Of a DNA stretch of 64,000 bases, positions 1 through 64,000 are shown piece by piece (the stretch's first letter is position 1; each line of letters begins with the position of its first letter). Where the stretch lies: positions 1 through 64,000 of the forward strand of contig VYFG01000147.1 of the NCBI GenBank assembly GCA_009842505.1, read 5' to 3'. The notes beneath the pieces were generated by a model. The model had not been told where the DNA came from. It ran no database searches and saw only the letters and a list, made by a program, of their open reading frames with translations. The position numbers and the translations under genes were made by a program. The DNA is from Gammaproteobacteria bacterium (GTDB lineage Bacteria > Pseudomonadota > Gammaproteobacteria > Arenicellales > Poriferihabitantaceae).

Positions 1-96
1 TTAGCCTCCGGTCAGGCAGGAACCTGCTTGGCCGGGGAATTTTGCAAGTACCTCAGAAGTGATACTTGGTGGTACCAGCCAGTGCCAGACGTGGAA
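1..96. other. intergenic tail downstream of guaA
   Basis: This is the left edge, after the guaA stop. No start codon and no convincing gene is visible. On the minus strand an imperfect hairpin (CCGG and GCAGG arms pairing with CCTGC and CCGG, around 7-38) could help end the guaBA transcript, but it has no T-run. The minus-strand frame of guaA stays open after its TGA to a TAA at the very edge, which looks like chance. Confidence 0.4.
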
Positions 97-1656
97 TCAC
101 TCCCACTCGATGGTGGCCGGTGGCTTTTCGGAAATATCATAAGTCACCCGGCTGATACCCCGCACCTCGTTGATGATCCGCCCAGATATGGTGGCCAGCA
201 CATCGTAGGGAAGTCTGGCCCAGTTGGCAGTCATGAAGTCCACGGTTTCCACCGCCCTCAACGCGATGACGAATTCGTACGCGCGATTGTCTCCCACCAC
301 CCCCACGGACCTGACCGGCAGAAACACTGCGAAAGCCTGGCTGACCCGATCGTAGAGTCCGTTTCTTTCCAATTCCTCCAGAAAGATGGCATCGGCCTTG
401 CGCAAGAGGTCGGCATACTCCTTTTTCACTTCACCGAGAATACGCACGCCCAGCCCGGGACCGGGGAACGGATGCCGTTGAACCATACGCTCCGGCAGAC
501 CAATATCGATGCCGATGCGTCGTACCTCGTCCTTGAACAGCTCCCGCAGCGGCTCAAGCAACCGCAGATTCATGGCGGCCGGAAGACCGCCCACGTTGTG
601 GTGCGACTTGATGACCTTGGCCTTTCCGTGTTTGCTGCCCGCGGACTCGATCACGTCAGGGTAGATGGTACCCTGGGCAAGCCAGCGGGCATCGCTGAAC
701 CGGGCGGCCTCCCGCTCGAATATCTCCACGAACAGGTTGCCGATCGCCTTGCGTTTGGCTTCCGGATCCCGCACGCCGGATAGTCTGGCGAGAAACTCGG
801 CTTCCGCATCCACCCGCTCGACATGAACGCCCAGGTGCTCCTCGAAGGTCTGCATGACCTGGTCCCCTTCGTGCATGCGCAAAAGCCCGGTGTCAACGAA
901 GATGCAGGTCAGCTGGTCGCCGATGGCCTCGTGCAGCAGCGCGGCCACGACGGAGGAATCCACGCCGCCGGAAAGACCGAGGATGACCTCGTCGTCCCCG
1001 ACGGCGCCGCGCACGTCGGCAACGATGGACTGGATGATGTTCGCCGGCACCCAGTCGGCGGCGCAGGCACAGATTTCATGCACGAAACGGGACAGGATAT
1101 CCCTTCCCTCCGCGGTATGGGTCACTTCCGGATGAAACTGCACGCCGTAGAACCGGCGGCGGTCGTCGGCAATGGCCGCGTAAGGGGATCCCGGACTGGT
1201 GGCCACCACCTCGAATCCCTTGGGCAGGGCGGTCACACGGTCTCCATGACTCATCCAGACATCAAGGGTGCGGCCAGCCGCTCCCAGCAGCTTGCAACTG
1301 CGCACGGTCTCCATGTCTGCATGGCCGTACTCCCGGTGATCGGCATTTTCCACGCTGCCGCCGAGTTGGGCCACCAGGGTCTGCATGCCGTAGCAGATTC
1401 CGAGAATGGGCAGCCCGCCCGTGAACAACGGTTCCGGGGCCGCCGGCGTACCCTCCTCGTAGGCCGACGCCGGTCCGCCGGAAAGTATCACCCCCTTTGG
1501 CCCGAATTCCTCGATCGCCTCATGGTCCACATCCCATGGGTAGATTTCACAATACACCCCGAGTTCACGCACGGCACGCCCGATGAGCTGGGTGTACTGG
1601 GCACCGAAATCCAGGATCAGGATTCGGTCATGGTGCGGGTCCTGGATACTGCGCAT
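97..1656 (-). CDS. guaA: GMP synthase (glutamine-hydrolysing)
   Basis: GuaA converts XMP to GMP using ATP and glutamine, the last step of guanine nucleotide synthesis. The N-terminal class I amidotransferase domain shows the nucleophile motif LGICYGMQ (Cys near residue 88) and a FHPEVTHT His/Glu motif. The middle ATP-pyrophosphatase domain has the P-loop [11 protein letters not shown], and the C-terminal dimerisation domain ends in the family-typical [10 protein letters not shown] chose the ATG at 1656 (519 aa) because homologues begin a few residues before RILILDFG; an in-frame GTG at 1692 would add 12 residues. Neither start has a good ribosome binding site. The gene lies directly downstream of guaB in the classical guaBA operon. 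Confidence 0.97.
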
Positions 1657-1722
1657 GCTCAAAGAAGGGATATGCAGATGATGCGTGTGCACCCCACGGT
1701 GCGGGGGAATCGGGAAAACCGG

Positions 1723-3354
<1,632 letters not shown>

Positions 3355-3368
3355 CTACCTGCTATAAA

Positions 3369-3390
3369 GGGCATCGAATATCCGATGCCC
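3369..3390. promoter_or_regulatory. inverted repeat upstream of the ArsR-type regulator
   Basis: Two perfect 8-base arms, GGGCATCG and CGATGCCC, are separated by six bases. The repeat sits directly after a TATAAA-like -10 element (3363-3368) and 31 bases before the ATG at 3422, a place suited to autorepression. The half-site GATGCCC recurs as a palindrome at 4506-4519, on the other side of the regulator gene. Confidence 0.5.
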
Positions 3391-3421
3391 GAACCACAAG
3401 GGGACCTTTCCCGCACATTTC

Positions 3422-4366
3422 ATGAACCAGCTCCTCCACGCCCTGCGGGCCGCCGGCGAATCCACACGGCTCAGAATCCTCGCCGTGCTCAAGCAAAGCG
3501 AACTGACCGTGAGTGAACTGACCCGGATCCTGGACCAGAGCCAGCCCCGCGTAAGCCGGCATCTCAAGCTGCTCTGCGATTCGGGCCTGCTGGAGCGGTA
3601 CCAGGAGGGCGCATGGGTGTTTCACCGGATTTCCGACCGGGAAAACATGCAGGACATCACGCACGGACTCCTGGACCTCATCGACCTGAGCGATCCGGCC
3701 CTGGAACGGGATCAGAAAAAGCTGCAGGAGATTCGACGGGAGAAAACCAGGCTGGCCGCCCGGTACTTCAGCGAACACGCCGCGGAATGGGATTCCATCC
3801 GCTCCCGAATGGTCTCCGATGCCGCGATCGAGAGGCGACTGCTTGAGTTCGCCGACAACGCCAAGGCGGACCTGTTTCTGGACCTGGGAACCGGAACCGG
3901 ACGGATTCTGGAAATTTTCGCATCCCGGGTCCGCAAGGGAATCGGCTTTGATCTCAGCCGGGCCATGCTCAGCGTGGCCCGCAGCAATCTGGAGAATGCC
4001 GGTGTCACCAACTGCACCGTGCGTCTCAGTGACATCTGCAGCATCGATTTGCCGGATGCCTGCGCGGACATCATCACGATTCACCAGGTGCTGCACTACT
4101 GTGACGACCCGGAACAGGCGATATTTGAATCCGGCCGGCTCCTGCATCCTGCCGGCAAGCTGCTGATCGTGGACCTCCTGCCGCACGATCTCGAATTCCT
4201 GCGGGAACGGCATGCCCATCAACGGCTGGGGTTCGCGCCTGCAACCATTGCCAGGTGGTGCGAACGCCAGGGCCTGACGGTGTCCCGGCACGAGACGTTG
4301 ACCCATGATCCGCCGGATAGGCAGTCACTCACCGCGGGACTCTGGGAAATCACCAAACGGGAGTAA
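3422..4366 (+). CDS. ArsR-family regulator fused to SAM-dependent methyltransferase
   Basis: The 314-residue protein combines an ArsR-type winged helix (about residues 5-85, recognition segment QSQPRVSRHLKLLCDSGLL) with a class I methyltransferase domain. Methyltransferase motif I, FLDLGTGTGR, lies at residues 152-161. The typical ArsR metal-binding cysteine pair is not evident; the only cysteine in the DNA-binding domain is Cys52. Fusions of this kind in other bacteria are linked to the S-adenosylmethionine cycle, but no methionine-cycle gene is nearby here. Divergent guaB and downstream prc are its neighbours, and palindromes flank the gene on both sides. The domain call is secure; the ligand and target genes are not known. 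Confidence 0.88.
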   Translation: MNQLLHALRAAGESTRLRILAVLKQSELTVSELTRILDQSQPRVSRHLKLLCDSGLLERYQEGAWVFHRISDRENMQDITHGLLDLIDLSDPALERDQKKLQEIRREKTRLAARYFSEHAAEWDSIRSRMVSDAAIERRLLEFADNAKADLFLDLGTGTGRILEIFASRVRKGIGFDLSRAMLSVARSNLENAGVTNCTVRLSDICSIDLPDACADIITIHQVLHYCDDPEQAIFESGRLLHPAGKLLIVDLLPHDLEFLRERHAHQRLGFAPATIARWCERQGLTVSRHETLTHDPPDRQSLTAGLWEITKRE

Positions 4367-4397
4367 TTCCTTGATTTCCATGAAAACACGGAGGCCG

Positions 4398-4415
4398 CAG
4401 GGTATGCATACCCTG
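4398..4415. promoter_or_regulatory. 18-bp perfect palindrome upstream of prc
   Basis: CAGGGTATGCATACCCTG is a perfect palindrome with no spacer, 32 bases after the stop of the ArsR-type gene and about 150 bases before prc. A TATGAT element lies 10 bases downstream. The position suits a dimeric repressor or activator site for prc. No transcription evidence is available. Confidence 0.45.
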
Positions 4416-4505
4416 AATTAGTGTATGATCGACACGGAATCTCAGGTGGGGATGCTCCGCAGCGTCCACCCTGGTCTGTATGACATATCGACGGCACCAA
4501 CCGAA

Positions 4506-4519
4506 GATGCCCGGGCATC
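4506..4519. promoter_or_regulatory. GATGCCC palindrome upstream of prc
   Basis: GATGCCCGGGCATC is a perfect 14-base palindrome built from the same GATGCCC half-site seen upstream of the ArsR-type regulator (3369-3390), in the opposite arrangement. It is 48 bases before the prc ATG. Confidence 0.42.
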
Positions 4520-4567
4520 CGGTAACAGCGCGAGGAAATTAAATTAAGGCAATTTAATAGATTTTAC

Positions 4568-6739
4568 ATGCAATTATCTGTTTTAAATAGATATTACATA
4601 TCTTCCATCCTGGGGATTGCACTCCTTCTTGGGATCATCGGCAGTGCGCCGGTGTTCGCCGAGATCGCTTCGCTGGAAGATACCGACATTCCTGTCAGCA
4701 CCGAGAAACAGCAAAGGACGCTCAAGCTCATCAACTACCTGATCGACAAGTCGCACTACCGCTCGGTGGAGCTTGACGATGCGTTCTCGGAGAGGGTCCT
4801 TGAGTCGTATCTTGAGCAACTGGACCCCGGCAAGAGCTTTTTCCTGGATGCGGATATCGAGCAGTTTTCCCGTCTCCGGTTCCAGTTCGATGACTTCATC
4901 CGCCAGGGATCCCTGAAGCCGGCCTTCGCCATTTTCAGCATCTTCCGGACCAGGGTCGACCAACGCGTGGGATATGCACTGGAACGGCTCGGCGAACCTT
5001 TCGATTTCGGCATCCACGAGGACCACGTGCTGGACCGGGAAGATCTGCCCTGGGCGGCGGACGTCGGCGAAATGGACGAAATCTGGCGCAAGCGCATCAA
5101 GAACGACATCCTCAGCCTTCGACTGACAGGCAAGAACGAGGGCGAGATTCTGGAAACCCTTGACCGCCGCTACACCCACATCGCCCGGAGAACCCGGCAA
5201 TTCAAGTCCGATGACATTTTCCAGACGTTTACCAACGCCTATGTCAGTTCCATCGAACCCCACACGAGTTATTTCTCCCCCCGGGCCACCGAGAACTTCA
5301 AAATCAACATGCGGCTCTCCCTCGAAGGGATCGGTGCTGTCCTGCAGACGGACAACGAGTACACGCTGGTGCGGCGCGTGGTGCCGGGCGGACCTGCGGA
5401 CCTTGGCGGCGGGCTCAAGGCCGAGGACCGTATCGTGGGCGTGGGTCAGGGCGATGAGGACCTGGTGGACGTGATCGGCTGGAGACTGGATGACGTGGTC
5501 GGGCTGATCCGCGGCCCGAAGAATTCCACCGTGCGGCTGGAAGTCCTGCCCGGAGAATCCGGACTGCACGGTGAAACCGAGATCATCTCCATCGTGCGCG
5601 ATGAAATCCGACTGGAGGAACAGGCGGCAAGAAAGAAAGTTCTGGAAGTGGACAGCGAAGGTAAAAGCGCCAGGATCGGCTTGATCCAGCTGCCTTCCTT
5701 CTACGTGGATTTCGATGCCATGCACGGCGGGGACCCGGAGTACAGGAGCACTACCCGGGACGTGCGCCGCCTGCTGGAGGAGTTCCGCCGGGACGATATC
5801 GACGGCCTGGTCATCGACCTGCGCGGAAACGGTGGGGGAGCCCTTTCGGAGGCGATCGCCCTGACCGGACTGTTCATCCGCCAGGGCCCGGTGGTCCAGG
5901 TGGAAAATTCAGGCGGCAAGATCCACGTCGATCGTGACCCCGACCCCGAAATTGTCTACAAGGGTCCATTGGCGGTACTGGTGGACGGATTCAGCGCCTC
6001 CGCCTCGGAAATCTTCGCGGGAGCCATACAGGATTATCACCGCGGCATCATCATCGGCGAACCCACCTTCGGCAAGGGTACGGTGCAGAACCTGATCAAC
6101 CTGAACCGGTTTTCGAACAGCAACGATGACCTCGGGCAGCTCAAGGTCACCATTGCGCAGTTCTTCCGTGTCAACGGCGAAAGCACACAGTACCGCGGCG
6201 TCACGCCTGACCTCGTGTGGACCACTGCCGGGACCGAATTCGGCGAGCGCATCTATGACAATGCCATTCCGTGGCGACACATCCGCGAAGCCCTCTACGT
6301 CCCTTTCGGCTATTCGAACGGAAGCAGCGAGATGGTCCTCGGCATGTTGCGGGAACGGCACCTAGAGCGCATCGAGCATGATCCGGAGTTCGACTACTTC
6401 AGCGAGATTGCACGCATCAACCAGGAGCAACGCGACCTCAAGAGCGTTTCCCTGCACGAGGTGACCCGGCAGACAGATCTAAGACGCCTGGATGACCTTC
6501 GTCTTGATCTGGAGAACAAGCGAAGGAATGCGCTTGGCAAGCAGCCCTTCGAGGACGTCGACGCACTGGAACAATTCGACCTGGCCGAGCAACGCCGGCC
6601 CGAGTCGGAACGGGAGCCGGATATGTTCCTGAGAGAATCCGTCAGGATCCTCAGTGACTACATCTATTTCTCCCGCCTGTATCAGGATGCGGACAACAAC
6701 AACCTGGCCAAGCAACTGGACATACGCCTGGGTAACTGA
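4568..6739 (+). CDS. prc: carboxy-terminal processing (tail-specific) protease
   Basis: Prc is a periplasmic protease that trims or degrades proteins from nonpolar C-termini. The 723-residue product starts with a hydrophobic export signal (about residues 10-32), followed by a helical N-terminal domain, a PDZ domain (about 245-335) and an S41 protease domain. The Ser-Lys dyad is visible as Ser478 in FSASASE and Lys503 in PTFGKGT, 25 residues apart as in the E. coli enzyme. A helical C-terminal domain follows, rich in Arg and Glu. It stands alone with its own upstream region containing two palindromes. In related bacteria Prc acts on murein hydrolase regulators and, in some, on anti-sigma factors; the rpoE operon is 4.3 kb downstream. 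Confidence 0.95.
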   Translation: MQLSVLNRYYISSILGIALLLGIIGSAPVFAEIASLEDTDIPVSTEKQQRTLKLINYLIDKSHYRSVELDDAFSERVLESYLEQLDPGKSFFLDADIEQFSRLRFQFDDFIRQGSLKPAFAIFSIFRTRVDQRVGYALERLGEPFDFGIHEDHVLDREDLPWAADVGEMDEIWRKRIKNDILSLRLTGKNEGEILETLDRRYTHIARRTRQFKSDDIFQTFTNAYVSSIEPHTSYFSPRATENFKINMRLSLEGIGAVLQTDNEYTLVRRVVPGGPADLGGGLKAEDRIVGVGQGDEDLVDVIGWRLDDVVGLIRGPKNSTVRLEVLPGESGLHGETEIISIVRDEIRLEEQAARKKVLEVDSEGKSARIGLIQLPSFYVDFDAMHGGDPEYRSTTRDVRRLLEEFRRDDIDGLVIDLRGNGGGALSEAIALTGLFIRQGPVVQVENSGGKIHVDRDPDPEIVYKGPLAVLVDGFSASASEIFAGAIQDYHRGIIIGEPTFGKGTVQNLINLNRFSNSNDDLGQLKVTIAQFFRVNGESTQYRGVTPDLVWTTAGTEFGERIYDNAIPWRHIREALYVPFGYSNGSSEMVLGMLRERHLERIEHDPEFDYFSEIARINQEQRDLKSVSLHEVTRQTDLRRLDDLRLDLENKRRNALGKQPFEDVDALEQFDLAEQRRPESEREPDMFLRESVRILSDYIYFSRLYQDADNNNLAKQLDIRLGN

Positions 6740-6868
6740 TCACCGGATTCCTCCCGCAGTTCCGAAACGCTGCCGAGGAGGACGTCACCGGGATATCACG
6801 CAGTCCTGCCTTCCGAAGCAAACTCCCACGTACGAGAACATCATCACCCTCCGTCAAGGAATGCCGGC

Positions 6869-8149
6869 GTGAAATTCACCAATTTCGCCAAACAGTTCGA
6901 TCCGGACAGCGGAATCCTACAGCTCATGAGCGACCTGGGAGGAGTCGACCCGCACAAGGGCCCAATCTCCATGCTGGGAGGCGGCAACCCCGCGATGATC
7001 CCGGGGATGGAGCGTGCCTACCGCAGGGAAATGAACCTGCTGCTGGAGAACGGAAGGTCCTTCGAGTCGATGCTGGGCGCCTACGATGCCCCAGTGGGAA
7101 ACCTTGCATTCATCGAAGCCCTGTCGGGACTGCTCTCGGAACAGTATGGATGGCCCGTGAACGCGCGCAACATCGCCGTGACCAACGGAAGCCAGTCGAG
7201 TTTCTCGGTCCTGTTCAACCTGTTCGGGGGCCAGGTCGGAGACAGCCGCTTTCAACGCATCCTGTTTCCACTGACTCCGGAATACATCGGATACAGCGAT
7301 GTCGGCCTAGGCGACCGGTCCATATTCACGTCGAATCTTCCGCAGATCGAATACCGTGGTGACAGGGGTTTCAAGTACAAGGTGGACCTTGACCGCCTCG
7401 ATCCGGGGGAGGACATCGGTGCCATCTGCCTTTCCCGGCCGACCAATCCCACCGGCAACGTGGTCACGAACCGGGAGCTGGATGTGATGAGGAAACTGGC
7501 CGCCGAACGGGGTATCCCCCTCATCCTGGACTGTGCCTATGGGCAACCGTTTCCGGATATCGTTTTCACCCCTGCCGAGCCCGTCTGGGACAGGAACATC
7601 ATTCTCTGTCTGAGCCTGTCCAAACTGGGACTTCCGGGCGTCAGGACCGGCATCGTGATCGCCGATGAACCGGTGATCGAACTGCTGACCGGCGCCAACG
7701 CCATATTCAGCCTGGCGCCGGGACGATTCGGACCCACGCTGGTGTCCGGTATCGTGAAATCCGGCGAAATCCTCAAACTGTGCCGGGAAGTGGTGAGACC
7801 CTGGTACCGCGAGCGCTCGCAGCTTGCCATCGACATCGCCAACGACCTGATGGCAGACATTCCCCTCAGGATCCATTTGTCCGAAGGCGCCATATTTCTC
7901 TGGTTCTGGTTCGAGGGACTGCCCATCAGCAGCGAAACACTCTACCGCCGGCTGAAATCCCGTGGCGTCTACGTCATTGCGGGTCACCACTTCTTCCCCG
8001 GGATCGAATGCCAGTGGCGCCACATGCACGAATGCATCCGGGTCAGCTATGCTGCGCCGGAAGAAGACCTGCGTCGCGGCCTTGCGGTGATTTCGGAAGA
8101 GGTCCGGATTGCCTACGATGACCAGAACAGTAAAATCAGTGCACAGTAG
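6869..8149 (+). CDS. avtA: valine--pyruvate transaminase
   Basis: AvtA is a PLP-dependent class I/II aminotransferase that exchanges amino groups between valine or alanine and their keto acids. The 426-residue protein carries the diagnostic SMLGGGNPAMIPGMER segment near the N-terminus, the substrate loop SRPTNPTGN and the PLP lysine Lys252 in LSLSKLGLPG. It begins with GTG at 6869, preceded by AAGGA eight bases upstream. It lies 15 bases before the 2-phosphoglycerate kinase-like gene, so the two are probably co-transcribed; a metabolic reason for the pairing is not obvious. Confidence 0.93.
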   Translation: MKFTNFAKQFDPDSGILQLMSDLGGVDPHKGPISMLGGGNPAMIPGMERAYRREMNLLLENGRSFESMLGAYDAPVGNLAFIEALSGLLSEQYGWPVNARNIAVTNGSQSSFSVLFNLFGGQVGDSRFQRILFPLTPEYIGYSDVGLGDRSIFTSNLPQIEYRGDRGFKYKVDLDRLDPGEDIGAICLSRPTNPTGNVVTNRELDVMRKLAAERGIPLILDCAYGQPFPDIVFTPAEPVWDRNIILCLSLSKLGLPGVRTGIVIADEPVIELLTGANAIFSLAPGRFGPTLVSGIVKSGEILKLCREVVRPWYRERSQLAIDIANDLMADIPLRIHLSEGAIFLWFWFEGLPISSETLYRRLKSRGVYVIAGHHFFPGIECQWRHMHECIRVSYAAPEEDLRRGLAVISEEVRIAYDDQNSKISAQ

Positions 8150-8164
8150 AATGAGCCCCCGACC

Positions 8165-9355
8165 GTGTCAAAGCTGATTGTCATCGACGAAACCGCGGAT
8201 ACCCGGATCCCGTTTCTTCGCGGCATGCTGACCAAGTCCCTGCAGCGGTCGGGACTGGAATTCGTGGACGCATACCGGCTGGCCTCCGAAATCCGCGAGG
8301 ATCTGGACGAACTCGACACCGTGACCACCGGTGACCTGCGCCAGCGGATCGCCGACGCCCTGGAGGAGGATTATCCGGACGTCGTTCTGCGTCGCTACCA
8401 GAAACAGACACCCTATACCGAACCCATCGAGGTGGTTGACGAGAGCGGCCAGGAACAGCCCTTCTCGAGGGGGACATTCTCCAAGCGGCTGATGGGTTGC
8501 GGCATGCCAATGGACCTGTACGGGACGGTGACCAGGGAAATCCACGACTATCTGATCGACCATCAGATCCGCAAGGTGACCACACGGGAACTCATCGCCC
8601 TTACCTATCGGTCCTTGCGGACCAACGCCACCCAGAGATCCGCCGACCAGTACCTGATCTGGTGCGACTTCAACCGCAAGGGCACTCCGCTCATCATCCT
8701 TATCGGCGGGGTGCCCGGTAGCGGCAAGAGCACCATCGCCACCGAGCTGGCCGGCCGGCTTTCCATTGTCAGGACACAGTCCACCGATATGCTGCGGGAA
8801 GTGATGCGTGCCCTGATCCCGAAGCGCGTCTCGCCTTCGCTGCACGAATCCTCCTTCAACGCGGGGAAGGTGCAGTACCGGTCCGCCATGAGAAAAACCA
8901 AGAATCTCGACCTGCTCATCGGGGGATACCAGACGCAAAGCGACATGGTTGCAGTGGCCTGCGAGTCCGTATTGAGCCGCGCGGTGAACGAGCGGGTTTC
9001 CCTGATCCTCGAAGGGGTCCACATGCGCCCGGGACTGTTCAAACGGTTCGACAAGACTGTCGATGCCGTGGTGGTTCCGGTAATCCTCGCGGTGCTCCAG
9101 CAAAAACGCCTCAAGGAAAACTTACGCGGCCGTGCGGGGGAGAAACGGGCGGCCAAGCGGTACCTGGATCATTTCGACGAGATCTGGCAACTCCAGACGG
9201 CCATCCTGTCCGATGCGGACGCCGCGGATATTGAAATCGTGGACGCCGTCGACATTGACGAATCGGTAACCGAAATATGCAAGATGGTGACCGACACCAT
9301 AGCCGTTCGCTACAAGGGCAAGATCAAGGCCCTGCGCAGCCAGTACGAGGTCTGA
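8165..9355 (+). CDS. 2-phosphoglycerate kinase-like protein with tandem ATP-cone domains
   Basis: The C-terminal half resembles archaeal 2-phosphoglycerate kinase, which makes 2,3-bisphosphoglycerate from 2-phosphoglycerate and ATP. A Walker A loop GVPGSGKST lies at residues 182-190, followed by a Q-S-T-D-M segment. The N-terminal half looks like two consecutive ATP-cone modules (about residues 1-82 and 88-168), each with an F-x-R/K-G-x-(L/F)-x-K-x-L pattern, so activity may be gated by ATP. The start is a GTG at 8165. It follows avtA by 15 bases and converges with ppx. No cyclic 2,3-bisphosphoglycerate synthetase is seen in the window, so the substrate in this bacterium is an inference. Confidence 0.78.
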   Translation: MSKLIVIDETADTRIPFLRGMLTKSLQRSGLEFVDAYRLASEIREDLDELDTVTTGDLRQRIADALEEDYPDVVLRRYQKQTPYTEPIEVVDESGQEQPFSRGTFSKRLMGCGMPMDLYGTVTREIHDYLIDHQIRKVTTRELIALTYRSLRTNATQRSADQYLIWCDFNRKGTPLIILIGGVPGSGKSTIATELAGRLSIVRTQSTDMLREVMRALIPKRVSPSLHESSFNAGKVQYRSAMRKTKNLDLLIGGYQTQSDMVAVACESVLSRAVNERVSLILEGVHMRPGLFKRFDKTVDAVVVPVILAVLQQKRLKENLRGRAGEKRAAKRYLDHFDEIWQLQTAILSDADAADIEIVDAVDIDESVTEICKMVTDTIAVRYKGKIKALRSQYEV

Positions 9356-9368
9356 CCCCGAAGAACGG

Positions 9369-10877
9369 TCAGGCCAGCCCGATTTCCAGCTCGAAACCCG
9401 CCTGGGCAAGAAAACCGGCCTCGGTTTCCAGGTCCATCATGGTCAGCGGGTGGTCTTCAGACCAGTCCTTCTCCAGTTCAAGCCTGAGCCGGTTTGCCGA
9501 AACCTCGAGATCCATGGACGGAATCGGGGCATCCGTACGTCCGCGATTGAACGCCAGGGCAAGACGCAGCAGAATGGCGGAATGAATCGCCTTATCCCTG
9601 AGCGGTTTGGGAACATTGCCAAACAGTTCCAGGGGAAACTTCTGACGATGACTGCGGACTAGAAGGGACAGCACCCGTTGCTGCTGACGGGAGAATCCGT
9701 CGATATCCGCGTTTTCAATGATATAGCCCCCGTGCTTGTGATTCTGGCTGAATGCGATGGTGGTGCCTATCTCATGCAGCAGGCAGGCCCAGGTCAGGAG
9801 CTTACGCCAGATGATTTCTTCAAGCTGCCAAGTCCGCGCCACCTGCACGAGCAGCCTGAGGCAGGTATTCTGGACACGGACGGCCTGATCCCTGTCCAGG
9901 TTGAATCTCGTGACCATCGCGTCAACCCCCTGGTCTCGTGAATCGCTGTTCCGCAGACGCCCGTTGAGGTCGTAAAGAACTCCTTCGCGAAGGGCACCGC
10001 TGGTACAGTCCAGTCGCTCCAGGGCCAAAGTCGAGAAGATCGCCGAGATAATGGCGACCCCCCCGGGAAAGACCGGCCGACGCTGCTCAGCCACCAGATC
10101 GAGTCGGTCGACATGTCCACGCTTCAGCAACCATCGCTCGATGCGCTCGAAGCCCTCCATGCCTACCCAGTCACGCTTGACCCCCAGTGCCCGGGAAAGG
10201 TCGTCCACCGCCCGGATGGTGCCGGAAGTGCCGACGACTTCTTCCCAGCCCTTGCGACGATATCGCTGGACGATGGGCTCCAGTTCCTGGCATACAGCCG
10301 CTTTTGCCCGCCCAAGTCGATCCGGGGTGATGAGCCCTTCCGGAAAATATTGCCGGCTCATGCTCACGCAACCAATGTACAAGGAATCCATCGTCACGGT
10401 ATCGTGACCCTGTCCGATGATCAGTTCCGTGCTGCTGCCCCCAATGTCGATGACCAGCCTGCGCCTACCGCTGATCTCCAGGCTGAATGCGGCCCCGAGG
10501 TATACCAGGCGCGCCTCCTCGTGGCCGGAGATGACGGAAATGTGGTGCCCGAGCGCATCCTCTGCCCGGCTGATGAATTCCGCGGAATTATGCGCCGCTC
10601 GGAACGTGTTCGTGCCCACCGCACGAACCTGGCTGGAGGGAATATCCCGCAGGCGCTGACTGAATCGCTGCAGGCAGTCCAGGGCTCTCAGTTGGGAGTC
10701 CTCACTCAGGTTTCCCGATTCGTCCAGGCCCGCATTGAGCCGGACCATCTCCTTGACCCGGTCAATGATCTGCAATCCGCCGGCAGCAACCTGCTCCGCG
10801 ATCACCATGTGGAAGCTGTTTGATCCCAGGTCAAGCGCAGCCAGGGTCTGTCCCGCGGCAGGTACTTGCTGGATCAT
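9369..10877 (-). CDS. ppx: exopolyphosphatase (Ppx/GppA family)
   Basis: This enzyme removes terminal phosphates from polyphosphate and may also hydrolyse pppGpp. The 502-residue protein has the actin-fold phosphate motif ALDLGSNSFHMVI near residue 14 and a second motif, LVIDIGGSSTELI, near residue 140. The C-terminal half has the HD-like helical domain with CLLHEIGTTI and NADIDGFSRQ. Length and architecture fit Ppx rather than a short GppA, although the two cannot be separated cleanly by eye. A class of polyphosphate kinase (ppk2) lies 9 kb away on the same strand. It ends 13 bases from the convergent kinase gene. Confidence 0.92.
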   Translation of the reverse strand: MIQQVPAAGQTLAALDLGSNSFHMVIAEQVAAGGLQIIDRVKEMVRLNAGLDESGNLSEDSQLRALDCLQRFSQRLRDIPSSQVRAVGTNTFRAAHNSAEFISRAEDALGHHISVISGHEEARLVYLGAAFSLEISGRRRLVIDIGGSSTELIIGQGHDTVTMDSLYIGCVSMSRQYFPEGLITPDRLGRAKAAVCQELEPIVQRYRRKGWEEVVGTSGTIRAVDDLSRALGVKRDWVGMEGFERIERWLLKRGHVDRLDLVAEQRRPVFPGGVAIISAIFSTLALERLDCTSGALREGVLYDLNGRLRNSDSRDQGVDAMVTRFNLDRDQAVRVQNTCLRLLVQVARTWQLEEIIWRKLLTWACLLHEIGTTIAFSQNHKHGGYIIENADIDGFSRQQQRVLSLLVRSHRQKFPLELFGNVPKPLRDKAIHSAILLRLALAFNRGRTDAPIPSMDLEVSANRLRLELEKDWSEDHPLTMMDLETEAGFLAQAGFELEIGLA

Positions 10878-11085
10878 CCGGTATCAGGTTCCGATGGAAA
10901 TGGGGAGAAGGCGGGCACAAGCGTACACCACGAACGGTCAAGGGCACCCTGTCCGGCAATTTTATCAAATACCGCGCCGGACCTTTACACTTCCGGGTCC
11001 GTCAATTCTCATTTCGGCGGCATTCTCTGGTCCAGCCGGCCCGGCTGACCCGGACGCTGGTGAAGTGCGGTATGTGGATTCTGGA

Positions 11086-12054
11086 TCAGGGTTGGTGGAC
11101 GATGGCCTTGGCCAGATGCTCCACGGTTCGGGCAGGCACCTCTCCCATCACCGTGATCCAATGATCCGCCACGGTTTCACGGTAGGCATGAACCGCCCCC
11201 ATCCGGGAAAGGCCGGCCATTCCGCTTTGCTTTTCCCCGGGTGCCTTGATGAAAATGGAAACCGAAGACAGGCCATCCGTGAATACCATGTGCTCCTCTT
11301 CCTCCAGTTTCATCGGGTTCATGCGCCGGATATGCTTGCTGAGCCGGTACCCGGCAGGCAGGGACTGAACCCGCCATACTGGGCTTTCCACTTCCGCGCT
11401 CATATTCGGCAGGTCCATGCCATACCAAACGAGGTTCTCCCGGCTGGTCACCGACTCGAGTTCATGGTCGGAGATCTCCCCGTCAATTTCAATGTTGACA
11501 AACATGTATTGCTCAACGGACTGCCCCGAGTCGTTTACCAGGTCGGAACGCAGCAGAAGTCCGGTTTCACTATCGGCCCAGAGATCATATCCGTATCGAA
11601 AACGGTCCGCCGGCATGACCCTGATCTGTTGGGCCATCCGGCCCGCTATCCGGGCTGTCCCGCCCATTTCAAACCGGTAATTCCTGCTCAGCGTCTCCAG
11701 GTCCTCGGACATGATGCGGGGAAATCCGCTTTCCGATGACTGGCGATAATCATGCACGCCCAGGTTCCTGTCCGGAATAAAGCACCATACACGGTCCTCA
11801 TCGCGGACCACCTCCCTGGCATCGCCATTCAACGCGTAAAGTCGCTCCTGCAGCATCCCGTTCCGTATCCGCCTGACCACATGCATGGCCTCGATCTGGT
11901 TGTCATGCACATAGACGAAGTTGCCCACGAAGCTCCTGCTGGCGGCAGCCTCGTTGATCCGCATCAGCCACTCCTCCACATCCGCGGCCTTGGCAATCGG
12001 CATCACCACGAATGCAACCAGCGCGCATGCGATGATCTTGAGGGACCTCGGCAT
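11086..12054 (-). CDS. rseB: sigma-E regulatory protein RseB/MucB
   Basis: RseB is a periplasmic protein that binds the anti-sigma factor RseA, protects it from DegS-type cleavage and senses lipid or lipopolysaccharide intermediates. From the ATG at 12054 the product is 322 residues with a clear Sec signal peptide (about residues 1-23, ending IAKAAD). The MucB/RseB N-terminal domain (SFVGNFVYVHDNQIEAMHVVRR) and the smaller C-terminal domain follow. An upstream in-frame start would put 15 extra residues before the signal and is less likely. It is the last gene of the rpoE-rseA-rseB operon; the usual rseC/mucC or mucD is not behind it. Confidence 0.92.
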   Translation of the reverse strand: MPRSLKIIACALVAFVVMPIAKAADVEEWLMRINEAAASRSFVGNFVYVHDNQIEAMHVVRRIRNGMLQERLYALNGDAREVVRDEDRVWCFIPDRNLGVHDYRQSSESGFPRIMSEDLETLSRNYRFEMGGTARIAGRMAQQIRVMPADRFRYGYDLWADSETGLLLRSDLVNDSGQSVEQYMFVNIEIDGEISDHELESVTSRENLVWYGMDLPNMSAEVESPVWRVQSLPAGYRLSKHIRRMNPMKLEEEEHMVFTDGLSSVSIFIKAPGEKQSGMAGLSRMGAVHAYRETVADHWITVMGEVPARTVEHLAKAIVHQP

Positions 12055-12104
12055 GTGAATCCGACCCGCACCAGCCATCGCCGGGTTCTCCGGATACACG
12101 AACG

Positions 12105-12692
12105 CTACTCCCCCAGTGGCTGGTTGCTGACCAGCTTGGCATAGGACAGGAGTCCATTCAGCCCGCTGGACCCGGTAAATTCCCCGTGCCCTGCCAGCAT
12201 CTGCCCGAACTCGGTCTGAAATGAGTGGTTCGTGTGGATACTGCCGGCCACTCCCCCTGCATCCGTACCGGGGACAGCGCCGGTGATGCGTGTCGCCACG
12301 GCAGCCTCGCGGGGGCCGTGATCCTGGGGAACCAGGGTGACGACCGCAACCAGGGCGATGGATGCGGCCAATGAAAAGAGTCCCGCCGCCTTCAGCACCT
12401 CGCTCCGGGACGGGTCGGTGCCGGGCCGTCCCCTGCGCGTGGTTTCCGGGGCATATCCCGCGGTATTCCTGTCAGGGGAAACCACGACAGGCTCCTCCGC
12501 CAGGGCTGCCTGGACCCGGCCGAGCAGGCAGGAGCCGGTGGTTCTGACATCGCCCCGGATGACATCGCCAATCAGATGATAGTCGCGCCACACACGGCAG
12601 TGCTCTTCGTCAGCGGCGATTCGGCTGAACTCCCCGGCCGCACCGGACGGGTCCAGTCGCTGGTCGACGATTTCAGATATGGTTTCTTTCAT
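12105..12692 (-). CDS. rseA: anti-sigma-E factor RseA/MucA
   Basis: RseA is an inner-membrane anti-sigma factor that holds RpoE until regulated proteolysis releases it. The 195-residue sequence has a cytoplasmic RseA N-terminal domain (ISEIVDQRLD, then CRVWRDYHLIGDVIRGD), a low-complexity linker and a single transmembrane segment at about residues 102-121. A periplasmic tail of about 70 residues follows and would contact RseB. It lies between rpoE and rseB with 118 bases to rpoE, in which no other feature is obvious. Confidence 0.92.
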   Translation of the reverse strand: MKETISEIVDQRLDPSGAAGEFSRIAADEEHCRVWRDYHLIGDVIRGDVRTTGSCLLGRVQAALAEEPVVVSPDRNTAGYAPETTRRGRPGTDPSRSEVLKAAGLFSLAASIALVAVVTLVPQDHGPREAAVATRITGAVPGTDAGGVAGSIHTNHSFQTEFGQMLAGHGEFTGSSGLNGLLSYAKLVSNQPLGE

Positions 12693-12810
12693 GATTTCAT
12701 CCGGAAAACCCCGGTCACCGTATAAGTATGTTAGTCAACAGGCAAATGCATAAGTTCATCGGATCCACGGATCAGTTGATATCGCCGCCCGGTTCCGCAA
12801 TTGCCCAGGA

Positions 12811-13389
12811 TCATTTCAGGGGCAGGCCCATCGCCTGCTCGATGGCATCCCTGGCCCGAAAAATCCGCGACCGCACCGTACCGATGGGACAACCCATGAC
12901 ATCGGCGATATCCTCGTAACTGAGCCCGTCGAACTCACGCAGCATGATGGCTTCCCTGAGTTCATCCGGCAGTTCGGCGATCGCCTGCCTGATCGTATTC
13001 ACCAGTTCGTCGTTCTGCAATATGGCTTCGGGCGAGTTCATCTCCACCAGACCCTCGACCTGGCCCAGCATGGTGGAATCATCCACGTCCACGTCCCTGG
13101 CAGGCGGTTTCCGGCCGGCGCCTACGAGGTGATTCTTCGCCGTGTTGATGGCGATGCGGTAGAGCCAGGTGTAAAAGGTGCTGTCACCGCGGAAATTGCC
13201 AATGGCCCTATATGCCTTGATGAACGCCTCCTGGGCGACATCCTCCTGCTCTGCCGGGTCCCTGATCAGCCGGGCCACCAGGTTCTGGATCTTGTACTGG
13301 TACCGCGCCACCAGCAGGTTGAATGCCTGCTTGTCCCCCGCACGTACCCGCTCCACCACGGCGCTGTCGTTAATGTCGGTATCCATCAA
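12811..13389 (-). CDS. rpoE: RNA polymerase sigma-E factor (AlgU/RpoE)
   Basis: This extracytoplasmic-function sigma factor directs the envelope-stress regulon. The 192-residue protein shows region 2 (AFIKAYRAIGNFRGDSTFYT, with WLYRIAINTAKNHL) and region 4 (LSYEDIADVMGCPIGTVRSR), both typical of AlgU/RpoE. It heads the operon with rseA and rseB on the same strand. A sigma-70-like promoter is visible just upstream at the recJ stop. I did not see the GAACTT -35 element usual for sigma-E autoregulation in the short upstream gap. Confidence 0.96.
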   Translation of the reverse strand: MMDTDINDSAVVERVRAGDKQAFNLLVARYQYKIQNLVARLIRDPAEQEDVAQEAFIKAYRAIGNFRGDSTFYTWLYRIAINTAKNHLVGAGRKPPARDVDVDDSTMLGQVEGLVEMNSPEAILQNDELVNTIRQAIAELPDELREAIMLREFDGLSYEDIADVMGCPIGTVRSRIFRARDAIEQAMGLPLK

Positions 13390-13428
13390 TCAGGTTGCAG
13401 TGCGGGCCGCGATCAGGGGCTGTGGCGC

Positions 13429-13456
13429 AGTATAGTGGAAGATGGGCAAAACTCAA
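13429..13456 (-). promoter_or_regulatory. sigma-70-type promoter of rpoE
   Basis: On the minus strand TTGAGT and TATACT are separated by 16 bases, about 40 bases before the rpoE ATG. The -35 box overlaps the recJ stop codon. Confidence 0.45.
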
Positions 13457-15327
13457 TCCTGCTCCCGGACAGCTCCTGCCGGCACGGAACGCCCGGACGG
13501 GACCGCCTCCATGTGCTCGATGATCAACTGCAGCGTGCTTTCACCCCGGTAGTGGTTGACATCAAGCTGGAAGACCGCACGAACCCGGTCCGGCAGCGAA
13601 GGCTCCTCGCCGGGTTCCAGGACACGAAATGCAATGGCGTCGACGAGCCTGTCCCTGGTTCTCAGGCGCAGTTTCAGGTGCTGCCCACCCACTACCCGAT
13701 GGGAAACCACCCTGAATTCGTTGTCAAATACCGGGACCGGGAACTGTTGTCCCCAGGGAGCCGCGTTCCTCAGCATGTCCGCGATCTCCCGGGTGAAGAA
13801 CTCCTCCTCCAGAGGGCCATCGGTGAGCATCTCAGTGCTCGGAGGCGCCACTTCGAAATGCCTGTTGACCGCGCTGCGGAACGCCGACCGGAATGCCTCG
13901 AAATCCTGGTTCTGGATGGTCAGGCCCGCGGCCATGGCATGCCCGCCGAACCGTTCCACAAGGCCCGGGTTGGCTGCTGCCAGATCCGCCAGCAGGTCAC
14001 GGATATTGAGGCCGGGGATCGACCTGGCCGACCCCGACAACCTGCCTTCCGAACTTGGTGCAAACGCAATCACCGGCTCGAAGTATCGATCCTTGACCCT
14101 TGAGGCCACCAGTCCGGTGATGCCCGGGTGCCAGTCCCTGGCGAACAGGCAGATGCCATGCAGTGAATCGCGTTCCAGGGACATTCCGGCCACGATGGAT
14201 AGGGCTTCTCGCTGCATGCGCTGCTCGATCTGGCGCCGCTCCGTGTTGATCTGATGCAGTCTCTCCGCATGCCCGGCAGCCAGCGCCCCGTCGTCCGTGA
14301 GCAGGCACTCGATTCCAAGTCCGATGTCGTCGAGCCTGCCGGCAGCATTCAGCCGGGGCGCCACGACAAAACCCAGGTCGCTGCTGGTAGTGTCTGCCGG
14401 GTTCCTGCCTGCAACCTCAAGCAGGGCGAGGATTCCCGGGCGGCAATACCCCCTTTGTATCCGTGCGATTCCCTGGGCCACCAGCGTCCTGTTCACATGG
14501 TCCAGGGGTACAACATCCGCCACGGTGCCGAGTGCCACCAGGTCGAGGAACCGGGCAAGGTTGGGCGGTGACGCGCCTTCCGTGGAAAAATCGCCCCGCT
14601 CCCGCATGCGCGCGCGCAGGGCCAGCAGGAGATAGAACACGACCCCGACACCGGCGATCTTGCCGGATGGAAACGAACAGCCATCCTGGTTCGGGTTGAT
14701 GATGGCCGTGGCCGGGGGCAGATGCTCCCCGGGCAGATGGTGGTCCGTCACAATGACATCGATTCCGTCGTCACGCAGCAGCCGCACGCCCTCCACGCTG
14801 GAGATGCCGTTGTCGACGGTGATGACAAGGGACGGAGACATGTCAACGGCAACCCGGGCGATTTCCGGAGACAGTCCGTAACCGTATTCGAAGCGGTTCG
14901 GCACCAGGTAATCCACCCTGGAGGCCCCGAGTGAGCGCAGTCCGAGCATGGCCAGCACGGAGGCGGTAGCCCCGTCGGCATCGTAATCCCCCAGTACCAG
15001 GATGTCCTCATTCTGATCCAGTGCTCGAATCAGGCGTTCCACGGCAACATCCATGTCCTTGAACAGTGACGGGGACGGCAGATTTTCCAGGGAATGTTCC
15101 AGTTCCGCCGCAAGCCGGATGCCCCGGGCGGAAAATATCCGTTGCAACAGGGGATGCAGACTGGGAATGGACGGGGCAGGCCTCCCCTCCACGTCCCTGC
15201 GAACAATTTTGCGTCCGCCCGGGGCTCCCTGGGTGACGGGCGAGGAGGATTCTCCGGAGCCGGCCCCGACGGTATCGGGCGCCGCTTCGCGCAAACCGCC
15301 GGGAGTCTCCGTGGGGTAACGTGTCAT
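13453..15327 (-). CDS. recJ: single-stranded-DNA-specific exonuclease RecJ
   Basis: RecJ is a 5'-3' single-strand DNA exonuclease used in recombination and mismatch repair. The protein has the DHH-domain motifs VLGDYDADGATA and VTDHHLPG for metal binding and the DHHA1 motif FGGHAMAAGL, with an OB-like C-terminal domain. I chose the ATG at 15327 (624 aa). Even so the N-terminus carries about 50 more residues than the usual 577-residue enzyme, in a Gly/Pro/Ser-rich stretch; a later start is possible. The open frame extends to 15435 but that part is not family-like. The rpoE operon follows on the same strand. Confidence 0.95.
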   Translation of the reverse strand: MTRYPTETPGGLREAAPDTVGAGSGESSSPVTQGAPGGRKIVRRDVEGRPAPSIPSLHPLLQRIFSARGIRLAAELEHSLENLPSPSLFKDMDVAVERLIRALDQNEDILVLGDYDADGATASVLAMLGLRSLGASRVDYLVPNRFEYGYGLSPEIARVAVDMSPSLVITVDNGISSVEGVRLLRDDGIDVIVTDHHLPGEHLPPATAIINPNQDGCSFPSGKIAGVGVVFYLLLALRARMRERGDFSTEGASPPNLARFLDLVALGTVADVVPLDHVNRTLVAQGIARIQRGYCRPGILALLEVAGRNPADTTSSDLGFVVAPRLNAAGRLDDIGLGIECLLTDDGALAAGHAERLHQINTERRQIEQRMQREALSIVAGMSLERDSLHGICLFARDWHPGITGLVASRVKDRYFEPVIAFAPSSEGRLSGSARSIPGLNIRDLLADLAAANPGLVERFGGHAMAAGLTIQNQDFEAFRSAFRSAVNRHFEVAPPSTEMLTDGPLEEEFFTREIADMLRNAAPWGQQFPVPVFDNEFRVVSHRVVGGQHLKLRLRTRDRLVDAIAFRVLEPGEEPSLPDRVRAVFQLDVNHYRGESTLQLIIEHMEAVPSGRSVPAGAVREQD

Positions 15328-15715
15328 CGCGCCGGAACCCGTATGCAGAGTATTACCGGGTCCACCGGGGCATGTCCGGCCGGGGTCAGGGAAACCCCCA
15401 CGGCCCCGCTTCGCACCATCCTGCCAATCCGGCAACCAGCCATAAGCCGCTGCCCGGCAACGAATGCTCCTGTCATCGCAATCATCACCATCCGGCCGTA
15501 TGACTGCGGGACGGGTTGCCGTCCGGTGCGGAAGGGAACCCTCCCTGCAGGCGCGTGGATGGTTCCGTCACCGGCATTCATCTTCACCCGAAATACCCCT
15601 ACCGCACTTCCCGGCCATACCGGAATCCCATCCCGTGACTCATCCCGAATCCGGCGGGTCGATCCGGCAATACAAGGATACCGGAACCCGGATGCAGTTC
15701 GGGGTTATGCTTGCT
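15328..15715. other. 388-base gap between hom and recJ
   Basis: Both flanking genes are on the minus strand. Short open frames exist on both strands, but none resembles a protein I recognise and none has a ribosome binding site. In many gammaproteobacteria a threonine synthase gene lies downstream of hom near recJ; no remnant of it is recognisable here. Long G/C runs and several small inverted repeats are present but no clear terminator. Confidence 0.4.
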
Positions 15716-17026
15716 TCAGGCAAGATTCTCCAGGCGGATCAGGTTGATCCTGCCGATCACCACGGACAGGTCTTCCACCTCCGATATTGCGCCGGCCAGG
15801 TTCTCGTCGCGGGTATTGTGGGTCAGCATGATGATGGTGACTTCCCCGTTTTCCTCGTCGTGACCCCTTTGCAGAACGGTATCAATCGAAATGTCCCGGT
15901 CACCGAAAATACGTGTGATTGCGGCAAGCACCCCGGGGCGGTTGACCACCCTCAAGCGCAGGTAACCCGCGGTAACCACGTCCTCCATGGGCATTATGGG
16001 AAGCCTCGCAAGCGCGCCGGGCTGGAATGCCAGGTGCGGCACGCGGTTGTCGGGATCGCTGGTCAGTGCCCTGACCACGTCCACGATGTCCGCCACCACC
16101 GCAGAGCCCGTGGGCTCGGTGCCGGCGCCGGCGCCGTAGAATAGCGTCGGTCCGACGGCATCGGCCCGAATCAGCGCCGCGTTCATCACACCGTGTACGT
16201 TCGCGATCAGCCGCTTCGCCGGGATCAGTACCGGATGCACCCTGAGTTCAATGCCATGGTGCTGCCGCCTGGTGATTCCCAGATGCTTGATGCGGTAGCC
16301 GAGTTCCCCGGCATAGCGGATGTCTTCAAGACTGACCCCGGTAATGCCCTCGACATGAACCCGGTCAAACTGAAGCGGAATGCCGAAAGCGATGGAAGCC
16401 AGGATCGTGAGTTTGTGTGCTGCGTCAATGCCCTCGATGTCAAAGGCCGGATCCGCCTCGGCATATCCCAGGGCCTGGGCGTCCCGAAGGACATCCGAGA
16501 AGTCCAGTCCGTCGTTTTCCATCCGGGTCAGGATGTAATTACAGGTACCATTGATAATCCCGGCGACCCATTCAATCCGATTGGCGGAAAGGCCTTCCCG
16601 CAGGGACTTGATGATGGGGATGCCGCCGGCCACTGCAGCCTCGAATGCCACCATCACGCCTTTTTCCTGCGCCTTGGCGAACACCTCATTGCCATGCAGG
16701 GCAATCAGCGCCTTGTTCGCGGTGACCACATGCTTGCCGTTCTCGATGGCGCGCAGCACCACCTCGCGGGCCAGGGTGTCTCCACCCACAAGTTCGACCA
16801 CGATTTCGACTTCGGGATCATCCACCACCAGCATCGGGTCATCCCCGAGTGGAATGCCGGCAATATCCACTTCCCTGGCTTTGCCCGGGTCACGCACCGC
16901 AATGCGGCTTACCTGAATGTCACGCCCCGCCCTGCCCGATATGTCCCGGTTGTTGCGACGCAGTATTTCCACGGTACCGCTTCCCACGGTACCGAGGCCG
17001 ATCAATCCGATGTTGACAGCTTTCAC
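15716..17026 (-). CDS. hom: homoserine dehydrogenase
   Basis: Hom reduces aspartate semialdehyde to homoserine, the branch point to threonine and methionine. From the GTG at 17026 the protein is 436 residues: an N-terminal NAD(P)-binding fold (GLIGLGTVGSGTVEIL), the catalytic domain with GIINGTCNYILTRM, and a C-terminal ACT domain (VVNRPGVLAAITRIFGDRDI) for feedback control. The longer frame starting at 17101 (TTG) adds 25 residues before the conserved start and is unlikely. No thrB or thrC is adjacent; lysC, which supplies the pathway, is at 55.8 kb. Confidence 0.95.
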   Translation of the reverse strand: MKAVNIGLIGLGTVGSGTVEILRRNNRDISGRAGRDIQVSRIAVRDPGKAREVDIAGIPLGDDPMLVVDDPEVEIVVELVGGDTLAREVVLRAIENGKHVVTANKALIALHGNEVFAKAQEKGVMVAFEAAVAGGIPIIKSLREGLSANRIEWVAGIINGTCNYILTRMENDGLDFSDVLRDAQALGYAEADPAFDIEGIDAAHKLTILASIAFGIPLQFDRVHVEGITGVSLEDIRYAGELGYRIKHLGITRRQHHGIELRVHPVLIPAKRLIANVHGVMNAALIRADAVGPTLFYGAGAGTEPTGSAVVADIVDVVRALTSDPDNRVPHLAFQPGALARLPIMPMEDVVTAGYLRLRVVNRPGVLAAITRIFGDRDISIDTVLQRGHDEENGEVTIIMLTHNTRDENLAGAISEVEDLSVVIGRINLIRLENLA

Positions 17027-17134
17027 AATGATTCTCGGGTAATATTGATGCAGGATGTCCCAACACCGCGTTGCGCTCCCCAGTCCGGGCAACCGGTGCA
17101 AACTGTCAGTCCTATCGAACCATTAGTCACCCCA

Positions 17135-17512
17135 ATGCAAATCCAACTCGAACGACCACAGTCCGAGAACTTCGTCCGCCATCTTGAGTCCGTTGACGAT
17201 GGCTTCCGTGTCACGATCGGGGGAAAGACCTATAATGAAAGCCTGATCATAACACCCCTTATCCTGGAATTGTGGGGCGTCGACGCAGTGGCGGCCATCA
17301 CCGAACGTCACCTCCGGGGGCTGCTTGAGCTGAACCTGGAAGTCGTTTTGATTGGCACGGGACGGTTCCTCGAATTCCCTCCGCCCCGGGTCTACCGGTT
17401 CGTCATGGACCGGGGCATCGGGGTGGAAATCATGGATACCCCGGCTGCTTGCCGAACCTACAACATCCTGGCTGGTGACGGACGCAAGGTGGCGGCAGCC
17501 CTGATTCTGTAG
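17135..17512 (+). CDS. Mth938-like domain protein (DUF498/NDUFAF3-type)
   Basis: The 125-residue product matches the small Mth938 fold family, which in eukaryotes includes the complex I assembly factor NDUFAF3. Recognisable segments are YNESLIITP, LEVVLIGTGRF and the end GIGVEIMDTPAACRTYNILAGDGR. The ATG at 17135 gives the usual family length; the open frame upstream overlaps hom and is a shadow. It is divergent from hom and converges with pdxJ. The bacterial function is unproven. Confidence 0.85.
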   Translation: MQIQLERPQSENFVRHLESVDDGFRVTIGGKTYNESLIITPLILELWGVDAVAAITERHLRGLLELNLEVVLIGTGRFLEFPPPRVYRFVMDRGIGVEIMDTPAACRTYNILAGDGRKVAAALIL

Positions 17513-17595
17513 ACTCCCCGATCTGGTCCGCGAATCCCGCACAAACGGCAATGGAACAGGTCGCGGACGACAGGTCACCGGACAGGACCGCGACA

Positions 17596-17617
17596 CCCCC
17601 GGCGGGCTTCCCGGGGG
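17596..17617. terminator. GC-rich hairpin between convergent genes
   Basis: Arms CCCCCGG and CCGGGGG enclose an eight-base loop in the space between the Mth938-like gene and pdxJ. There is no T-run, so it may be only a transcript-end stabiliser. Confidence 0.4.
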
Positions 17618-17675
17618 AGGAGCGTCCGGGTGCGGCACGGCAATCCCGGAAGACTCTGGCCGGGCGACCCGTCGT

Positions 17676-18407
17676 TCAGGCGCTGCTGCAGATTGCGAGA
17701 TACCGGGCCACCACCCCGGGAAGTCCCTCATCGATTGCCTCCACCGTCAGCGCATGTCCGATGGAAACCTCCAGAATATCTCCCATGGACAGGAAATCGG
17801 CCAGGTTCCGGAGATCCAGGTCGTGGCCGGCATTGACCCCGAGTCCGAGCAATACCGCCCGGTCCTTGGCGCGGTGGTACGTTGACAGGACGGTATCCTG
17901 CAGCGGCGTTCCCCATGTTGCCGCATAGTGCTCGGTATAGAGCTCGATCCGGTCATAGCCGCTTGCCGCAGTGGCCTCCACCTGGGCAACATCGGGGTCC
18001 AGAAACAGGGCGCCCCTGGCTCCCGCAGCCCTGATCTTCTCCAGCGCCGGTCCCAGCGTATCCATGCTTGCAGGAACCTGCCACCCGTGATCGGAGGTCA
18101 ACTGGTCCACACTGTCCGGCACGAGCGTCACCTGGTCGGGACGTGCCTGCCCGACCAGTTCCATGAAATCCTCCGAAGGATATCCCTCGATGTTGAATTC
18201 TACCCCGGGCACGTCCGCCAGCAGGGCCCCGATTTCCAGGGCATCCGTGCGCTTGATGTGGCGCTCGTCCTGCCGGGGATGGACCGTGATGCCCTGTACG
18301 CCCATGTCGATCAGTTTTCGTGCATAGTCGAGCACATTGGGATAATCCCTTCCACGGGAATTCCTGAGAAGCGCGATCTTGTTCAGATTAACGCTGAGAC
18401 TGGTCAT
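17676..18407 (-). CDS. pdxJ: pyridoxine 5'-phosphate synthase
   Basis: PdxJ condenses 1-deoxyxylulose 5-phosphate with 3-amino-2-oxopropyl phosphate to form pyridoxine 5'-phosphate. The TIM-barrel protein shows the family signatures LSVNLNKIALLRNSRG at the N-terminus, ITVHPRQDERHI and GLGVNAGHDLDLRNL near the C-terminus, where the His of NAGHDL is part of the active site. I chose the ATG at 18407 (243 aa) rather than a GTG three codons upstream. It is a single gene, unlike the common era-recO-pdxJ arrangement. Confidence 0.96.
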   Translation of the reverse strand: MTSLSVNLNKIALLRNSRGRDYPNVLDYARKLIDMGVQGITVHPRQDERHIKRTDALEIGALLADVPGVEFNIEGYPSEDFMELVGQARPDQVTLVPDSVDQLTSDHGWQVPASMDTLGPALEKIRAAGARGALFLDPDVAQVEATAASGYDRIELYTEHYAATWGTPLQDTVLSTYHRAKDRAVLLGLGVNAGHDLDLRNLADFLSMGDILEVSIGHALTVEAIDEGLPGVVARYLAICSSA

Positions 18408-18533
18408 CTTTCCCACACCGCAAAAGCGGGAACTATCACAGTATTGCCCCCAGACTGCAAGAGATCGGGGTGAATATTGAACTTTTCGGTCAATCCGGGT
18501 TCAATGGAAGAACAAGTTCCCGGAGTGAATACC

Positions 18534-19709
18534 ATGAAAAATTCCCTGTTGTTGGCAGCGGCCGCGGTGGGCATTGCGCTTGCAGTGGTCCTCGGATTCG
18601 GTCAGCCACCGCTGAAGCAGGGCAGCATTTCCCCGGCTGTCGCTGCTGAAGATCCGGCCAAGCCCGAGGCGTATTCTATCGCCACCTTCGCTGGCGGCTG
18701 TTTCTGGTGTATCGAATCCACTTTTGAAAAGATCGACGGCGTGGTCGAGGCAGTGTCCGGGTTTGCCGGCGGCAATACCGAGAATCCCACGTATCGTGAA
18801 GTTGTCGGCGGCACGACCGGTCATACCGAGACAGTACAGATTCACTTCGATCCCTCCCGGATTTCCTATAACGAACTGCTGCACTGGTTCTGGCGCGACA
18901 TCGACCCCACGGATGCCGGCGGCCAGTTCGTGGACCGTGGCAGCATGTACCGCCCCGCGGTGTTCTACCACGATGACGAACAGAAACGGTGGGTGGAAGA
19001 ATCCCTTGCAGCCCTGGAGGCTTCCGGCCGCTACGCAAAACCGCTGGCAGTGGAAGTCCTTCCGTTCGAGAAATTCTGGGAAGCGGAGGACTACCACCAG
19101 GACTACTACCGCAAAAGCGCCCTGCGCTACAAGGTCTACCGCCATGGCTCGGGACGGGACCAGTACCTGAAAAGAACATGGGGGAAGGACCTGAAGACGG
19201 CATACATGCCAAGCGGCGGGACGCAGGCCAGCCAGGAATCGTCGTCACAGAGCCCCGACCAGCAGCTCGCCTACAGCAAACCCAGCGACGACAAACTGCG
19301 TGAAATGCTAACGCCGTTGCAGTACAAGGTCACCCAGCACGAAGGTACCGAACGGCCGTTCCAGAACGAGTACTGGAACCACAAGGCGGAGGGCATCTAC
19401 GTCGACATTACCAGTGGCGAGCCGCTGTTTTCCTCTACCGACAAGTATGATTCACGCACCGGCTGGCCAAGCTTCACCAGGCCCATCAACGAACACTTTA
19501 TCGTGGAAGAACTCGACCTCAAGCTGGGGCTGCCGCGGACGGAAGTGAGAAGCCGCTATGGCGATGCCCACCTCGGTCATGTGTTCAACGACGGACCGGC
19601 ACCGACCGGCCTTCGCTACTGCATCAATTCGGCCTCCCTCAAGTTCATACCCAAGGAAGAATTGGTCACCAGTGGTTACCAGAAATACCTGGACCTGTTC
19701 GACTTGTGA
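18534..19709 (+). CDS. msrAB: bifunctional peptide methionine sulfoxide reductase MsrA/MsrB
   Basis: This fusion repairs both epimers of methionine sulfoxide. From the ATG at 18534 (GGAG eight bases upstream) the 391-residue protein has an N-terminal hydrophobic segment that acts as a signal or membrane anchor (about residues 4-24). The MsrA domain carries the catalytic motif [10 protein letters not shown], and the MsrB domain carries TGWPSF and the catalytic [11 protein letters not shown]. The MsrB part has GEPLF where many enzymes have a zinc-binding CGxxL, so it is the zinc-free type seen in PilB. The export signal implies repair of envelope proteins. A longer TTG-started frame begins at 18477. 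Confidence 0.93.
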
Positions 19710-19725
19710 TTTTGCCCTGATCCAC

Positions 19726-19748
19726 CCCTCCGGCCTGGCGCCGGGGGG
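19726..19748. terminator. hairpin downstream of msrAB
   Basis: A nine-pair stem (one G-T pair) forms between CCCTCCGGC and GCCGGGGGG with a five-base loop, 16 bases after the msrAB stop. It lacks a T-run on the plus strand. Confidence 0.4.
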
Positions 19749-19906
19749 CGGGCGATGATGGACCGGGCCCAGTTCATCCCCCGCATCCGCAACCTACCCG
19801 GCACCCGGGAATACCCTTCACGGTCATTTTTCGGCACCGTCGGGCCGCATCAACCGGGTCCGGCGATCGGCAGTATTCCGGTGAAACCGGGAGAACCCGG
19901 CACGGG

Positions 19907-20842
19907 TCACCTGCGCTGCTTCGGATGCAGGCTCTTGCCCAGGATATGGCGGCTGTTGCCGATCACATGCTCGCTGGTGGTTACCAGCAACGGGTCAGGA
20001 TCACCGACCACGGACGGGTCCTTGCCGTCATAATCCAGCGATGAAAGGAAATGCCGCATGCAGGCCAGTCGCGCCCGTTTCTTGTCGTTCGACTTCACGA
20101 TGACCCAGGGAGCATCCGCAGTGTCGGTATAGAAGAACATGGCCTCCTTGGCTTCCGTGTAATCTTCCCACTTGTCCAGGGACTGGACGTCGATCGGCGA
20201 AAGCTTCCACTGCTTCAGCGGATCTCCCTTCCTCGAGTCGAAGCGTGTCCTTTGTTCATCCCGCGTAACGGAGAACCAGTACTTGAAAAGCCGGATGCCC
20301 GCGCGTACCAGCATGCGCTCGATTTCAGGGCACTGGCGCATGAACTCCAGATACTCCATCGGGGAACAGAATTCCATCACCCGTTCCACTCCGGCCCGGT
20401 TGTACCATGACCGGTCGAACATGACGATCTCGCCCCCCGAGGGCAGATGGGTGATGTAACGCTGGAAATACCACTGCGATTTTTCCGCATCGGTGGGCTT
20501 TTGCAGTGCAATCACCCGTGCGTCCCTGGGATTCAGGTGTTCCATGAAGCGCTTGATGGTACCGCCCTTTCCTGCCGCGTCCCTGCCCTCGAACAGTATC
20601 AGGATCTTCTCCCCGGTGTCCTTGACCCATTTCTGTACTTTCAGCAACTCTACCTGCAGGGCTGCCTTTTCCTTCTCATAGGCCTTTGTGGGAATTCGGT
20701 CATTGTAGGGATACTGGCCGTTTTCAAATGCGCGAACCGCGTCGGAGCGGGTAGCTGCCTGTTTGAACCCGACCGTGTCCGCTGGCGGCGTGCTTTTCGG
20801 TTTTTCCTCGACAGTACGAGGGGAAGCGGTTTTCTGATCCAT
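19907..20842 (-). CDS. ppk2: polyphosphate kinase 2
   Basis: PPK2 transfers phosphate between polyphosphate and nucleoside diphosphates. The 311-residue protein has the Walker A motif LFEGRDAAGKGGTIKRF, the lid-region segment EKSQWYFQRYITHLPSGGEI and the Walker B-like FDRSWYNRAGVE. Single-domain length and these motifs fit the class I enzymes. Residues 1-45 are a poorly conserved polar tail. It is monocistronic; ppx lies about 9 kb away. Confidence 0.95.
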   Translation of the reverse strand: MDQKTASPRTVEEKPKSTPPADTVGFKQAATRSDAVRAFENGQYPYNDRIPTKAYEKEKAALQVELLKVQKWVKDTGEKILILFEGRDAAGKGGTIKRFMEHLNPRDARVIALQKPTDAEKSQWYFQRYITHLPSGGEIVMFDRSWYNRAGVERVMEFCSPMEYLEFMRQCPEIERMLVRAGIRLFKYWFSVTRDEQRTRFDSRKGDPLKQWKLSPIDVQSLDKWEDYTEAKEAMFFYTDTADAPWVIVKSNDKKRARLACMRHFLSSLDYDGKDPSVVGDPDPLLVTTSEHVIGNSRHILGKSLHPKQRR

Positions 20843-20921
20843 GGCGTCCGGGGAGTGAGGATCGGACGGGGCACTTTAACATAGCAACGGGAACAGGCCA
20901 AATCCCGTGACCGGTCAGACA

Positions 20922-21752
20922 CTATGTGCTTCTCCCGGCATCGCGTTGCCTGCGGATCTCGAACAGTACGACACCCGCGGCAACGGAGACGTTGAGGCTG
21001 GATACCGATCCCGACATGGGAATTCGGATGACACTGTCGCAGGCTTCCAGGGTCAGACGCCGAAGCCCTTTGCCCTCGGACCCGAGCACCAGGGCGAGCG
21101 GGCCTGACAGGTCGCTCTCATGTAGGGATTGTTCGGCACTGTCCGAGGTGCCGACAATCCAGATACCCCGGGATTTCAATTCCCCGAGACAGCGCGCCAG
21201 ATTGACGACACGGTATACGGGCACGCGCTCCGCCGCACCGGCTGCCACCCTTCTGACGGTGTCGTTCACCTGCGCAGCGCCATCCCTGGGGACAATGACC
21301 GCGTCCACTCCGGCACAATCCGAAGTGCGAAGACAGGCCCCCAGATTGTGCGGGTCCTGCACCCGGTCGAGGATCAGCAGCAGCGGCGATGCCCCCAAGG
21401 TGTCAAGAAACTGGGGCAGTTCGGTGTCCTGCCTGCTTTGGTTTGCGCGCATGGCGAGGACGCCCTGGTGCCGTGCCCCGCCGGAAAGCGCATCAAGACT
21501 CTGGCGCGACTGTCGGTGCACTTCGACGCCGGATTGCTCCGCAAGAAGGACCAGCGCCTGCATCCGGGAATCCCGGCGGGAGCCATCCACCCACAGGCCG
21601 AGAATCTCCCGTGGATTCCGGCGCAGGGCCGAGTGGACCGAATGGAAGCCCGTCAGGCGCTGATCGCCGGCATCGCCCTTTTCAGGTTTTCTGACCACGT
21701 TTCGGTTTTCCGGATCTGGAACGGCGTCCGCGTCCGGCAGATCTGCCGACAT
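20922..21752 (-). CDS. rlmB: 23S rRNA 2'-O-methyltransferase RlmB
   Basis: RlmB methylates the ribose of Gm2251 in 23S rRNA. It has an N-terminal substrate-binding domain (GFHSVHSALR) and a SPOUT methyltransferase domain with LILDRVQDPHNLGACLRTSD, LVLGSEGKGL and the knot motif IPMSGSVSSLNVSVA. I chose the ATG at 21752 because AAGGG stands just upstream; it gives a 276-residue protein and overlaps the 3' end of rnr by 71 bases. The open frame extends to 21845, deeper into rnr. The rnr-rlmB pair is a standard operon, and the overlap suggests translational coupling. Confidence 0.94.
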   Translation of the reverse strand: MSADLPDADAVPDPENRNVVRKPEKGDAGDQRLTGFHSVHSALRRNPREILGLWVDGSRRDSRMQALVLLAEQSGVEVHRQSRQSLDALSGGARHQGVLAMRANQSRQDTELPQFLDTLGASPLLLILDRVQDPHNLGACLRTSDCAGVDAVIVPRDGAAQVNDTVRRVAAGAAERVPVYRVVNLARCLGELKSRGIWIVGTSDSAEQSLHESDLSGPLALVLGSEGKGLRRLTLEACDSVIRIPMSGSVSSLNVSVAAGVVLFEIRRQRDAGRST

Positions 21753-23985
21753 TGCCCTTGCCGCGACGGGGCCTGGTTCCTGGAGCCTCGTCGGTGGATG
21801 CGCGGCTTTTCGGGACCAGTTCGAAATCCACCTGGGCCAGATCAAGGTCCACCCGGGCGACTTTCACCCGCAGCCTGTCGCCCAGCCTGAACCGGCGTCC
21901 GCTGCGTTCTCCGGCAAGCTCGAACCGCAGGGGGTCATGGTGAAAGTAGTCGCTGCCCAAGGCGGTGACATGCACCAGGCCGTCGACGAAGATTTCGTCG
22001 AGTTGAACGAATATGCCGAATTCCTTCACCCCGGATATGACGCCTTCGAATTCCTCGCCGATCCGATCCTGCATGTATTCCGCCTTCAGCCAGGACACCA
22101 CGTCCCGCACGGCGTCATCGGCGCGCCTCTCGGTAAACGAGCAATGTTCCGCCACTTCCCCCACTGATCTTTCTGCCGGCACCACCCTCTTTCGCCTGCT
22201 CGAGAGGACATTGCGGATCAGGCGGTGCACCACCAGGTCCGGATAGCGCCGGATCGGCGATGTGAAGTGGGTATAAACCGGGTAGGACAGCGCGAAGTGC
22301 CCCTCGGGCTCGGATGCATAGACCGCCTGGCTGAGGCTGCGAAGAAGTACGGTCTGGACGACTCCCAGTATTGCCGGACGCCCTGCCGCCTGCTGAAGTA
22401 CCGCGGCGTAATCCGCAGCATCCGGGCTGTCCCCACCGGGAACATGCAGACCAACGCCCTTGAGGAAGATGCGAAGGTCGTCCAGCGCCGGGGCATCCGG
22501 ACCCGCATGATTGCGGTAGATCCCTTCACCACCCAGGCTGTCCCTTAGCAGTTCACCGGCGCAGATGTTGGCGGCCAGCATGAATTCCTCGATCATGCGA
22601 TGTGCAATATTGCGCTCGCGCACGGAGATGCGCTCTATGCGCTGACGGTCGTCGAAGTGGATCAGCGGCTCCGGAAATTCGAAATTGATGGTGCCCCTTT
22701 GATTCCTCTGCGCATCAAGCACCTTGTAGAGACGCAGCAGGTTGTCCAGTTCGTCGGCGACATGGGACCACTGTCCGCGTAGCGTCCGGTCACGTTCGTC
22801 GACGATACGGGCGACCGCCTCGTAGGTGAGCCTGGCCCGGGAACGCATGAGACCGGGATAGAAATCGAATTTAAGGATTTTCCCGGTACGGCTGATCCGC
22901 ATGTCGCAGACCATGCAGCAGCGGTCCTCGTCCGGATTCAGGGAACAGATGCCGTTCGAAAGCGCCTCCGGCAACATGGGCACCACCCGGGCGGGGAAAT
23001 AGACCGAGTTTCCCCGTACCAGAGCCTCGTGATCCAGGGGGGTATTCGCCTGCACGTAGTGGCTCACATCCGCGATGGCCACCACCAGTCGCCAACCGCT
23101 GCGGCCGGCGCGTTCGCAGAACACCGCGTCATCGAAATCACGGGCATCGGCGCCATCAATGGTCAGGAGCGGAAGATTCCTGATATCCGTGCGGCTGCGA
23201 TCCATCCTGGCAGTTCCCAGCCGGCGCCATTCCCTTTTCAGTTGCTCCTCCACCGCCCCGGGCCAGTCCAACGGAATCTCATGCTTGCGGATGGCTATTT
23301 CCGTCTCCATTCCGGGGGCAAGCTCGCTGCCCAGGATATGGATGACCGAGCCCACCGCATGCTGGTGCCGTACCGGATGCCGGGTGATCTTCACCACCAC
23401 GATGTCGCCGGAACAGGCATTGCCGAATCGATCCGCGGGTATCACGATTTCCCTGGCAAAGCGGGAATCGTCCGGCTCCACGAACCCCACCCCCTCCTCG
23501 ACATGGAAATGACCGACGATCTCGCGCTCGGGATCCACCATGACCTCGATGACCACGCCCTCCTTGCGCCCCCGGGAATCGATGCCTTTCAGCTTCGCCA
23601 CCACCCGGTCTCCATGCAGTACTTTCCGCATTTGCCGGTGATGCAGGTACAGGTCGCCCCCGCCCGTGTCGGGACGGACAAAACCGTGGCCCTTGGGGTG
23701 GCCGATCACGCGTCCGGTAAACGCTCCCATCCGGTCGGGCAGTGCCAGCCGGCCTTTCCGGTCCACGATCACGACACCGTGTTGCCCGAGTCTCTCCACC
23801 CGGGCGCTGACCGCACGGCGGGCTTCGGTCCCATCGAGACCGAAGTGACGGCACAACTGCCCGAAGCCGACCGGCCGGGCCATTTTTGTCAGGTATAGGA
23901 TGATCTGGTGACGGGATGGCACCGGGATGCCGGAATCGTCAGCCGGCCTGAAATCTGTGTCAGTGGACGAAGGACTATCTATCAT
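21682..23985 (-). CDS. rnr: ribonuclease R
   Basis: RNase R is a processive 3'-5' exoribonuclease that degrades structured RNA and takes part in quality control. The 767-residue protein has an N-terminal winged helix (VGFGQLCRHFGLDGTEARRA), two cold-shock domains, the RNB catalytic domain (LLTIDGADARDFDDAVFCER, with metal-binding aspartates) and an S1 domain (GVISGVKEFGIFVQLDE). The C-terminal tail is strongly basic, rich in Arg, Gly and Lys, as usual for RNase R. It is the first gene of the rnr-rlmB operon. Confidence 0.97.
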   Translation of the reverse strand: MIDSPSSTDTDFRPADDSGIPVPSRHQIILYLTKMARPVGFGQLCRHFGLDGTEARRAVSARVERLGQHGVVIVDRKGRLALPDRMGAFTGRVIGHPKGHGFVRPDTGGGDLYLHHRQMRKVLHGDRVVAKLKGIDSRGRKEGVVIEVMVDPEREIVGHFHVEEGVGFVEPDDSRFAREIVIPADRFGNACSGDIVVVKITRHPVRHQHAVGSVIHILGSELAPGMETEIAIRKHEIPLDWPGAVEEQLKREWRRLGTARMDRSRTDIRNLPLLTIDGADARDFDDAVFCERAGRSGWRLVVAIADVSHYVQANTPLDHEALVRGNSVYFPARVVPMLPEALSNGICSLNPDEDRCCMVCDMRISRTGKILKFDFYPGLMRSRARLTYEAVARIVDERDRTLRGQWSHVADELDNLLRLYKVLDAQRNQRGTINFEFPEPLIHFDDRQRIERISVRERNIAHRMIEEFMLAANICAGELLRDSLGGEGIYRNHAGPDAPALDDLRIFLKGVGLHVPGGDSPDAADYAAVLQQAAGRPAILGVVQTVLLRSLSQAVYASEPEGHFALSYPVYTHFTSPIRRYPDLVVHRLIRNVLSSRRKRVVPAERSVGEVAEHCSFTERRADDAVRDVVSWLKAEYMQDRIGEEFEGVISGVKEFGIFVQLDEIFVDGLVHVTALGSDYFHHDPLRFELAGERSGRRFRLGDRLRVKVARVDLDLAQVDFELVPKSRASTDEAPGTRPRRGKGNVGRSAGRGRRSRSGKPKRGQKT

Positions 23986-24233
23986 TGTGAATATTGGTTA
24001 AATAAACGCACCTTGGTAGCATTGCGGCCCAATGGCTGTTTCCGGAAAATTCCCGCATATTGAATCAGTTATTCCTGATATACATCCGGTTGATGACCTG
24101 TGGTGCGCGCGGCCAACGCCCGTTGCATGCCACCCGGTAAGCCCTTCGGGGGATAAAACGAAAACAACAACCCCGTGCGACAGATTTCCCACTTTATTTT
24201 CCATTCTTCAACTTTTCCATTTGATCCAAGTCT
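23986..24233. other. divergent intergenic region rnr/pntA
   Basis: This 248-base region must hold promoters for rnr and the pnt operon. A CCC-TTCG-GGG tetraloop hairpin lies at 24142-24151, followed by an A-rich stretch. Some pairing is possible across 24100-24135 (GTGG-TGC with GCA-CCAC). I recognise no riboswitch class. Confidence 0.3.
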
Positions 24234-25781
24234 ATGAAAATCGGTATACCAAGGGAAATCCAGGCCAGCGAGCGACGTGTCGCATGTACGCCGGACGAAA
24301 CCCGTAAACTAATCAAGCTGGGGCATGAGGTCCTGGTGGAGACCAACGCGGGTCAAGCCGCTGGCTTCTCCGACAACGAATATGCCGAGGCAGGCGCCTC
24401 GATCATCGATGATACAACGGATTTGTGGCAACAGGCGGAACTGGTCTGCAAGGTCCGGGCACCGCAGATGCACGAAAGTCTCGGCAAGACCGAAACCGAA
24501 CTGCTGGGCGAGGGAAAGATCCTGATTGCCCTGCTCGCACCGGCGCAGAGCGGTGCGCTGCTGGACGAAATCGCCGGACGCAAGGCCACGGCCATGGCCA
24601 TGGAAGCGATTCCACGCATCTCAAGGGCGCAGAAGATGGACGTGCTGTCTTCCATGGCAAACATCGCGGGTTACCGCGCGGTGATCGAGGCAGGACAGCA
24701 CTTTGGCCGTTTTTTCACCGGACAGATCACCGCGGCGGGCAAGGTCCCGCCGGCCAAGGTGATGATCATCGGTGCCGGCGTCGCGGGGCTCGCCGCGATC
24801 GGTACCGCGGTCAGTCTCGGCGCCATCGTGCGGGCGTTCGACACCCGGCCCGAGGTCAAGGAACAGATCGAAAGCATGAATGCGGAATTCCTGGAACTGG
24901 ATTTCGAGGAGGAAGGCAGCGGCGAAGGCGGCTATGCCAAGGTCATGAGCGAGGAGTTCATCAAGGCCGAGATGGCCCTGTTCGCGGAACAGGCCAGGGA
25001 GGTGGATATCATCATCACCACGGCCCTGATACCCGGGAAACCGGCACCGAAGCTGATCACCCGCGAGATGGTGGATTCCATGAAGTCCGGCAGCGTCATC
25101 GTGGATCTTGCAGCTGAACAGGGGGGCAACTGTGAACTGACCGAACCCGATCAGGTAGTCCGCCACAACGGCGTCACCATCGTCGGATACACCGACTTCC
25201 CCAGCCGCATGGCCTCGCAGTCGAGCCAGCTGTATGCCACCAACGTGCGTCACCTGCTCACGGACCTGACACCGGAAAAGGACGGTGTGCTCAATGTCGA
25301 CATGGAGGACGAGGTCATCCGCAGCGCCACGGTCGTGAAGGACGGCGAAGTCACCTGGCCGCCACCGCCGGTGAAACTCTCCGCCGCGCCCCAGGCCAGA
25401 TCCAAACCCGAGGAACCGCCGGTGGAAGAACCGAGGAACCGCACCCTGTCCACGGTCGTGGGAATGGCGGTGGCGGGCATTGCCATCCTCGCCATGGGAT
25501 CCGTCGCACCCGCAAGCTTCATGAACCACTTCATCGTGTTCGTGCTCGCCTGCTTTGTGGGATGGCAGGTGATCTGGAACGTGACGCCGGCGCTGCACAC
25601 ACCCCTGATGAGCGTCACCAATGCAATCAGCGGTATTATCGTCATCGGCGCCCTGCTGCAGGTTGCGTCACCCGGCTGGATCGGGGTCACCCTGGCGGTG
25701 ATTTCCGTCACCATCGCCTCCATCAACATCGCAGGTGGCTTCCTGGTCACCCAGCGGATGTTGAAGATGTTCCAGAAATAG
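24234..25781 (+). CDS. pntA: NAD(P) transhydrogenase subunit alpha
   Basis: PntA, with PntB, couples hydride transfer from NADH to NADP+ to proton entry across the inner membrane. The 515-residue protein has the NAD-binding domain dI (N-terminal [20 protein letters not shown], then a Rossmann segment [20 protein letters not shown]). A Pro/Glu-rich linker near 385-405 leads to four C-terminal transmembrane helices. This single-chain layout is the enterobacterial-type PntA rather than the split PntAA/PntAB. It is followed by pntB nine bases downstream. Confidence 0.97.
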
Positions 25782-25790
25782 GGGGCGGAC

Positions 25791-27185
25791 ATGAACTACG
25801 GAATCATTCTTTCTGCGTACATCCTGTCGAGCATTCTGTTCATCCTGAGCCTCGGCGGCCTCAGTCACCAGGAAACCGCCCGGCGTGGAAACGTGTACGG
25901 CATCATCGGGATGGCGATTGCCATCATCGCCACACTGCTGTCCGACCAGGTCGGAAATTACGGTCTCATCATCGCCTGCATGCTGGTGGGCGGCACCATC
26001 GGCGCCTGGGTGGCCTCCAGGGTGGAGATGACCGCCATGCCGGAGCTGGTTGCCATACTCCACAGTTTCGTGGGTCTTGCCGCGGTGCTGGTGGGATTCG
26101 CCACCTACATCGACCCGGACATCCATTTCACCGGGGTGGAAAAAACCATCCATGACGTGGAGATCTACCTTGGCGTGCTGATCGGCGCGGTGACTTTCAC
26201 CGGCTCGGTGATCGCGTTCGGCAAGTTGAGCGGCAGGATCGGCAGCCGGGCACTGATTCTTCCCGCAAGGCACTGGCTGAACCTCGCCAACCTGCTGATC
26301 TGCATCTGGCTCGGCTACGTTTTCCTGGGCGCCGGCAGTACCATCGAGGGTATCTGGCCCCTGCTCGTCATGACCGTGCTGGCACTGATCTTCGGTGTCC
26401 ACATGGTGATGGCCATCGGGGGGGCTGACATGCCGGTGGTGATTTCGATGCTCAACAGCTATTCCGGCTGGGCCGCCGCTGCCACAGGGTTCATGCTGTC
26501 CAACGACCTGCTGATCGTCACCGGTGCGCTGGTGGGCTCATCCGGTGCGATCCTGTCCTACATCATGTGCCGGGCCATGAACCGCAAGTTCGTCAGCGTG
26601 ATTATGGGCGGATTCGGCACCACCAGTGCCGGGGGTCCCGATGCAGGCGGGGAACAGGGAGAAGTGGTACCGATCTCTGCCGAGGACACCTCGGAACTGC
26701 TGGGCAACGTGGATTCCCTGGTCATCGTGCCGGGGTACGGGATGGCAGTGGCCCATGCACAGCATCCCGTGTCCGACCTGACACGCAAACTCCGGGACAA
26801 GGGCGTGAATGTCCGATTCGGCATCCACCCGGTCGCGGGCCGCATGCCCGGTCATATGAACGTACTGCTTGCAGAGGCTAAGGTGCCCTACGACATCGTG
26901 CTTGAAATGGACGAGATCAACAAGGATCTTCCGCAAACCGACGCGGTGATGGTGATTGGCGCCAACGACATCGTGAATCCGTCCGCCATTGACGAGCCGG
27001 ACAGCCCCATCGCGGGCATGCCTGTCCTTGAGGTCTGGAACGCCAAGACGGTGATCGTGATGAAACGTTCCATGGCCAGTGGTTACGCCGGCGTCGAAAA
27101 CCCCCTGTTCTTCAAGGAGAACACCCGCATGCTGTTCGGAGACGCCAAGGACAGTGTGGACACCATCGTCTCGAACCTGCCCTGA
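25791..27185 (+). CDS. pntB: NAD(P) transhydrogenase subunit beta
   Basis: PntB provides the rest of the proton channel and the NADP(H)-binding domain dIII. The 464-residue protein begins with about eight or nine transmembrane helices (to about residue 265) and ends with the Rossmann-like domain, which shows [20 protein letters not shown] and [20 protein letters not shown]. It lies between pntA and hisG with gaps of nine and two bases, so all three should be on one message. Confidence 0.97.
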
Positions 27186-27187
27186 TC

Positions 27188-28066
27188 ATGCCGGACAAAC
27201 TCAAACTCGGCATCCCCAAGGGCAGCCTGGAAACCGCCACCCTGGAACTGTTTGATCAGGCCGGGTGGCGAATCAGCACCCGGGCACGCAACTATTTTCC
27301 GTCCATCAACGACGACGAGATCACCTGCGCCCTGGTTCGCTCCCAGGAAATGGGATCCTATGTGGCAAACGGCACGCTGGATCTGGGACTGACAGGGCAG
27401 GATTGGATCCTGGAAACCGGCGCCGACGTGGTGACCGTGACCGAACTGGTCTACTCGAAAACCGCGGACCAGCCGTGCCGCTGGGTGCTGGTGGTGAAAA
27501 ACGACTCACCCATTCAGTCCGTATCCGACCTGCAGGGAAAAGTCGTCTCCACGGAGCTGGTCCAGTTCACGCGGCAATACCTGGCAGAACGCGGCGTGGA
27601 AGCCGAGGTTCAGTTCTCCTGGGGCGCCACTGAGGCCAAGGTGGTGGAAGGCCTCGCGGATGCCGCGGTGGAAATCACGGAAACCGGAACCACAATCCGG
27701 GCCCACGGCCTCAGGATTGTCTGCGACCTTCTGCACACCCACACCGTGTTGATCGCGAACCGGGATGCGCTTGAAGACCCCTGGAAGAAATCCAGGATTG
27801 ACAAGATCGCCCTGCTCCTGAACAGCGCCCTTCTCGCCCGGGACAGGGTGATGCTGAAAATGAACGTTCCTGCCGACAAGCTGGATGTGGTGGTGTCGAA
27901 ACTGCCCAGCCTGCACGCCCCGACGATCAACCCCCTTTATGGCGATGACTGGATGGCGGTGGAATCGGTGGTGGGACGGAACGAGGTCCGGGATCTCATC
28001 CCCGCATTGAAGGCGGCGGGAGCGGAAGGCATCCTGGAATTCGAACTCCACAAGATGGTGCTCTGA
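27188..28066 (+). CDS. hisG: ATP phosphoribosyltransferase, long form
   Basis: HisG starts histidine synthesis by joining ATP and PRPP, and is feedback-inhibited by histidine. The 292-residue length and a C-terminal regulatory domain (about residues 215-292, with KMNVPADKLDVVVSKLPSLH and APTINPL) mark the long form that works without HisZ. The N-terminus LKLGIPKGSLETATLELF and the segment TETGTTIRAHGLRIV look closer to delta-proteobacterial long HisG than to the E. coli protein, in my recollection. It starts two bases after the pntB stop and far from other his genes, an unusual place that may reflect transfer. Confidence 0.93.
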   Translation: MPDKLKLGIPKGSLETATLELFDQAGWRISTRARNYFPSINDDEITCALVRSQEMGSYVANGTLDLGLTGQDWILETGADVVTVTELVYSKTADQPCRWVLVVKNDSPIQSVSDLQGKVVSTELVQFTRQYLAERGVEAEVQFSWGATEAKVVEGLADAAVEITETGTTIRAHGLRIVCDLLHTHTVLIANRDALEDPWKKSRIDKIALLLNSALLARDRVMLKMNVPADKLDVVVSKLPSLHAPTINPLYGDDWMAVESVVGRNEVRDLIPALKAAGAEGILEFELHKMVL

Positions 28067-28121
28067 CCCAAGGACCGCTCCGGAACCTCCGGCTACCGTC
28101 GATCCACGTTCAGCCGGGCGG

Positions 28122-28154
28122 AAAAAAACAAACCGGCCGGGGCCGGTTTGTTTT
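28122..28154. terminator. strong bidirectional intrinsic terminator
   Basis: A ten-pair stem (CAAACCGGCC with GGCCGGTTTG, 28129-28150) is preceded by a run of A and followed by a run of T, which extends the pairing. It can end the pntAB-hisG message on the plus strand and the LysM lipoprotein message on the minus strand. The unpaired loop is very small. Confidence 0.9.
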
Positions 28155-28258
28155 GTCTATGGAGCAGCCACCCCGTCGATGTCAGGCGTGGCACAACTGG
28201 CTGTCTGCGCCGAATCCGTTAACGACGGTTGTCCGGCAGGTCAGCCGAGCCAGGATTA

Positions 28259-28729
28259 TCAGTTGGAGGAATTCTGTATATATGCGATATCAGTTTCCTC
28301 GACCGGGCCAAGGGACCATTCGCCACGGGTCTTGGCATGCTGGACGGCGCCGTCGATGTCGGACTGGGACATGTCCCTGGGAATGGTCAAGACCTGTCCG
28401 GGATAAATCAGGTCGGCATCCGTGATCTGGTCAAGATTTGCCTTGTAGATCAGCGGCCACTGCTCGGGAACTTCGTAAACTTCCTCATGGCCGGAAATCA
28501 TCCAGAGGTTGTTGCCTTCCACAACCGTCCAGCTGGTCAATTCCTCCATCACGGGTTCGGGCTCGGGGACCGGTTCCGGTTCAGGGGCGGGAGCCGGCTC
28601 CTCAGGTGCCGGAGCAGGGGGCGGTGCAGCGGGCTCTGCTTCTTCCGTGGGCTTGCTTTTCGCGCTGATACAACCTGTAGTCAAGGTCGCGGCCAAGGCG
28701 ATGGCAATCAATTTCAGCCCTGTGTTCAT
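28259..28729 (-). CDS. LysM-domain lipoprotein
   Basis: From the ATG at 28729 the product is 156 residues with a lipoprotein signal and lipobox LTTGC (Cys near residue 19). A Pro/Glu/Ala-rich linker (about residues 27-62) precedes one LysM domain, WTVVEGNNLWMISGHEEVYE to IYPGQVLTIP, which usually binds peptidoglycan. The PE-rich linker probably spans the distance from membrane to wall. The role is likely cell-wall association or a scaffold; no enzyme domain is present. It is monocistronic and ends at the shared terminator with hisG. An ATG seven codons upstream is a less likely start. Confidence 0.85.
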   Translation of the reverse strand: MNTGLKLIAIALAATLTTGCISAKSKPTEEAEPAAPPPAPAPEEPAPAPEPEPVPEPEPVMEELTSWTVVEGNNLWMISGHEEVYEVPEQWPLIYKANLDQITDADLIYPGQVLTIPRDMSQSDIDGAVQHAKTRGEWSLGPVEETDIAYIQNSSN

Positions 28730-29091
28730 TTTATCGGTTGAGATGGTCATGCGTAGGACGATTCAGTTAGTTTTGTCGAATTCCAAGGAGCCAAGAAAGC
28801 CTAATCACCACAATATATTAAAATACTCCATTGATGAGATTCTAACGTTGGTGATACCCAATATCAATAGAACAATCCATACCAGGAAAATGGCATGTTT
28901 ATGAAAATTACATGTTTTCCCGGGTTAGCGCCGGATTGTCACCACCCGAACCATCCGCTCCGCAATGCCGGCACACATTCCTGCGATTGGCACGTGGAGA
29001 TTTCGTACGGGCCGGACTGAAAGCTGGCCTCGGATCGACTTGGGAAGTCCGCGGGACCTCCTCATTGGACGGATCAATGCATCCGGCGGGG
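28730..29091. other. AT-rich gap between gabD and the LysM lipoprotein
   Basis: About 360 bases with no recognisable gene. The stretch 28770-28920 is markedly more AT-rich than the surroundings and should contain the promoter of the lipoprotein gene. A possible 41-codon plus-strand frame starts near 28895 (with Cys and His residues) but has no family likeness. I see no terminator for gabD. Confidence 0.35.
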
Positions 29092-30546
29092 TCAGTTGAT
29101 TCCGCCCATGCACAGATATTTCATTTCCAGGTACTCGTCAATGCCGTGACTGGAGCCCTCACGGCCGATGCCGGACTGCTTGACACCGCCAAAAGGCGCG
29201 ACCTCGTTGGAGATAATGCCCGTATTGATTCCCACGATCCCGTATTCCAGGGCTTCTGACACCCGCCAGGTGCGGGCCAGGTCACGGCTGTAGAAATAGG
29301 CCGCCAGGCCGAATTCGGTGTCATTGGCCTGTCGGATGACTTCCGCTTCTTCCGAAAAGCGGAACAGCGGTGCCAGGGGGCCGAATGTCTCTTCCCTGGC
29401 CACCTTCATGTCGGCGGAGACATTGGCCAGTACGGTGGGCTGGAAAAAAGTGCCGCCCAGTGGGTGCCGCCCGCCGCCGAGCCTGATTTCCGCGCCCCGG
29501 CCAACAGCATCGGCGATGTGATCCTCCACCTTCTCCACCGCGTTCATGTCGATCAGCGGCCCCTGGACGACGCCGTCGTCGAGCCCGTCACCGACCTGCA
29601 TCCCGGCCACGGCTTCAACCAGCCTGGCAGCGAACTTCTCGTATACGCCGTCCTGAACATAGATACGGTTGCAGCAGACGCAGGTCTGGCCGGCATTGCG
29701 GTACTTCGACATGATCGCGCCTTCCACCGCCGCATCCACGTCCGCGTCATCGAATACGATGAACGGTGCATTGCCGCCGAGTTCCAGCGCCACCCGGATC
29801 ACGGAATCCGCGCACTGCCGCATCAACAGCCGGCCCACTTCCGTGGAACCTGTAAAGCTGAGGTGCCGGACATGGGGATTGGATGTCATTTCATCGCCGA
29901 TTTCGCCCGAGGATCCGGTCACCACACTGAGAACCCCGGCAGGCACTCCCGCCCGCTCCGCCAGTTCGCACAGCGCCAAGGCGGACAGCGGTGTCTGCGT
30001 GGCGGGCTTGACCACCACCGCACACCCCGCGGCGAGTGCCGGCGCCACCTTGCGGGTGATCATGGCGGACGGAAAATTCCATGGCGTGATGGCGACACAA
30101 ACCCCTACTGGCTGACGAAGGACAACGATCCGCTTGTCGTTCTGATGCTGGGGAATGATCTCGCCATTGACCCGCTTTGCCTGCTCGGCGAACCATTCGA
30201 GGAAGGATGCCGCATAGGCAATTTCACCGCGGGCCTCGCCCAACGGCTTGCCCTGCTCTAGGGTCATCAGCCGTGCCAGATCTTCCTGGTTCTCCATCAT
30301 GAGATCAAACCAGCGGCGCAGGACCGCGGCGCGTTCCTTGGCCAGCAGACCGCTCCACCCCGGTTGCGCATCCCGGGCATGACCAATGGCTTCCCTTGCT
30401 TCCGCCCCACCCATTTTCGGGATTCTGGCGATCACGTCACCATTGGCAGGGTTGGTCACTGCAAGCGTTTCACCGCCTTCGGCATCCCGCCAGGCGCCAT
30501 TGATGTAGCACCGCTCACGAAAAAGAGCAGGATTGGACAGTTGCAT
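29092..30546 (-). CDS. gabD: succinate-semialdehyde dehydrogenase (NADP+)
   Basis: GabD oxidises succinic semialdehyde to succinate in the 4-aminobutyrate pathway. The 484-residue aldehyde dehydrogenase shows ITPWNFPSAMITRK, the catalytic Glu255 in LELGGNAP and the catalytic Cys289 in NAGQTCVCCNR. TLEQGKPLGEARGEI at about residues 95-109 is typical of GabD. No gabT or GABA permease is nearby, so the source of semialdehyde is unknown; a related semialdehyde is possible. Confidence 0.9.
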   Translation of the reverse strand: MQLSNPALFRERCYINGAWRDAEGGETLAVTNPANGDVIARIPKMGGAEAREAIGHARDAQPGWSGLLAKERAAVLRRWFDLMMENQEDLARLMTLEQGKPLGEARGEIAYAASFLEWFAEQAKRVNGEIIPQHQNDKRIVVLRQPVGVCVAITPWNFPSAMITRKVAPALAAGCAVVVKPATQTPLSALALCELAERAGVPAGVLSVVTGSSGEIGDEMTSNPHVRHLSFTGSTEVGRLLMRQCADSVIRVALELGGNAPFIVFDDADVDAAVEGAIMSKYRNAGQTCVCCNRIYVQDGVYEKFAARLVEAVAGMQVGDGLDDGVVQGPLIDMNAVEKVEDHIADAVGRGAEIRLGGGRHPLGGTFFQPTVLANVSADMKVAREETFGPLAPLFRFSEEAEVIRQANDTEFGLAAYFYSRDLARTWRVSEALEYGIVGINTGIISNEVAPFGGVKQSGIGREGSSHGIDEYLEMKYLCMGGIN

Positions 30547-30591
30547 GATTATCTCCGGTAATTCAGAAACTCGGTGTTCGTGTTCTTGCCG

Positions 30592-32110
<1,519 letters not shown>

Positions 32111-32168
32111 GGGAAATTGGCGGGCCGGGTTGGAGGTTCATGCCGAGGAAATCGCCGTCAGACGCAGA

Positions 32169-32190
32169 GCGGCCGCCCGCAGGCGGCCGC
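32169..32190. terminator. GC-rich hairpin between hflC and yjeT
   Basis: A perfect nine-pair stem, GCGGCCGCC with GGCGGCCGC, has a CGCA loop and lies 24 bases after the hflC stop on the minus strand. There is no T-run. It may shield the hflKC message from 3' exonucleases or partly end it. Confidence 0.5.
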
Positions 32191-32213
32191 CGTGATTGAA
32201 ACGCAAAATCCGG

Positions 32214-33113
32214 TCAACCACCTCCGGGCAGGAGCGGCGGCGGGCCATCGACGCCGGATTGCTTGAAATAACGGAAAAACTCCGAACTCGGATCGATCAC
32301 CATGAGATCGTCCTTGCCGCTGAATGTTTTCGTGTATGCGTTCAGGCTGCGGTACAGGTTGTAGAAATCCCTGTCCTGATTGAATGCCGCAGCGTAGGTG
32401 CCCGTGGCGGTGGCGTCGCCTTCACCCCGGACGCGTTCGGCATCCCGGCGGGCGTTGGCGAGCAGGATATCCCTCTGGCGATCCGCATCCGCCCGGATCT
32501 TTTCCGCTTCCTCCTCACCCTGGGCCCTCAGTTCCTTCGCCACACGCTGCCGCTCAGCCTGCATCCGGGCGTAGACACCGTCACTGATGGCGGGATCAAG
32601 GTCCACCCGCTTGAGACGCACATCGATCACCTCGATACCGAACTGCTTCGCCTCCTCGACCATGGCCTGGCGCACGGCCTCCATGATGACCGTGCGGTCC
32701 CCGGAGATCACCTCCTGCAGGGTCCGCCTGCCGAATTCCTGGCGGAGACTGTCGTTGACCCTCTGGGCCAGTCTCGACCGGGCATTGCTGAGACGTCCCT
32801 GTAACCGCGTGAAGTATTCGTGCACATCATCGATACGCCACTTGACGAAGGAATCCACCACCAGGGTCTTCTTCTCCACGGTGAGGTAGCGTTCCGGGTC
32901 CGAATCCATGGTCTGGACCCGGGCATCGAAATAGCGGATGTTGTTGATGAAGGGAAGCTTCCAGTTGAGGCCCGGTTCGATACCGGAATCCACAATCTCG
33001 CCAAACTTGAACTTGATCGCGCGCTCACGCTCGTCGACATAGTAGAAAACCGAAAACAGGCCAGCCGCGATCAATGCCGCCAGAACAAGGAATATGGTGC
33101 TTTTCGATCTCAT
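32214..33113 (-). CDS. hflC: membrane protease modulator HflC
   Basis: HflC and HflK form a membrane complex of the SPFH/stomatin type that surrounds and restrains FtsH. The 299-residue protein has one N-terminal transmembrane helix (about residues 5-24), an SPFH domain beginning ERAIKFKFGEIVDSGIEPGL and a coiled-coil rich in Arg, Glu and Ala (about 185-245). The C-terminal segment is DFYNLYRSLNAYTKTFSGKD. Its ATG is three bases after the hflK stop, indicating tight coupling. Confidence 0.96.
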   Translation of the reverse strand: MRSKSTIFLVLAALIAAGLFSVFYYVDERERAIKFKFGEIVDSGIEPGLNWKLPFINNIRYFDARVQTMDSDPERYLTVEKKTLVVDSFVKWRIDDVHEYFTRLQGRLSNARSRLAQRVNDSLRQEFGRRTLQEVISGDRTVIMEAVRQAMVEEAKQFGIEVIDVRLKRVDLDPAISDGVYARMQAERQRVAKELRAQGEEEAEKIRADADRQRDILLANARRDAERVRGEGDATATGTYAAAFNQDRDFYNLYRSLNAYTKTFSGKDDLMVIDPSSEFFRYFKQSGVDGPPPLLPGGG

Positions 33114-33116
33114 GTC

Positions 33117-34388
33117 CTAGTTCCTCCCGGTTCTTTCGCTGTTGCGGGATGAGGTACGCAGTCCCTGGTTGAAAGTCGACGTGGAGCCGACCTCGTCCAC
33201 CCCGCTGAAGTCCTGGCCGCCACCGGCGCCGCCGGCGGTGACACGCCGGTTCAGTATCTGGTCCAGCGGCAGGTACATCAGGCTGTTGCCGCCCTTTTGA
33301 TCGATCACGATCTTGCTGGAGCGGGACAGAACACCCTCCATGGTTTCAAGGTACAGCCGGTCGCGGGTGACCTCGGGCGCTTTCTCGTACTCGTCGAGCA
33401 CCTGATCGAAGCGCGATGCCTCGCCTTCCGCCCGGGCGATGACAGTGGCCTTGTAGGCTTCTGCCTCCTGGGTGATGCGCGCTGCGGCACCGCGGGCCCG
33501 CGGAATGACATCATTCGCGTAGGCCTCGGCAAGGTTCTTGAGACGCTGCTCGTCCTCACGGGCCTTCACCGCATCGTCAAATGCGTCCTTCACCTGGGCG
33601 GGCGGCTGGGCATCCTGCATTTCCACGGCGCGAATGTTGATACCGGTCGCATAGCGATCGAGAATGTCCTGGACCAGCGTCTTGGTTTCCGCTGCAAGTT
33701 CCGCGCGTCCCTCGGTGATGGCAAAGTCCATGGTGTTACGGCCGACGATTTCCCGTACCGCACTTTCGGTGGCGCCCCGGACCACGCTCTCGGCCACATC
33801 CCTCGGGTTGTACTCGCTGACATTGAACAGGAGATCCCGCGGGTCCTTGATGTCGTACTGCACCGCGAATTGGATGTCGATGATATTCTCGTCCTGGGTC
33901 AGCATGAGCGATTCGATGGGAACCAGCTGCTTGCCCCTGGCCGACTCGCGGTATCCCACGAAGACGGTGTTGAGTTTGTCGGTGTTGATGACCTCGATCT
34001 TTTCGATGGGTGTCGGCCAATGCCACCGCAGTCCCGCACCCTTGGTTTCGGAATAGGCCCCGAAGCGCAACTCGATGGCCTGCTGACCCTGCTGCACGGT
34101 ATAGAATCCGCTGAATCCCCAGGCGCCCAGACCCACCAGCACCAGGATCAGGATCATGGTGGAACTGATGCCTTCGCCGAATCCGGAGCGGCCACCCCGT
34201 CCGCCGCCGGAACCGCCCCCGCGACGTCCGCCAAACAACGAATCGATCCGCCGTTTGGCATCTTTGAACATTTCATCGAGGTCGGGGGGTGATTCGCCTC
34301 CACGGCGGCGACGGCCGTTGCCGCCACCGTTGTTACGACCCCACGGGTCGCGTTCGTCCCCGTTGGATCCGGGCTGATTCCAGGGCAT
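33117..34388 (-). CDS. hflK: membrane protease modulator HflK
   Basis: HflK is the partner of HflC. The 423-residue protein starts MPWNQPGSNG and has a long Gly/Arg-rich cytoplasmic N-terminal tail (to about residue 70), then one transmembrane helix near 77-95. An SPFH domain (YTVQQGQQAIELRFGAYSET) and an Ala/Glu-rich coiled-coil follow. Upstream, hfq and hflX, which often precede hflK, are absent; ntrC is the neighbour instead. Confidence 0.96.
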   Translation of the reverse strand: MPWNQPGSNGDERDPWGRNNGGGNGRRRRGGESPPDLDEMFKDAKRRIDSLFGGRRGGGSGGGRGGRSGFGEGISSTMILILVLVGLGAWGFSGFYTVQQGQQAIELRFGAYSETKGAGLRWHWPTPIEKIEVINTDKLNTVFVGYRESARGKQLVPIESLMLTQDENIIDIQFAVQYDIKDPRDLLFNVSEYNPRDVAESVVRGATESAVREIVGRNTMDFAITEGRAELAAETKTLVQDILDRYATGINIRAVEMQDAQPPAQVKDAFDDAVKAREDEQRLKNLAEAYANDVIPRARGAAARITQEAEAYKATVIARAEGEASRFDQVLDEYEKAPEVTRDRLYLETMEGVLSRSSKIVIDQKGGNSLMYLPLDQILNRRVTAGGAGGGQDFSGVDEVGSTSTFNQGLRTSSRNSERTGRN

Positions 34389-34482
34389 GCGGATGTACTC
34401 TCAGGAAAGGATTACAGATTTTACTTTATTTGGGGTCCCCATGGCCTGCTTCAAGCTGCAATTCCCGACCTGAAACGGACCG

Positions 34483-35883
34483 TCATTCCAGGCGCCGAAG
34501 CCGCAGTTTCCGGGTCAGCGTGTTGCGTCCCCAGCCCAGCAGTTCGGCTGCTTTCTGCTTGTGACCCCGGCTGTGGGTGAGAGCGGCACGGATCAGCGCG
34601 GTCTCGAACTGCGCTCCCATGCTCTGCGCCAGACGCTTCTCTCCTCCGCGGAGCCTGTCCAGTGCCGTGTCCGCCAGCGCGGACACCCAGCCCTCGTCCC
34701 GCGTTTCCCGGGCCAGCATCTCCCCCGGCAGGTCAGCGACCTGGATTACCTTGCTCGGAGCGAGCACGGTCAGCCGGCGCACCATGTTTTCCAGTTCACG
34801 GACATTTCCCGGCCACTGATAGGCCTGCATCACCGCAAGCACCTCCGGCGAGCATTGCTTGACATCCAGCCTCAGTTCCAGAGCAGTCTGCCGCAGGAAG
34901 TGCGTGACCAGCATGGGAATGTCGCTGCGGCACTCCCGGAGCGGGGGCGTGTGAATCGCGATCACATTGAGCCGGTGGAACAGGTCATTGCGGAATGCGC
35001 CGGTGGACACCAGGGCTTCCAGGTCCTGGTTCGTGGCTGCGATGACACGAACATCAACACGGATTTCATCCCTGCCGCCGACCCGGTAGAAGCGACCCTC
35101 CGACAGCACCCGCAGGAGGCGGGTCTGCAGGCCTGCGGGCATGTCCCCGATCTCATCCAGGAACAGCGTGCCGCCGTCCGCCTGTTCGAATCGTCCGATA
35201 TGGCGCCCGTGGGCGCCGGTGAAAGCGCCTTTTTCATGTCCGAAGAGCTCTGATTCCAGCAACTCCGAGGGAATTGCCGCGGTATTGATGGCAATCATCG
35301 GCTGATCGGACCTGGGGCTGTTGCGGTGGATGGCATTGGCCACCAGTTCCTTGCCGGTGCCGGATTCGCCGCGTACGAGTACGTTCATGTCCGACGATGA
35401 CAGCCTGCCGATAATCCGGAAAACCTCCTGCATCGCGGCGCTTTCCCCCATCATGACGCGGTCCCTGGAATCATCATCGCCGTTGGCGCCGACCGTCATT
35501 CCCTGATGACAGGCCCTCTCGACCAGGGACAGCATTTCCCGGATGTCAAAGGGTTTGGTGAGGTATTCGAACGCCCCGTGCCGATAGGCGTTCACGGCAC
35601 TGTCAAGATCCCCGTAAGCCGTCATGATGATGACCGGAAGCCCCTTGGCCACATCGTGGAGAGTGTCCACCAGTTCGAATCCGCCCATGCCTTCCATGCG
35701 GATATCCGAAAGCACAACGTCGGGGCCGCTGTCCGGACGGCGTTCAAGCGCCGCCAGCATGGCTTGGGCGCTCTCGAAACGCTCCACGGCGTAACCTTCC
35801 CGGGTCAGCGCCTTTTCCAGCACCCAGCCAATGGACGCATCGTCGTCCACCACCCAGACATTGCCCCGTCCGCGATCGGTCAA
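34483..35883 (-). CDS. ntrC: nitrogen regulation response regulator NtrC
   Basis: NtrC activates sigma-54 promoters of nitrogen genes when phosphorylated by NtrB. The 466-residue protein has a receiver domain (phospho-acceptor Asp60 in [12 protein letters not shown]), an AAA+ domain with Walker [16 protein letters not shown] and the sigma-54 contact loop GAFTGA, and a Fis-type C-terminal helix-turn-helix ([20 protein letters not shown]). The start is TTG at 35883, overlapping the ntrB TGA by four bases. The NtrC-type site upstream of glnA is its likely target. Confidence 0.96.
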
Positions 35884-36971
35884 TGTTGCAAAGCCCCGTC
35901 GACGGGAAGAAACAGCCTGAATGCCGTTTCCCCCGGTTTGCTGGCAAAGTCCAGCGCGCCGCCGTGCTGCGTGATGATTTCTGCGGCAATGGGCAGGCCG
36001 AGCCCCGTTCCATCGGCCTTGCCGGTGACCATGGGGTCGAAAATTCGGGATTCGATGTCGGGGTCGACCCCCGGGCCGTTGTCAACCACCTCCACCCTGA
36101 CAACCTGCCTCCGGCAACCCGCCAATGCCATGTAATCGATGCGCGTGCGGACCACGATGCGTCTTTCCCCCGGTTGCCCCTCCAGTGCCTCCACCGCGTT
36201 GCGCATGACGTTCAGCAGGGCCTGGATCAGCAGGTCGCGATTGCCCCGCACCCGCGGCAAACTCGGATCGTAATCCTGCAGCAGCCGGTAACTCCCTTCG
36301 ACTTCAGCGTTCAGGAGCTGGCGCACGTGCTCGACCACGCGGTGGATGTTGACCTGCTCATCCAGATCGGCACGGGTGCTGGCCTGCATCCGGTTGACCA
36401 GCTCGGTCAGGCGGTCAGCCTCCTGGATGATGATCCCGGTGTACTCCGAGAACGCCTCGCTGCCGGCCTCCTCGGCGAGAAGCTGCGCGGCGCCGCGGAT
36501 TCCTCCCAGCGGGTTCCGGATCTCGTGGGCCACACCGCGAATGACCGCCTGATTGGATTGTTGCCGTTGCAGGAACTCCGCGTCCCGAACGAGTTTCCCG
36601 CTGGGTTCGATTTCCGTCATTTCTAGGATGAGCCGTCCTCCATGTCCGTCATCCATCCGGTTGATCACACAGTCCATGTGCTTCTCCATGGTCGTGGAGA
36701 ACAGCAACAGTTCATGGTTGCGCAACCTGATCTGCCCGCCTTCCCGCAGGACCCGGCGACAGGCATCGGACAACTGTTTCCCGCCCCGGACCAATCTGGT
36801 CAACGGTTGCCCGCCAGCACGTCGAAGACTGGTGTTGAGAAGGGATTCCGCGGATTCATTCAGATACACCACGGTCAGGTCCCCATCCAGTAAGGTGATG
36901 CTGGTGGACTGCTGCTGGAGAATCTTGAACGCATCTTCAAGCATGGGCGGACAGGGCCGGGGTTGCACCAT
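35880..36971 (-). CDS. ntrB: nitrogen regulation sensor kinase NtrB
   Basis: NtrB is the cytoplasmic histidine kinase/phosphatase that controls NtrC according to PII. From the ATG at 36971 the protein is 363 residues: a PAS domain (ILQQQSTSITLLDGDLTVVY, then LNESAESLL), the H-box VAHEIRNPLGGIRGAAQLL and the ATPase N- and G-boxes (NVMRNAVEALEG, GTGLGLPIAAEII). The open frame runs on to 37196, but residues about 22-56 of that longer product match the C-terminal end of an IS200/IS605 TnpB, so I exclude it. The start is not certain: no good Shine-Dalgarno stands at 36971. Confidence 0.92.
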   Translation of the reverse strand: MVQPRPCPPMLEDAFKILQQQSTSITLLDGDLTVVYLNESAESLLNTSLRRAGGQPLTRLVRGGKQLSDACRRVLREGGQIRLRNHELLLFSTTMEKHMDCVINRMDDGHGGRLILEMTEIEPSGKLVRDAEFLQRQQSNQAVIRGVAHEIRNPLGGIRGAAQLLAEEAGSEAFSEYTGIIIQEADRLTELVNRMQASTRADLDEQVNIHRVVEHVRQLLNAEVEGSYRLLQDYDPSLPRVRGNRDLLIQALLNVMRNAVEALEGQPGERRIVVRTRIDYMALAGCRRQVVRVEVVDNGPGVDPDIESRIFDPMVTGKADGTGLGLPIAAEIITQHGGALDFASKPGETAFRLFLPVDGALQH

Positions 36972-37028
36972 GACGGTGCCATTCAGGTCAAAAGCCTCTG
37001 CCGGAACGGGGGCAGACCGGGATTCTGT

Positions 37029-37150
37029 GTCATCCTCCCCGGCCTGAAGGCCGGGGATTCCCACGGCACCCATGGGAGGTCTTTCCATGGGACCCGTTCC
37101 GGTGGGTTCCTGCTGCTGGCGGCATTGCGGCAGCACTCGCTTCACTGGCT
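37029..37150 (-). mobile_element. relic of IS200/IS605-type element (tnpB 3' end and right end)
   Basis: The minus-strand reading includes RQQQEPTGT (37121-37095) and VGIPGLQAGEDD (37064-37029). I recall both as the KQEPTGT and GIPxLQAGED tail of TnpB proteins. The nucleotide end has a perfect hairpin, CCCCGGCC-TGAA-GGCCGGGG at 37037-37056, next to GGATGACA, as at the right ends of these elements. No complete tnpA or tnpB is present. The relic lies between glnA and ntrB and is in frame with ntrB. The left boundary is unclear. Confidence 0.68.
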
Positions 37151-37225
37151 GATCTGGCTTCCGTCCCCCGAACATCGACTGTACGGCATCAGACACAAGA
37201 CGGCTGCACCATCCGCGCCAACCTC

Positions 37226-37245
37226 CCCCGCCCCGTAGGGCGGGG
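37226..37245 (-). terminator. hairpin downstream of glnA
   Basis: A perfect eight-pair stem, CCCCGCCC with GGGCGGGG, has loop CGTA and lies 15 bases after the glnA stop. There is no T-run, so it may attenuate between glnA and ntrB. It could also be the left-end hairpin of the IS200/IS605 relic. Confidence 0.5.
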
Positions 37246-37259
37246 TCTGCAGCTCCGGG

Positions 37260-38666
37260 TCAGAGGCTGTAGTACATATCGAATTCCACGGGATGGGTTG
37301 CCATCCGCAGCCGGGTAACCTCCTCCATCTTCAGTTCGATGTAGGCGTCGATATAGTCACTGCTGAAGACATCCCCGGCAAGCAGGAACCCCCGATCCTG
37401 GTCCAGTGCCTCAAGGGCCACATCAAAACTGTGAGCCACAGTGGGAATCTGCTTCTCTTCTTCCGGCTCCAGATCGTAGAGGTCCTTGTCGCCCGGGTCG
37501 CCGGGATGAATCCGGTTCTGGATGCCGTCGAGACCCGCCATCAGCATGGCGGAAAAGGCAAGGTAGGGATTGGCTGTGGAATCCGGGAACCGGATCTCTA
37601 TCCTTCGACCCTTGGGATTCGCCACGTAGGGAATCCGGCAGGATGCGGAGCGGTTCCGGGCCGAATAGGCCAGCAACACGGGTGCCTCGAACCCCGGCAC
37701 AAGGCGCTTGTAGCTGTTGGTGCTGGGATTGGTGAAGGCATTGAGGGCGCGGGCATGCTTGAAGATGCCGCCGATGTAGTAGAGCGCGGTTTCACTCAGC
37801 CCGCCGTACAGGTCACCGACGAACAGGTTTTCGCCGTTCTTGGAAAGGGACTGGTGCACATGCATGCCGCTGCCGTTGTCACCGACAATGGGCTTCGGCA
37901 TGAAAGTCGCGGTCAGGCCGTGGGTATGGGCCACGTTGTGCACGACATACTTGTAGATCTGCACCTCGTCGGCCTTCTTGACCAGGGTGTTGAATCTGGC
38001 GCCGATCTCGCCCTGGCCCGCAGTGCCCACCTCGTGGTGATGCACCTCCACGTCGAGTCCCATCTCGGCCATGGTGAGGCACATCATGGAACGAACATCG
38101 CCCTGGCTGTCCACCGGCGACACCGGAAAGTACCCGCCCTTGATGCCCGGCCGGTGGCCGATATTGCCGTCCTCGTACTCCTTGGCGGAATTCCACGCGG
38201 CCTCGCTGGAGTCGATTTCGTAGAACGAATGCCCCATCTCGTTGCCCCAGTGCACGGAATCGAACAGGAAGAATTCGTTTTCCGGTCCAAAATAGGCGGT
38301 GTCACCGATACCCGTGGACGCAAGATAGTTTTCGGCGCGCTTGGCGACGGAACGCGGGTCCCGGTCATAGCCCTGCATGTCGGACGGATCAATGACATCA
38401 CAGCGGATATTCACGGTAGCGATATCGGAAAAAGGGTCCACTACCGCAGTATCGGTATCGGGCATCAGGATCATGTCCGACTCATTGATGCCTTTCCATC
38501 CTGCAATGGATGAGCCGTCAAACATCTTGCCGTCCTCGAACAGTTCCTCATTCACCACCGAGACCGGTATGGTGACATGCTGTTCCTTACCCTTCGTGTC
38601 GGTAAACCGGAGATCTACGAATTTCGCTTCGCTCTCCTGCAATAATTTCATGACTTCTGAAGACAT
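37260..38666 (-). CDS. glnA: glutamine synthetase type I
   Basis: GlnA makes glutamine from glutamate, ammonia and ATP. The 468-residue protein has the type I signatures [17 protein letters not shown] near the N-terminus, [32 protein letters not shown] and the adenylylation site KDLYDL with Tyr397. Expression is probably controlled by NtrC and sigma-54, given the promoter and enhancer visible upstream. It is followed by ntrB and ntrC, forming the nitrogen-control block together with the PII gene 16 kb away. Confidence 0.98.
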
Positions 38667-38744
38667 TCTAGAAAAACCTCTGCTGGATTGGATTGTGGAT
38701 GGTGAAAACGGTTTGGTCCGGCAATTCCGGCTCGGCTGTCTGAT

Positions 38745-38760
38745 AGCAAATTCCGTGCCA
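38745..38760 (-). promoter_or_regulatory. sigma-54 promoter of glnA
   Basis: On the minus strand TGGCACGGAATTTGCT matches the sigma-54 consensus TGGCAC-N5-TTGC, with GG at -24 and GC at -12 correctly spaced. It ends about 79 bases before the glnA ATG. Confidence 0.9.
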
Positions 38761-38855
38761 AATCACCATTCCCCGTCTTTTCAAAATCTTACTGATCAAT
38801 ACGGGATCGGCCCGGCGGGAAAATGTCATATCCTGGTGCATTTTGCAACCGGATT

Positions 38856-38870
38856 GCACCGAAACGGTGC
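38856..38870. promoter_or_regulatory. NtrC-binding site upstream of glnA
   Basis: GCACC-N5-GGTGC is a perfect dyad matching the NtrC enhancer consensus, about 95 bases upstream of the -24 box. A second partial site (TGGTGCA at 38834-38840) lies nearer the promoter. It abuts the 3' end of the DUF938 gene. Confidence 0.82.
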
Positions 38871-38883
38871 CTCTTCGGCCTGC

Positions 38884-39513
38884 TCAATTCCCACTTGCCC
38901 CTCCCATACCGTCGATTGGGGTCCGAATGCTCTGCCAGACCAGCATCCGGTTGTTGGACGGCATCTCAAGATCATCTTGCAATTCCAGCGCACACTGCCG
39001 GCCCAGTGCAACCAGATCGACATCGTTGCGAAGGCCCATGCGCGGATTCCTCATTCGCAGACTCCGGTCGAAATCCTGGTTGCTCGCGCTGGTGTACCGT
39101 CCGTCGCGGTTGAACGGCCCGTACAGGAAGAACCGGCCACCGCGCAACAGTTGCCCAACCCCCCTGAACATGCAGCCCACCTCCTCCCAGCTCATGATAT
39201 GGGCAGTGTTGGCGGAATACACCCCCTCCACCTCCAGCGACGGCCAGGCTGAAGCCACATCGAGAATCCGGGGAGGATCGATATTGGCCAGGCCCGACGC
39301 CTCCACCCTGGCCCGCAGCATGGACACCGCTTCCGGATGTTCCGAGGGCACCCAGTGAATCCCGGGCAGCGCCGAGGCGAAATGGACGACATGCTGGCCG
39401 GTACCGGACCCGATTTCCAGGATCGACTGTCCCCGCCGGATTCGGGTGCGGAGTGCATCGAGGATCGGCGCCTTGTTCCTTTCCGCGGCGGGGCTGCAGG
39501 GCAATGCGCTCAT
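38884..39513 (-). CDS. DUF938 SAM-dependent methyltransferase
   Basis: The 209-residue class I methyltransferase-like protein has motif I as ILEIGSGTGQHVVHFA (about residues 31-46). The conserved DUF938 segments WVPSEHP, GVYSANTAHIMSW and LYGPFNRDGRYTS are also present. Substrate and role are unknown for the family. It follows the AsmA-family gene by nine bases on the same strand, so the two may be co-transcribed. Its 3' end abuts the glnA enhancer. Confidence 0.88.
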   Translation of the reverse strand: MSALPCSPAAERNKAPILDALRTRIRRGQSILEIGSGTGQHVVHFASALPGIHWVPSEHPEAVSMLRARVEASGLANIDPPRILDVASAWPSLEVEGVYSANTAHIMSWEEVGCMFRGVGQLLRGGRFFLYGPFNRDGRYTSASNQDFDRSLRMRNPRMGLRNDVDLVALGRQCALELQDDLEMPSNNRMLVWQSIRTPIDGMGGASGN

Positions 39514-39522
39514 GGGCTGTTC

Positions 39523-42500
39523 CTATCGCCTATCCGTTTTCGATTCGGGCAGCTTCAGTAGATCGATCTCACCCAGTTCCTGTTCACCCCTGGCGATGGT
39601 GCAGACATCCGAATTTGCATGGAACCGGTCGAACAGTCCGAGCGCAACCAGGGTGACGCCGCCGGAAAGTATCGCGGCACCCAGGTTCAGACCCGTTGCG
39701 AGAAGGCCCTTGGGATCCGCCTCGATTTCCGGCGCCCTCAGGGTGCCACCAAGCTGGATCACCCTGGCAATGGAACTGGCGCTGATGCCGAGCCCCTCGC
39801 GCGCCTTCGGGGTCAGGTAGATATCGATCTTCTCGCCGGGAAAAGTGATCTCGCCGCCACCGAGGATGGTCACCCTGTCCGTCTTGAGCGCGAGACCGTT
39901 GCGCGTCACCGCCTTTCCTTCCCCGATATCAAGATACAGGACACCGCATTCCACATCCGCAAAATCCTTGTTCCGGTCGAACAGGTTGGCGGCGGAGAGA
40001 AAATTGGTGACCAGGTCCCCGCCTACGGTCCCCAACGCCTTGCCGTATATCCTGGATTGGCGGATATTGAGCCTGATCTGCCCCTCGCCCCGGTCCACGA
40101 GGCCCGCCATGGACTGTTCCCGACCCCGAAGCGTGATATCCGCGTCAATCACTCCGCCCGTGAACGCCCTGCCTTTGGAAAGGGCCCGCAATGATTCGGC
40201 CGGCAGGTTCTTCACCCCCAGTTTCACCCTTGTCTCCCCCCCCTTCGGCAATCGTATGCTGCTCGACAGCACGCCATCCCCCAGATAGGCCTCGAAGTCC
40301 GTCGTAACCGAACCCCCATCCATGCTGGCGTCAAGCCTGAGATCCCGCAAGTGCGTAGTGCGACCCCAGTAGTCGGCAATCTCAAGCATCAATGTTCCGT
40401 CCGACTGCAGCATCCATGCCGGCAGCAACGGGTTATCGGAAAAAACCCGGGGGGTCTTTTCAGCCGGATGGAACAGGGTCTTCATGTCCAGCTGATCCAC
40501 CCGCAGGGCCGCATTCAGCCCCGTTCTTCCGTCGTCGCCGGGCGCCCGCCAGCTGGCAGTGCCTTCAATCACGCTCTCCCCGAGACGGGCGGAACCGTCC
40601 GCGGCGAGGACACCAGCCTCCATTCCCAGCAATGCGTTCATCATGAAGGGATTTCCCGGCATGAGCTTCCATTGCCCCGGAACCAGTTCCGCCAGGTCCC
40701 TGTATTCCAGCACAAGGCGCATATTGTCGAACTTGAGCGGTTTCAGGCCGGATATGTCTCCGTGCAGATCCAGCGATCCGCCCTGGGACCGGGCCTTCAG
40801 CCTGAAGCCTTCAAGCCCCTCGCCATCCCATGGCAGCGGCATCACGAAAGACAGGTTCACCGCCTCCATGGCCGGAAGGCGGTACCGCGAAAAATCCGGC
40901 AGCGCGGCGGGTCTGCCGGACAGGGACACATCCAGAAAACCCCGCATCGGATTCAGCGAGGATACCTCGCCCGTCACCACCAGTTCCGCGCCCGCCCATG
41001 TTGAAGTCATCCGGAGGCCTTCCAGCGACATGGCCCCCTCCGCACCGCCGCGCAGGCCGAACTGCGCATGCACGGGCTCCAGGTGTTCAACCAGTCTGTC
41101 CCCCGCAGGCCTCTCACGGACCCAGGGTGCCAGCGATTCCGGGCTCACCACTGCCTTGACATCCAGTCTGGGGACCGCCCGGCCCCGTGGCAGCGCCATG
41201 TTTCCTGCCATCGACAGACTCTCGCCCCCCTCTTCACCGAAAACTTCGACATCGTCGATGCGCCAGTTGCCCGCGCCTTCGCCGTGCAGCATTCCGGCCA
41301 GTTTCAGTTCCGGCAGTTCCGGCCATTCCTGTTGATGTGCCGACCCGAATGTCCGGGCATCCCACAGCGTACCCTCAAGACCCAGGGTCAGGGCGCCGGG
41401 AGATTCCAGGTCCGGGATGTCACCCCAGCCACGCAACTCCCCGCCGGGGAATTCCAGCAGCAGGTTTTCCACCGCCAGGTTATGTCTTGTGCCGGCCAAC
41501 CGCCATACGGCCTCCACGTCGGCAACCTTGGGATGAAGAGCCGGCACCCATGCATTGCGGGCGAAAAATCCGGACTTGACGCTTCCGCTGATACGCATGC
41601 TGCCCACCGGTTCCCGGCCAATCCCGTCGATGCGGCCATGGCCCGAAAGTGCCAGCAGTTCACCGGTGGTCTGCATCCGAAGGTCCTCGAGGACGAACCC
41701 GGACCGGTCCCTGTTAAGGACAGCATTGCCATTGAGTCCGCCGGATGCGGGCCAGGATCTGCCCAAGGCTTTACCCAAACCCTGGATGTCCTGTACCGTC
41801 AGTTGCAGCGGAAGGCCCGTCCCCCACAGCCGGCTGGCATTTTCCACCTGCCCCTGTGCCGTGACTGTCACACCCGCCGCGGTTACCGCAAGACGGGAGA
41901 CGTCCATGTGCAGCCGGTACGACGCACCGGTCAGGACCGCGTCGAAACCAATCCTTGGGTTGAGTCTGGTCACATCGCCCAGGGGCAGTCCGCTGATGTC
42001 CCAGTCGTCATCGGCGCGCACGTTGACCTGGATCTCCGCCAGGCTGACCAGCCGGCCGACACTGCCGCTGGCATGGAGAGGAATCCCGTGATACCCGGCG
42101 CGGCCCGTCAGGTCCTCCAGCCGCATCGTAGCAATCGACCCGGGCTGGACCAGGCGCCCGGACAGCTGGATACTGTCAAGGTCCAGCGGGCGAAACCGGA
42201 ACCAGGGCGTGATGTCCCGCAACCGGGAAATGCCGCCATCCAGCTCGAGGTCCAGATCGCGCCAGACGAGAACGTCCCCGACCGTCCCCACTGCCCTGAG
42301 TGCGTGCTCGCCCGCAGCGACCAGGGTCAGGTCCGCGTCCGATTTCCGGCGCTGAAGCCACGACGCGATTGTTCCCAGGGTTCCGTTGACCGTGACAGGC
42401 ACCGTGTTTAGCGTGCCATTGAGATCCACGCTCACAGGGGTATCCGGACTCTCCGCAGCGATGGTCGCACTGTCTATCTGCACATCCCAATTTCTCCACT

Positions 42501-42996
42501 TGAGGAAGAATTGCATCCTGACCTGTTCAAGCGTAACGGACCGGATATCGAGCCATCCCGGCGCAGCCGTGGACCGGAGGGCGCCCGCCGATGAACCGCC
42601 GCCCAGGCTCAGGTTGTATTTCCCGGAGGAATCCCGTTCCACGAGGAGTCCGGCCTCCCGCAGTAGGGCGTGCTCCACGACCACGCTGCCCCGCAGCAGT
42701 TCCCGGATTGAAACGCGCGCCTCGACCCTGGCTACCCGCAATGCATCCGGATGGTCGCTCCAGTCCGCGTTTTCGAGGCGGATGTCCTCCGCATACAGGA
42801 TCAGGCCAAGGCTCGGACGGATTCCGATATCTCCCCGGATCTCCAGATGGTGACCGGTCCGGCTCTCGACCCAGTCCGAGATTGCAGACTTGTAGTCCTC
42901 CTGATCAAGCAGCAGGCTGCCTGCCAGCGGCAGAACGATGACGACCAGCAGGATGGTAACCAGCAGCCGCCACAGCCATCTGATGAAAGTCCTCAT
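39523..42996 (-). CDS. AsmA-family envelope protein
   Basis: From the ATG at 42996 (AAGGGG just upstream) the product is 1157 residues. It has an N-terminal membrane anchor (about residues 6-28) followed by an AsmA N-terminal domain: [20 protein letters not shown], then [10 protein letters not shown]-like text. A very long periplasmic beta-rich region follows. The C-terminal AsmA-type domain includes [28 protein letters not shown] and the end [17 protein letters not shown]. At twice the length of E. coli AsmA it approaches YhdP/TamB-like bridge proteins, which are proposed to move phospholipids to the outer membrane; this role is inferred. It is divergent from ttcA. Confidence 0.85.
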
Positions 42997-43074
42997 CGCC
43001 CCTTGCACATCCCCGGAGGTTGGTTATGGGATAGAATCGCCCGGATGAAAATTCCGGGCTCAGCCGAAGGTGTC

Positions 43075-44061
43075 ATGCGGGCAGCCAATCCGCTTGATGC
43101 GGAAACCTCCCCAGTTGCAATGTCCCGCGCATCGTCCCGGTATGACACTTCGCCGGACCGGTCCGCCAAGGCTGATCCCACAGCCTTGAACCGGCCGGAT
43201 CATCGCAAAACGGCGAAGGGAAAACGCAACTTCGACAAACTCAGCAAGCGCCTCCGGCGCCAGGTTGGACGCGCCATCGAAGATTATCACATGATCGGGC
43301 AGGGTGACCGAGTAATGGTCTGCCTGTCAGGCGGGAAGGACTCCCATACGATGCTTGACATCCTGTTGGCACTACAGGCCAGGGCGCCGGTGGATTTCGA
43401 ACTGGTGGCCGTGAACATGGACCAGAAACAGCCGGGTTTCCCCGGGGACGTGTTGCCACACTATCTGGAATCCAGGCACATTCCCTACGATATTATCGAG
43501 CGGGACACCTACAGTGTCGTCAAGCGTGTCATTCCCGATGGGCGAACCATGTGCGGTCTGTGTTCCCGCCTGCGCCGCGGGAACCTGTACAACTATGCGG
43601 TGCGACACGGATTTACCAAGATCGCCCTTGGCCATCACCGGGACGACATCATCGAAACCCTGTTTCTGAATCTGTTCCACGGTGGTCGACTGGGTGCCAT
43701 GCCGCCCAAGCTGCGCAGCGACGACGGCAAGAACATCGTGATCCGGCCACTGGCGTATTGCGCTGAAGAGGATATTTCCGCGTACGCGGAACAGCGCGGA
43801 TTCCCCATCATTCCCTGCACACTGTGCGGATCGCAGGATCAGCTCCAGCGCAAGCAGATCAAGGCCATGCTGACCCAGTGGAAACAACATCCCGGAAGGG
43901 TGGAAAACATCTTTCGTGCCATTTGCAGCGTGTCGCCTTCCCAACTGGGCGACGCGGACCTGTTCGATTTTGACCGCTTCACCGTGCGCGGGCAGCGCCG
44001 GTCCGGCAAGGCATCTGCGGACAGATGGATCTCGAAGGGTCCCGGGAGGAATTCCACCTGA
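43075..44061 (+). CDS. ttcA: tRNA 2-thiocytidine biosynthesis protein
   Basis: TtcA adds sulfur to cytidine 32 of certain tRNAs using an iron-sulfur cluster. The protein shows the PP-loop [11 protein letters not shown] (residues 84-94 from this start), the cysteine pair in [11 protein letters not shown], and a second pair in [15 protein letters not shown] chose the ATG at 43075 (328 aa), preceded by GAAGG; an ATG at 43045 would add ten residues. Either way the N-terminus has an unconserved tail of about 45 residues. It is convergent with the aminotransferase gene downstream. Confidence 0.94.
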
Positions 44062-44082
44062 CGGCTGAACCTTGCCGCCGGT

Positions 44083-45252
44083 TCAGCGTGCCTGGGCCAG
44101 CAGCCCGGCCATTTTCTGAATTTCTTCCCGTGTATTGAAGTAGTGCAGCGAGGCCCTTGCAAGGCTGTCTATGCCCCTGGCCTGAAAGTCGATCCGGCCC
44201 CCTGCCCCGCCGGAGACAGAAATGTTGACGCCGTGGGTATGCAGGTACTGCTGAATCTCCCGGGGTGACATGCCGGACATGCTGAACGTTACGATTCCCC
44301 CCAGCACGGAACCGCGGTCGTGGACCGTCACCCCGGGGATGTCCGAAAGCAACTGCCGGCAGACTGCGCCCAGGGCGATGACTCTCTCCCCGATTGCCTC
44401 CATACCGACCTCGTTGGCATAGGCAATGGCGGCGCCAAGTCCCACGCGGGCGGCGTGGTTGACCTCGTAATTCTCGAACCGCCGTGCACCATCCAGCAGA
44501 CGGAAGCGGTTGGCGTCCAGAAGCTCCACACCATGCTGATCCAGTGCGGTCGGCTCCATTTGCCCCAGGAATGACCGCTCGACGTACAGGAGCCCCGTGC
44601 CCCGGGGCCCACGCAGGTACTTTCTCCCCGTGGCGGTCATGGCGGTGCATCCGATCTCGCGGACCCTGACCGGAATCTGGCCACTGGACTGGCAGGCGTC
44701 CAGCACGAAAGGCACCTTCGCATCCCGCGCGATCCGGCCAACTTCCGCAGCCGGGCTGATAGTGCCTCCCCCCGTCGGAATATGACTCATCGTGATCAGC
44801 CGGGTTCTCTCGTCCAGGGATTTTTCAAGCCCGTGCAGGTCCACATCGCCGTTGGCGTCACACCCCACCACCACGGTTTCCACACCCAGTTCCGCCTTCT
44901 GGATGAAACTCACAAAATGACTGCCGTAGTTGAGCCGGGTGGTGACAATGCGGTCCCCGGGTGAAAACCGCAGCGAGTGAAAGAACTTGAGCCAGGCCTG
45001 GGTATCGCTTTCGCAGTAGGCGATCTCCTCCGGCGAACAGCCGTAGAGACGGGCCGCCTCCTGATAGAAACGGGCCGTGTCCGACTCCCGTTCCGCGGCG
45101 GTTTCATAGCCACCGATCGCCTGCTCCCGCTGCAGGTAGTCGATCATGGCGTCATAGGCCGCTCCCGGCATCAGTGAACTGCCTGCATTGTTCAGATGCG
45201 CGATACGGCTGCAGGCGGGCGTGTCCGCCCGGACCCTGTCAATGTCAATCAT
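44083..45252 (-). CDS. class V aminotransferase family protein
   Basis: The 389-residue PLP enzyme begins with HLNNAGSSLMP and has the PLP-lysine segment TATGRKYLRGPRGTGLLYV, with DACQSSGQIPV ahead of it, as in the cysteine desulfurase/isopenicillin epimerase-like branch. The overall pattern resembles hercynylcysteine sulfoxide lyase (EgtE) in ergothioneine synthesis, but no egtB or egtD is present in the window. The substrate therefore cannot be assigned. The desulfurase active-site cysteine loop is not obvious. It is followed upstream by a coiled-coil membrane protein and argC on the same strand. Confidence 0.82.
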   Translation of the reverse strand: MIDIDRVRADTPACSRIAHLNNAGSSLMPGAAYDAMIDYLQREQAIGGYETAAERESDTARFYQEAARLYGCSPEEIAYCESDTQAWLKFFHSLRFSPGDRIVTTRLNYGSHFVSFIQKAELGVETVVVGCDANGDVDLHGLEKSLDERTRLITMSHIPTGGGTISPAAEVGRIARDAKVPFVLDACQSSGQIPVRVREIGCTAMTATGRKYLRGPRGTGLLYVERSFLGQMEPTALDQHGVELLDANRFRLLDGARRFENYEVNHAARVGLGAAIAYANEVGMEAIGERVIALGAVCRQLLSDIPGVTVHDRGSVLGGIVTFSMSGMSPREIQQYLHTHGVNISVSGGAGGRIDFQARGIDSLARASLHYFNTREEIQKMAGLLAQAR

Positions 45253-45256
45253 GGTA

Positions 45257-45586
45257 TCAGGAATCGTTCAGTTTCTTCTTCAGGCGTTCCAACAGTGCCC
45301 GCTGGGATTCGATCTGCTCCTGGATCAGCTTGCGTTCCCGTTCCGATTCGTCGACGCTTCGCTGGAGGTTGTCGTAGGCGATCCGGTCGGTCTGGATCTG
45401 CCGCCTGACCAGGTCCAGGGTTTTCTCCAGATCCACAATACGGCTTTTCAGCAGGTCCCGTTCCTGCTCGACCGCAAGCAGTGTCTCACGTTCCGAATCG
45501 CCGGACTGTGAATCCGGCAACGCGACAATATAGCCGGCGCCGAACGCCAACAGGATGAGACCGGCGGGAATCAGCTTGCCGAGCAC
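45257..45586 (-). CDS. membrane-anchored coiled-coil protein
   Basis: The product has one N-terminal transmembrane helix (LIPAGLILLAFGAGYIVAL) followed by an unbroken charged helix of about 80 residues rich in Glu, Arg, Gln and Leu, predicted to form a coiled coil. I chose the GTG at 45586, seven bases after the argC stop (109 aa); an upstream ATG at 45634 would overlap argC. Short proteins of this type lie beside argC in some Pseudomonas genomes (DUF6776-like), which I recall only loosely. The function is unknown. Confidence 0.68.
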   Translation of the reverse strand: MLGKLIPAGLILLAFGAGYIVALPDSQSGDSERETLLAVEQERDLLKSRIVDLEKTLDLVRRQIQTDRIAYDNLQRSVDESERERKLIQEQIESQRALLERLKKKLNDS

Positions 45587-45593
45587 TATGGCT

Positions 45594-46652
45594 TCAGGGA
45601 ACCAACGATACCCGGTCCAGACCGTCGGTTTCATCCAGACCGAACATGAGATTCATGTTCTGGACAGCCTGACCCGCCGCACCCTTGACCAGGTTGTCCT
45701 CCACTGCAAGGATCACCACGGTATTCCCGTCCCGTGGCCTGTGCACGGCAATCCGGCAGATATTTGACCCCCGTACACTGCGGGTATCGGGATGTGAATC
45801 CTGCGGCATGACGTCGACAAAGGGTTCCCCGGCATAACGGTTCTCGTAGAGAGCCTGCAGAGCCTGCAGAGCCTGCAGGTCGGCAGACCCGGCACCATCC
45901 AGTTGCGCATACAACGTTGCATGGATACCACGGATCATGGGCACGAGATGGGGGGTGAACACCAGCCCGACCGCATGCCCGGCCAAATCCCCGAGTCCCT
46001 GCCGTATCTCCGGGTGGTGCCGATGCCCGGCAACTCCGTAGGCCTTGAAGGAATCACCGGCCTCGCAGAACGCATGGTCCGTCTTCGCCGAGCGGCCGGC
46101 CCCGGATACACCCGACTTCGCGTCGGCAATCAACCTGTCTGTCTTCACCAGGCGGGCCTCGACCAAAGGCAGGAATCCGAGGAGCACGGAGGTGGGATAA
46201 CACCCGGGATTGGCGACAAGGCGTGCTCCGCGGATGGACTCCCGGAACATTTCCGGCAGTCCGTAAACCGCCTCCGGCACCAAATCGGGACAGGCATGCG
46301 CCATACCGTACCACTGCTCCCATTCGGCGACATCCCTGAGCCGGAAATCAGCGGACAGGTCGATGAGCCTGGTGCCGGCTGCCAGCAGTGACCGGGCATG
46401 CTGCATGGCGATACCGTTCGGCGTGGCACAGAAGACCACGTCACAGGATTCCAGGGCCCCATCCCCGGGATCGGTAAAATCCAACGACACCACGCCCCGT
46501 AATGACGGGAACAGGTCGGCGACCGGCCGGCCGGTCTCGCTGCGCGAGGTGATGCAGGACAACTCCACCGACGGATGGCGTCCCAGAATGCGCAACAGTT
46601 CAATACCGGTATACCCCGTCCCACCCAGAATCCCGGCCTTCAGCTTACTCAT
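45594..46652 (-). CDS. argC: N-acetyl-gamma-glutamyl-phosphate reductase
   Basis: ArgC carries out the NADPH-dependent third step of arginine synthesis. The 352-residue protein has the N-terminal dinucleotide motif [17 protein letters not shown], the catalytic cysteine in [13 protein letters not shown] and the conserved [10 protein letters not shown] and HRHHPEI segments. A short tandem repeat inserts [10 protein letters not shown] into the C-terminal part (45852-45878). No other arg gene is adjacent. It is divergent from the DUF2868 gene. Confidence 0.96.
45852..45878. repeat. 3 x 9-bp tandem repeat in argC
   Basis: The unit AGCCTGCAG occurs three times in direct succession and encodes Leu-Gln-Ala in the minus-strand argC frame. 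Because the unit is a multiple of three, copy changes would not shift the frame. Confidence 0.9.
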
Positions 46653-46709
46653 GTCAACGCTGATCGTGAAATCGTTACAATACCGATCAAGTTTAACCCA
46701 GCATAAACA

Positions 46710-48155
46710 TTGCAGAAACCGTCACTACTCGCCGACCTTGTGGATATCCGCCATCAGATCAAGTCGGATGCCGAATGCAACAGGGACACGGTCCGGCAGC
46801 GTGATCGGGACATCGGCCTGCGGATTCCGGCCAGACAGAATGACGCGGCAACGCTCAGGGCCTGGGTCGCCGCCATACGCCAGGGACACGGGGGCCAGGG
46901 ACGGCTGGCGCAGCGGGGGATTATCACGGTGATCGCGGCCCTGTGGCTCTTCGGTCTCTCCGGAGGATGGCTGTTGGGCAACATGGCACTCGACTATGAC
47001 GGCAGCGAGCCGGTCAACATCATCCATGCACTGATGATTCTTGTGGGAAGCCAGCTGCTCCTGCTGACTGCCCTCCTGATCCTGCTGGCCTTCGGTCTCG
47101 AAAGAGTTCGCGAAGCCTTTGCATTCATCAACCCGGCGGTCTGGATATCCCGGCTTCTCGCCTGGATGCAACCCGCCTGGCATCCTTCCATCAGTGAACT
47201 GCTGGACGAGCAGGGTGCCATGAGACTTCACGGAATCCGCCGGTGGCTGCTGGTCTACCTGGCGCAGCACTTTGCGGTTGCACTGAATCTCGGAATCATC
47301 GCGGTGCTGTTCTACCTGGTTACCGTTTCCGACCTAGCCTTCGGATGGAGTACCACCCTGATGGTGGAAAACCAGGCGGTGTCAGGATGGTTCGATGCAC
47401 TGTCGTCTCCCTGGCAATGGATACTGCCTGCGGCAGCGCCGAATGCCGACCTGGTGGAGGCGAGCCGCTACTACCGGCTCCAGACCAGGTTGCACCAGGA
47501 CACCATGCTGGTGGCGGAACTGGGTATCTGGTGGCTGTTCATGCTGATGTGTATCCTCGTCTACGGGCTCCTGCCGAGAATACTCACCCTCCTGTATGCG
47601 GGTATTCGCTATGACCGCTCGGTCATTTCCGCCATACGGAACACCACCGGTTCTGCCCAGGTGCTGCTGCGAATGCGCTCGCCACTCGTTTCCTCGGGGG
47701 CGGACGAGGCGGAAAAGGTGGACGGGACCGAGGAATGCCCGCCCCCCCTCCGCCGGAGGCAGATCGGCAGGCCCCTTCGCGCCGTGGTGATCGAATGGTC
47801 CGGGGTGCAAGCGGACCGCCCTGCCCTGTCCCGTTCAGGCATCACGGCCGTGCAGTTCCATTCTGCCGGCGGCAAGCAGAGTCCGGACGCTGACAGGGAA
47901 ATGATCAACCGGATTCGTGGACATGAATTTGAAGCCGTGGTTCTTGTGGCGGGGTCCTGGGAGCCCCCGATGATGGAATTTATCGATTTTCTCCGGGAAC
48001 TGTGTGAACAAATGGATGCCTCCGTGATGCGCATTGTCTATCTGGTGCCGGCAGAGAAAAGGGAGGCGGTCAGGCCCGGAGACCTGGAGACATGGGAATC
48101 TGCCCTGTACGCCATGGATGATTCCAAGCTCTACGTGGAGGTCCAGCCACCGTGA
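46710..48155 (+). CDS. DUF2868 membrane protein
   Basis: The 481-residue protein has a soluble N-terminus and about four transmembrane segments (near residues 70-90, 105-130, 192-212 and 270-295). A cytoplasmic C-terminal domain with APxxR-like basic stretches follows and ends in an alpha/beta fold ([20 protein letters not shown]). The family always appears beside a DUF3482 GTPase, as here: its TGA overlaps the GTG start of the next gene (GTGA). The likely role is a membrane partner of that GTPase. Function is unknown. Confidence 0.82.
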
Positions 48156-49579
48156 CCGACCCGTCCACCGACACGGGACCGCCGGTACTCGCCATTGTCG
48201 GCCATCCGAACAAGGGCAAGAGCAGTATCGTCTCCACGCTGGCACAGGATGCGTCGGTCCGCGTCTCGCCCCGCTCCGGTACCACGACAAGCAATCGCGC
48301 GTACGCCATCAGACTCGACAGCCGGGAGCTGTGCCGCCTGGTGGATACGCCGGGATTCCAGCGCCCGCGGGCGGCAATGGACTGGATGCAGCGCCATTCG
48401 GGTTCCACGGCGGACCACCCCGAAGCCGTCAGGAGATTCCTGGAAGAACACCGGCAGGACCCCCGGTTCAGCGCGGAGTGTGAACTGCTGGGACCCATCG
48501 TCGATGGCGCGGGAATACTGTACGTCATCGATGGGTCGGTGCCATACGGTCCGGACTATGACGCCGAGATGGAAATCCTGCGCTGGACCGGGGAGCCCAG
48601 CATGGCACTGATCAACCGCATAGGAGCCGGGAACCATGTGGCGGATTGGCGCAGGCCGCTGTCGCAGTATTTCCGGATCGTCAGGGAATTCAACGCGATT
48701 TCGGAACCTTTCGAACAGCAGGTGCAACTGCTCACGGGATTTTCCGAACTGTGCGAGGAATGGCGCAAGCCGCTGCGGGAAGCCGCGGACAGCCTCGTGG
48801 CCAGAAGAGCGCTGCAGATGCGGCAGGCAGGAGAAAGAATCGCGAAACTGCTGGAGAATATGCTGGGTTACAGCGAAACCGCCCCGCTCCGGGATTCCGG
48901 GGATCAGGCCGGCATTGCGGCCGGCCGGCAGGCGCTGGAAAGCAGGCTCGGCGAAATGGAGCGCGCTGCCCGGGCTGACGTGGAGCAGATCTTCAACCAC
49001 GGCGGCCTTGACAGGGACGAGTCGGCGCTTGAGGGAATCGATGAGGATCTGTTCTCCGAACAGACCTGGAAGCTGTTCGGACTCAGCCGGGACCAGGTGC
49101 TGGCCATGGGCGCCGCGGGCGGCGCGGCCACCGGCGCACTGGTCGACATCGGCACCGGCGGACTGACCGTGTTCCTCGGCAGCAGTGTCGGCGCGGCGAT
49201 CGGCGCCGCGGGCGCCTGGCTGGGCAGCCAGCAACTGGTGAATGTCCGGATCAGGGGAAAGTCGCTGGGCGGCCACCAGGCCATACTGGGACCGGTGAGC
49301 AGTATTCACTTTCCCTGGATCGTACTGGGACGCGCGGTGACCCACCTGCGCCTGGTTTCAAGAAGAAACCACGCCGTCAGGGCGCGGCTGCGGATTGCAC
49401 ACCGGAGCCATGGGGGACTGGCATCGGAACTGGATCCGGGGCTGAAAAAATCTCTCCAGTCCCTCTTCAGCAGATTGTCCCGGGGCCGGACCATACGCCC
49501 GGCAGAGAGCACCGAGCTTGGCAGGCTGGTCGTGGTCGCGGCGGAATCCGATACCGGCACCGTCCCGGAAAACCGGTAG
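48152..49579 (+). CDS. DUF3482 GTPase
   Basis: The 475-residue protein has an N-terminal G domain with G1 GHPNKGKSS (residues 17-25), G2 threonines in SGTTTSN and G3 DTPG (65-68). The expected NKxD motif is degenerate: ALINRIG at 152-158. The C-terminal half is helical and contains a glycine-zipper-like hydrophobic stretch (about residues 318-360) that could insert into a membrane. It begins with GTG overlapping the stop of the DUF2868 gene. The pair probably forms a membrane-bound GTPase unit of unknown purpose. Confidence 0.82.
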   Translation: MTDPSTDTGPPVLAIVGHPNKGKSSIVSTLAQDASVRVSPRSGTTTSNRAYAIRLDSRELCRLVDTPGFQRPRAAMDWMQRHSGSTADHPEAVRRFLEEHRQDPRFSAECELLGPIVDGAGILYVIDGSVPYGPDYDAEMEILRWTGEPSMALINRIGAGNHVADWRRPLSQYFRIVREFNAISEPFEQQVQLLTGFSELCEEWRKPLREAADSLVARRALQMRQAGERIAKLLENMLGYSETAPLRDSGDQAGIAAGRQALESRLGEMERAARADVEQIFNHGGLDRDESALEGIDEDLFSEQTWKLFGLSRDQVLAMGAAGGAATGALVDIGTGGLTVFLGSSVGAAIGAAGAWLGSQQLVNVRIRGKSLGGHQAILGPVSSIHFPWIVLGRAVTHLRLVSRRNHAVRARLRIAHRSHGGLASELDPGLKKSLQSLFSRLSRGRTIRPAESTELGRLVVVAAESDTGTVPENR

Positions 49580-49665
49580 GCCGGCTCACACTGCATTCCC
49601 ACGAACCGAAGTTATAATCGGGCATGAGAATACCCTGTCCCGGGTGAAGACAAGCCGATCCCTGC

Positions 49666-50409
49666 ATGAGCCCACCCCCGTCTCCGGCAACGGAACACAG
49701 TATCAATAATGATCTCGAAGGCAATCTTCGGGGAATACGTTCACGGATCCGCGCCTGCTGCGGGAAATACGGCCGTGATCCGGATTCCGTTCGACTGGTC
49801 GCCGTGGGAAAGCAGCACCCGGCGGAAAGGATAGCCGCCCTGGCCGCCCTGGGGCAAAGGGATTTCGGCGAGAACTACCTGCAGGAGGCCGGCAGGAAAA
49901 TGGACTGGTGCCATGATCAGGCGCCCGGCGCAGCAAACGATCTTGCATGGCATTTCATAGGCCATGTGCAAAGCCGCAAGTGCCGGGATATCGCGGAGCG
50001 GTTTCACTGGGTGCACACCGTGGATTCCGTGAAGGTGGCAACACGCCTCAACCAGCACCGGGGCGACCGGCGCCTGAACGTCCTGATCCAGGTCAATATC
50101 GACGATGAACCCACCAAGTCGGGTGTCCGGGTGGATCAGGTGCAGGATCTGGCCGACATGGTCAGTACCCTGTCAAACCTTCATCTGCGGGGGCTGATGA
50201 TCATACCCCGGGCCCGGGACACCTTTGCGCAACAGCGGGAAGCTTTTGCCCGGTGCCGGCAGTTGCAGGATTCGCTCATCCGGGAGGGGCTGGCACTGGA
50301 CGAGCTGTCCATGGGCATGACCGCGGACATGGAGGCCGCCATTGCCGAGGGCGCCACCATGGTGCGGATCGGCACGGCCCTGTTCGGACCGCGCCCGCCG
50401 TCCGCCTGA
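49666..50409 (+). CDS. yggS: PLP homeostasis protein (YggS/PLPBP)
   Basis: YggS binds pyridoxal 5'-phosphate and keeps its level and that of pyridoxine phosphate in balance. The 247-residue alanine-racemase-like barrel shows VRLVAVGKQHPAERI with PLP-binding Lys49, RDFGENYLQEAGRK, WHFIGHVQSRK and the phosphate loop LSMGMTADMEAAIAEG. It begins the conserved yggS-proC-yggT cluster; proC follows 31 bases after its stop. Confidence 0.95.
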   Translation: MSPPPSPATEHSINNDLEGNLRGIRSRIRACCGKYGRDPDSVRLVAVGKQHPAERIAALAALGQRDFGENYLQEAGRKMDWCHDQAPGAANDLAWHFIGHVQSRKCRDIAERFHWVHTVDSVKVATRLNQHRGDRRLNVLIQVNIDDEPTKSGVRVDQVQDLADMVSTLSNLHLRGLMIIPRARDTFAQQREAFARCRQLQDSLIREGLALDELSMGMTADMEAAIAEGATMVRIGTALFGPRPPSA

Positions 50410-50440
50410 ATCTTCCCACCGGATCACCGAGCCACAACCC

Positions 50441-51283
50441 ATGCCATCAGACAGCATCAGAAAACCCGTCGTAGCCTTCATCGGCGGAGGAAACATGGCA
50501 GGCAGCATGATCGGCGGCCTGATTGCCGCCGGATGGCCGGCCAGTTGCGTTCGCGTGGCAGAGCCGCTTGAAAGCCGGCGCGAGGAGCTTGCCCGGTCCC
50601 ATGGCATCAGCTGTTTCGAAAACAACACCCCCTGCATCAAGGGCGCTGATCTGGTCGTACTGGCGGTGAAGCCCCAGGTGCTGAAGCAAGTGGTCCGGGC
50701 GCTTGCGAAGCCCCTGCTCGACGCGTCGCCCCTTCTGATATCCATTGCCGCGGGAATCCGCGGCGGGGACATACTGCATTGGGTCGGCGGCGAGATGCCC
50801 TTTGTGCGGGTGATGCCCAACACCCCCGCCCTGGTCAATCGGGGCGTATCCGGAATGTGGGCCAATCAACTGGTCAGACCCGAACAACGCGCCGCAGCTG
50901 AGGAAACCATGCGCGCGGTCGGCGAGGTGGTGTGGGTTGAGGATGAATCACTCATCGACACGGTCACGGGAATATCCGGAAGCGGCCCGGCCTATTTCTT
51001 CAAGATGATGGAACTGATGCTGGATGCAGCCGAACAGCACGGGCTCGACAGTGAAAGCGCGAAAACGCTGGTGGTGGAGACCGCAATTGGCGCGGCCACC
51101 CTGATCCGCAACGGCAATCAGGCTCCAGCTGAACTGCGCCGCCGGGTCACTTCTCCCGGCGGCACCACCGAGGCCGGTATCCGCGCAATGGAGGACCATG
51201 GCATCGATGATGCCGTGCACTCGGGAATCGGTGCGGCCGTGGTACGCTCCCGGGAACTGTCTGACCAGTTTGGAGGAGACTGA
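50441..51283 (+). CDS. proC: pyrroline-5-carboxylate reductase
   Basis: ProC reduces pyrroline-5-carboxylate to proline. The 280-residue protein from the ATG at 50441 has the dinucleotide loop FIGGGNMAGSMIGGL and conserved segments RVMPNTPALV and GISGSGPAYFFKMMELMLDA. The ending ELRRRVTSPGGTTEAGIRAM is also typical. The frame extends upstream into yggS but that part is a shadow. Its TGA overlaps the yggT ATG by one base. Confidence 0.96.
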   Translation: MPSDSIRKPVVAFIGGGNMAGSMIGGLIAAGWPASCVRVAEPLESRREELARSHGISCFENNTPCIKGADLVVLAVKPQVLKQVVRALAKPLLDASPLLISIAAGIRGGDILHWVGGEMPFVRVMPNTPALVNRGVSGMWANQLVRPEQRAAAEETMRAVGEVVWVEDESLIDTVTGISGSGPAYFFKMMELMLDAAEQHGLDSESAKTLVVETAIGAATLIRNGNQAPAELRRRVTSPGGTTEAGIRAMEDHGIDDAVHSGIGAAVVRSRELSDQFGGD

Positions 51284-51852
51284 TGCCCTACTTTCAGGAT
51301 GCCCTCGGTATGCTAGTGGATGTTCTGCTGGGACTGTTCCTTGTGGTCGTGATCCTGCGGTTCCTGTGCCAGCTTTTCCGGGCCGATTTTCGCAATCCCA
51401 TCATCGCGGTCATCATCAGTGTCACCAACCCGCCGCTCCGGTTCCTGCGCAGATTCATCCCCGGCCTGTACGGGTTCGACCTTGCATCGCTGTTCCTGAT
51501 TTTGATCGTGGCGTTTGCCAAGTACTTCCTGCTGTTCTCCATCGCCGGCCTGCAGGTCAGCCTGTCCGCGCTGCTGCTCTATGCAGTGGGGGAATCGATC
51601 AACATTGCCTGCTGGATTCTGCTGATCGCCATATTCGGTTCGGCCATACTCAGTTGGATCGCACCCCGCACCTACCATCCGGCCGCAAGAATTCTGGGTG
51701 AGATCAGTGATCCCGTACTGCTGCCGTTTCGCCGGCTCATGCCAAACCTGGGCGGTCTGGACATTTCCCCGATTTTTGCCATTCTGGCAATCAGCCTGGT
51801 TCAGAGGCTGGTTGTCAACCCGCTGATGGATCTCAGTCGTTCACTGATCTGA
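51283..51852 (+). CDS. yggT: YggT family membrane protein
   Basis: The 189-residue protein has two YGGT repeats, each with a pair of transmembrane helices, and the loop motifs NPIIAVIISVTNPPLRFLRR and SDPVLLPFRRLMPNLGGLDI. A strong GGAGGAG lies just before its ATG. The family is linked to cell shape and osmotic tolerance in some bacteria, but no biochemical role is known. It is last in the yggS-proC-yggT operon. Confidence 0.93.
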   Translation: MPYFQDALGMLVDVLLGLFLVVVILRFLCQLFRADFRNPIIAVIISVTNPPLRFLRRFIPGLYGFDLASLFLILIVAFAKYFLLFSIAGLQVSLSALLLYAVGESINIACWILLIAIFGSAILSWIAPRTYHPAARILGEISDPVLLPFRRLMPNLGGLDISPIFAILAISLVQRLVVNPLMDLSRSLI

Positions 51853-51878
51853 ACCCGCCCCGGGTGCTGAGACGGGGA

Positions 51879-53423
51879 TCAGCGCGGCACTTTCAGTGTC
51901 AGCACCCGCATTGCCACCAGGATCAGGATCACCACCGGGATTCCCATGACCGCAGTCATCAGGAAGAAGCTCGAATAGCCCATGGTGTCCACCATGGTAC
52001 CTGAATACCCGCCCACCACCTTGGGCAGCAGGGTCATCAGAGAGGAGAAAATCGCATACTGCACGGCGGTAAAGCGGATATTGGTCAGGGCGGAAAGGAA
52101 CGCCACAAACGCGGTGCTTGCAAGTCCGGCGGACAGATTGTCCGCGCCGATCACGGCATAGAGCATGCCGATATTCTTGCCCGTACCCGCCAACACCATG
52201 AACAGGAGATTGGTGCCGGCAGCAAGAATTGCGCCAAGCAGCAGTATCCGCATGACGCCATAGCGGAAGGCCAGCAGTCCCCCGGCGAAGCCGCCGACAA
52301 TGGTCATGCCGAGTCCGAAGGTCTTTGCCACGACGGCCACCTCGGACTTGCTGAAACCGAGGTCGTAGTAGAAGACATTCGCGATCACGCCGAGAACGAT
52401 ATCCGCTATCCGGTAAAGGCCGATCAATGCCAGAACCAGCCATGCAACCCCCCAACCGTGCCGCTGGAAGAACTCCTGCAGTGGCGCCAGGTAGGCGCCG
52501 CGGGCGATGGATGCGGGCACCAGGGCGAAACCGGAGAGCAGACGGGCAACCAGCCAGGCCAGCAGCAGACCGGTTCCGAGTCTAGCGGTTTCCACGACCA
52601 GTCCCGCCAGCGCCCCGTTTTGCAGCAGTTCCTTCAGTGTCGACTTCATCACCGCGGCCGGACCCGCTCCCGCCAGGTAGCTCAGGATGAACGCGAGTAC
52701 CGCGCAGAAAAACAGCAGCAGCAGTTGCAGGTTCTCACGTGTCGACCGCTCCTGCTGGGCAGGGTGATCCGGTTCCCGCACCAGCAATGTGGTGACAACC
52801 CCGACCAGCATGCAAACCGACATGATCCGGTATGTGCTGCTCCAGGCAGAATGGTCGTAGGCGTCAGGCAACGACCCGAGCCATTCCGCCAACAGCAGGG
52901 CGCCGGCACCGGCGACCAGCATGGCGATGCGGTAGCCGGCAATGTATGTGGATGACAGCAGCGCCTGCATTCGCGGCTCCGCGGACTCGATCCTGAATGC
53001 ATCAATGACGATATCCTGGGTGGCCGATGAAAAGCCGAGCAGAACCGCGGCAAAGGCCATATACTGGAGGGACCAGCCGCCTGTCCCGGGATCCACGATG
53101 GACATCAGCCACAGAGCCAGAATGATCATGCCCTGGGAAAGCAGCAGCCAGCTGCGCCGCTTGCCCAGCATCCGGGTTGCCAGGGGCAGCGGCAACTGGT
53201 CCACCAACGGCGCCCAAACGAATTTGAACGAATAGCCCAGTGCCGCCCAACTGAACATGGTCACGACGCTGCGCTCCACGCCCGCCTCACGCAACCACAA
53301 GGACAGCGTTCCGAAAATCAGCAGCAGGGGCAGTCCGGCGGAAAATCCGAGCAGCAGCATGATCCAGACCCGGCGGTCCAGTACGGCTGCATACGTGGGT
53401 CTAGACTGGATTGATTCCATCAT
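51879..53423 (-). CDS. ampG: AmpG-like MFS transporter
   Basis: AmpG imports anhydro-muropeptides from the periplasm for peptidoglycan recycling. From the ATG at 53423 the protein is 514 residues with about twelve to fourteen transmembrane helices. It shows the family features LLGFSAGLPLLLIFGTLSLW at the start, KFVWAPLVDQLPLPL with FKF before it, and SSATQDIVIDAFRIE. A second in-frame ATG follows at once. It is divergent from pyrE, and no amp or nag gene is nearby. Substrate is inferred from family resemblance. Confidence 0.86.
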   Translation of the reverse strand: MMESIQSRPTYAAVLDRRVWIMLLLGFSAGLPLLLIFGTLSLWLREAGVERSVVTMFSWAALGYSFKFVWAPLVDQLPLPLATRMLGKRRSWLLLSQGMIILALWLMSIVDPGTGGWSLQYMAFAAVLLGFSSATQDIVIDAFRIESAEPRMQALLSSTYIAGYRIAMLVAGAGALLLAEWLGSLPDAYDHSAWSSTYRIMSVCMLVGVVTTLLVREPDHPAQQERSTRENLQLLLLFFCAVLAFILSYLAGAGPAAVMKSTLKELLQNGALAGLVVETARLGTGLLLAWLVARLLSGFALVPASIARGAYLAPLQEFFQRHGWGVAWLVLALIGLYRIADIVLGVIANVFYYDLGFSKSEVAVVAKTFGLGMTIVGGFAGGLLAFRYGVMRILLLGAILAAGTNLLFMVLAGTGKNIGMLYAVIGADNLSAGLASTAFVAFLSALTNIRFTAVQYAIFSSLMTLLPKVVGGYSGTMVDTMGYSSFFLMTAVMGIPVVILILVAMRVLTLKVPR

Positions 53424-53518
53424 GGGACGAGGGTGGTTATTATTGCGGTGGACGGATATTAACCCGAATCCCGCATCAGCCAACGATTGCCTGCTCCCCG
53501 CCCACACACCCCCGTTCC

Positions 53519-54187
53519 ATGTCCAAGAGTCCCAATCATTTCATTGATCTGTGCATACGGCATCACATTCTCACTTTCGGTGAATTCACCCTGAAATCCG
53601 GACGGGTCAGTCCGTATTTTTTCAATGCCGGCCTGTTCAGTGACGGCTTGTTGCTGTATGAACTGGCAAGTGAATATGCAAAACTGGTACGCCAGATCAT
53701 GGCCGAATCCCCAGGACAGTATATGCTCTACGGGCCGGCGTACAAGGGCATTCCGCTGGCTGCCGCCTGTGCCGTAGCACTAGCATTAAAATATAAAAAG
53801 GAAAATCATATTCACTACGCATTCAACCGGAAGGAATCCAAGGACCATGGAGAAGGCGGCGACATTGTCGGGGCGAAGCTGCGGGGCAAGGTCATCATCA
53901 TCGATGATGTCATCACTGCGGGGACATCGGTGGAAGAGTCCGTTCGGATCATCCGTGCCGCCGGCGCCGAACCCGTGGCCGTGGTGATCGCCCTCGACCG
54001 GGAGGAGGTCGCCGGTGATACCGGGCTGTCCGCCGTGCAGGCGGTGGAAGCCACGCATGGGATACCCGTACACCCGATCATCCGGTTGACCGACCTGGTG
54101 GAGCATCTGGCGGGCCGGGAGGAACTGACCGCCCACGCCAGTGCGGTCGCGGCATACAGGGCGCACTACGGGATATCTTCCGGATAG
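53519..54187 (+). CDS. pyrE: orotate phosphoribosyltransferase
   Basis: PyrE joins orotate and PRPP to make OMP in pyrimidine synthesis. The 222-residue protein from the ATG at 53519 has FGEFTLKSGRVSPYFFNAGL, GPAYKGIPLAAACAVAL, FNRKESKDHGEGG and the PRPP motif VIIIDDVITAGTSV. The upstream extension of the frame overlaps ampG and is a shadow. No attenuator is evident upstream. It converges with the PII gene. Confidence 0.97.
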   Translation: MSKSPNHFIDLCIRHHILTFGEFTLKSGRVSPYFFNAGLFSDGLLLYELASEYAKLVRQIMAESPGQYMLYGPAYKGIPLAAACAVALALKYKKENHIHYAFNRKESKDHGEGGDIVGAKLRGKVIIIDDVITAGTSVEESVRIIRAAGAEPVAVVIALDREEVAGDTGLSAVQAVEATHGIPVHPIIRLTDLVEHLAGREELTAHASAVAAYRAHYGISSG

Positions 54188-54235
54188 CCGTTTCAGGACC
54201 CCGCTGCGGCGAGCATCCGGGAAGCGCAAGTGATT

Positions 54236-54256
54236 CGGAAACCGGACCGGTTTCCG
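54236..54256. terminator. hairpin between pyrE and the PII gene
   Basis: A perfect nine-pair stem, CGGAAACCG with CGGTTTCCG, has a three-base loop between the convergent genes. Only a loose pyrimidine-rich stretch follows on the plus strand, so termination strength is uncertain. Confidence 0.6.
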
Positions 54257-54297
54257 GCGGGAGATTCTTCCGTCCCTTAATTCAGCATCCGGAAAAT

Positions 54298-54992
<695 letters not shown>

Positions 54993-55069
54993 TGGCGCGC
55001 CCGGAAGGATTCGAACCTCCGACCACCTGGTTCGTAGCCAGGTACTCTATCCAACTGAGCTACGGGCGC
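54993..55069 (-). tRNA. tRNA-Arg (anticodon ACG)
   Basis: The 77-base cloverleaf has acceptor GCGCCCG paired with CGGGCGC, anticodon loop CTACGAA giving ACG, T-loop GGTTCGAATCC and an encoded CCA. It lies 18 bases downstream of tRNA-Ser, and the two are probably co-transcribed. In many gammaproteobacteria the same tRNA pair follows csrA. Confidence 0.97.
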
Positions 55070-55087
55070 ATGAAATAGGGTCACGAG

Positions 55088-55178
55088 TGGCGGAGAGAGA
55101 GGGATTCGAACCCTCGATACGCTATCAACGTATACGCCCTTAGCAGGGGCGCGCCTTCAGCCGCTCGGCCATCTCTCC
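55088..55178 (-). tRNA. tRNA-Ser (anticodon GCT)
   Basis: The 91-base class II tRNA has acceptor GGAGAGA paired with TCTCTCC, anticodon loop CTGCTAA giving GCT, a long variable arm and an encoded CCA. It lies 56 bases downstream of csrA. Confidence 0.97.
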
Positions 55179-55234
55179 GTGGTGGCCGAGTTTACACCAG
55201 GCAACGGGAAAAATGCGACGAAACCCGGGGAGTG

Positions 55235-55516
55235 TCAGGAATTGTGCGGGTCGCCGTAGTCAGACATGTCCGGCTGCTGGTTGTAGTGATCGTCGTGATT
55301 GTAATCCTGATCATATCCACGGTCGCCGTTGTCGAAACGATTCCCCCCTCCCTGTTCATTCTTGATTCGGTAGTAGATTTCTTCGCGATGGACCGGCACA
55401 TTCTTTGGTGCATTGATTCCAATGCGGACCTGGGTCCCTCGAACACCCAGGACCGTCATTCTCACTTCTTCGCCAATAAAGACAGATTCACCAATTCTAC
55501 GTGTCAGGATTAACAT
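55235..55516 (-). CDS. csrA: carbon storage regulator CsrA with C-terminal extension
   Basis: CsrA binds GGA motifs in messenger RNA leaders and controls translation and stability. Residues 1-55 are a normal Csr[16 protein letters not shown], then [12 protein letters not shown] with the RNA-binding Arg44. The protein continues to 93 residues with a hydrophilic tail (about 56-93) rich in Asp, Asn, Tyr, His and Gly; usual CsrA proteins end near residue 61-65. GGAG precedes the ATG. The lysC-csrA-tRNA-Ser-tRNA-Arg order is classical. Confidence 0.94.
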
Positions 55517-55598
55517 AGTGCTCTCCAGATTATTCTCACTCCAGGGTTTGAAGTCCTGTGCATGTGTTTACTTCTTGGTTTGTTCGAAACCGAATCGC

Positions 55599-55613
55599 AC
55601 CATTGACAATGGT
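55599..55613. promoter_or_regulatory. 15-bp palindrome upstream of csrA
   Basis: ACCATTG-A-CAATGGT is a perfect dyad about 83-97 bases before the csrA ATG. The surrounding 55517-55794 gap is AT-rich and holds no gene. An AT-rich stem at 55742-55767 (one mismatch) may mark the lysC transcript end. Confidence 0.4.
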
Positions 55614-55794
55614 GAAAAGGTCTGACTGATCCTCACAATCCAGCCCTGTTTCCGGCGTATCGATTCCCAACGTTGAGGCTAAACGTTTTTGTTCATTGTT
55701 ACAACCCCAAGGGTGTTCCAAAAAATCAATTTAAAGCCATATTTTTAAAGAAAAATTTCCTTAAAAACCATCTTCAAGTTCACGAATTGGGAAT

Positions 55795-57006
55795 TTATTC
55801 CAAGCCGAAGGTCTTGTGTAGTGTGCGGACCGCGAGCTCGGCATACTCGAGGTCGACGGTCACCGAAATTTTGATTTCCGAGGTGGAAATCATCTGGATG
55901 TTGATCCCCTTGTCGGCCAGCGCCCTGAACATCTCGGTTGCGATACCCGCATGGGACCGCATGCCAACTCCCACCAGGGAAATCTTGGCAAGGTCCGCAT
56001 CTCCGATCACCTCGGTGGCGCCGAGTTCCTTGGCCACGGGCTCGAGCAACTGGAGGCAACGCTCGAGATCACTGCTGCCGACCGTGAACGTGAAATCGGT
56101 CATGCCATCCAGCCCGATGTTCTGGACAATCATGTCGACGATGATATGCGCATCGGAAATCGGCCCCAGAACGGCGTATGCAATGCCCGGCCTGTCAGGG
56201 ACGTCGCGCACAGTGACCTTGGCTTCATCCCGGTTGAGCGCCACTCCGGATATCATTGGCTGTTCCATGGTATCGTCCTCGTAAGTGATTAGGGTGCCCG
56301 GGCCCGGCTCGAAGGACGACAGGACCCGCAGCGGAACGTTGTACTTGCCGGCGAATTCCACCGACCGGATCTGCAGGACCTTGGCCCCGGCGCCGGCAAG
56401 CTCCAGCATTTCCTCGAACGTTATTCTTGCAAGCCGCCGCGCCTCAGGCACGATTCTCGGATCGGTGGTGTAGACACCATCAACATCCGTGTAGATCCGG
56501 CACTCGTCCGCGTTCAGCGAGGCGGCCATGGCAACCGCCGTGGTGTCCGAGCCGCCCCGCCCCAGAGTGGTGATATTGTTCTCTCCGTCCACGCCCTGGA
56601 ATCCCGCGACCACCACCACCCTGCCGTTTTCCAGGTCCTGCATGACCCTGGCGGCATCGATTTTCTTGATCCGGGCCTTGCCATGGATTTCGTCGGTCAG
56701 TATCCGGATCTGCCCGCCCGTATAGGAGCGGGCCGGCACGCCGATGGCGTCAAGCGCCATGGACAACAGCGCAATCGTGACCTGTTCCCCGGTAGATACC
56801 AGCACATCGGTTTCACGTGCAGGAGGATTCGGGTGCATGGAGCCCGCAAGTTCCAGGAGCCGATTGGTTTCCCCGCTCATTGCCGAAACAACCACGATCA
56901 TCCGGTGGCCCTGCCTTGCGGAGGCAGCCACATTCTGCGCCACGGCCTGGATCCGTTCGACGCTCCCGACGGACGTGCCGCCGTACTTTTCAACCAACAG
57001 GGCCAA
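55795..57006 (-). CDS. lysC: aspartate kinase
   Basis: LysC phosphorylates aspartate, the first step to lysine, threonine and methionine. The 403-residue protein is of the monofunctional alpha/beta type, with KYGGTSVGSVERI at the N-terminus, the VVVVAGFQGV and LGRGGSDTTAVAMAASL motifs and two C-terminal ACT domains. The start is TTG at 57006, the only position that gives the conserved MALLVEKYGGTSV, and no Shine-Dalgarno is visible. It stands between alaS and csrA. Confidence 0.95.
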   Translation of the reverse strand: MALLVEKYGGTSVGSVERIQAVAQNVAASARQGHRMIVVVSAMSGETNRLLELAGSMHPNPPARETDVLVSTGEQVTIALLSMALDAIGVPARSYTGGQIRILTDEIHGKARIKKIDAARVMQDLENGRVVVVAGFQGVDGENNITTLGRGGSDTTAVAMAASLNADECRIYTDVDGVYTTDPRIVPEARRLARITFEEMLELAGAGAKVLQIRSVEFAGKYNVPLRVLSSFEPGPGTLITYEDDTMEQPMISGVALNRDEAKVTVRDVPDRPGIAYAVLGPISDAHIIVDMIVQNIGLDGMTDFTFTVGSSDLERCLQLLEPVAKELGATEVIGDADLAKISLVGVGMRSHAGIATEMFRALADKGINIQMISTSEIKISVTVDLEYAELAVRTLHKTFGLE

Positions 57007-57071
57007 CGGACGATGTCTTGGGGGGTGGGAAAACGGGGCGCGATTAAAACTTTTTCGAGAAGGAATGTAAA

Positions 57072-57092
57072 GCCCGGGAAACGATTCCGGGC
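57072..57092. terminator. hairpin downstream of alaS
   Basis: On the minus strand GCCCGG and CCGGGC form a six-pair stem, followed by TTTAC, between alaS and lysC. It is a weak intrinsic terminator candidate. Confidence 0.45.
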
Positions 57093-57185
57093 GGCATCGA
57101 AGGCCTGTTCAGGGCCCCGGCTCAGTCAGGCACGGCTGCTCCCCGGCCCGCCCATGACAGAGCGACCCGGCCACGGTCCCGGATT

Positions 57186-59777
57186 TCAGGTTCTCGATTC
57201 GATCCACCGATAGGCGGCATCGAACAGGCTGTCCACGGCATCGACCTGTCCACCTCCGCCATGGGCCAGTTCGGGCCTGCCGCCCCCCTTGCCGCCGACC
57301 AGGGGCGCCAGGTGAGCCACCAGTTCCCCCGCGGGAAACTGCGCCGCCAGGTCCTTGCTTGCCCCGGCGATGATGTTGACCTTCCCCTGATTGGCGCCCG
57401 CAACCAGCACCAGCCCGCTCTGCAGCCGGCTGCGCCATCGATCTACGGTCAATCGCATGGTTTTGACGTCGGCATCGTCCTGGCGCACTGCGGCGACCCG
57501 GACGCCGTTGATTTCGCGCGTGGTGTCCGTCGAACTGTCGCCGGTGGCGAGCTTTTCCTGGAGCGTCTGAATCTGCCTTGAATGTTTTTTCTGCTGCTGC
57601 AGCAGCGTCTCCAGCCGCTCGGGCACCAGGTCGGGCGCCACCCGGAGGATTCCGGCGGCGGAATCCAGCAGCGCCAGCCTGTGGTCCATCCACTGCATCG
57701 CCGCGGTCCCGGCCACCGCCTCGATCCGCCTCACGCCGGCGGCAATCCCGGTTTCCGAGACAATCTTGAACAGGCCGATATCACCAGTCCGCCGTGCATG
57801 GGTGCCGCCGCACAGTTCGAACGAAAACCCGCCCATGCGGATGGTCCGGACGTCATCATCGTACTTTTCCCCGAACAGCGCTTCCGCGCCCGCAGCCCGG
57901 GCAGCTTCCAGCTCCATCACCTCCACCGTCACTTCCTCGTTCCGCCGGATCTGGTCGTTGACCAGATCTTCCACTGCGCGAATCTGTTCGGCTGGCAGCA
58001 CTTCGGAATGGGAAAAGTCAAACCGCAGTCTTGCCGGCTCCACCAGGGAACCTTTCTGCTGGACATGGTTCCCCAGCACCGCTTTCAGTGCCGCATGCAG
58101 GAGATGGGTGGCGGAATGGTGGTGGACGCTGCCCTGCCTGTGATCGGCGGTGACACCGGCAGCCCCTCGCATGCCGACGCCGATCTCGCCGCCTTCCGCG
58201 TATCCCACGTGAGCAATCACCCGGTTCATGAGATAGCGGGTGTCCTCCACGGCAAAACGGGCTTCGCCGAATCGAATTTCTCCCCGATCCCCGACTTGGC
58301 CCCCGCTTTCCGCGTAAAACGGAGTCGAACGTGTGATCAGCATCCCCTTTTCACCTTCCGCCAGCGCCTGGACCGGTACCTGATCCTGTACCAGGGCCAC
58401 CACTTCCACATCTTCAGCCAGGTTGCTGTAACCGCTGAAGAGGGTCGGCTCGACGCCCTCCAGTCTGACCTGTTCATCCTGGGAGAACTTGCTCGCGGCC
58501 CGCGCCCTTTCACGCTGGCGTTCCATGGCTGTGTCGAAACCGGCCTGATCGATCCCGAGCCCGCGCTCCCTGGCCACGTCGGCGGTCAGGTCCAGCGGAA
58601 ACCCGTAGGTGTCATAGAGCCGGAACACCAGTTCCCCGTCCAGCATGTTCCCTCGCATGGTATCCATCTCGCGGTCCAGTATCCTGAGCCCCTGGTCCAG
58701 GGTTTCATTGAATTTTTCATTTTCCGTGCGAAGGACCTTCTCGATCATGGACTGACTGGTGCGGAGCTCCGGATAGGCATCGCCCATCTCGCGAACCAAC
58801 GGGCCGACGAGCTGATGCAGGAAGGCTTCGCGGCAGCCCAGCTGGTATCCATGCCGCACGGCACGCCGGATGATGCGTCGCAGTACGTAGCCGCGCCCCT
58901 CGTTGGAAGGCACCACGCCGTCCAACACCAGGAATGCGGTGGAACGGATGTGGTCCGCCACCACGCGAAGCGACTTGTTGCCGGGATCGGTGCCGCCCAG
59001 CACGCGTCCGGCGTCGGCAATCAGATGGGCGAACAGGTCGATCTCGTAATTGCTGTGAACGTTCTGCAGCACCGCGGCGACGCGTTCCAGCCCCATGCCG
59101 GTGTCCACGGACGGCTTGGGCAACGGCGAGAGTTCACCATCCATGCTGCGATTGAACTGCATGAAAACCAGATTCCAGATCTCGATATAGCGGTCGCCGT
59201 CCTCCTCCAGAGTCCCCGGAGGGCCACCGGCCACCTCGGGTCCGTGATCGTAGAAAATTTCCGAGCAGGGACCGCAGGGGCCGGTATCCCCCATCTGCCA
59301 GAAATTGTCCTTGGCCCCGATACGGGTGACACGATCCGCGGGCATGCCGATGCGGTTGATCCACAGGTCTTCGGCTTCGTCATCCTCCTCAAAAACCGTC
59401 ACCCAGAGCCTGTCCGGGGAAAGTCCGAAATCCCGGGTCAGCAGCTCCCAAGCATAGTCAATGGCATGCTGCTTGAAGTAGTCGCCGAAGCTGAAGTTGC
59501 CCAGCATCTCGAAAAAAGTGTGATGCCTGGCGGTGTATCCCACGTTCTCCAGGTCGTTGTGCTTTCCGCCGGCCCTGACGCAGCGTTGTGCCGTTACCGC
59601 ACGTACGTAGTCACGCCTGTCGTCTCCCAGGAAGACATCCTTGAACTGAACCATGCCGGCATTGGTGAACAGAAGTGTCGGGTCATTGCCGGGCACAAGC
59701 GGGCTGCTGGGCACGATCTCATGACCCTGGTCCCTGAAATATTCGAGGAACCGGTTTCTGATGTCGGAGGTTTTCAT
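57186..59777 (-). CDS. alaS: alanyl-tRNA synthetase
   Basis: AlaS charges tRNA-Ala and edits mischarged Ser and Gly. The 863-residue protein has the class II catalytic domain (FLEYFRDQGHEIVPSSPLVP, MVQFKDVFLG), the editing domain with zinc ligands HHSATHLLHA and CGGTHARRTG, and a C-terminal Gly-rich domain (GGKGGGRPELAHGGG). It lies between recX and lysC as in many gammaproteobacteria. Length matches the family. Confidence 0.98.
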   Translation of the reverse strand: MKTSDIRNRFLEYFRDQGHEIVPSSPLVPGNDPTLLFTNAGMVQFKDVFLGDDRRDYVRAVTAQRCVRAGGKHNDLENVGYTARHHTFFEMLGNFSFGDYFKQHAIDYAWELLTRDFGLSPDRLWVTVFEEDDEAEDLWINRIGMPADRVTRIGAKDNFWQMGDTGPCGPCSEIFYDHGPEVAGGPPGTLEEDGDRYIEIWNLVFMQFNRSMDGELSPLPKPSVDTGMGLERVAAVLQNVHSNYEIDLFAHLIADAGRVLGGTDPGNKSLRVVADHIRSTAFLVLDGVVPSNEGRGYVLRRIIRRAVRHGYQLGCREAFLHQLVGPLVREMGDAYPELRTSQSMIEKVLRTENEKFNETLDQGLRILDREMDTMRGNMLDGELVFRLYDTYGFPLDLTADVARERGLGIDQAGFDTAMERQRERARAASKFSQDEQVRLEGVEPTLFSGYSNLAEDVEVVALVQDQVPVQALAEGEKGMLITRSTPFYAESGGQVGDRGEIRFGEARFAVEDTRYLMNRVIAHVGYAEGGEIGVGMRGAAGVTADHRQGSVHHHSATHLLHAALKAVLGNHVQQKGSLVEPARLRFDFSHSEVLPAEQIRAVEDLVNDQIRRNEEVTVEVMELEAARAAGAEALFGEKYDDDVRTIRMGGFSFELCGGTHARRTGDIGLFKIVSETGIAAGVRRIEAVAGTAAMQWMDHRLALLDSAAGILRVAPDLVPERLETLLQQQKKHSRQIQTLQEKLATGDSSTDTTREINGVRVAAVRQDDADVKTMRLTVDRWRSRLQSGLVLVAGANQGKVNIIAGASKDLAAQFPAGELVAHLAPLVGGKGGGRPELAHGGGGQVDAVDSLFDAAYRWIESRT

Positions 59778-59848
59778 CTTGGCCGCGGGCAGGGATCAGG
59801 GCGGCGATCATACCAAGAACCGTCGCGAAATGAATTCAGCAGCGCGGT

Positions 59849-60319
59849 TCAGGCCTCGTCATAGCTACCGATCTCGTCGGCGGTGAATCCCCTTTGCTGC
59901 AGAAACCTGGCCTGTTTCGCCCAGGCCCGGTAGTCTTCCGGCGGTGCGGTGCCGAATCTTTTCTGCCGAACCTCGGCAGCCAGATCGCGCCATGACTCCC
60001 GGTATTGCGACATTACCTCCTGTACGATGTCTTCCTCCAGCCGGTGGCGGCGGAGCTCCTGTTCAAGCAGCCTCGGACCCTTGCCGGCCCGGTAGCGGGA
60101 ACGGCCAAGCTGGTCGGCAAATCGCCGGTCCGAAAGCGAATCCTCCGAAACCAGCGAATCCAGGAGCAAATCCAGTTGCCCGTGGCCGTCATGTGGCGTC
60201 AGTTTCCGGCGAAGCTCGAAACAGCTGTACTCCCGGCGCGCAAGGAGCCGGTAAGCCCTTTCCCGCAGGGCATGGAATGCCCGCGCATCAGCAATGGCCC
60301 GGATCGGGGAATCTTCCAC
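59849..60319 (-). CDS. recX: regulatory protein RecX
   Basis: RecX limits RecA filament growth. The 156-residue protein has the family pattern of helical repeats: AYRLLARREYSCFELRRKL, then LVSEDSLSDRRFADQLGRSR and QKRFGTAPPEDYRAWAKQAR. The start is GTG at 60319, with no better ATG. It follows recA by 64 bases and probably shares its transcript. Confidence 0.93.
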   Translation of the reverse strand: MEDSPIRAIADARAFHALRERAYRLLARREYSCFELRRKLTPHDGHGQLDLLLDSLVSEDSLSDRRFADQLGRSRYRAGKGPRLLEQELRRHRLEEDIVQEVMSQYRESWRDLAAEVRQKRFGTAPPEDYRAWAKQARFLQQRGFTADEIGSYDEA

Positions 60320-60383
60320 CGCGCCTGTCTTTGCCGTCTCCCCTGCGATGCAACGAACCGCCGGTGCCGGTGATGAAACCCGG

Positions 60384-61451
60384 TCAGGCTTCTATCTTGG
60401 CATCCGCGGCGGGTTCACCGGCCATACCCGCAGTGGGGGAAGCGCCGTTTCCGCCGGATTTCAGCAGGCCCTTGCGCTCCCGGATGGCCTTCTCGATTTC
60501 ATCCGATATGCCCGGATTTTCCTTCAGAAACTCCCGTACGTTGTCCCGCCCCTGGCCGATACGCTCGCCATTGTAGCTGTACCAGGCGCCGGACTTCTCC
60601 ACGATGTCCGTTTCCACGCCCAGATCGATCAGTTCCCCCTGCTTCGAAATGCCCTCATTGTAGAGAATGTCGAATTCCGTCTGCCGGAACGGCGGAGCCA
60701 CCTTGTTCTTGATGACCTTCACCCGGGTCTGGTTGCCCAGAACCTCGTCGCCCTTCTTGATGGCTCCGATTCTCCGTATGTCCAGGCGGACCGAGGAATA
60801 GAATTTGAGGGCGTTGCCTCCGGTGGTGGTTTCCGGATTGCCGAACATGACACCGATCTTCATCCGGATCTGGTTGATGAAGATCACCATGGTATTGGAC
60901 TTCTTGATGTTCGCCGTGAGCTTGCGCAGGGCCTGGGACATCAGTCGCGCCTGCAATCCCACATGGGAATCCCCCATCTCGCCTTCGATTTCGGCCTTGG
61001 GCGTCAGCGCAGCCACGGAATCGACAACGATGACGTCCACCGCGGCGGATCGAACCAGCATGTCGGCGATTTCCAGGGCCTGTTCTCCGGTATCCGGCTG
61101 GGACACCAGCAGTTCGTCGATGTTGACTCCCAGCCTCTCCGCATAGGCGGGGTCCAGGGCGTGCTCGGCATCGATGAACGCGGCGGTCCCCCCCAGCATC
61201 TGGGCCTGGGCCACCACCGAGAGCGTCAGCGTCGTCTTGCCGGAGGATTCGGGCCCGTAGACCTCAATGACCCTCCCCCTTGGCAATCCCCCTATTCCGA
61301 GAGCGATGTCCAGCCCCAGTGAGCCGGTCGAATAGCACTGGATATCCTGGGCGACCGTGGAATCCCCGAGACGCATCACGGAACCCTTGCCGAACTGGCG
61401 GTCAATCTGACCCAGCGCTGCATCCAGCGCCTTACGCTTGTTTTCATCCAT
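60384..61451 (-). CDS. recA: recombinase RecA
   Basis: RecA forms filaments on single-stranded DNA for strand exchange and triggers LexA self-cleavage. The 355-residue protein from the ATG at 61451 (GGGAAAG upstream) has Walker A GPESSGKT at residues 66-73, Walker [13 protein letters not shown], loop L2 [20 protein letters not shown] and an acidic C-terminus after a short Gly/Ala-rich stretch. The longer frame to 61508 crosses the promoter. A palindrome that may be the SOS operator lies at 61514-61535. Confidence 0.98.
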
Positions 61452-61513
61452 CAATGATCTTTCCCGTGTGGAGTAAATCGGATTTGACGAAGGCACTGCA
61501 TGGTGCAACGCCC

Positions 61514-61535
61514 ATGTTCTCTAAATTGAGAACAT
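61514..61535. promoter_or_regulatory. inverted repeat in the recA promoter region
   Basis: Perfect 8-base arms ATGTTCTC and GAGAACAT are separated by TAAATT, 63-84 bases before the recA ATG. This is a strong candidate for the LexA operator, but it does not match the usual gammaproteobacterial CTGT-N8-ACAG. Confidence 0.6.
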
Positions 61536-61610
61536 AACAGATTTCCGCCCGGCAATGCAAGCCTGCGGGACCGGTTTCGGGCCGGGCACCGCCGAAGGGA
61601 ATGAATCCGG

Positions 61611-62102
61611 TCACAGATCCCGGGGTCTCACCAGGTGCCGAAGCTGTGGCGGACCGGTTTCCGGCCACTCCACGACCGCCACTGCGGCTGTGGGCATGAG
61701 CTTGCCGTCCGCGGGCACCTGTAGATCCGGACAGTACTCCAGCAGCGTCGTCTCCATGCCGGGGTTGTGCCCCACCACCATCAGCGTGCCATCGCCGGGC
61801 AGATAGCCTTCCACGATCCCGGTGATCTCCTCTTCGCTGGCATGGTACAACTCTCCCAGATAATGCAGGTCAGCCATGGAAAGTCCGAGTTCCGTACCAA
61901 CCAGTTCCAGCGTCTGCCTGGTTCGCAGGGCACTGGAACAACAGACCACGTCCGGGGTCAGCGCATTGAGATGGAGCCATCGGCCCACCCGTGGAGCGTC
62001 CCGTCGGCCGCGGTTGTTGAGCGGGCGATCAAAATCCGTCGCCGCGCCACTATACCAGTCGGATTTGGCGTGCCGTAACAGAACCAGTCGTCGTGTCGCC
62101 AT
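61611..62102 (-). CDS. sixA: phosphohistidine phosphatase SixA
   Basis: SixA removes phosphate from histidine in phosphorelay or phosphotransferase proteins. The 163-residue histidine-phosphatase fold has LVLLRHAKSDWYSG with the catalytic His11, the arginine segment SSALRTRQTLELVG and the second histidine in LMVVGHNPGMETTL. It lies upstream of recA on the same strand and divergent from the methyltransferase. No phosphorelay partner is nearby. Confidence 0.92.
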   Translation of the reverse strand: MATRRLVLLRHAKSDWYSGAATDFDRPLNNRGRRDAPRVGRWLHLNALTPDVVCCSSALRTRQTLELVGTELGLSMADLHYLGELYHASEEEITGIVEGYLPGDGTLMVVGHNPGMETTLLEYCPDLQVPADGKLMPTAAVAVVEWPETGPPQLRHLVRPRDL

Positions 62103-62158
62103 GCAATCGCACCGTCAGTACAATACGCGCTCGATTTTAACCGGTTAGCAGAATCCAG

Positions 62159-62983
62159 ATGGGGAAAAAAGATCTCACTCCACGAAAGGGAACCATCGCC
62201 TACACCGCGGACAGGTATGCCTGTTACGAGGAAGCGGTCCAGTGTGTCGAATCGGAGATCGATTTTGTCGACGACACCTACAACGCCATTCGGGGAAGGC
62301 GGGCCAGGTTCCTCCGCGAAGATTTCTGCGGCACGGGAAACACCAGCTGCGAGTGGGTTCGCCGCAGAAAAACCAATATCGCCACCGGTCTTGATCTGGA
62401 CCAGAGTGTTCTCGACTGGGGTCTGAAGAACAAGGTGGGGAGTCTGAGCGCCGAGCAGCGCAGCCGGATCGTCCTGCTCAGGCAGGACGTCATGGAGGCG
62501 GACTGCGAACCCGCTGACGTGATTCTTGCCATGAATTTCAGCTATCAGCTGTTCAAGACCCGCGACCGGCTACGCGAGTATTTCCGCAAGGCGCGCGAGG
62601 GACTCAGGGACGACGGCATACTGTTCATTGATTCCTACGGCGGCCATGATTCCTACAAGGAGGTCAAGGAAAAAACCAAACACAAAAATTTCACCTACTA
62701 CTGGCATCAGAAGAAGTTCAACCCCATCACGGGGGACATGCTGTGCCATATCCATTTCCGCTTCAGGGACAGGTCCTGGCTGAGGAATGCCTTCACCTAT
62801 GACTGGCGCATGTGGACCCTGCCGGAACTGCAGGAAGTCCTGTCCGAAGCCGGCTTCAGCAGCGTGCAGGTATACTGGGAAGGCACGGATGAGGAAACCG
62901 GTGAGGGAAACGGTGAATATTTCCCCACCAGCCGGGGGGAGGACGACCCGAGCTGGATCGTCTATGTCGTCAGCGAGAAATGA
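62159..62983 (+). CDS. class I SAM-dependent methyltransferase
   Basis: The 274-residue protein has a methyltransferase fold with motif I LREDFCGTGNTSCEW (about residues 52-66), an acidic loop GLDLDQSVLDWG and a post-motif segment ADVILAMNFSYQLF. The C-terminal part has FTYDWRMWTLPELQEVLSEA and a Tyr/Trp-rich beta region. The family appears in many proteobacteria but its substrate is unknown to me. It is a single gene divergent from sixA. Confidence 0.82.
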   Translation: MGKKDLTPRKGTIAYTADRYACYEEAVQCVESEIDFVDDTYNAIRGRRARFLREDFCGTGNTSCEWVRRRKTNIATGLDLDQSVLDWGLKNKVGSLSAEQRSRIVLLRQDVMEADCEPADVILAMNFSYQLFKTRDRLREYFRKAREGLRDDGILFIDSYGGHDSYKEVKEKTKHKNFTYYWHQKKFNPITGDMLCHIHFRFRDRSWLRNAFTYDWRMWTLPELQEVLSEAGFSSVQVYWEGTDEETGEGNGEYFPTSRGEDDPSWIVYVVSEK

Positions 62984-63028
62984 CCGGCCTGCTTCTCCGA
63001 CAGCGAAAGCCCATCCCGGAATTCCGCA

Positions 63029-63529
63029 TCACAGGCTGATACGGTACAGGGGGAGGCTTCGCCCGGGAATTTCCGGCACGGGCCGCCCACCGACCGGCTC
63101 TGCCCCCATGGTGTCATAGAAACCGGCCGCGAACGGATCGGACTCAAGCGTGATTTCCCGCGCTCCCTCCTCCCGCGCAATCCGGATGGCCAGTCGCAGC
63201 AACGCACTTCCGACGCCCCTTCCCATCCAGTCAGGGTGCACGAACAGGGCATCCAGTTCCGGCTCTTCCCGGGCCTGCCAGTTCAGCAGATGGAACCCTG
63301 CAACGACCCGGTTCCGGTCCGCCAGCAGCTGACCCCGGATCCCGGGCGCCCGAAGGTCCGATTCAGACCATCGAAGCTCGGCACGGACCTTCGCCATGAA
63401 CGCCTGGTCATAGCCCCAGACCTTCTTCGAGCGGAACGCCAAGTCCGACAACGCACGGGCATCCGAGGCACACACATCGCGCAGGCAGAGCACTTCGCCT
63501 GCCGGAAGTGCGATCTCAGTTGCCGTCAC
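63029..63529 (-). CDS. GNAT family N-acetyltransferase
   Basis: From the GTG at 63529 the protein is 166 residues with the acetyl-CoA motif DALFVHPDWMGRGVGSALLR and ITLESDPFAAGFYDTMGAEP. These are typical of GNAT enzymes acting on small molecules or protein N-termini. The longer frame upstream runs through the cupin gene and is not family-like. The GTG lies inside the 3' end of the cupin gene (14-base overlap), suggesting coupled translation. The substrate is unknown. Confidence 0.82.
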   Translation of the reverse strand: MTATEIALPAGEVLCLRDVCASDARALSDLAFRSKKVWGYDQAFMAKVRAELRWSESDLRAPGIRGQLLADRNRVVAGFHLLNWQAREEPELDALFVHPDWMGRGVGSALLRLAIRIAREEGAREITLESDPFAAGFYDTMGAEPVGGRPVPEIPGRSLPLYRISL

Positions 63530-63887
63530 CACCCGGATGCGGCGTGTACACAACCAGAAGCAGGGCGCCGTCACGGCTCGCGGCGCTATGCATCGCGCCC
63601 GGCGCCCGCACGACAAAATCTCCGGCCCGGTAGGAATGTTCTCCGTCGTTGAATTCCCCTTCCAGCACGTATACCTGCTCCAGCAGCGTGTGGGCATGCG
63701 GCCCGACACATGCCCCCGGCACCATCTTCATGAGCTGTGTACGCATACCCGTACCGGGATCGTGCAGCAGTTCCTTGTAGGGGAAGCCGTCGCCGTGGTC
63801 GGTCCAGTCGATACCCTCGGAAACCACCCCCACCGAGTCCGCCGCGGGCACTGGCGCGGCGGCGCCCGTCAACACGGTGCCTCCCAT
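63516..63887 (-). CDS. cupin domain protein (ChrR-like)
   Basis: The 123-residue protein is a single cupin barrel with the metal-binding motif HAHTLLEQVYVLEGEF and the second motif APGAMHS. It resembles the cupin part of ChrR-like anti-sigma factors and other small stress cupins, but the zinc-binding N-terminal domain of ChrR is missing. It overlaps the GNAT gene downstream, so the two probably act together or are at least co-expressed. Function unknown. Confidence 0.8.
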   Translation of the reverse strand: MGGTVLTGAAAPVPAADSVGVVSEGIDWTDHGDGFPYKELLHDPGTGMRTQLMKMVPGACVGPHAHTLLEQVYVLEGEFNDGEHSYRAGDFVVRAPGAMHSAASRDGALLLVVYTPHPGGDGN

Positions 63888-63896
63888 TTCCGCGCC

Positions 63897-64000
63897 CTAG
63901 GCCCGGGGCCGTTCCGAGGCCGGATCCCAGACCGGTGTATCCAGCACGGTGATGCGCCGTATCTCGCCGAGCAGCTGGACCTGCATGCCGGTTCCAGGTT
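63897..64000 (-). CDS. C-terminal end of an unidentified protein (cut by the window)
   Basis: One minus-strand frame is open from the window edge to a TAG at 63897 and would end with MQVQLLGEIRRITVLDTPVW and a short Arg/Pro tail. It lies nine bases upstream of the cupin ATG on the same strand, which supports its being a gene. The fragment is too short to identify. Confidence 0.4.
   Translation of the reverse strand, partial: PGTGMQVQLLGEIRRITVLDTPVWDPASERPRA

Follow-up and report, generated by a model that had tools for sequence, protein, structure and literature searches.

The stretch of DNA analysed here, called the window throughout (64,000 nt, from the gammaproteobacterial genome G000), carries a gene for a 396-aa protein in which two predicted ATP-cones precede a P-loop kinase domain resembling archaeal 2-phosphoglycerate kinase (2PGK). 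The features of this gene and of its surroundings are as follows:

4568..6739, + strand: prc, tail-specific protease, upstream of the kinase gene
6869..8149, + strand: avtA, valine-pyruvate aminotransferase (NF006964, 557 bits, cut-off 467)
8165..9355, + strand: coding sequence, GTG start, tandem ATP-cones and 2PGK-like P-loop kinase, 396 aa
8165..8416, + strand: ATP-cone 1, residues 1-84 (PF03477, conservation, model)
8420..8683, + strand: ATP-cone 2, residues 86-173 (profile match to cone 1, model, structural alignment)
8675..9334, + strand: kinase domain, residues about 171-390 (NF003259 and NF008994 matches)
8705..8731, + strand: P-loop GGVPGSGKS, residues 181-189 (alignment of 24 sequences)
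8780..8809, + strand: STDMLREVMR, residues 206-215, kept within the tandem-cone group
9011..9031, + strand: EGVHMRP, residues 283-289, conserved kinase motif
9369..10877, - strand: ppx/gppA, exopolyphosphatase family (PF02541, 5.2e-69), convergent with the kinase gene
19907..20842, - strand: PPK2-family polyphosphate kinase (61% identical to one PPK2 seed, of two exceeding NCBIfam cut-offs)

The open reading frame at 8165-9355 very probably represents a genuine gene: the sequence is conserved, and most homologues begin at the position of its GTG, with MSKL, MAKL or a similar sequence.

Kinase domain and tandem ATP-cones

The original prediction of a 2PGK-like kinase agrees with the profile searches, in which the best-scoring models for this domain were those of 2PGK, though under their cut-offs. 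The 2PGK model NF003259 aligned residues 91-385 (the kinase and cone 2) to its positions 8-298 of 306 with 268.7 bits (curated cut-off 343), and cone 1 gave a second stretch of the same model; the arrangement typical of NF003259, a P-loop kinase domain immediately preceded by an ATP-cone, is thus present in the window protein. The model of mevalonate-3-phosphate 5-kinase (NF008996) was matched below its cut-off as well (58.1 bits versus 250). Across 24 aligned sequences, G181, G182, G187, K188, and S189 of the P-loop are invariant. Judging by these alignments the window kinase is a relative of archaeal 2PGK, and in view of its sub-cut-off score it is named 2PGK-like. The archaeal enzyme (NF003259; Methanothermus fervidus type) shares with it the kinase and one ATP-cone directly before, whereas the window protein differs by an extra N-terminal cone, by that score and by coming from a genome in which no cyclic-2,3-diphosphoglycerate (cDPG) synthetase was found.

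A closer likeness in layout is offered by NF008994 (PRK12337), compared by model only and presumably associated with Thermus/Deinococcus, which covered residues 10-387, i.e., both cones and the kinase, in a single stretch; it is longer than the window protein by 93 N-terminal positions and was matched with 240.1 bits, below its cut-off of 603. Because this model spans both cones together with the kinase, the tandem arrangement is probably not new. According to the available part of one comparative study, both Thermus and Deinococcus have COG2074, and the archaeal-type phosphoglycerate mutase (COG3635) is among the genes that they share with archaea (PMC1274311).

The presence of two cones, also claimed originally, is borne out by several lines of analysis. 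PF03477, the Pfam ATP-cone, matched residues 13-76 with 26.9 bits (gathering score 25.8), and was found with an E-value of 0.01 or better in all 24 aligned members; NF003259 was matched in the two stretches given above; and a cone 1 profile and a cone 2 profile, each built from 16 of the 24 sequences, aligned to each other in hhalign with an E-value of 3.3e-13 and a probability of 97.9. Because the full-length two-sequence model was of low quality in the kinase part (mean pLDDT 47.3), residues 1-173 were modelled separately. In the resulting model (mean pLDDT 83.3, pTM 0.52), one and the same order of strands and helices occurs twice; being built on two sequences, it is support rather than proof. 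The top PDB match of this model in Foldseek was the dATP-bound class I ribonucleotide reductase (RNR) of Pseudomonas aeruginosa (5IM3, E-value 8e-6), with NrdR and further RNR cones coming next, and the only two matches with E < 0.001 both belonged to entry 5IM3. The alignment to 5IM3 over both cones (193 columns) had a low TM-score of 0.39 and an rmsd of 15.5, while the VIA structural alignment covered only residues 85-173 approximately (cone 2), to NrdR and RNR cones, with Z up to 12.2. In the model, then, cone 2 has the ATP-cone fold.

Cone 1 is the better conserved of the two, with 10 positions kept in at least 95% of 49 sequences, versus 4 in cone 2, and with a nearly invariant PFLRG. The nucleotide-phosphate motif of classical ATP-cones, VxKRxG, is absent from both, i.e., no conserved Lys/Arg pair follows a Val in the 49 sequences; the NrdR cone of the same genome was left out of this comparison, its MAFFT placement on cone 1 being visibly poor. 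The allosteric control by nucleotides that had been proposed fared less well than the cones themselves: the two modules are present, but control rests on analogy, and as the Lys-Arg motif is missing from both cones, nucleotide gating of the kinase is put forward as a hypothesis by that analogy. The nearest comparison is P. aeruginosa NrdA (5IM3), which also has two consecutive ATP-cones and of which, in the accessible portion of the report, nucleotides are bound by the N-terminal cone only (PMC5794259), that is, by the counterpart of the better conserved cone here. It differs in carrying its cones on a ribonucleotide reductase, in a mutual cone arrangement that the model of the window protein does not reproduce, and in the motif that the window protein lacks.

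Neighbourhood of the gene and its distribution

Two genes of polyphosphate metabolism, ppx and the PPK2 gene (10.5 kb downstream of the kinase gene, a matter of proximity only), are the only ones of the genes sought that the window contains; neither pst nor apgM occurs at the locus, and no pst/pho transport or regulator gene adjoins the kinase gene. In the family of the window's genome, ppx adjoins the kinase gene at 5 of 14 loci (four of the same genus and L055), and the order prc-avtA-ppx is kept in two kinase-less members (L050 and L051) and was not seen in two others (L049 and L052). With ppx beside the kinase gene at 5 of 14 loci and kept in L050 and L051, the link at this locus is weak when taken alone. 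Upstream of the genes of the locus, no PhoB box scored above shuffled sequences in a consensus scan, and since only L091 and L092 stood out among the 16 stretches scanned in this way (shuffle fractions 0.04 and 0.01, respectively), nothing is claimed from PhoB boxes. At 62159-62983 (+ strand), 53 kb from the kinase gene, the window also carries a methyltransferase-like gene 60% identical to one that adjoins the kinase gene in family f3.

The distribution of the gene is patchy. The kinase was found in 23 of 60 genomes of relatives, G000 included, and in 18 of 369 genomes of a class sample, 15 of which have the tandem form (again including G000), five of them in two copies; in G266 the tandem form is in two pieces with a stop, and in three genomes of the sample the match is kinase-only and lies within a frame of 820-1019 aa. 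A sample of the window's phylum gave one match in 398 genomes, that of G000 alone, whilst nine of 296 Bacteroidota genomes matched, eight near full length and one (G864) kinase-only. A search of contigs with the single protein yielded one relative, L027. In the tree, the window protein clusters with its own genus, and the root is unsure because the sole outgroup is on a very long branch. A mobile origin was considered and rejected: there was no phage match and no viral contig, and the sole plasmid match was a 226-aa kinase-type open reading frame of Deinococcus sp. QL22.

Long proteins with a C-terminal 2PGK-like kinase (NCBIfam scan of L109) and without a visible cone were noted at three loci:

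L109, 1320-3839, - strand: 839 aa
L108, 1822-4806, - strand: 994 aa
L111, 5693-8149, - strand: 818 aa

By eye, their N-terminal part is HAD-phosphatase-like, and the gene adjoining the one in L111 is PEP-synthase-like.

Phosphate genes and apgM beside the kinase genes

For the comparison of gene neighbourhoods, 41 kinase-gene regions, i.e., 40 of the window's class (its own region included) and L027, were searched with tblastn at fixed thresholds; the kinase-only fusions (L108, L109, and L111) and the kinase-less avtA regions (L049-L052) were left out. Controls, 40 regions totalling 528 kb in 21 of these genomes, were picked before looking and non-randomly; five were phosphoglycerate-mutase regions, and the others came from the start or the middle of contigs. 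At least one phosphate gene was present in 19 of the 41 kinase regions versus none of the 40 controls (Fisher p = 1.6e-7, ignoring the relatedness of regions that include close relatives and are not independent). Regions shorter than 5 kb numbered 6 of 41 and 6 of 40, respectively. Counted by family within the window's class, phosphate or polyphosphate genes lie beside the kinase gene or a few kb away in 10 of 14 families (p = 4e-8, relatedness ignored); family f153, whose sole match was PhoB-like (53%), was counted as negative here although it is within the 19 regions. The genes concerned are pst, phoU, phoBR, PPK2, ppx, and pit, and in f74 and one f164 copy they are about 3-5 kb from the kinase gene. 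In 22 of the 41 regions no phosphate gene was found, and families f3, f7, and f110 had none.

The same linkage was observed in a second phylum. At all eight tandem-cone loci of Bacteroidota (L027 and L170-L176, of which L172 closely resembles L174, and L027 is also counted in the 41 regions), pst genes adjoin the kinase gene or are one gene away, whereas phosphate genes occurred in none of 16 control regions (237 kb; one region under 5 kb). In five of these eight loci (L027, L170, L173, L175, and L176), the kinase gene and pst converge. Same-strand, operon-like clusters were found elsewhere, with the orders pst-phoU-kinase-apgM (L093), pst-phoU-kinase (L098 and L099), and kinase-apgM-pst-phoBR (L040).

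It should be stressed that the phosphate seed proteins were taken from the kinase regions themselves; they still found the PPK2 gene elsewhere in the window. The seeds for PstC, PstA, PhoB, PhoR, polyphosphate:AMP phosphotransferase, PPK2, and TIGR00153 had these as NCBIfam best hits over the cut-offs. PstB and PhoU exceeded theirs in one seed and were somewhat under in others, the exopolyphosphatase seed was just under (306.8 versus 307), and the PstS seed was named by eye. The Pit-type seed, matched weakly by the models of PitA (88 bits of 800) and sulfate permease (118 of 400), is a putative phosphate transporter, judged by its TIGR00153 neighbour. The recurrent phosphate and polyphosphate neighbours suggest a role of the kinase in phosphate management.

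Other neighbours were also recorded. A second paralogue group of the tandem-cone kinase adjoins CorC-like genes: in L102, L103, L104, and L105 (and L041), the kinase gene is close to a pair of them; L102-L104 each hold the second kinase copy of their genome, and in L041 and L104 a methyltransferase gene adjoins the kinase gene too. Near the pst-kinase cluster of four of the eight Bacteroidota loci, there are seemingly related proteins that are HD-domain-like by eye, the two scanned of which (L027 and L173) had no NCBIfam match:

L027, 902-1738: HD-domain-like protein
L173, 4532-5362: HD-domain-like protein
L175, 9889-10806: HD-domain-like protein
L176, 11125-12018: HD-domain-like protein

The second recurrent partner is apgM. 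Enzymes of the ApgM family convert 3-phosphoglycerate to 2-phosphoglycerate, the proposed substrate of the kinase. Among the 60 relatives, 12 have apgM (TIGR00306, at least 280 bits; 10 over the cut-off of 320, and the one of G016 shorter), and all 12 genes share a contig with the kinase gene and adjoin it, whereas none of the 37 kinase-less genomes has a match above 38 bits (p = 1e-6, relatedness ignored). Another of the 12, the apgM match at G029:C420 5493-6686 (+ strand), has an internal TAA, i.e., a broken gene or a sequencing error. Eleven of the 23 kinase carriers among the relatives, the window's whole genus included, are without apgM. A further set of 15 carriers, the genome of L027 and 14 of the class, includes five with apgM, in each case adjoining the kinase gene (with one small predicted open reading frame between in G407), and apgM is also found at the kinase locus of L171 (Bacteroidota).

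Proposed role and its alternatives

Setting inferred substrate, gating, and purpose beside the observed gene content and linkage, we give an even chance to the reading that the tandem-cone kinase of the 2PGK group belongs to a phosphate/polyphosphate homeostasis set, in which it most likely phosphorylates 2-phosphoglycerate with ATP to 2,3-bisphosphoglycerate. A mutase, ApgM where present and GpmI in the window's genome, would supply 2-phosphoglycerate from 3-phosphoglycerate, and the window-type kinase would turn it into 2,3-bisphosphoglycerate. The better conserved N-terminal cone may sense ATP or another nucleotide and switch the kinase, with cone 2 as a possible adaptor, as in P. aeruginosa NrdA, so that the cones would set kinase activity from the nucleotide pool. 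When ATP and phosphate are plentiful, the product, a small bisphosphorylated acid, would hold or signal phosphate alongside polyphosphate.

A different acceptor within this phosphate-linked setting, either a small acid or a phosphate ester other than 2-phosphoglycerate, is possible, if on the unlikely side. It is favoured by the score under the 2PGK cut-off, by the group-specific residues, and by the wider group taking in mevalonate-3-phosphate 5-kinase, whose model was matched as given above; the pairing of kinase and apgM across lineages speaks for 2-phosphoglycerate instead. Bearing on this point, a Bacteroidota genome (G864; L177, 7351-9792, - strand) has a cone-less 257-aa 2PGK-like kinase gene adjoining a cDPG synthetase gene, the product of which matches 8ORK (phmmer E-value 2.7e-128). 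This cDPG-linked kinase keeps 29 of the 39 kinase-domain positions that the tandem group conserves, a point in favour of the main reading, but since the other 10, including Q205, S206, T207, and M209, differ, the acceptor could differ as well.

The activity suggested for rice LPA1, phosphorylation of inositol monophosphate, is improbable here: the homology and the phosphorus phenotype reported for rice (PMC4844318, as far as its available text goes) argue for it, and against it ino1 (myo-inositol-1-phosphate synthase; PF07994, E-value 1e-10) was found in one of 60 relatives, a non-carrier, and not in G000, though scavenged inositol may serve as a source, and apgM points to phosphoglycerates. 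Very improbable is the synthesis of 2,3-bisphosphoglycerate only as a primer of the cofactor-dependent phosphoglycerate mutase GpmA; the product would be the same, and gpmA is present in seven of nine kinase carriers outside the window's family, where such priming may occur, but at E 1e-20 it was found neither in G000 nor in any of the 24 family members, and all 24 have a gpmI match (one partial). 2PGK is best known for a step to the thermoprotectant of hyperthermophilic methanogens, and a first step to such a cDPG solute has the homology and the kinase-synthetase pair of G864 on its side. This route is nevertheless barely credible for the window kinase, as the G864 synthetase query matched only G864 itself among 49 genomes, where the kinase is cone-less; the expectation that the gene is not paired with a cyclic 2,3-bisphosphoglycerate synthetase was confirmed, with no match in G000. 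Owing to the missing genes (gpmA, cDPG synthetase, and ino1), all three routes are disfavoured in the window's genome, and because that genome is 96.31% complete, the absences are strong but not absolute. In the available text of a paper of 2023, cDPG is called exclusive to hyperthermophilic methanogens (PMC10690619).

Least probable of all is a role in amino-acid metabolism with avtA, since the gene, although it precedes the kinase gene by 15 bp on the same strand and adjoins it at 13 of 14 loci of the family (at the 14th, L021, the contig starts 300 bp upstream of the kinase gene), is near-universal among relatives (53 of 60, kinase present or not), is not beside the kinase gene in other families, and is lacking altogether in two kinase carriers outside the family (G042 and G052). 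Of the pairing with avtA originally claimed, adjacency at the locus itself stands, but it is local to one family, and avtA is probably an incidental neighbour.

The new point is the genomic context, i.e., the recurrent phosphate and polyphosphate neighbours of the kinase gene in two phyla. In titles and abstract beginnings of the literature searched, with few subscription journals, a link between bacterial 2PGK and phosphate or polyphosphate was not found, and it may be in print elsewhere; papers naming both "2-phosphoglycerate kinase" and "polyphosphate" were, by title, on plants, plus rumen bacteria. Rice LPA1/OsPGK1, by the available description, is a reported 2PGK homologue with a proposed substrate, the overexpression of which raises seed phosphorus (PMC4844318); by analogy, and though it is a plant protein, this phenotype is an independent hint that the kinase group is tied to phosphate storage. 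More broadly, in a reading that we regard as unlikely, at least two bacterial phyla might run a phosphate-linked 2,3-bisphosphoglycerate module (apgM and the tandem-cone kinase) that stores or signals phosphate beside polyphosphate under the control of the ATP-cone pair, the seed-phosphorus role of plant LPA1 being a variant of the same chemistry. Through the recurrent tie to pst, pho, and polyphosphate genes in two phyla, the bacterial 2PGK branch acquires a testable role, and this tie could help to explain the change of seed phosphorus by rice LPA1.
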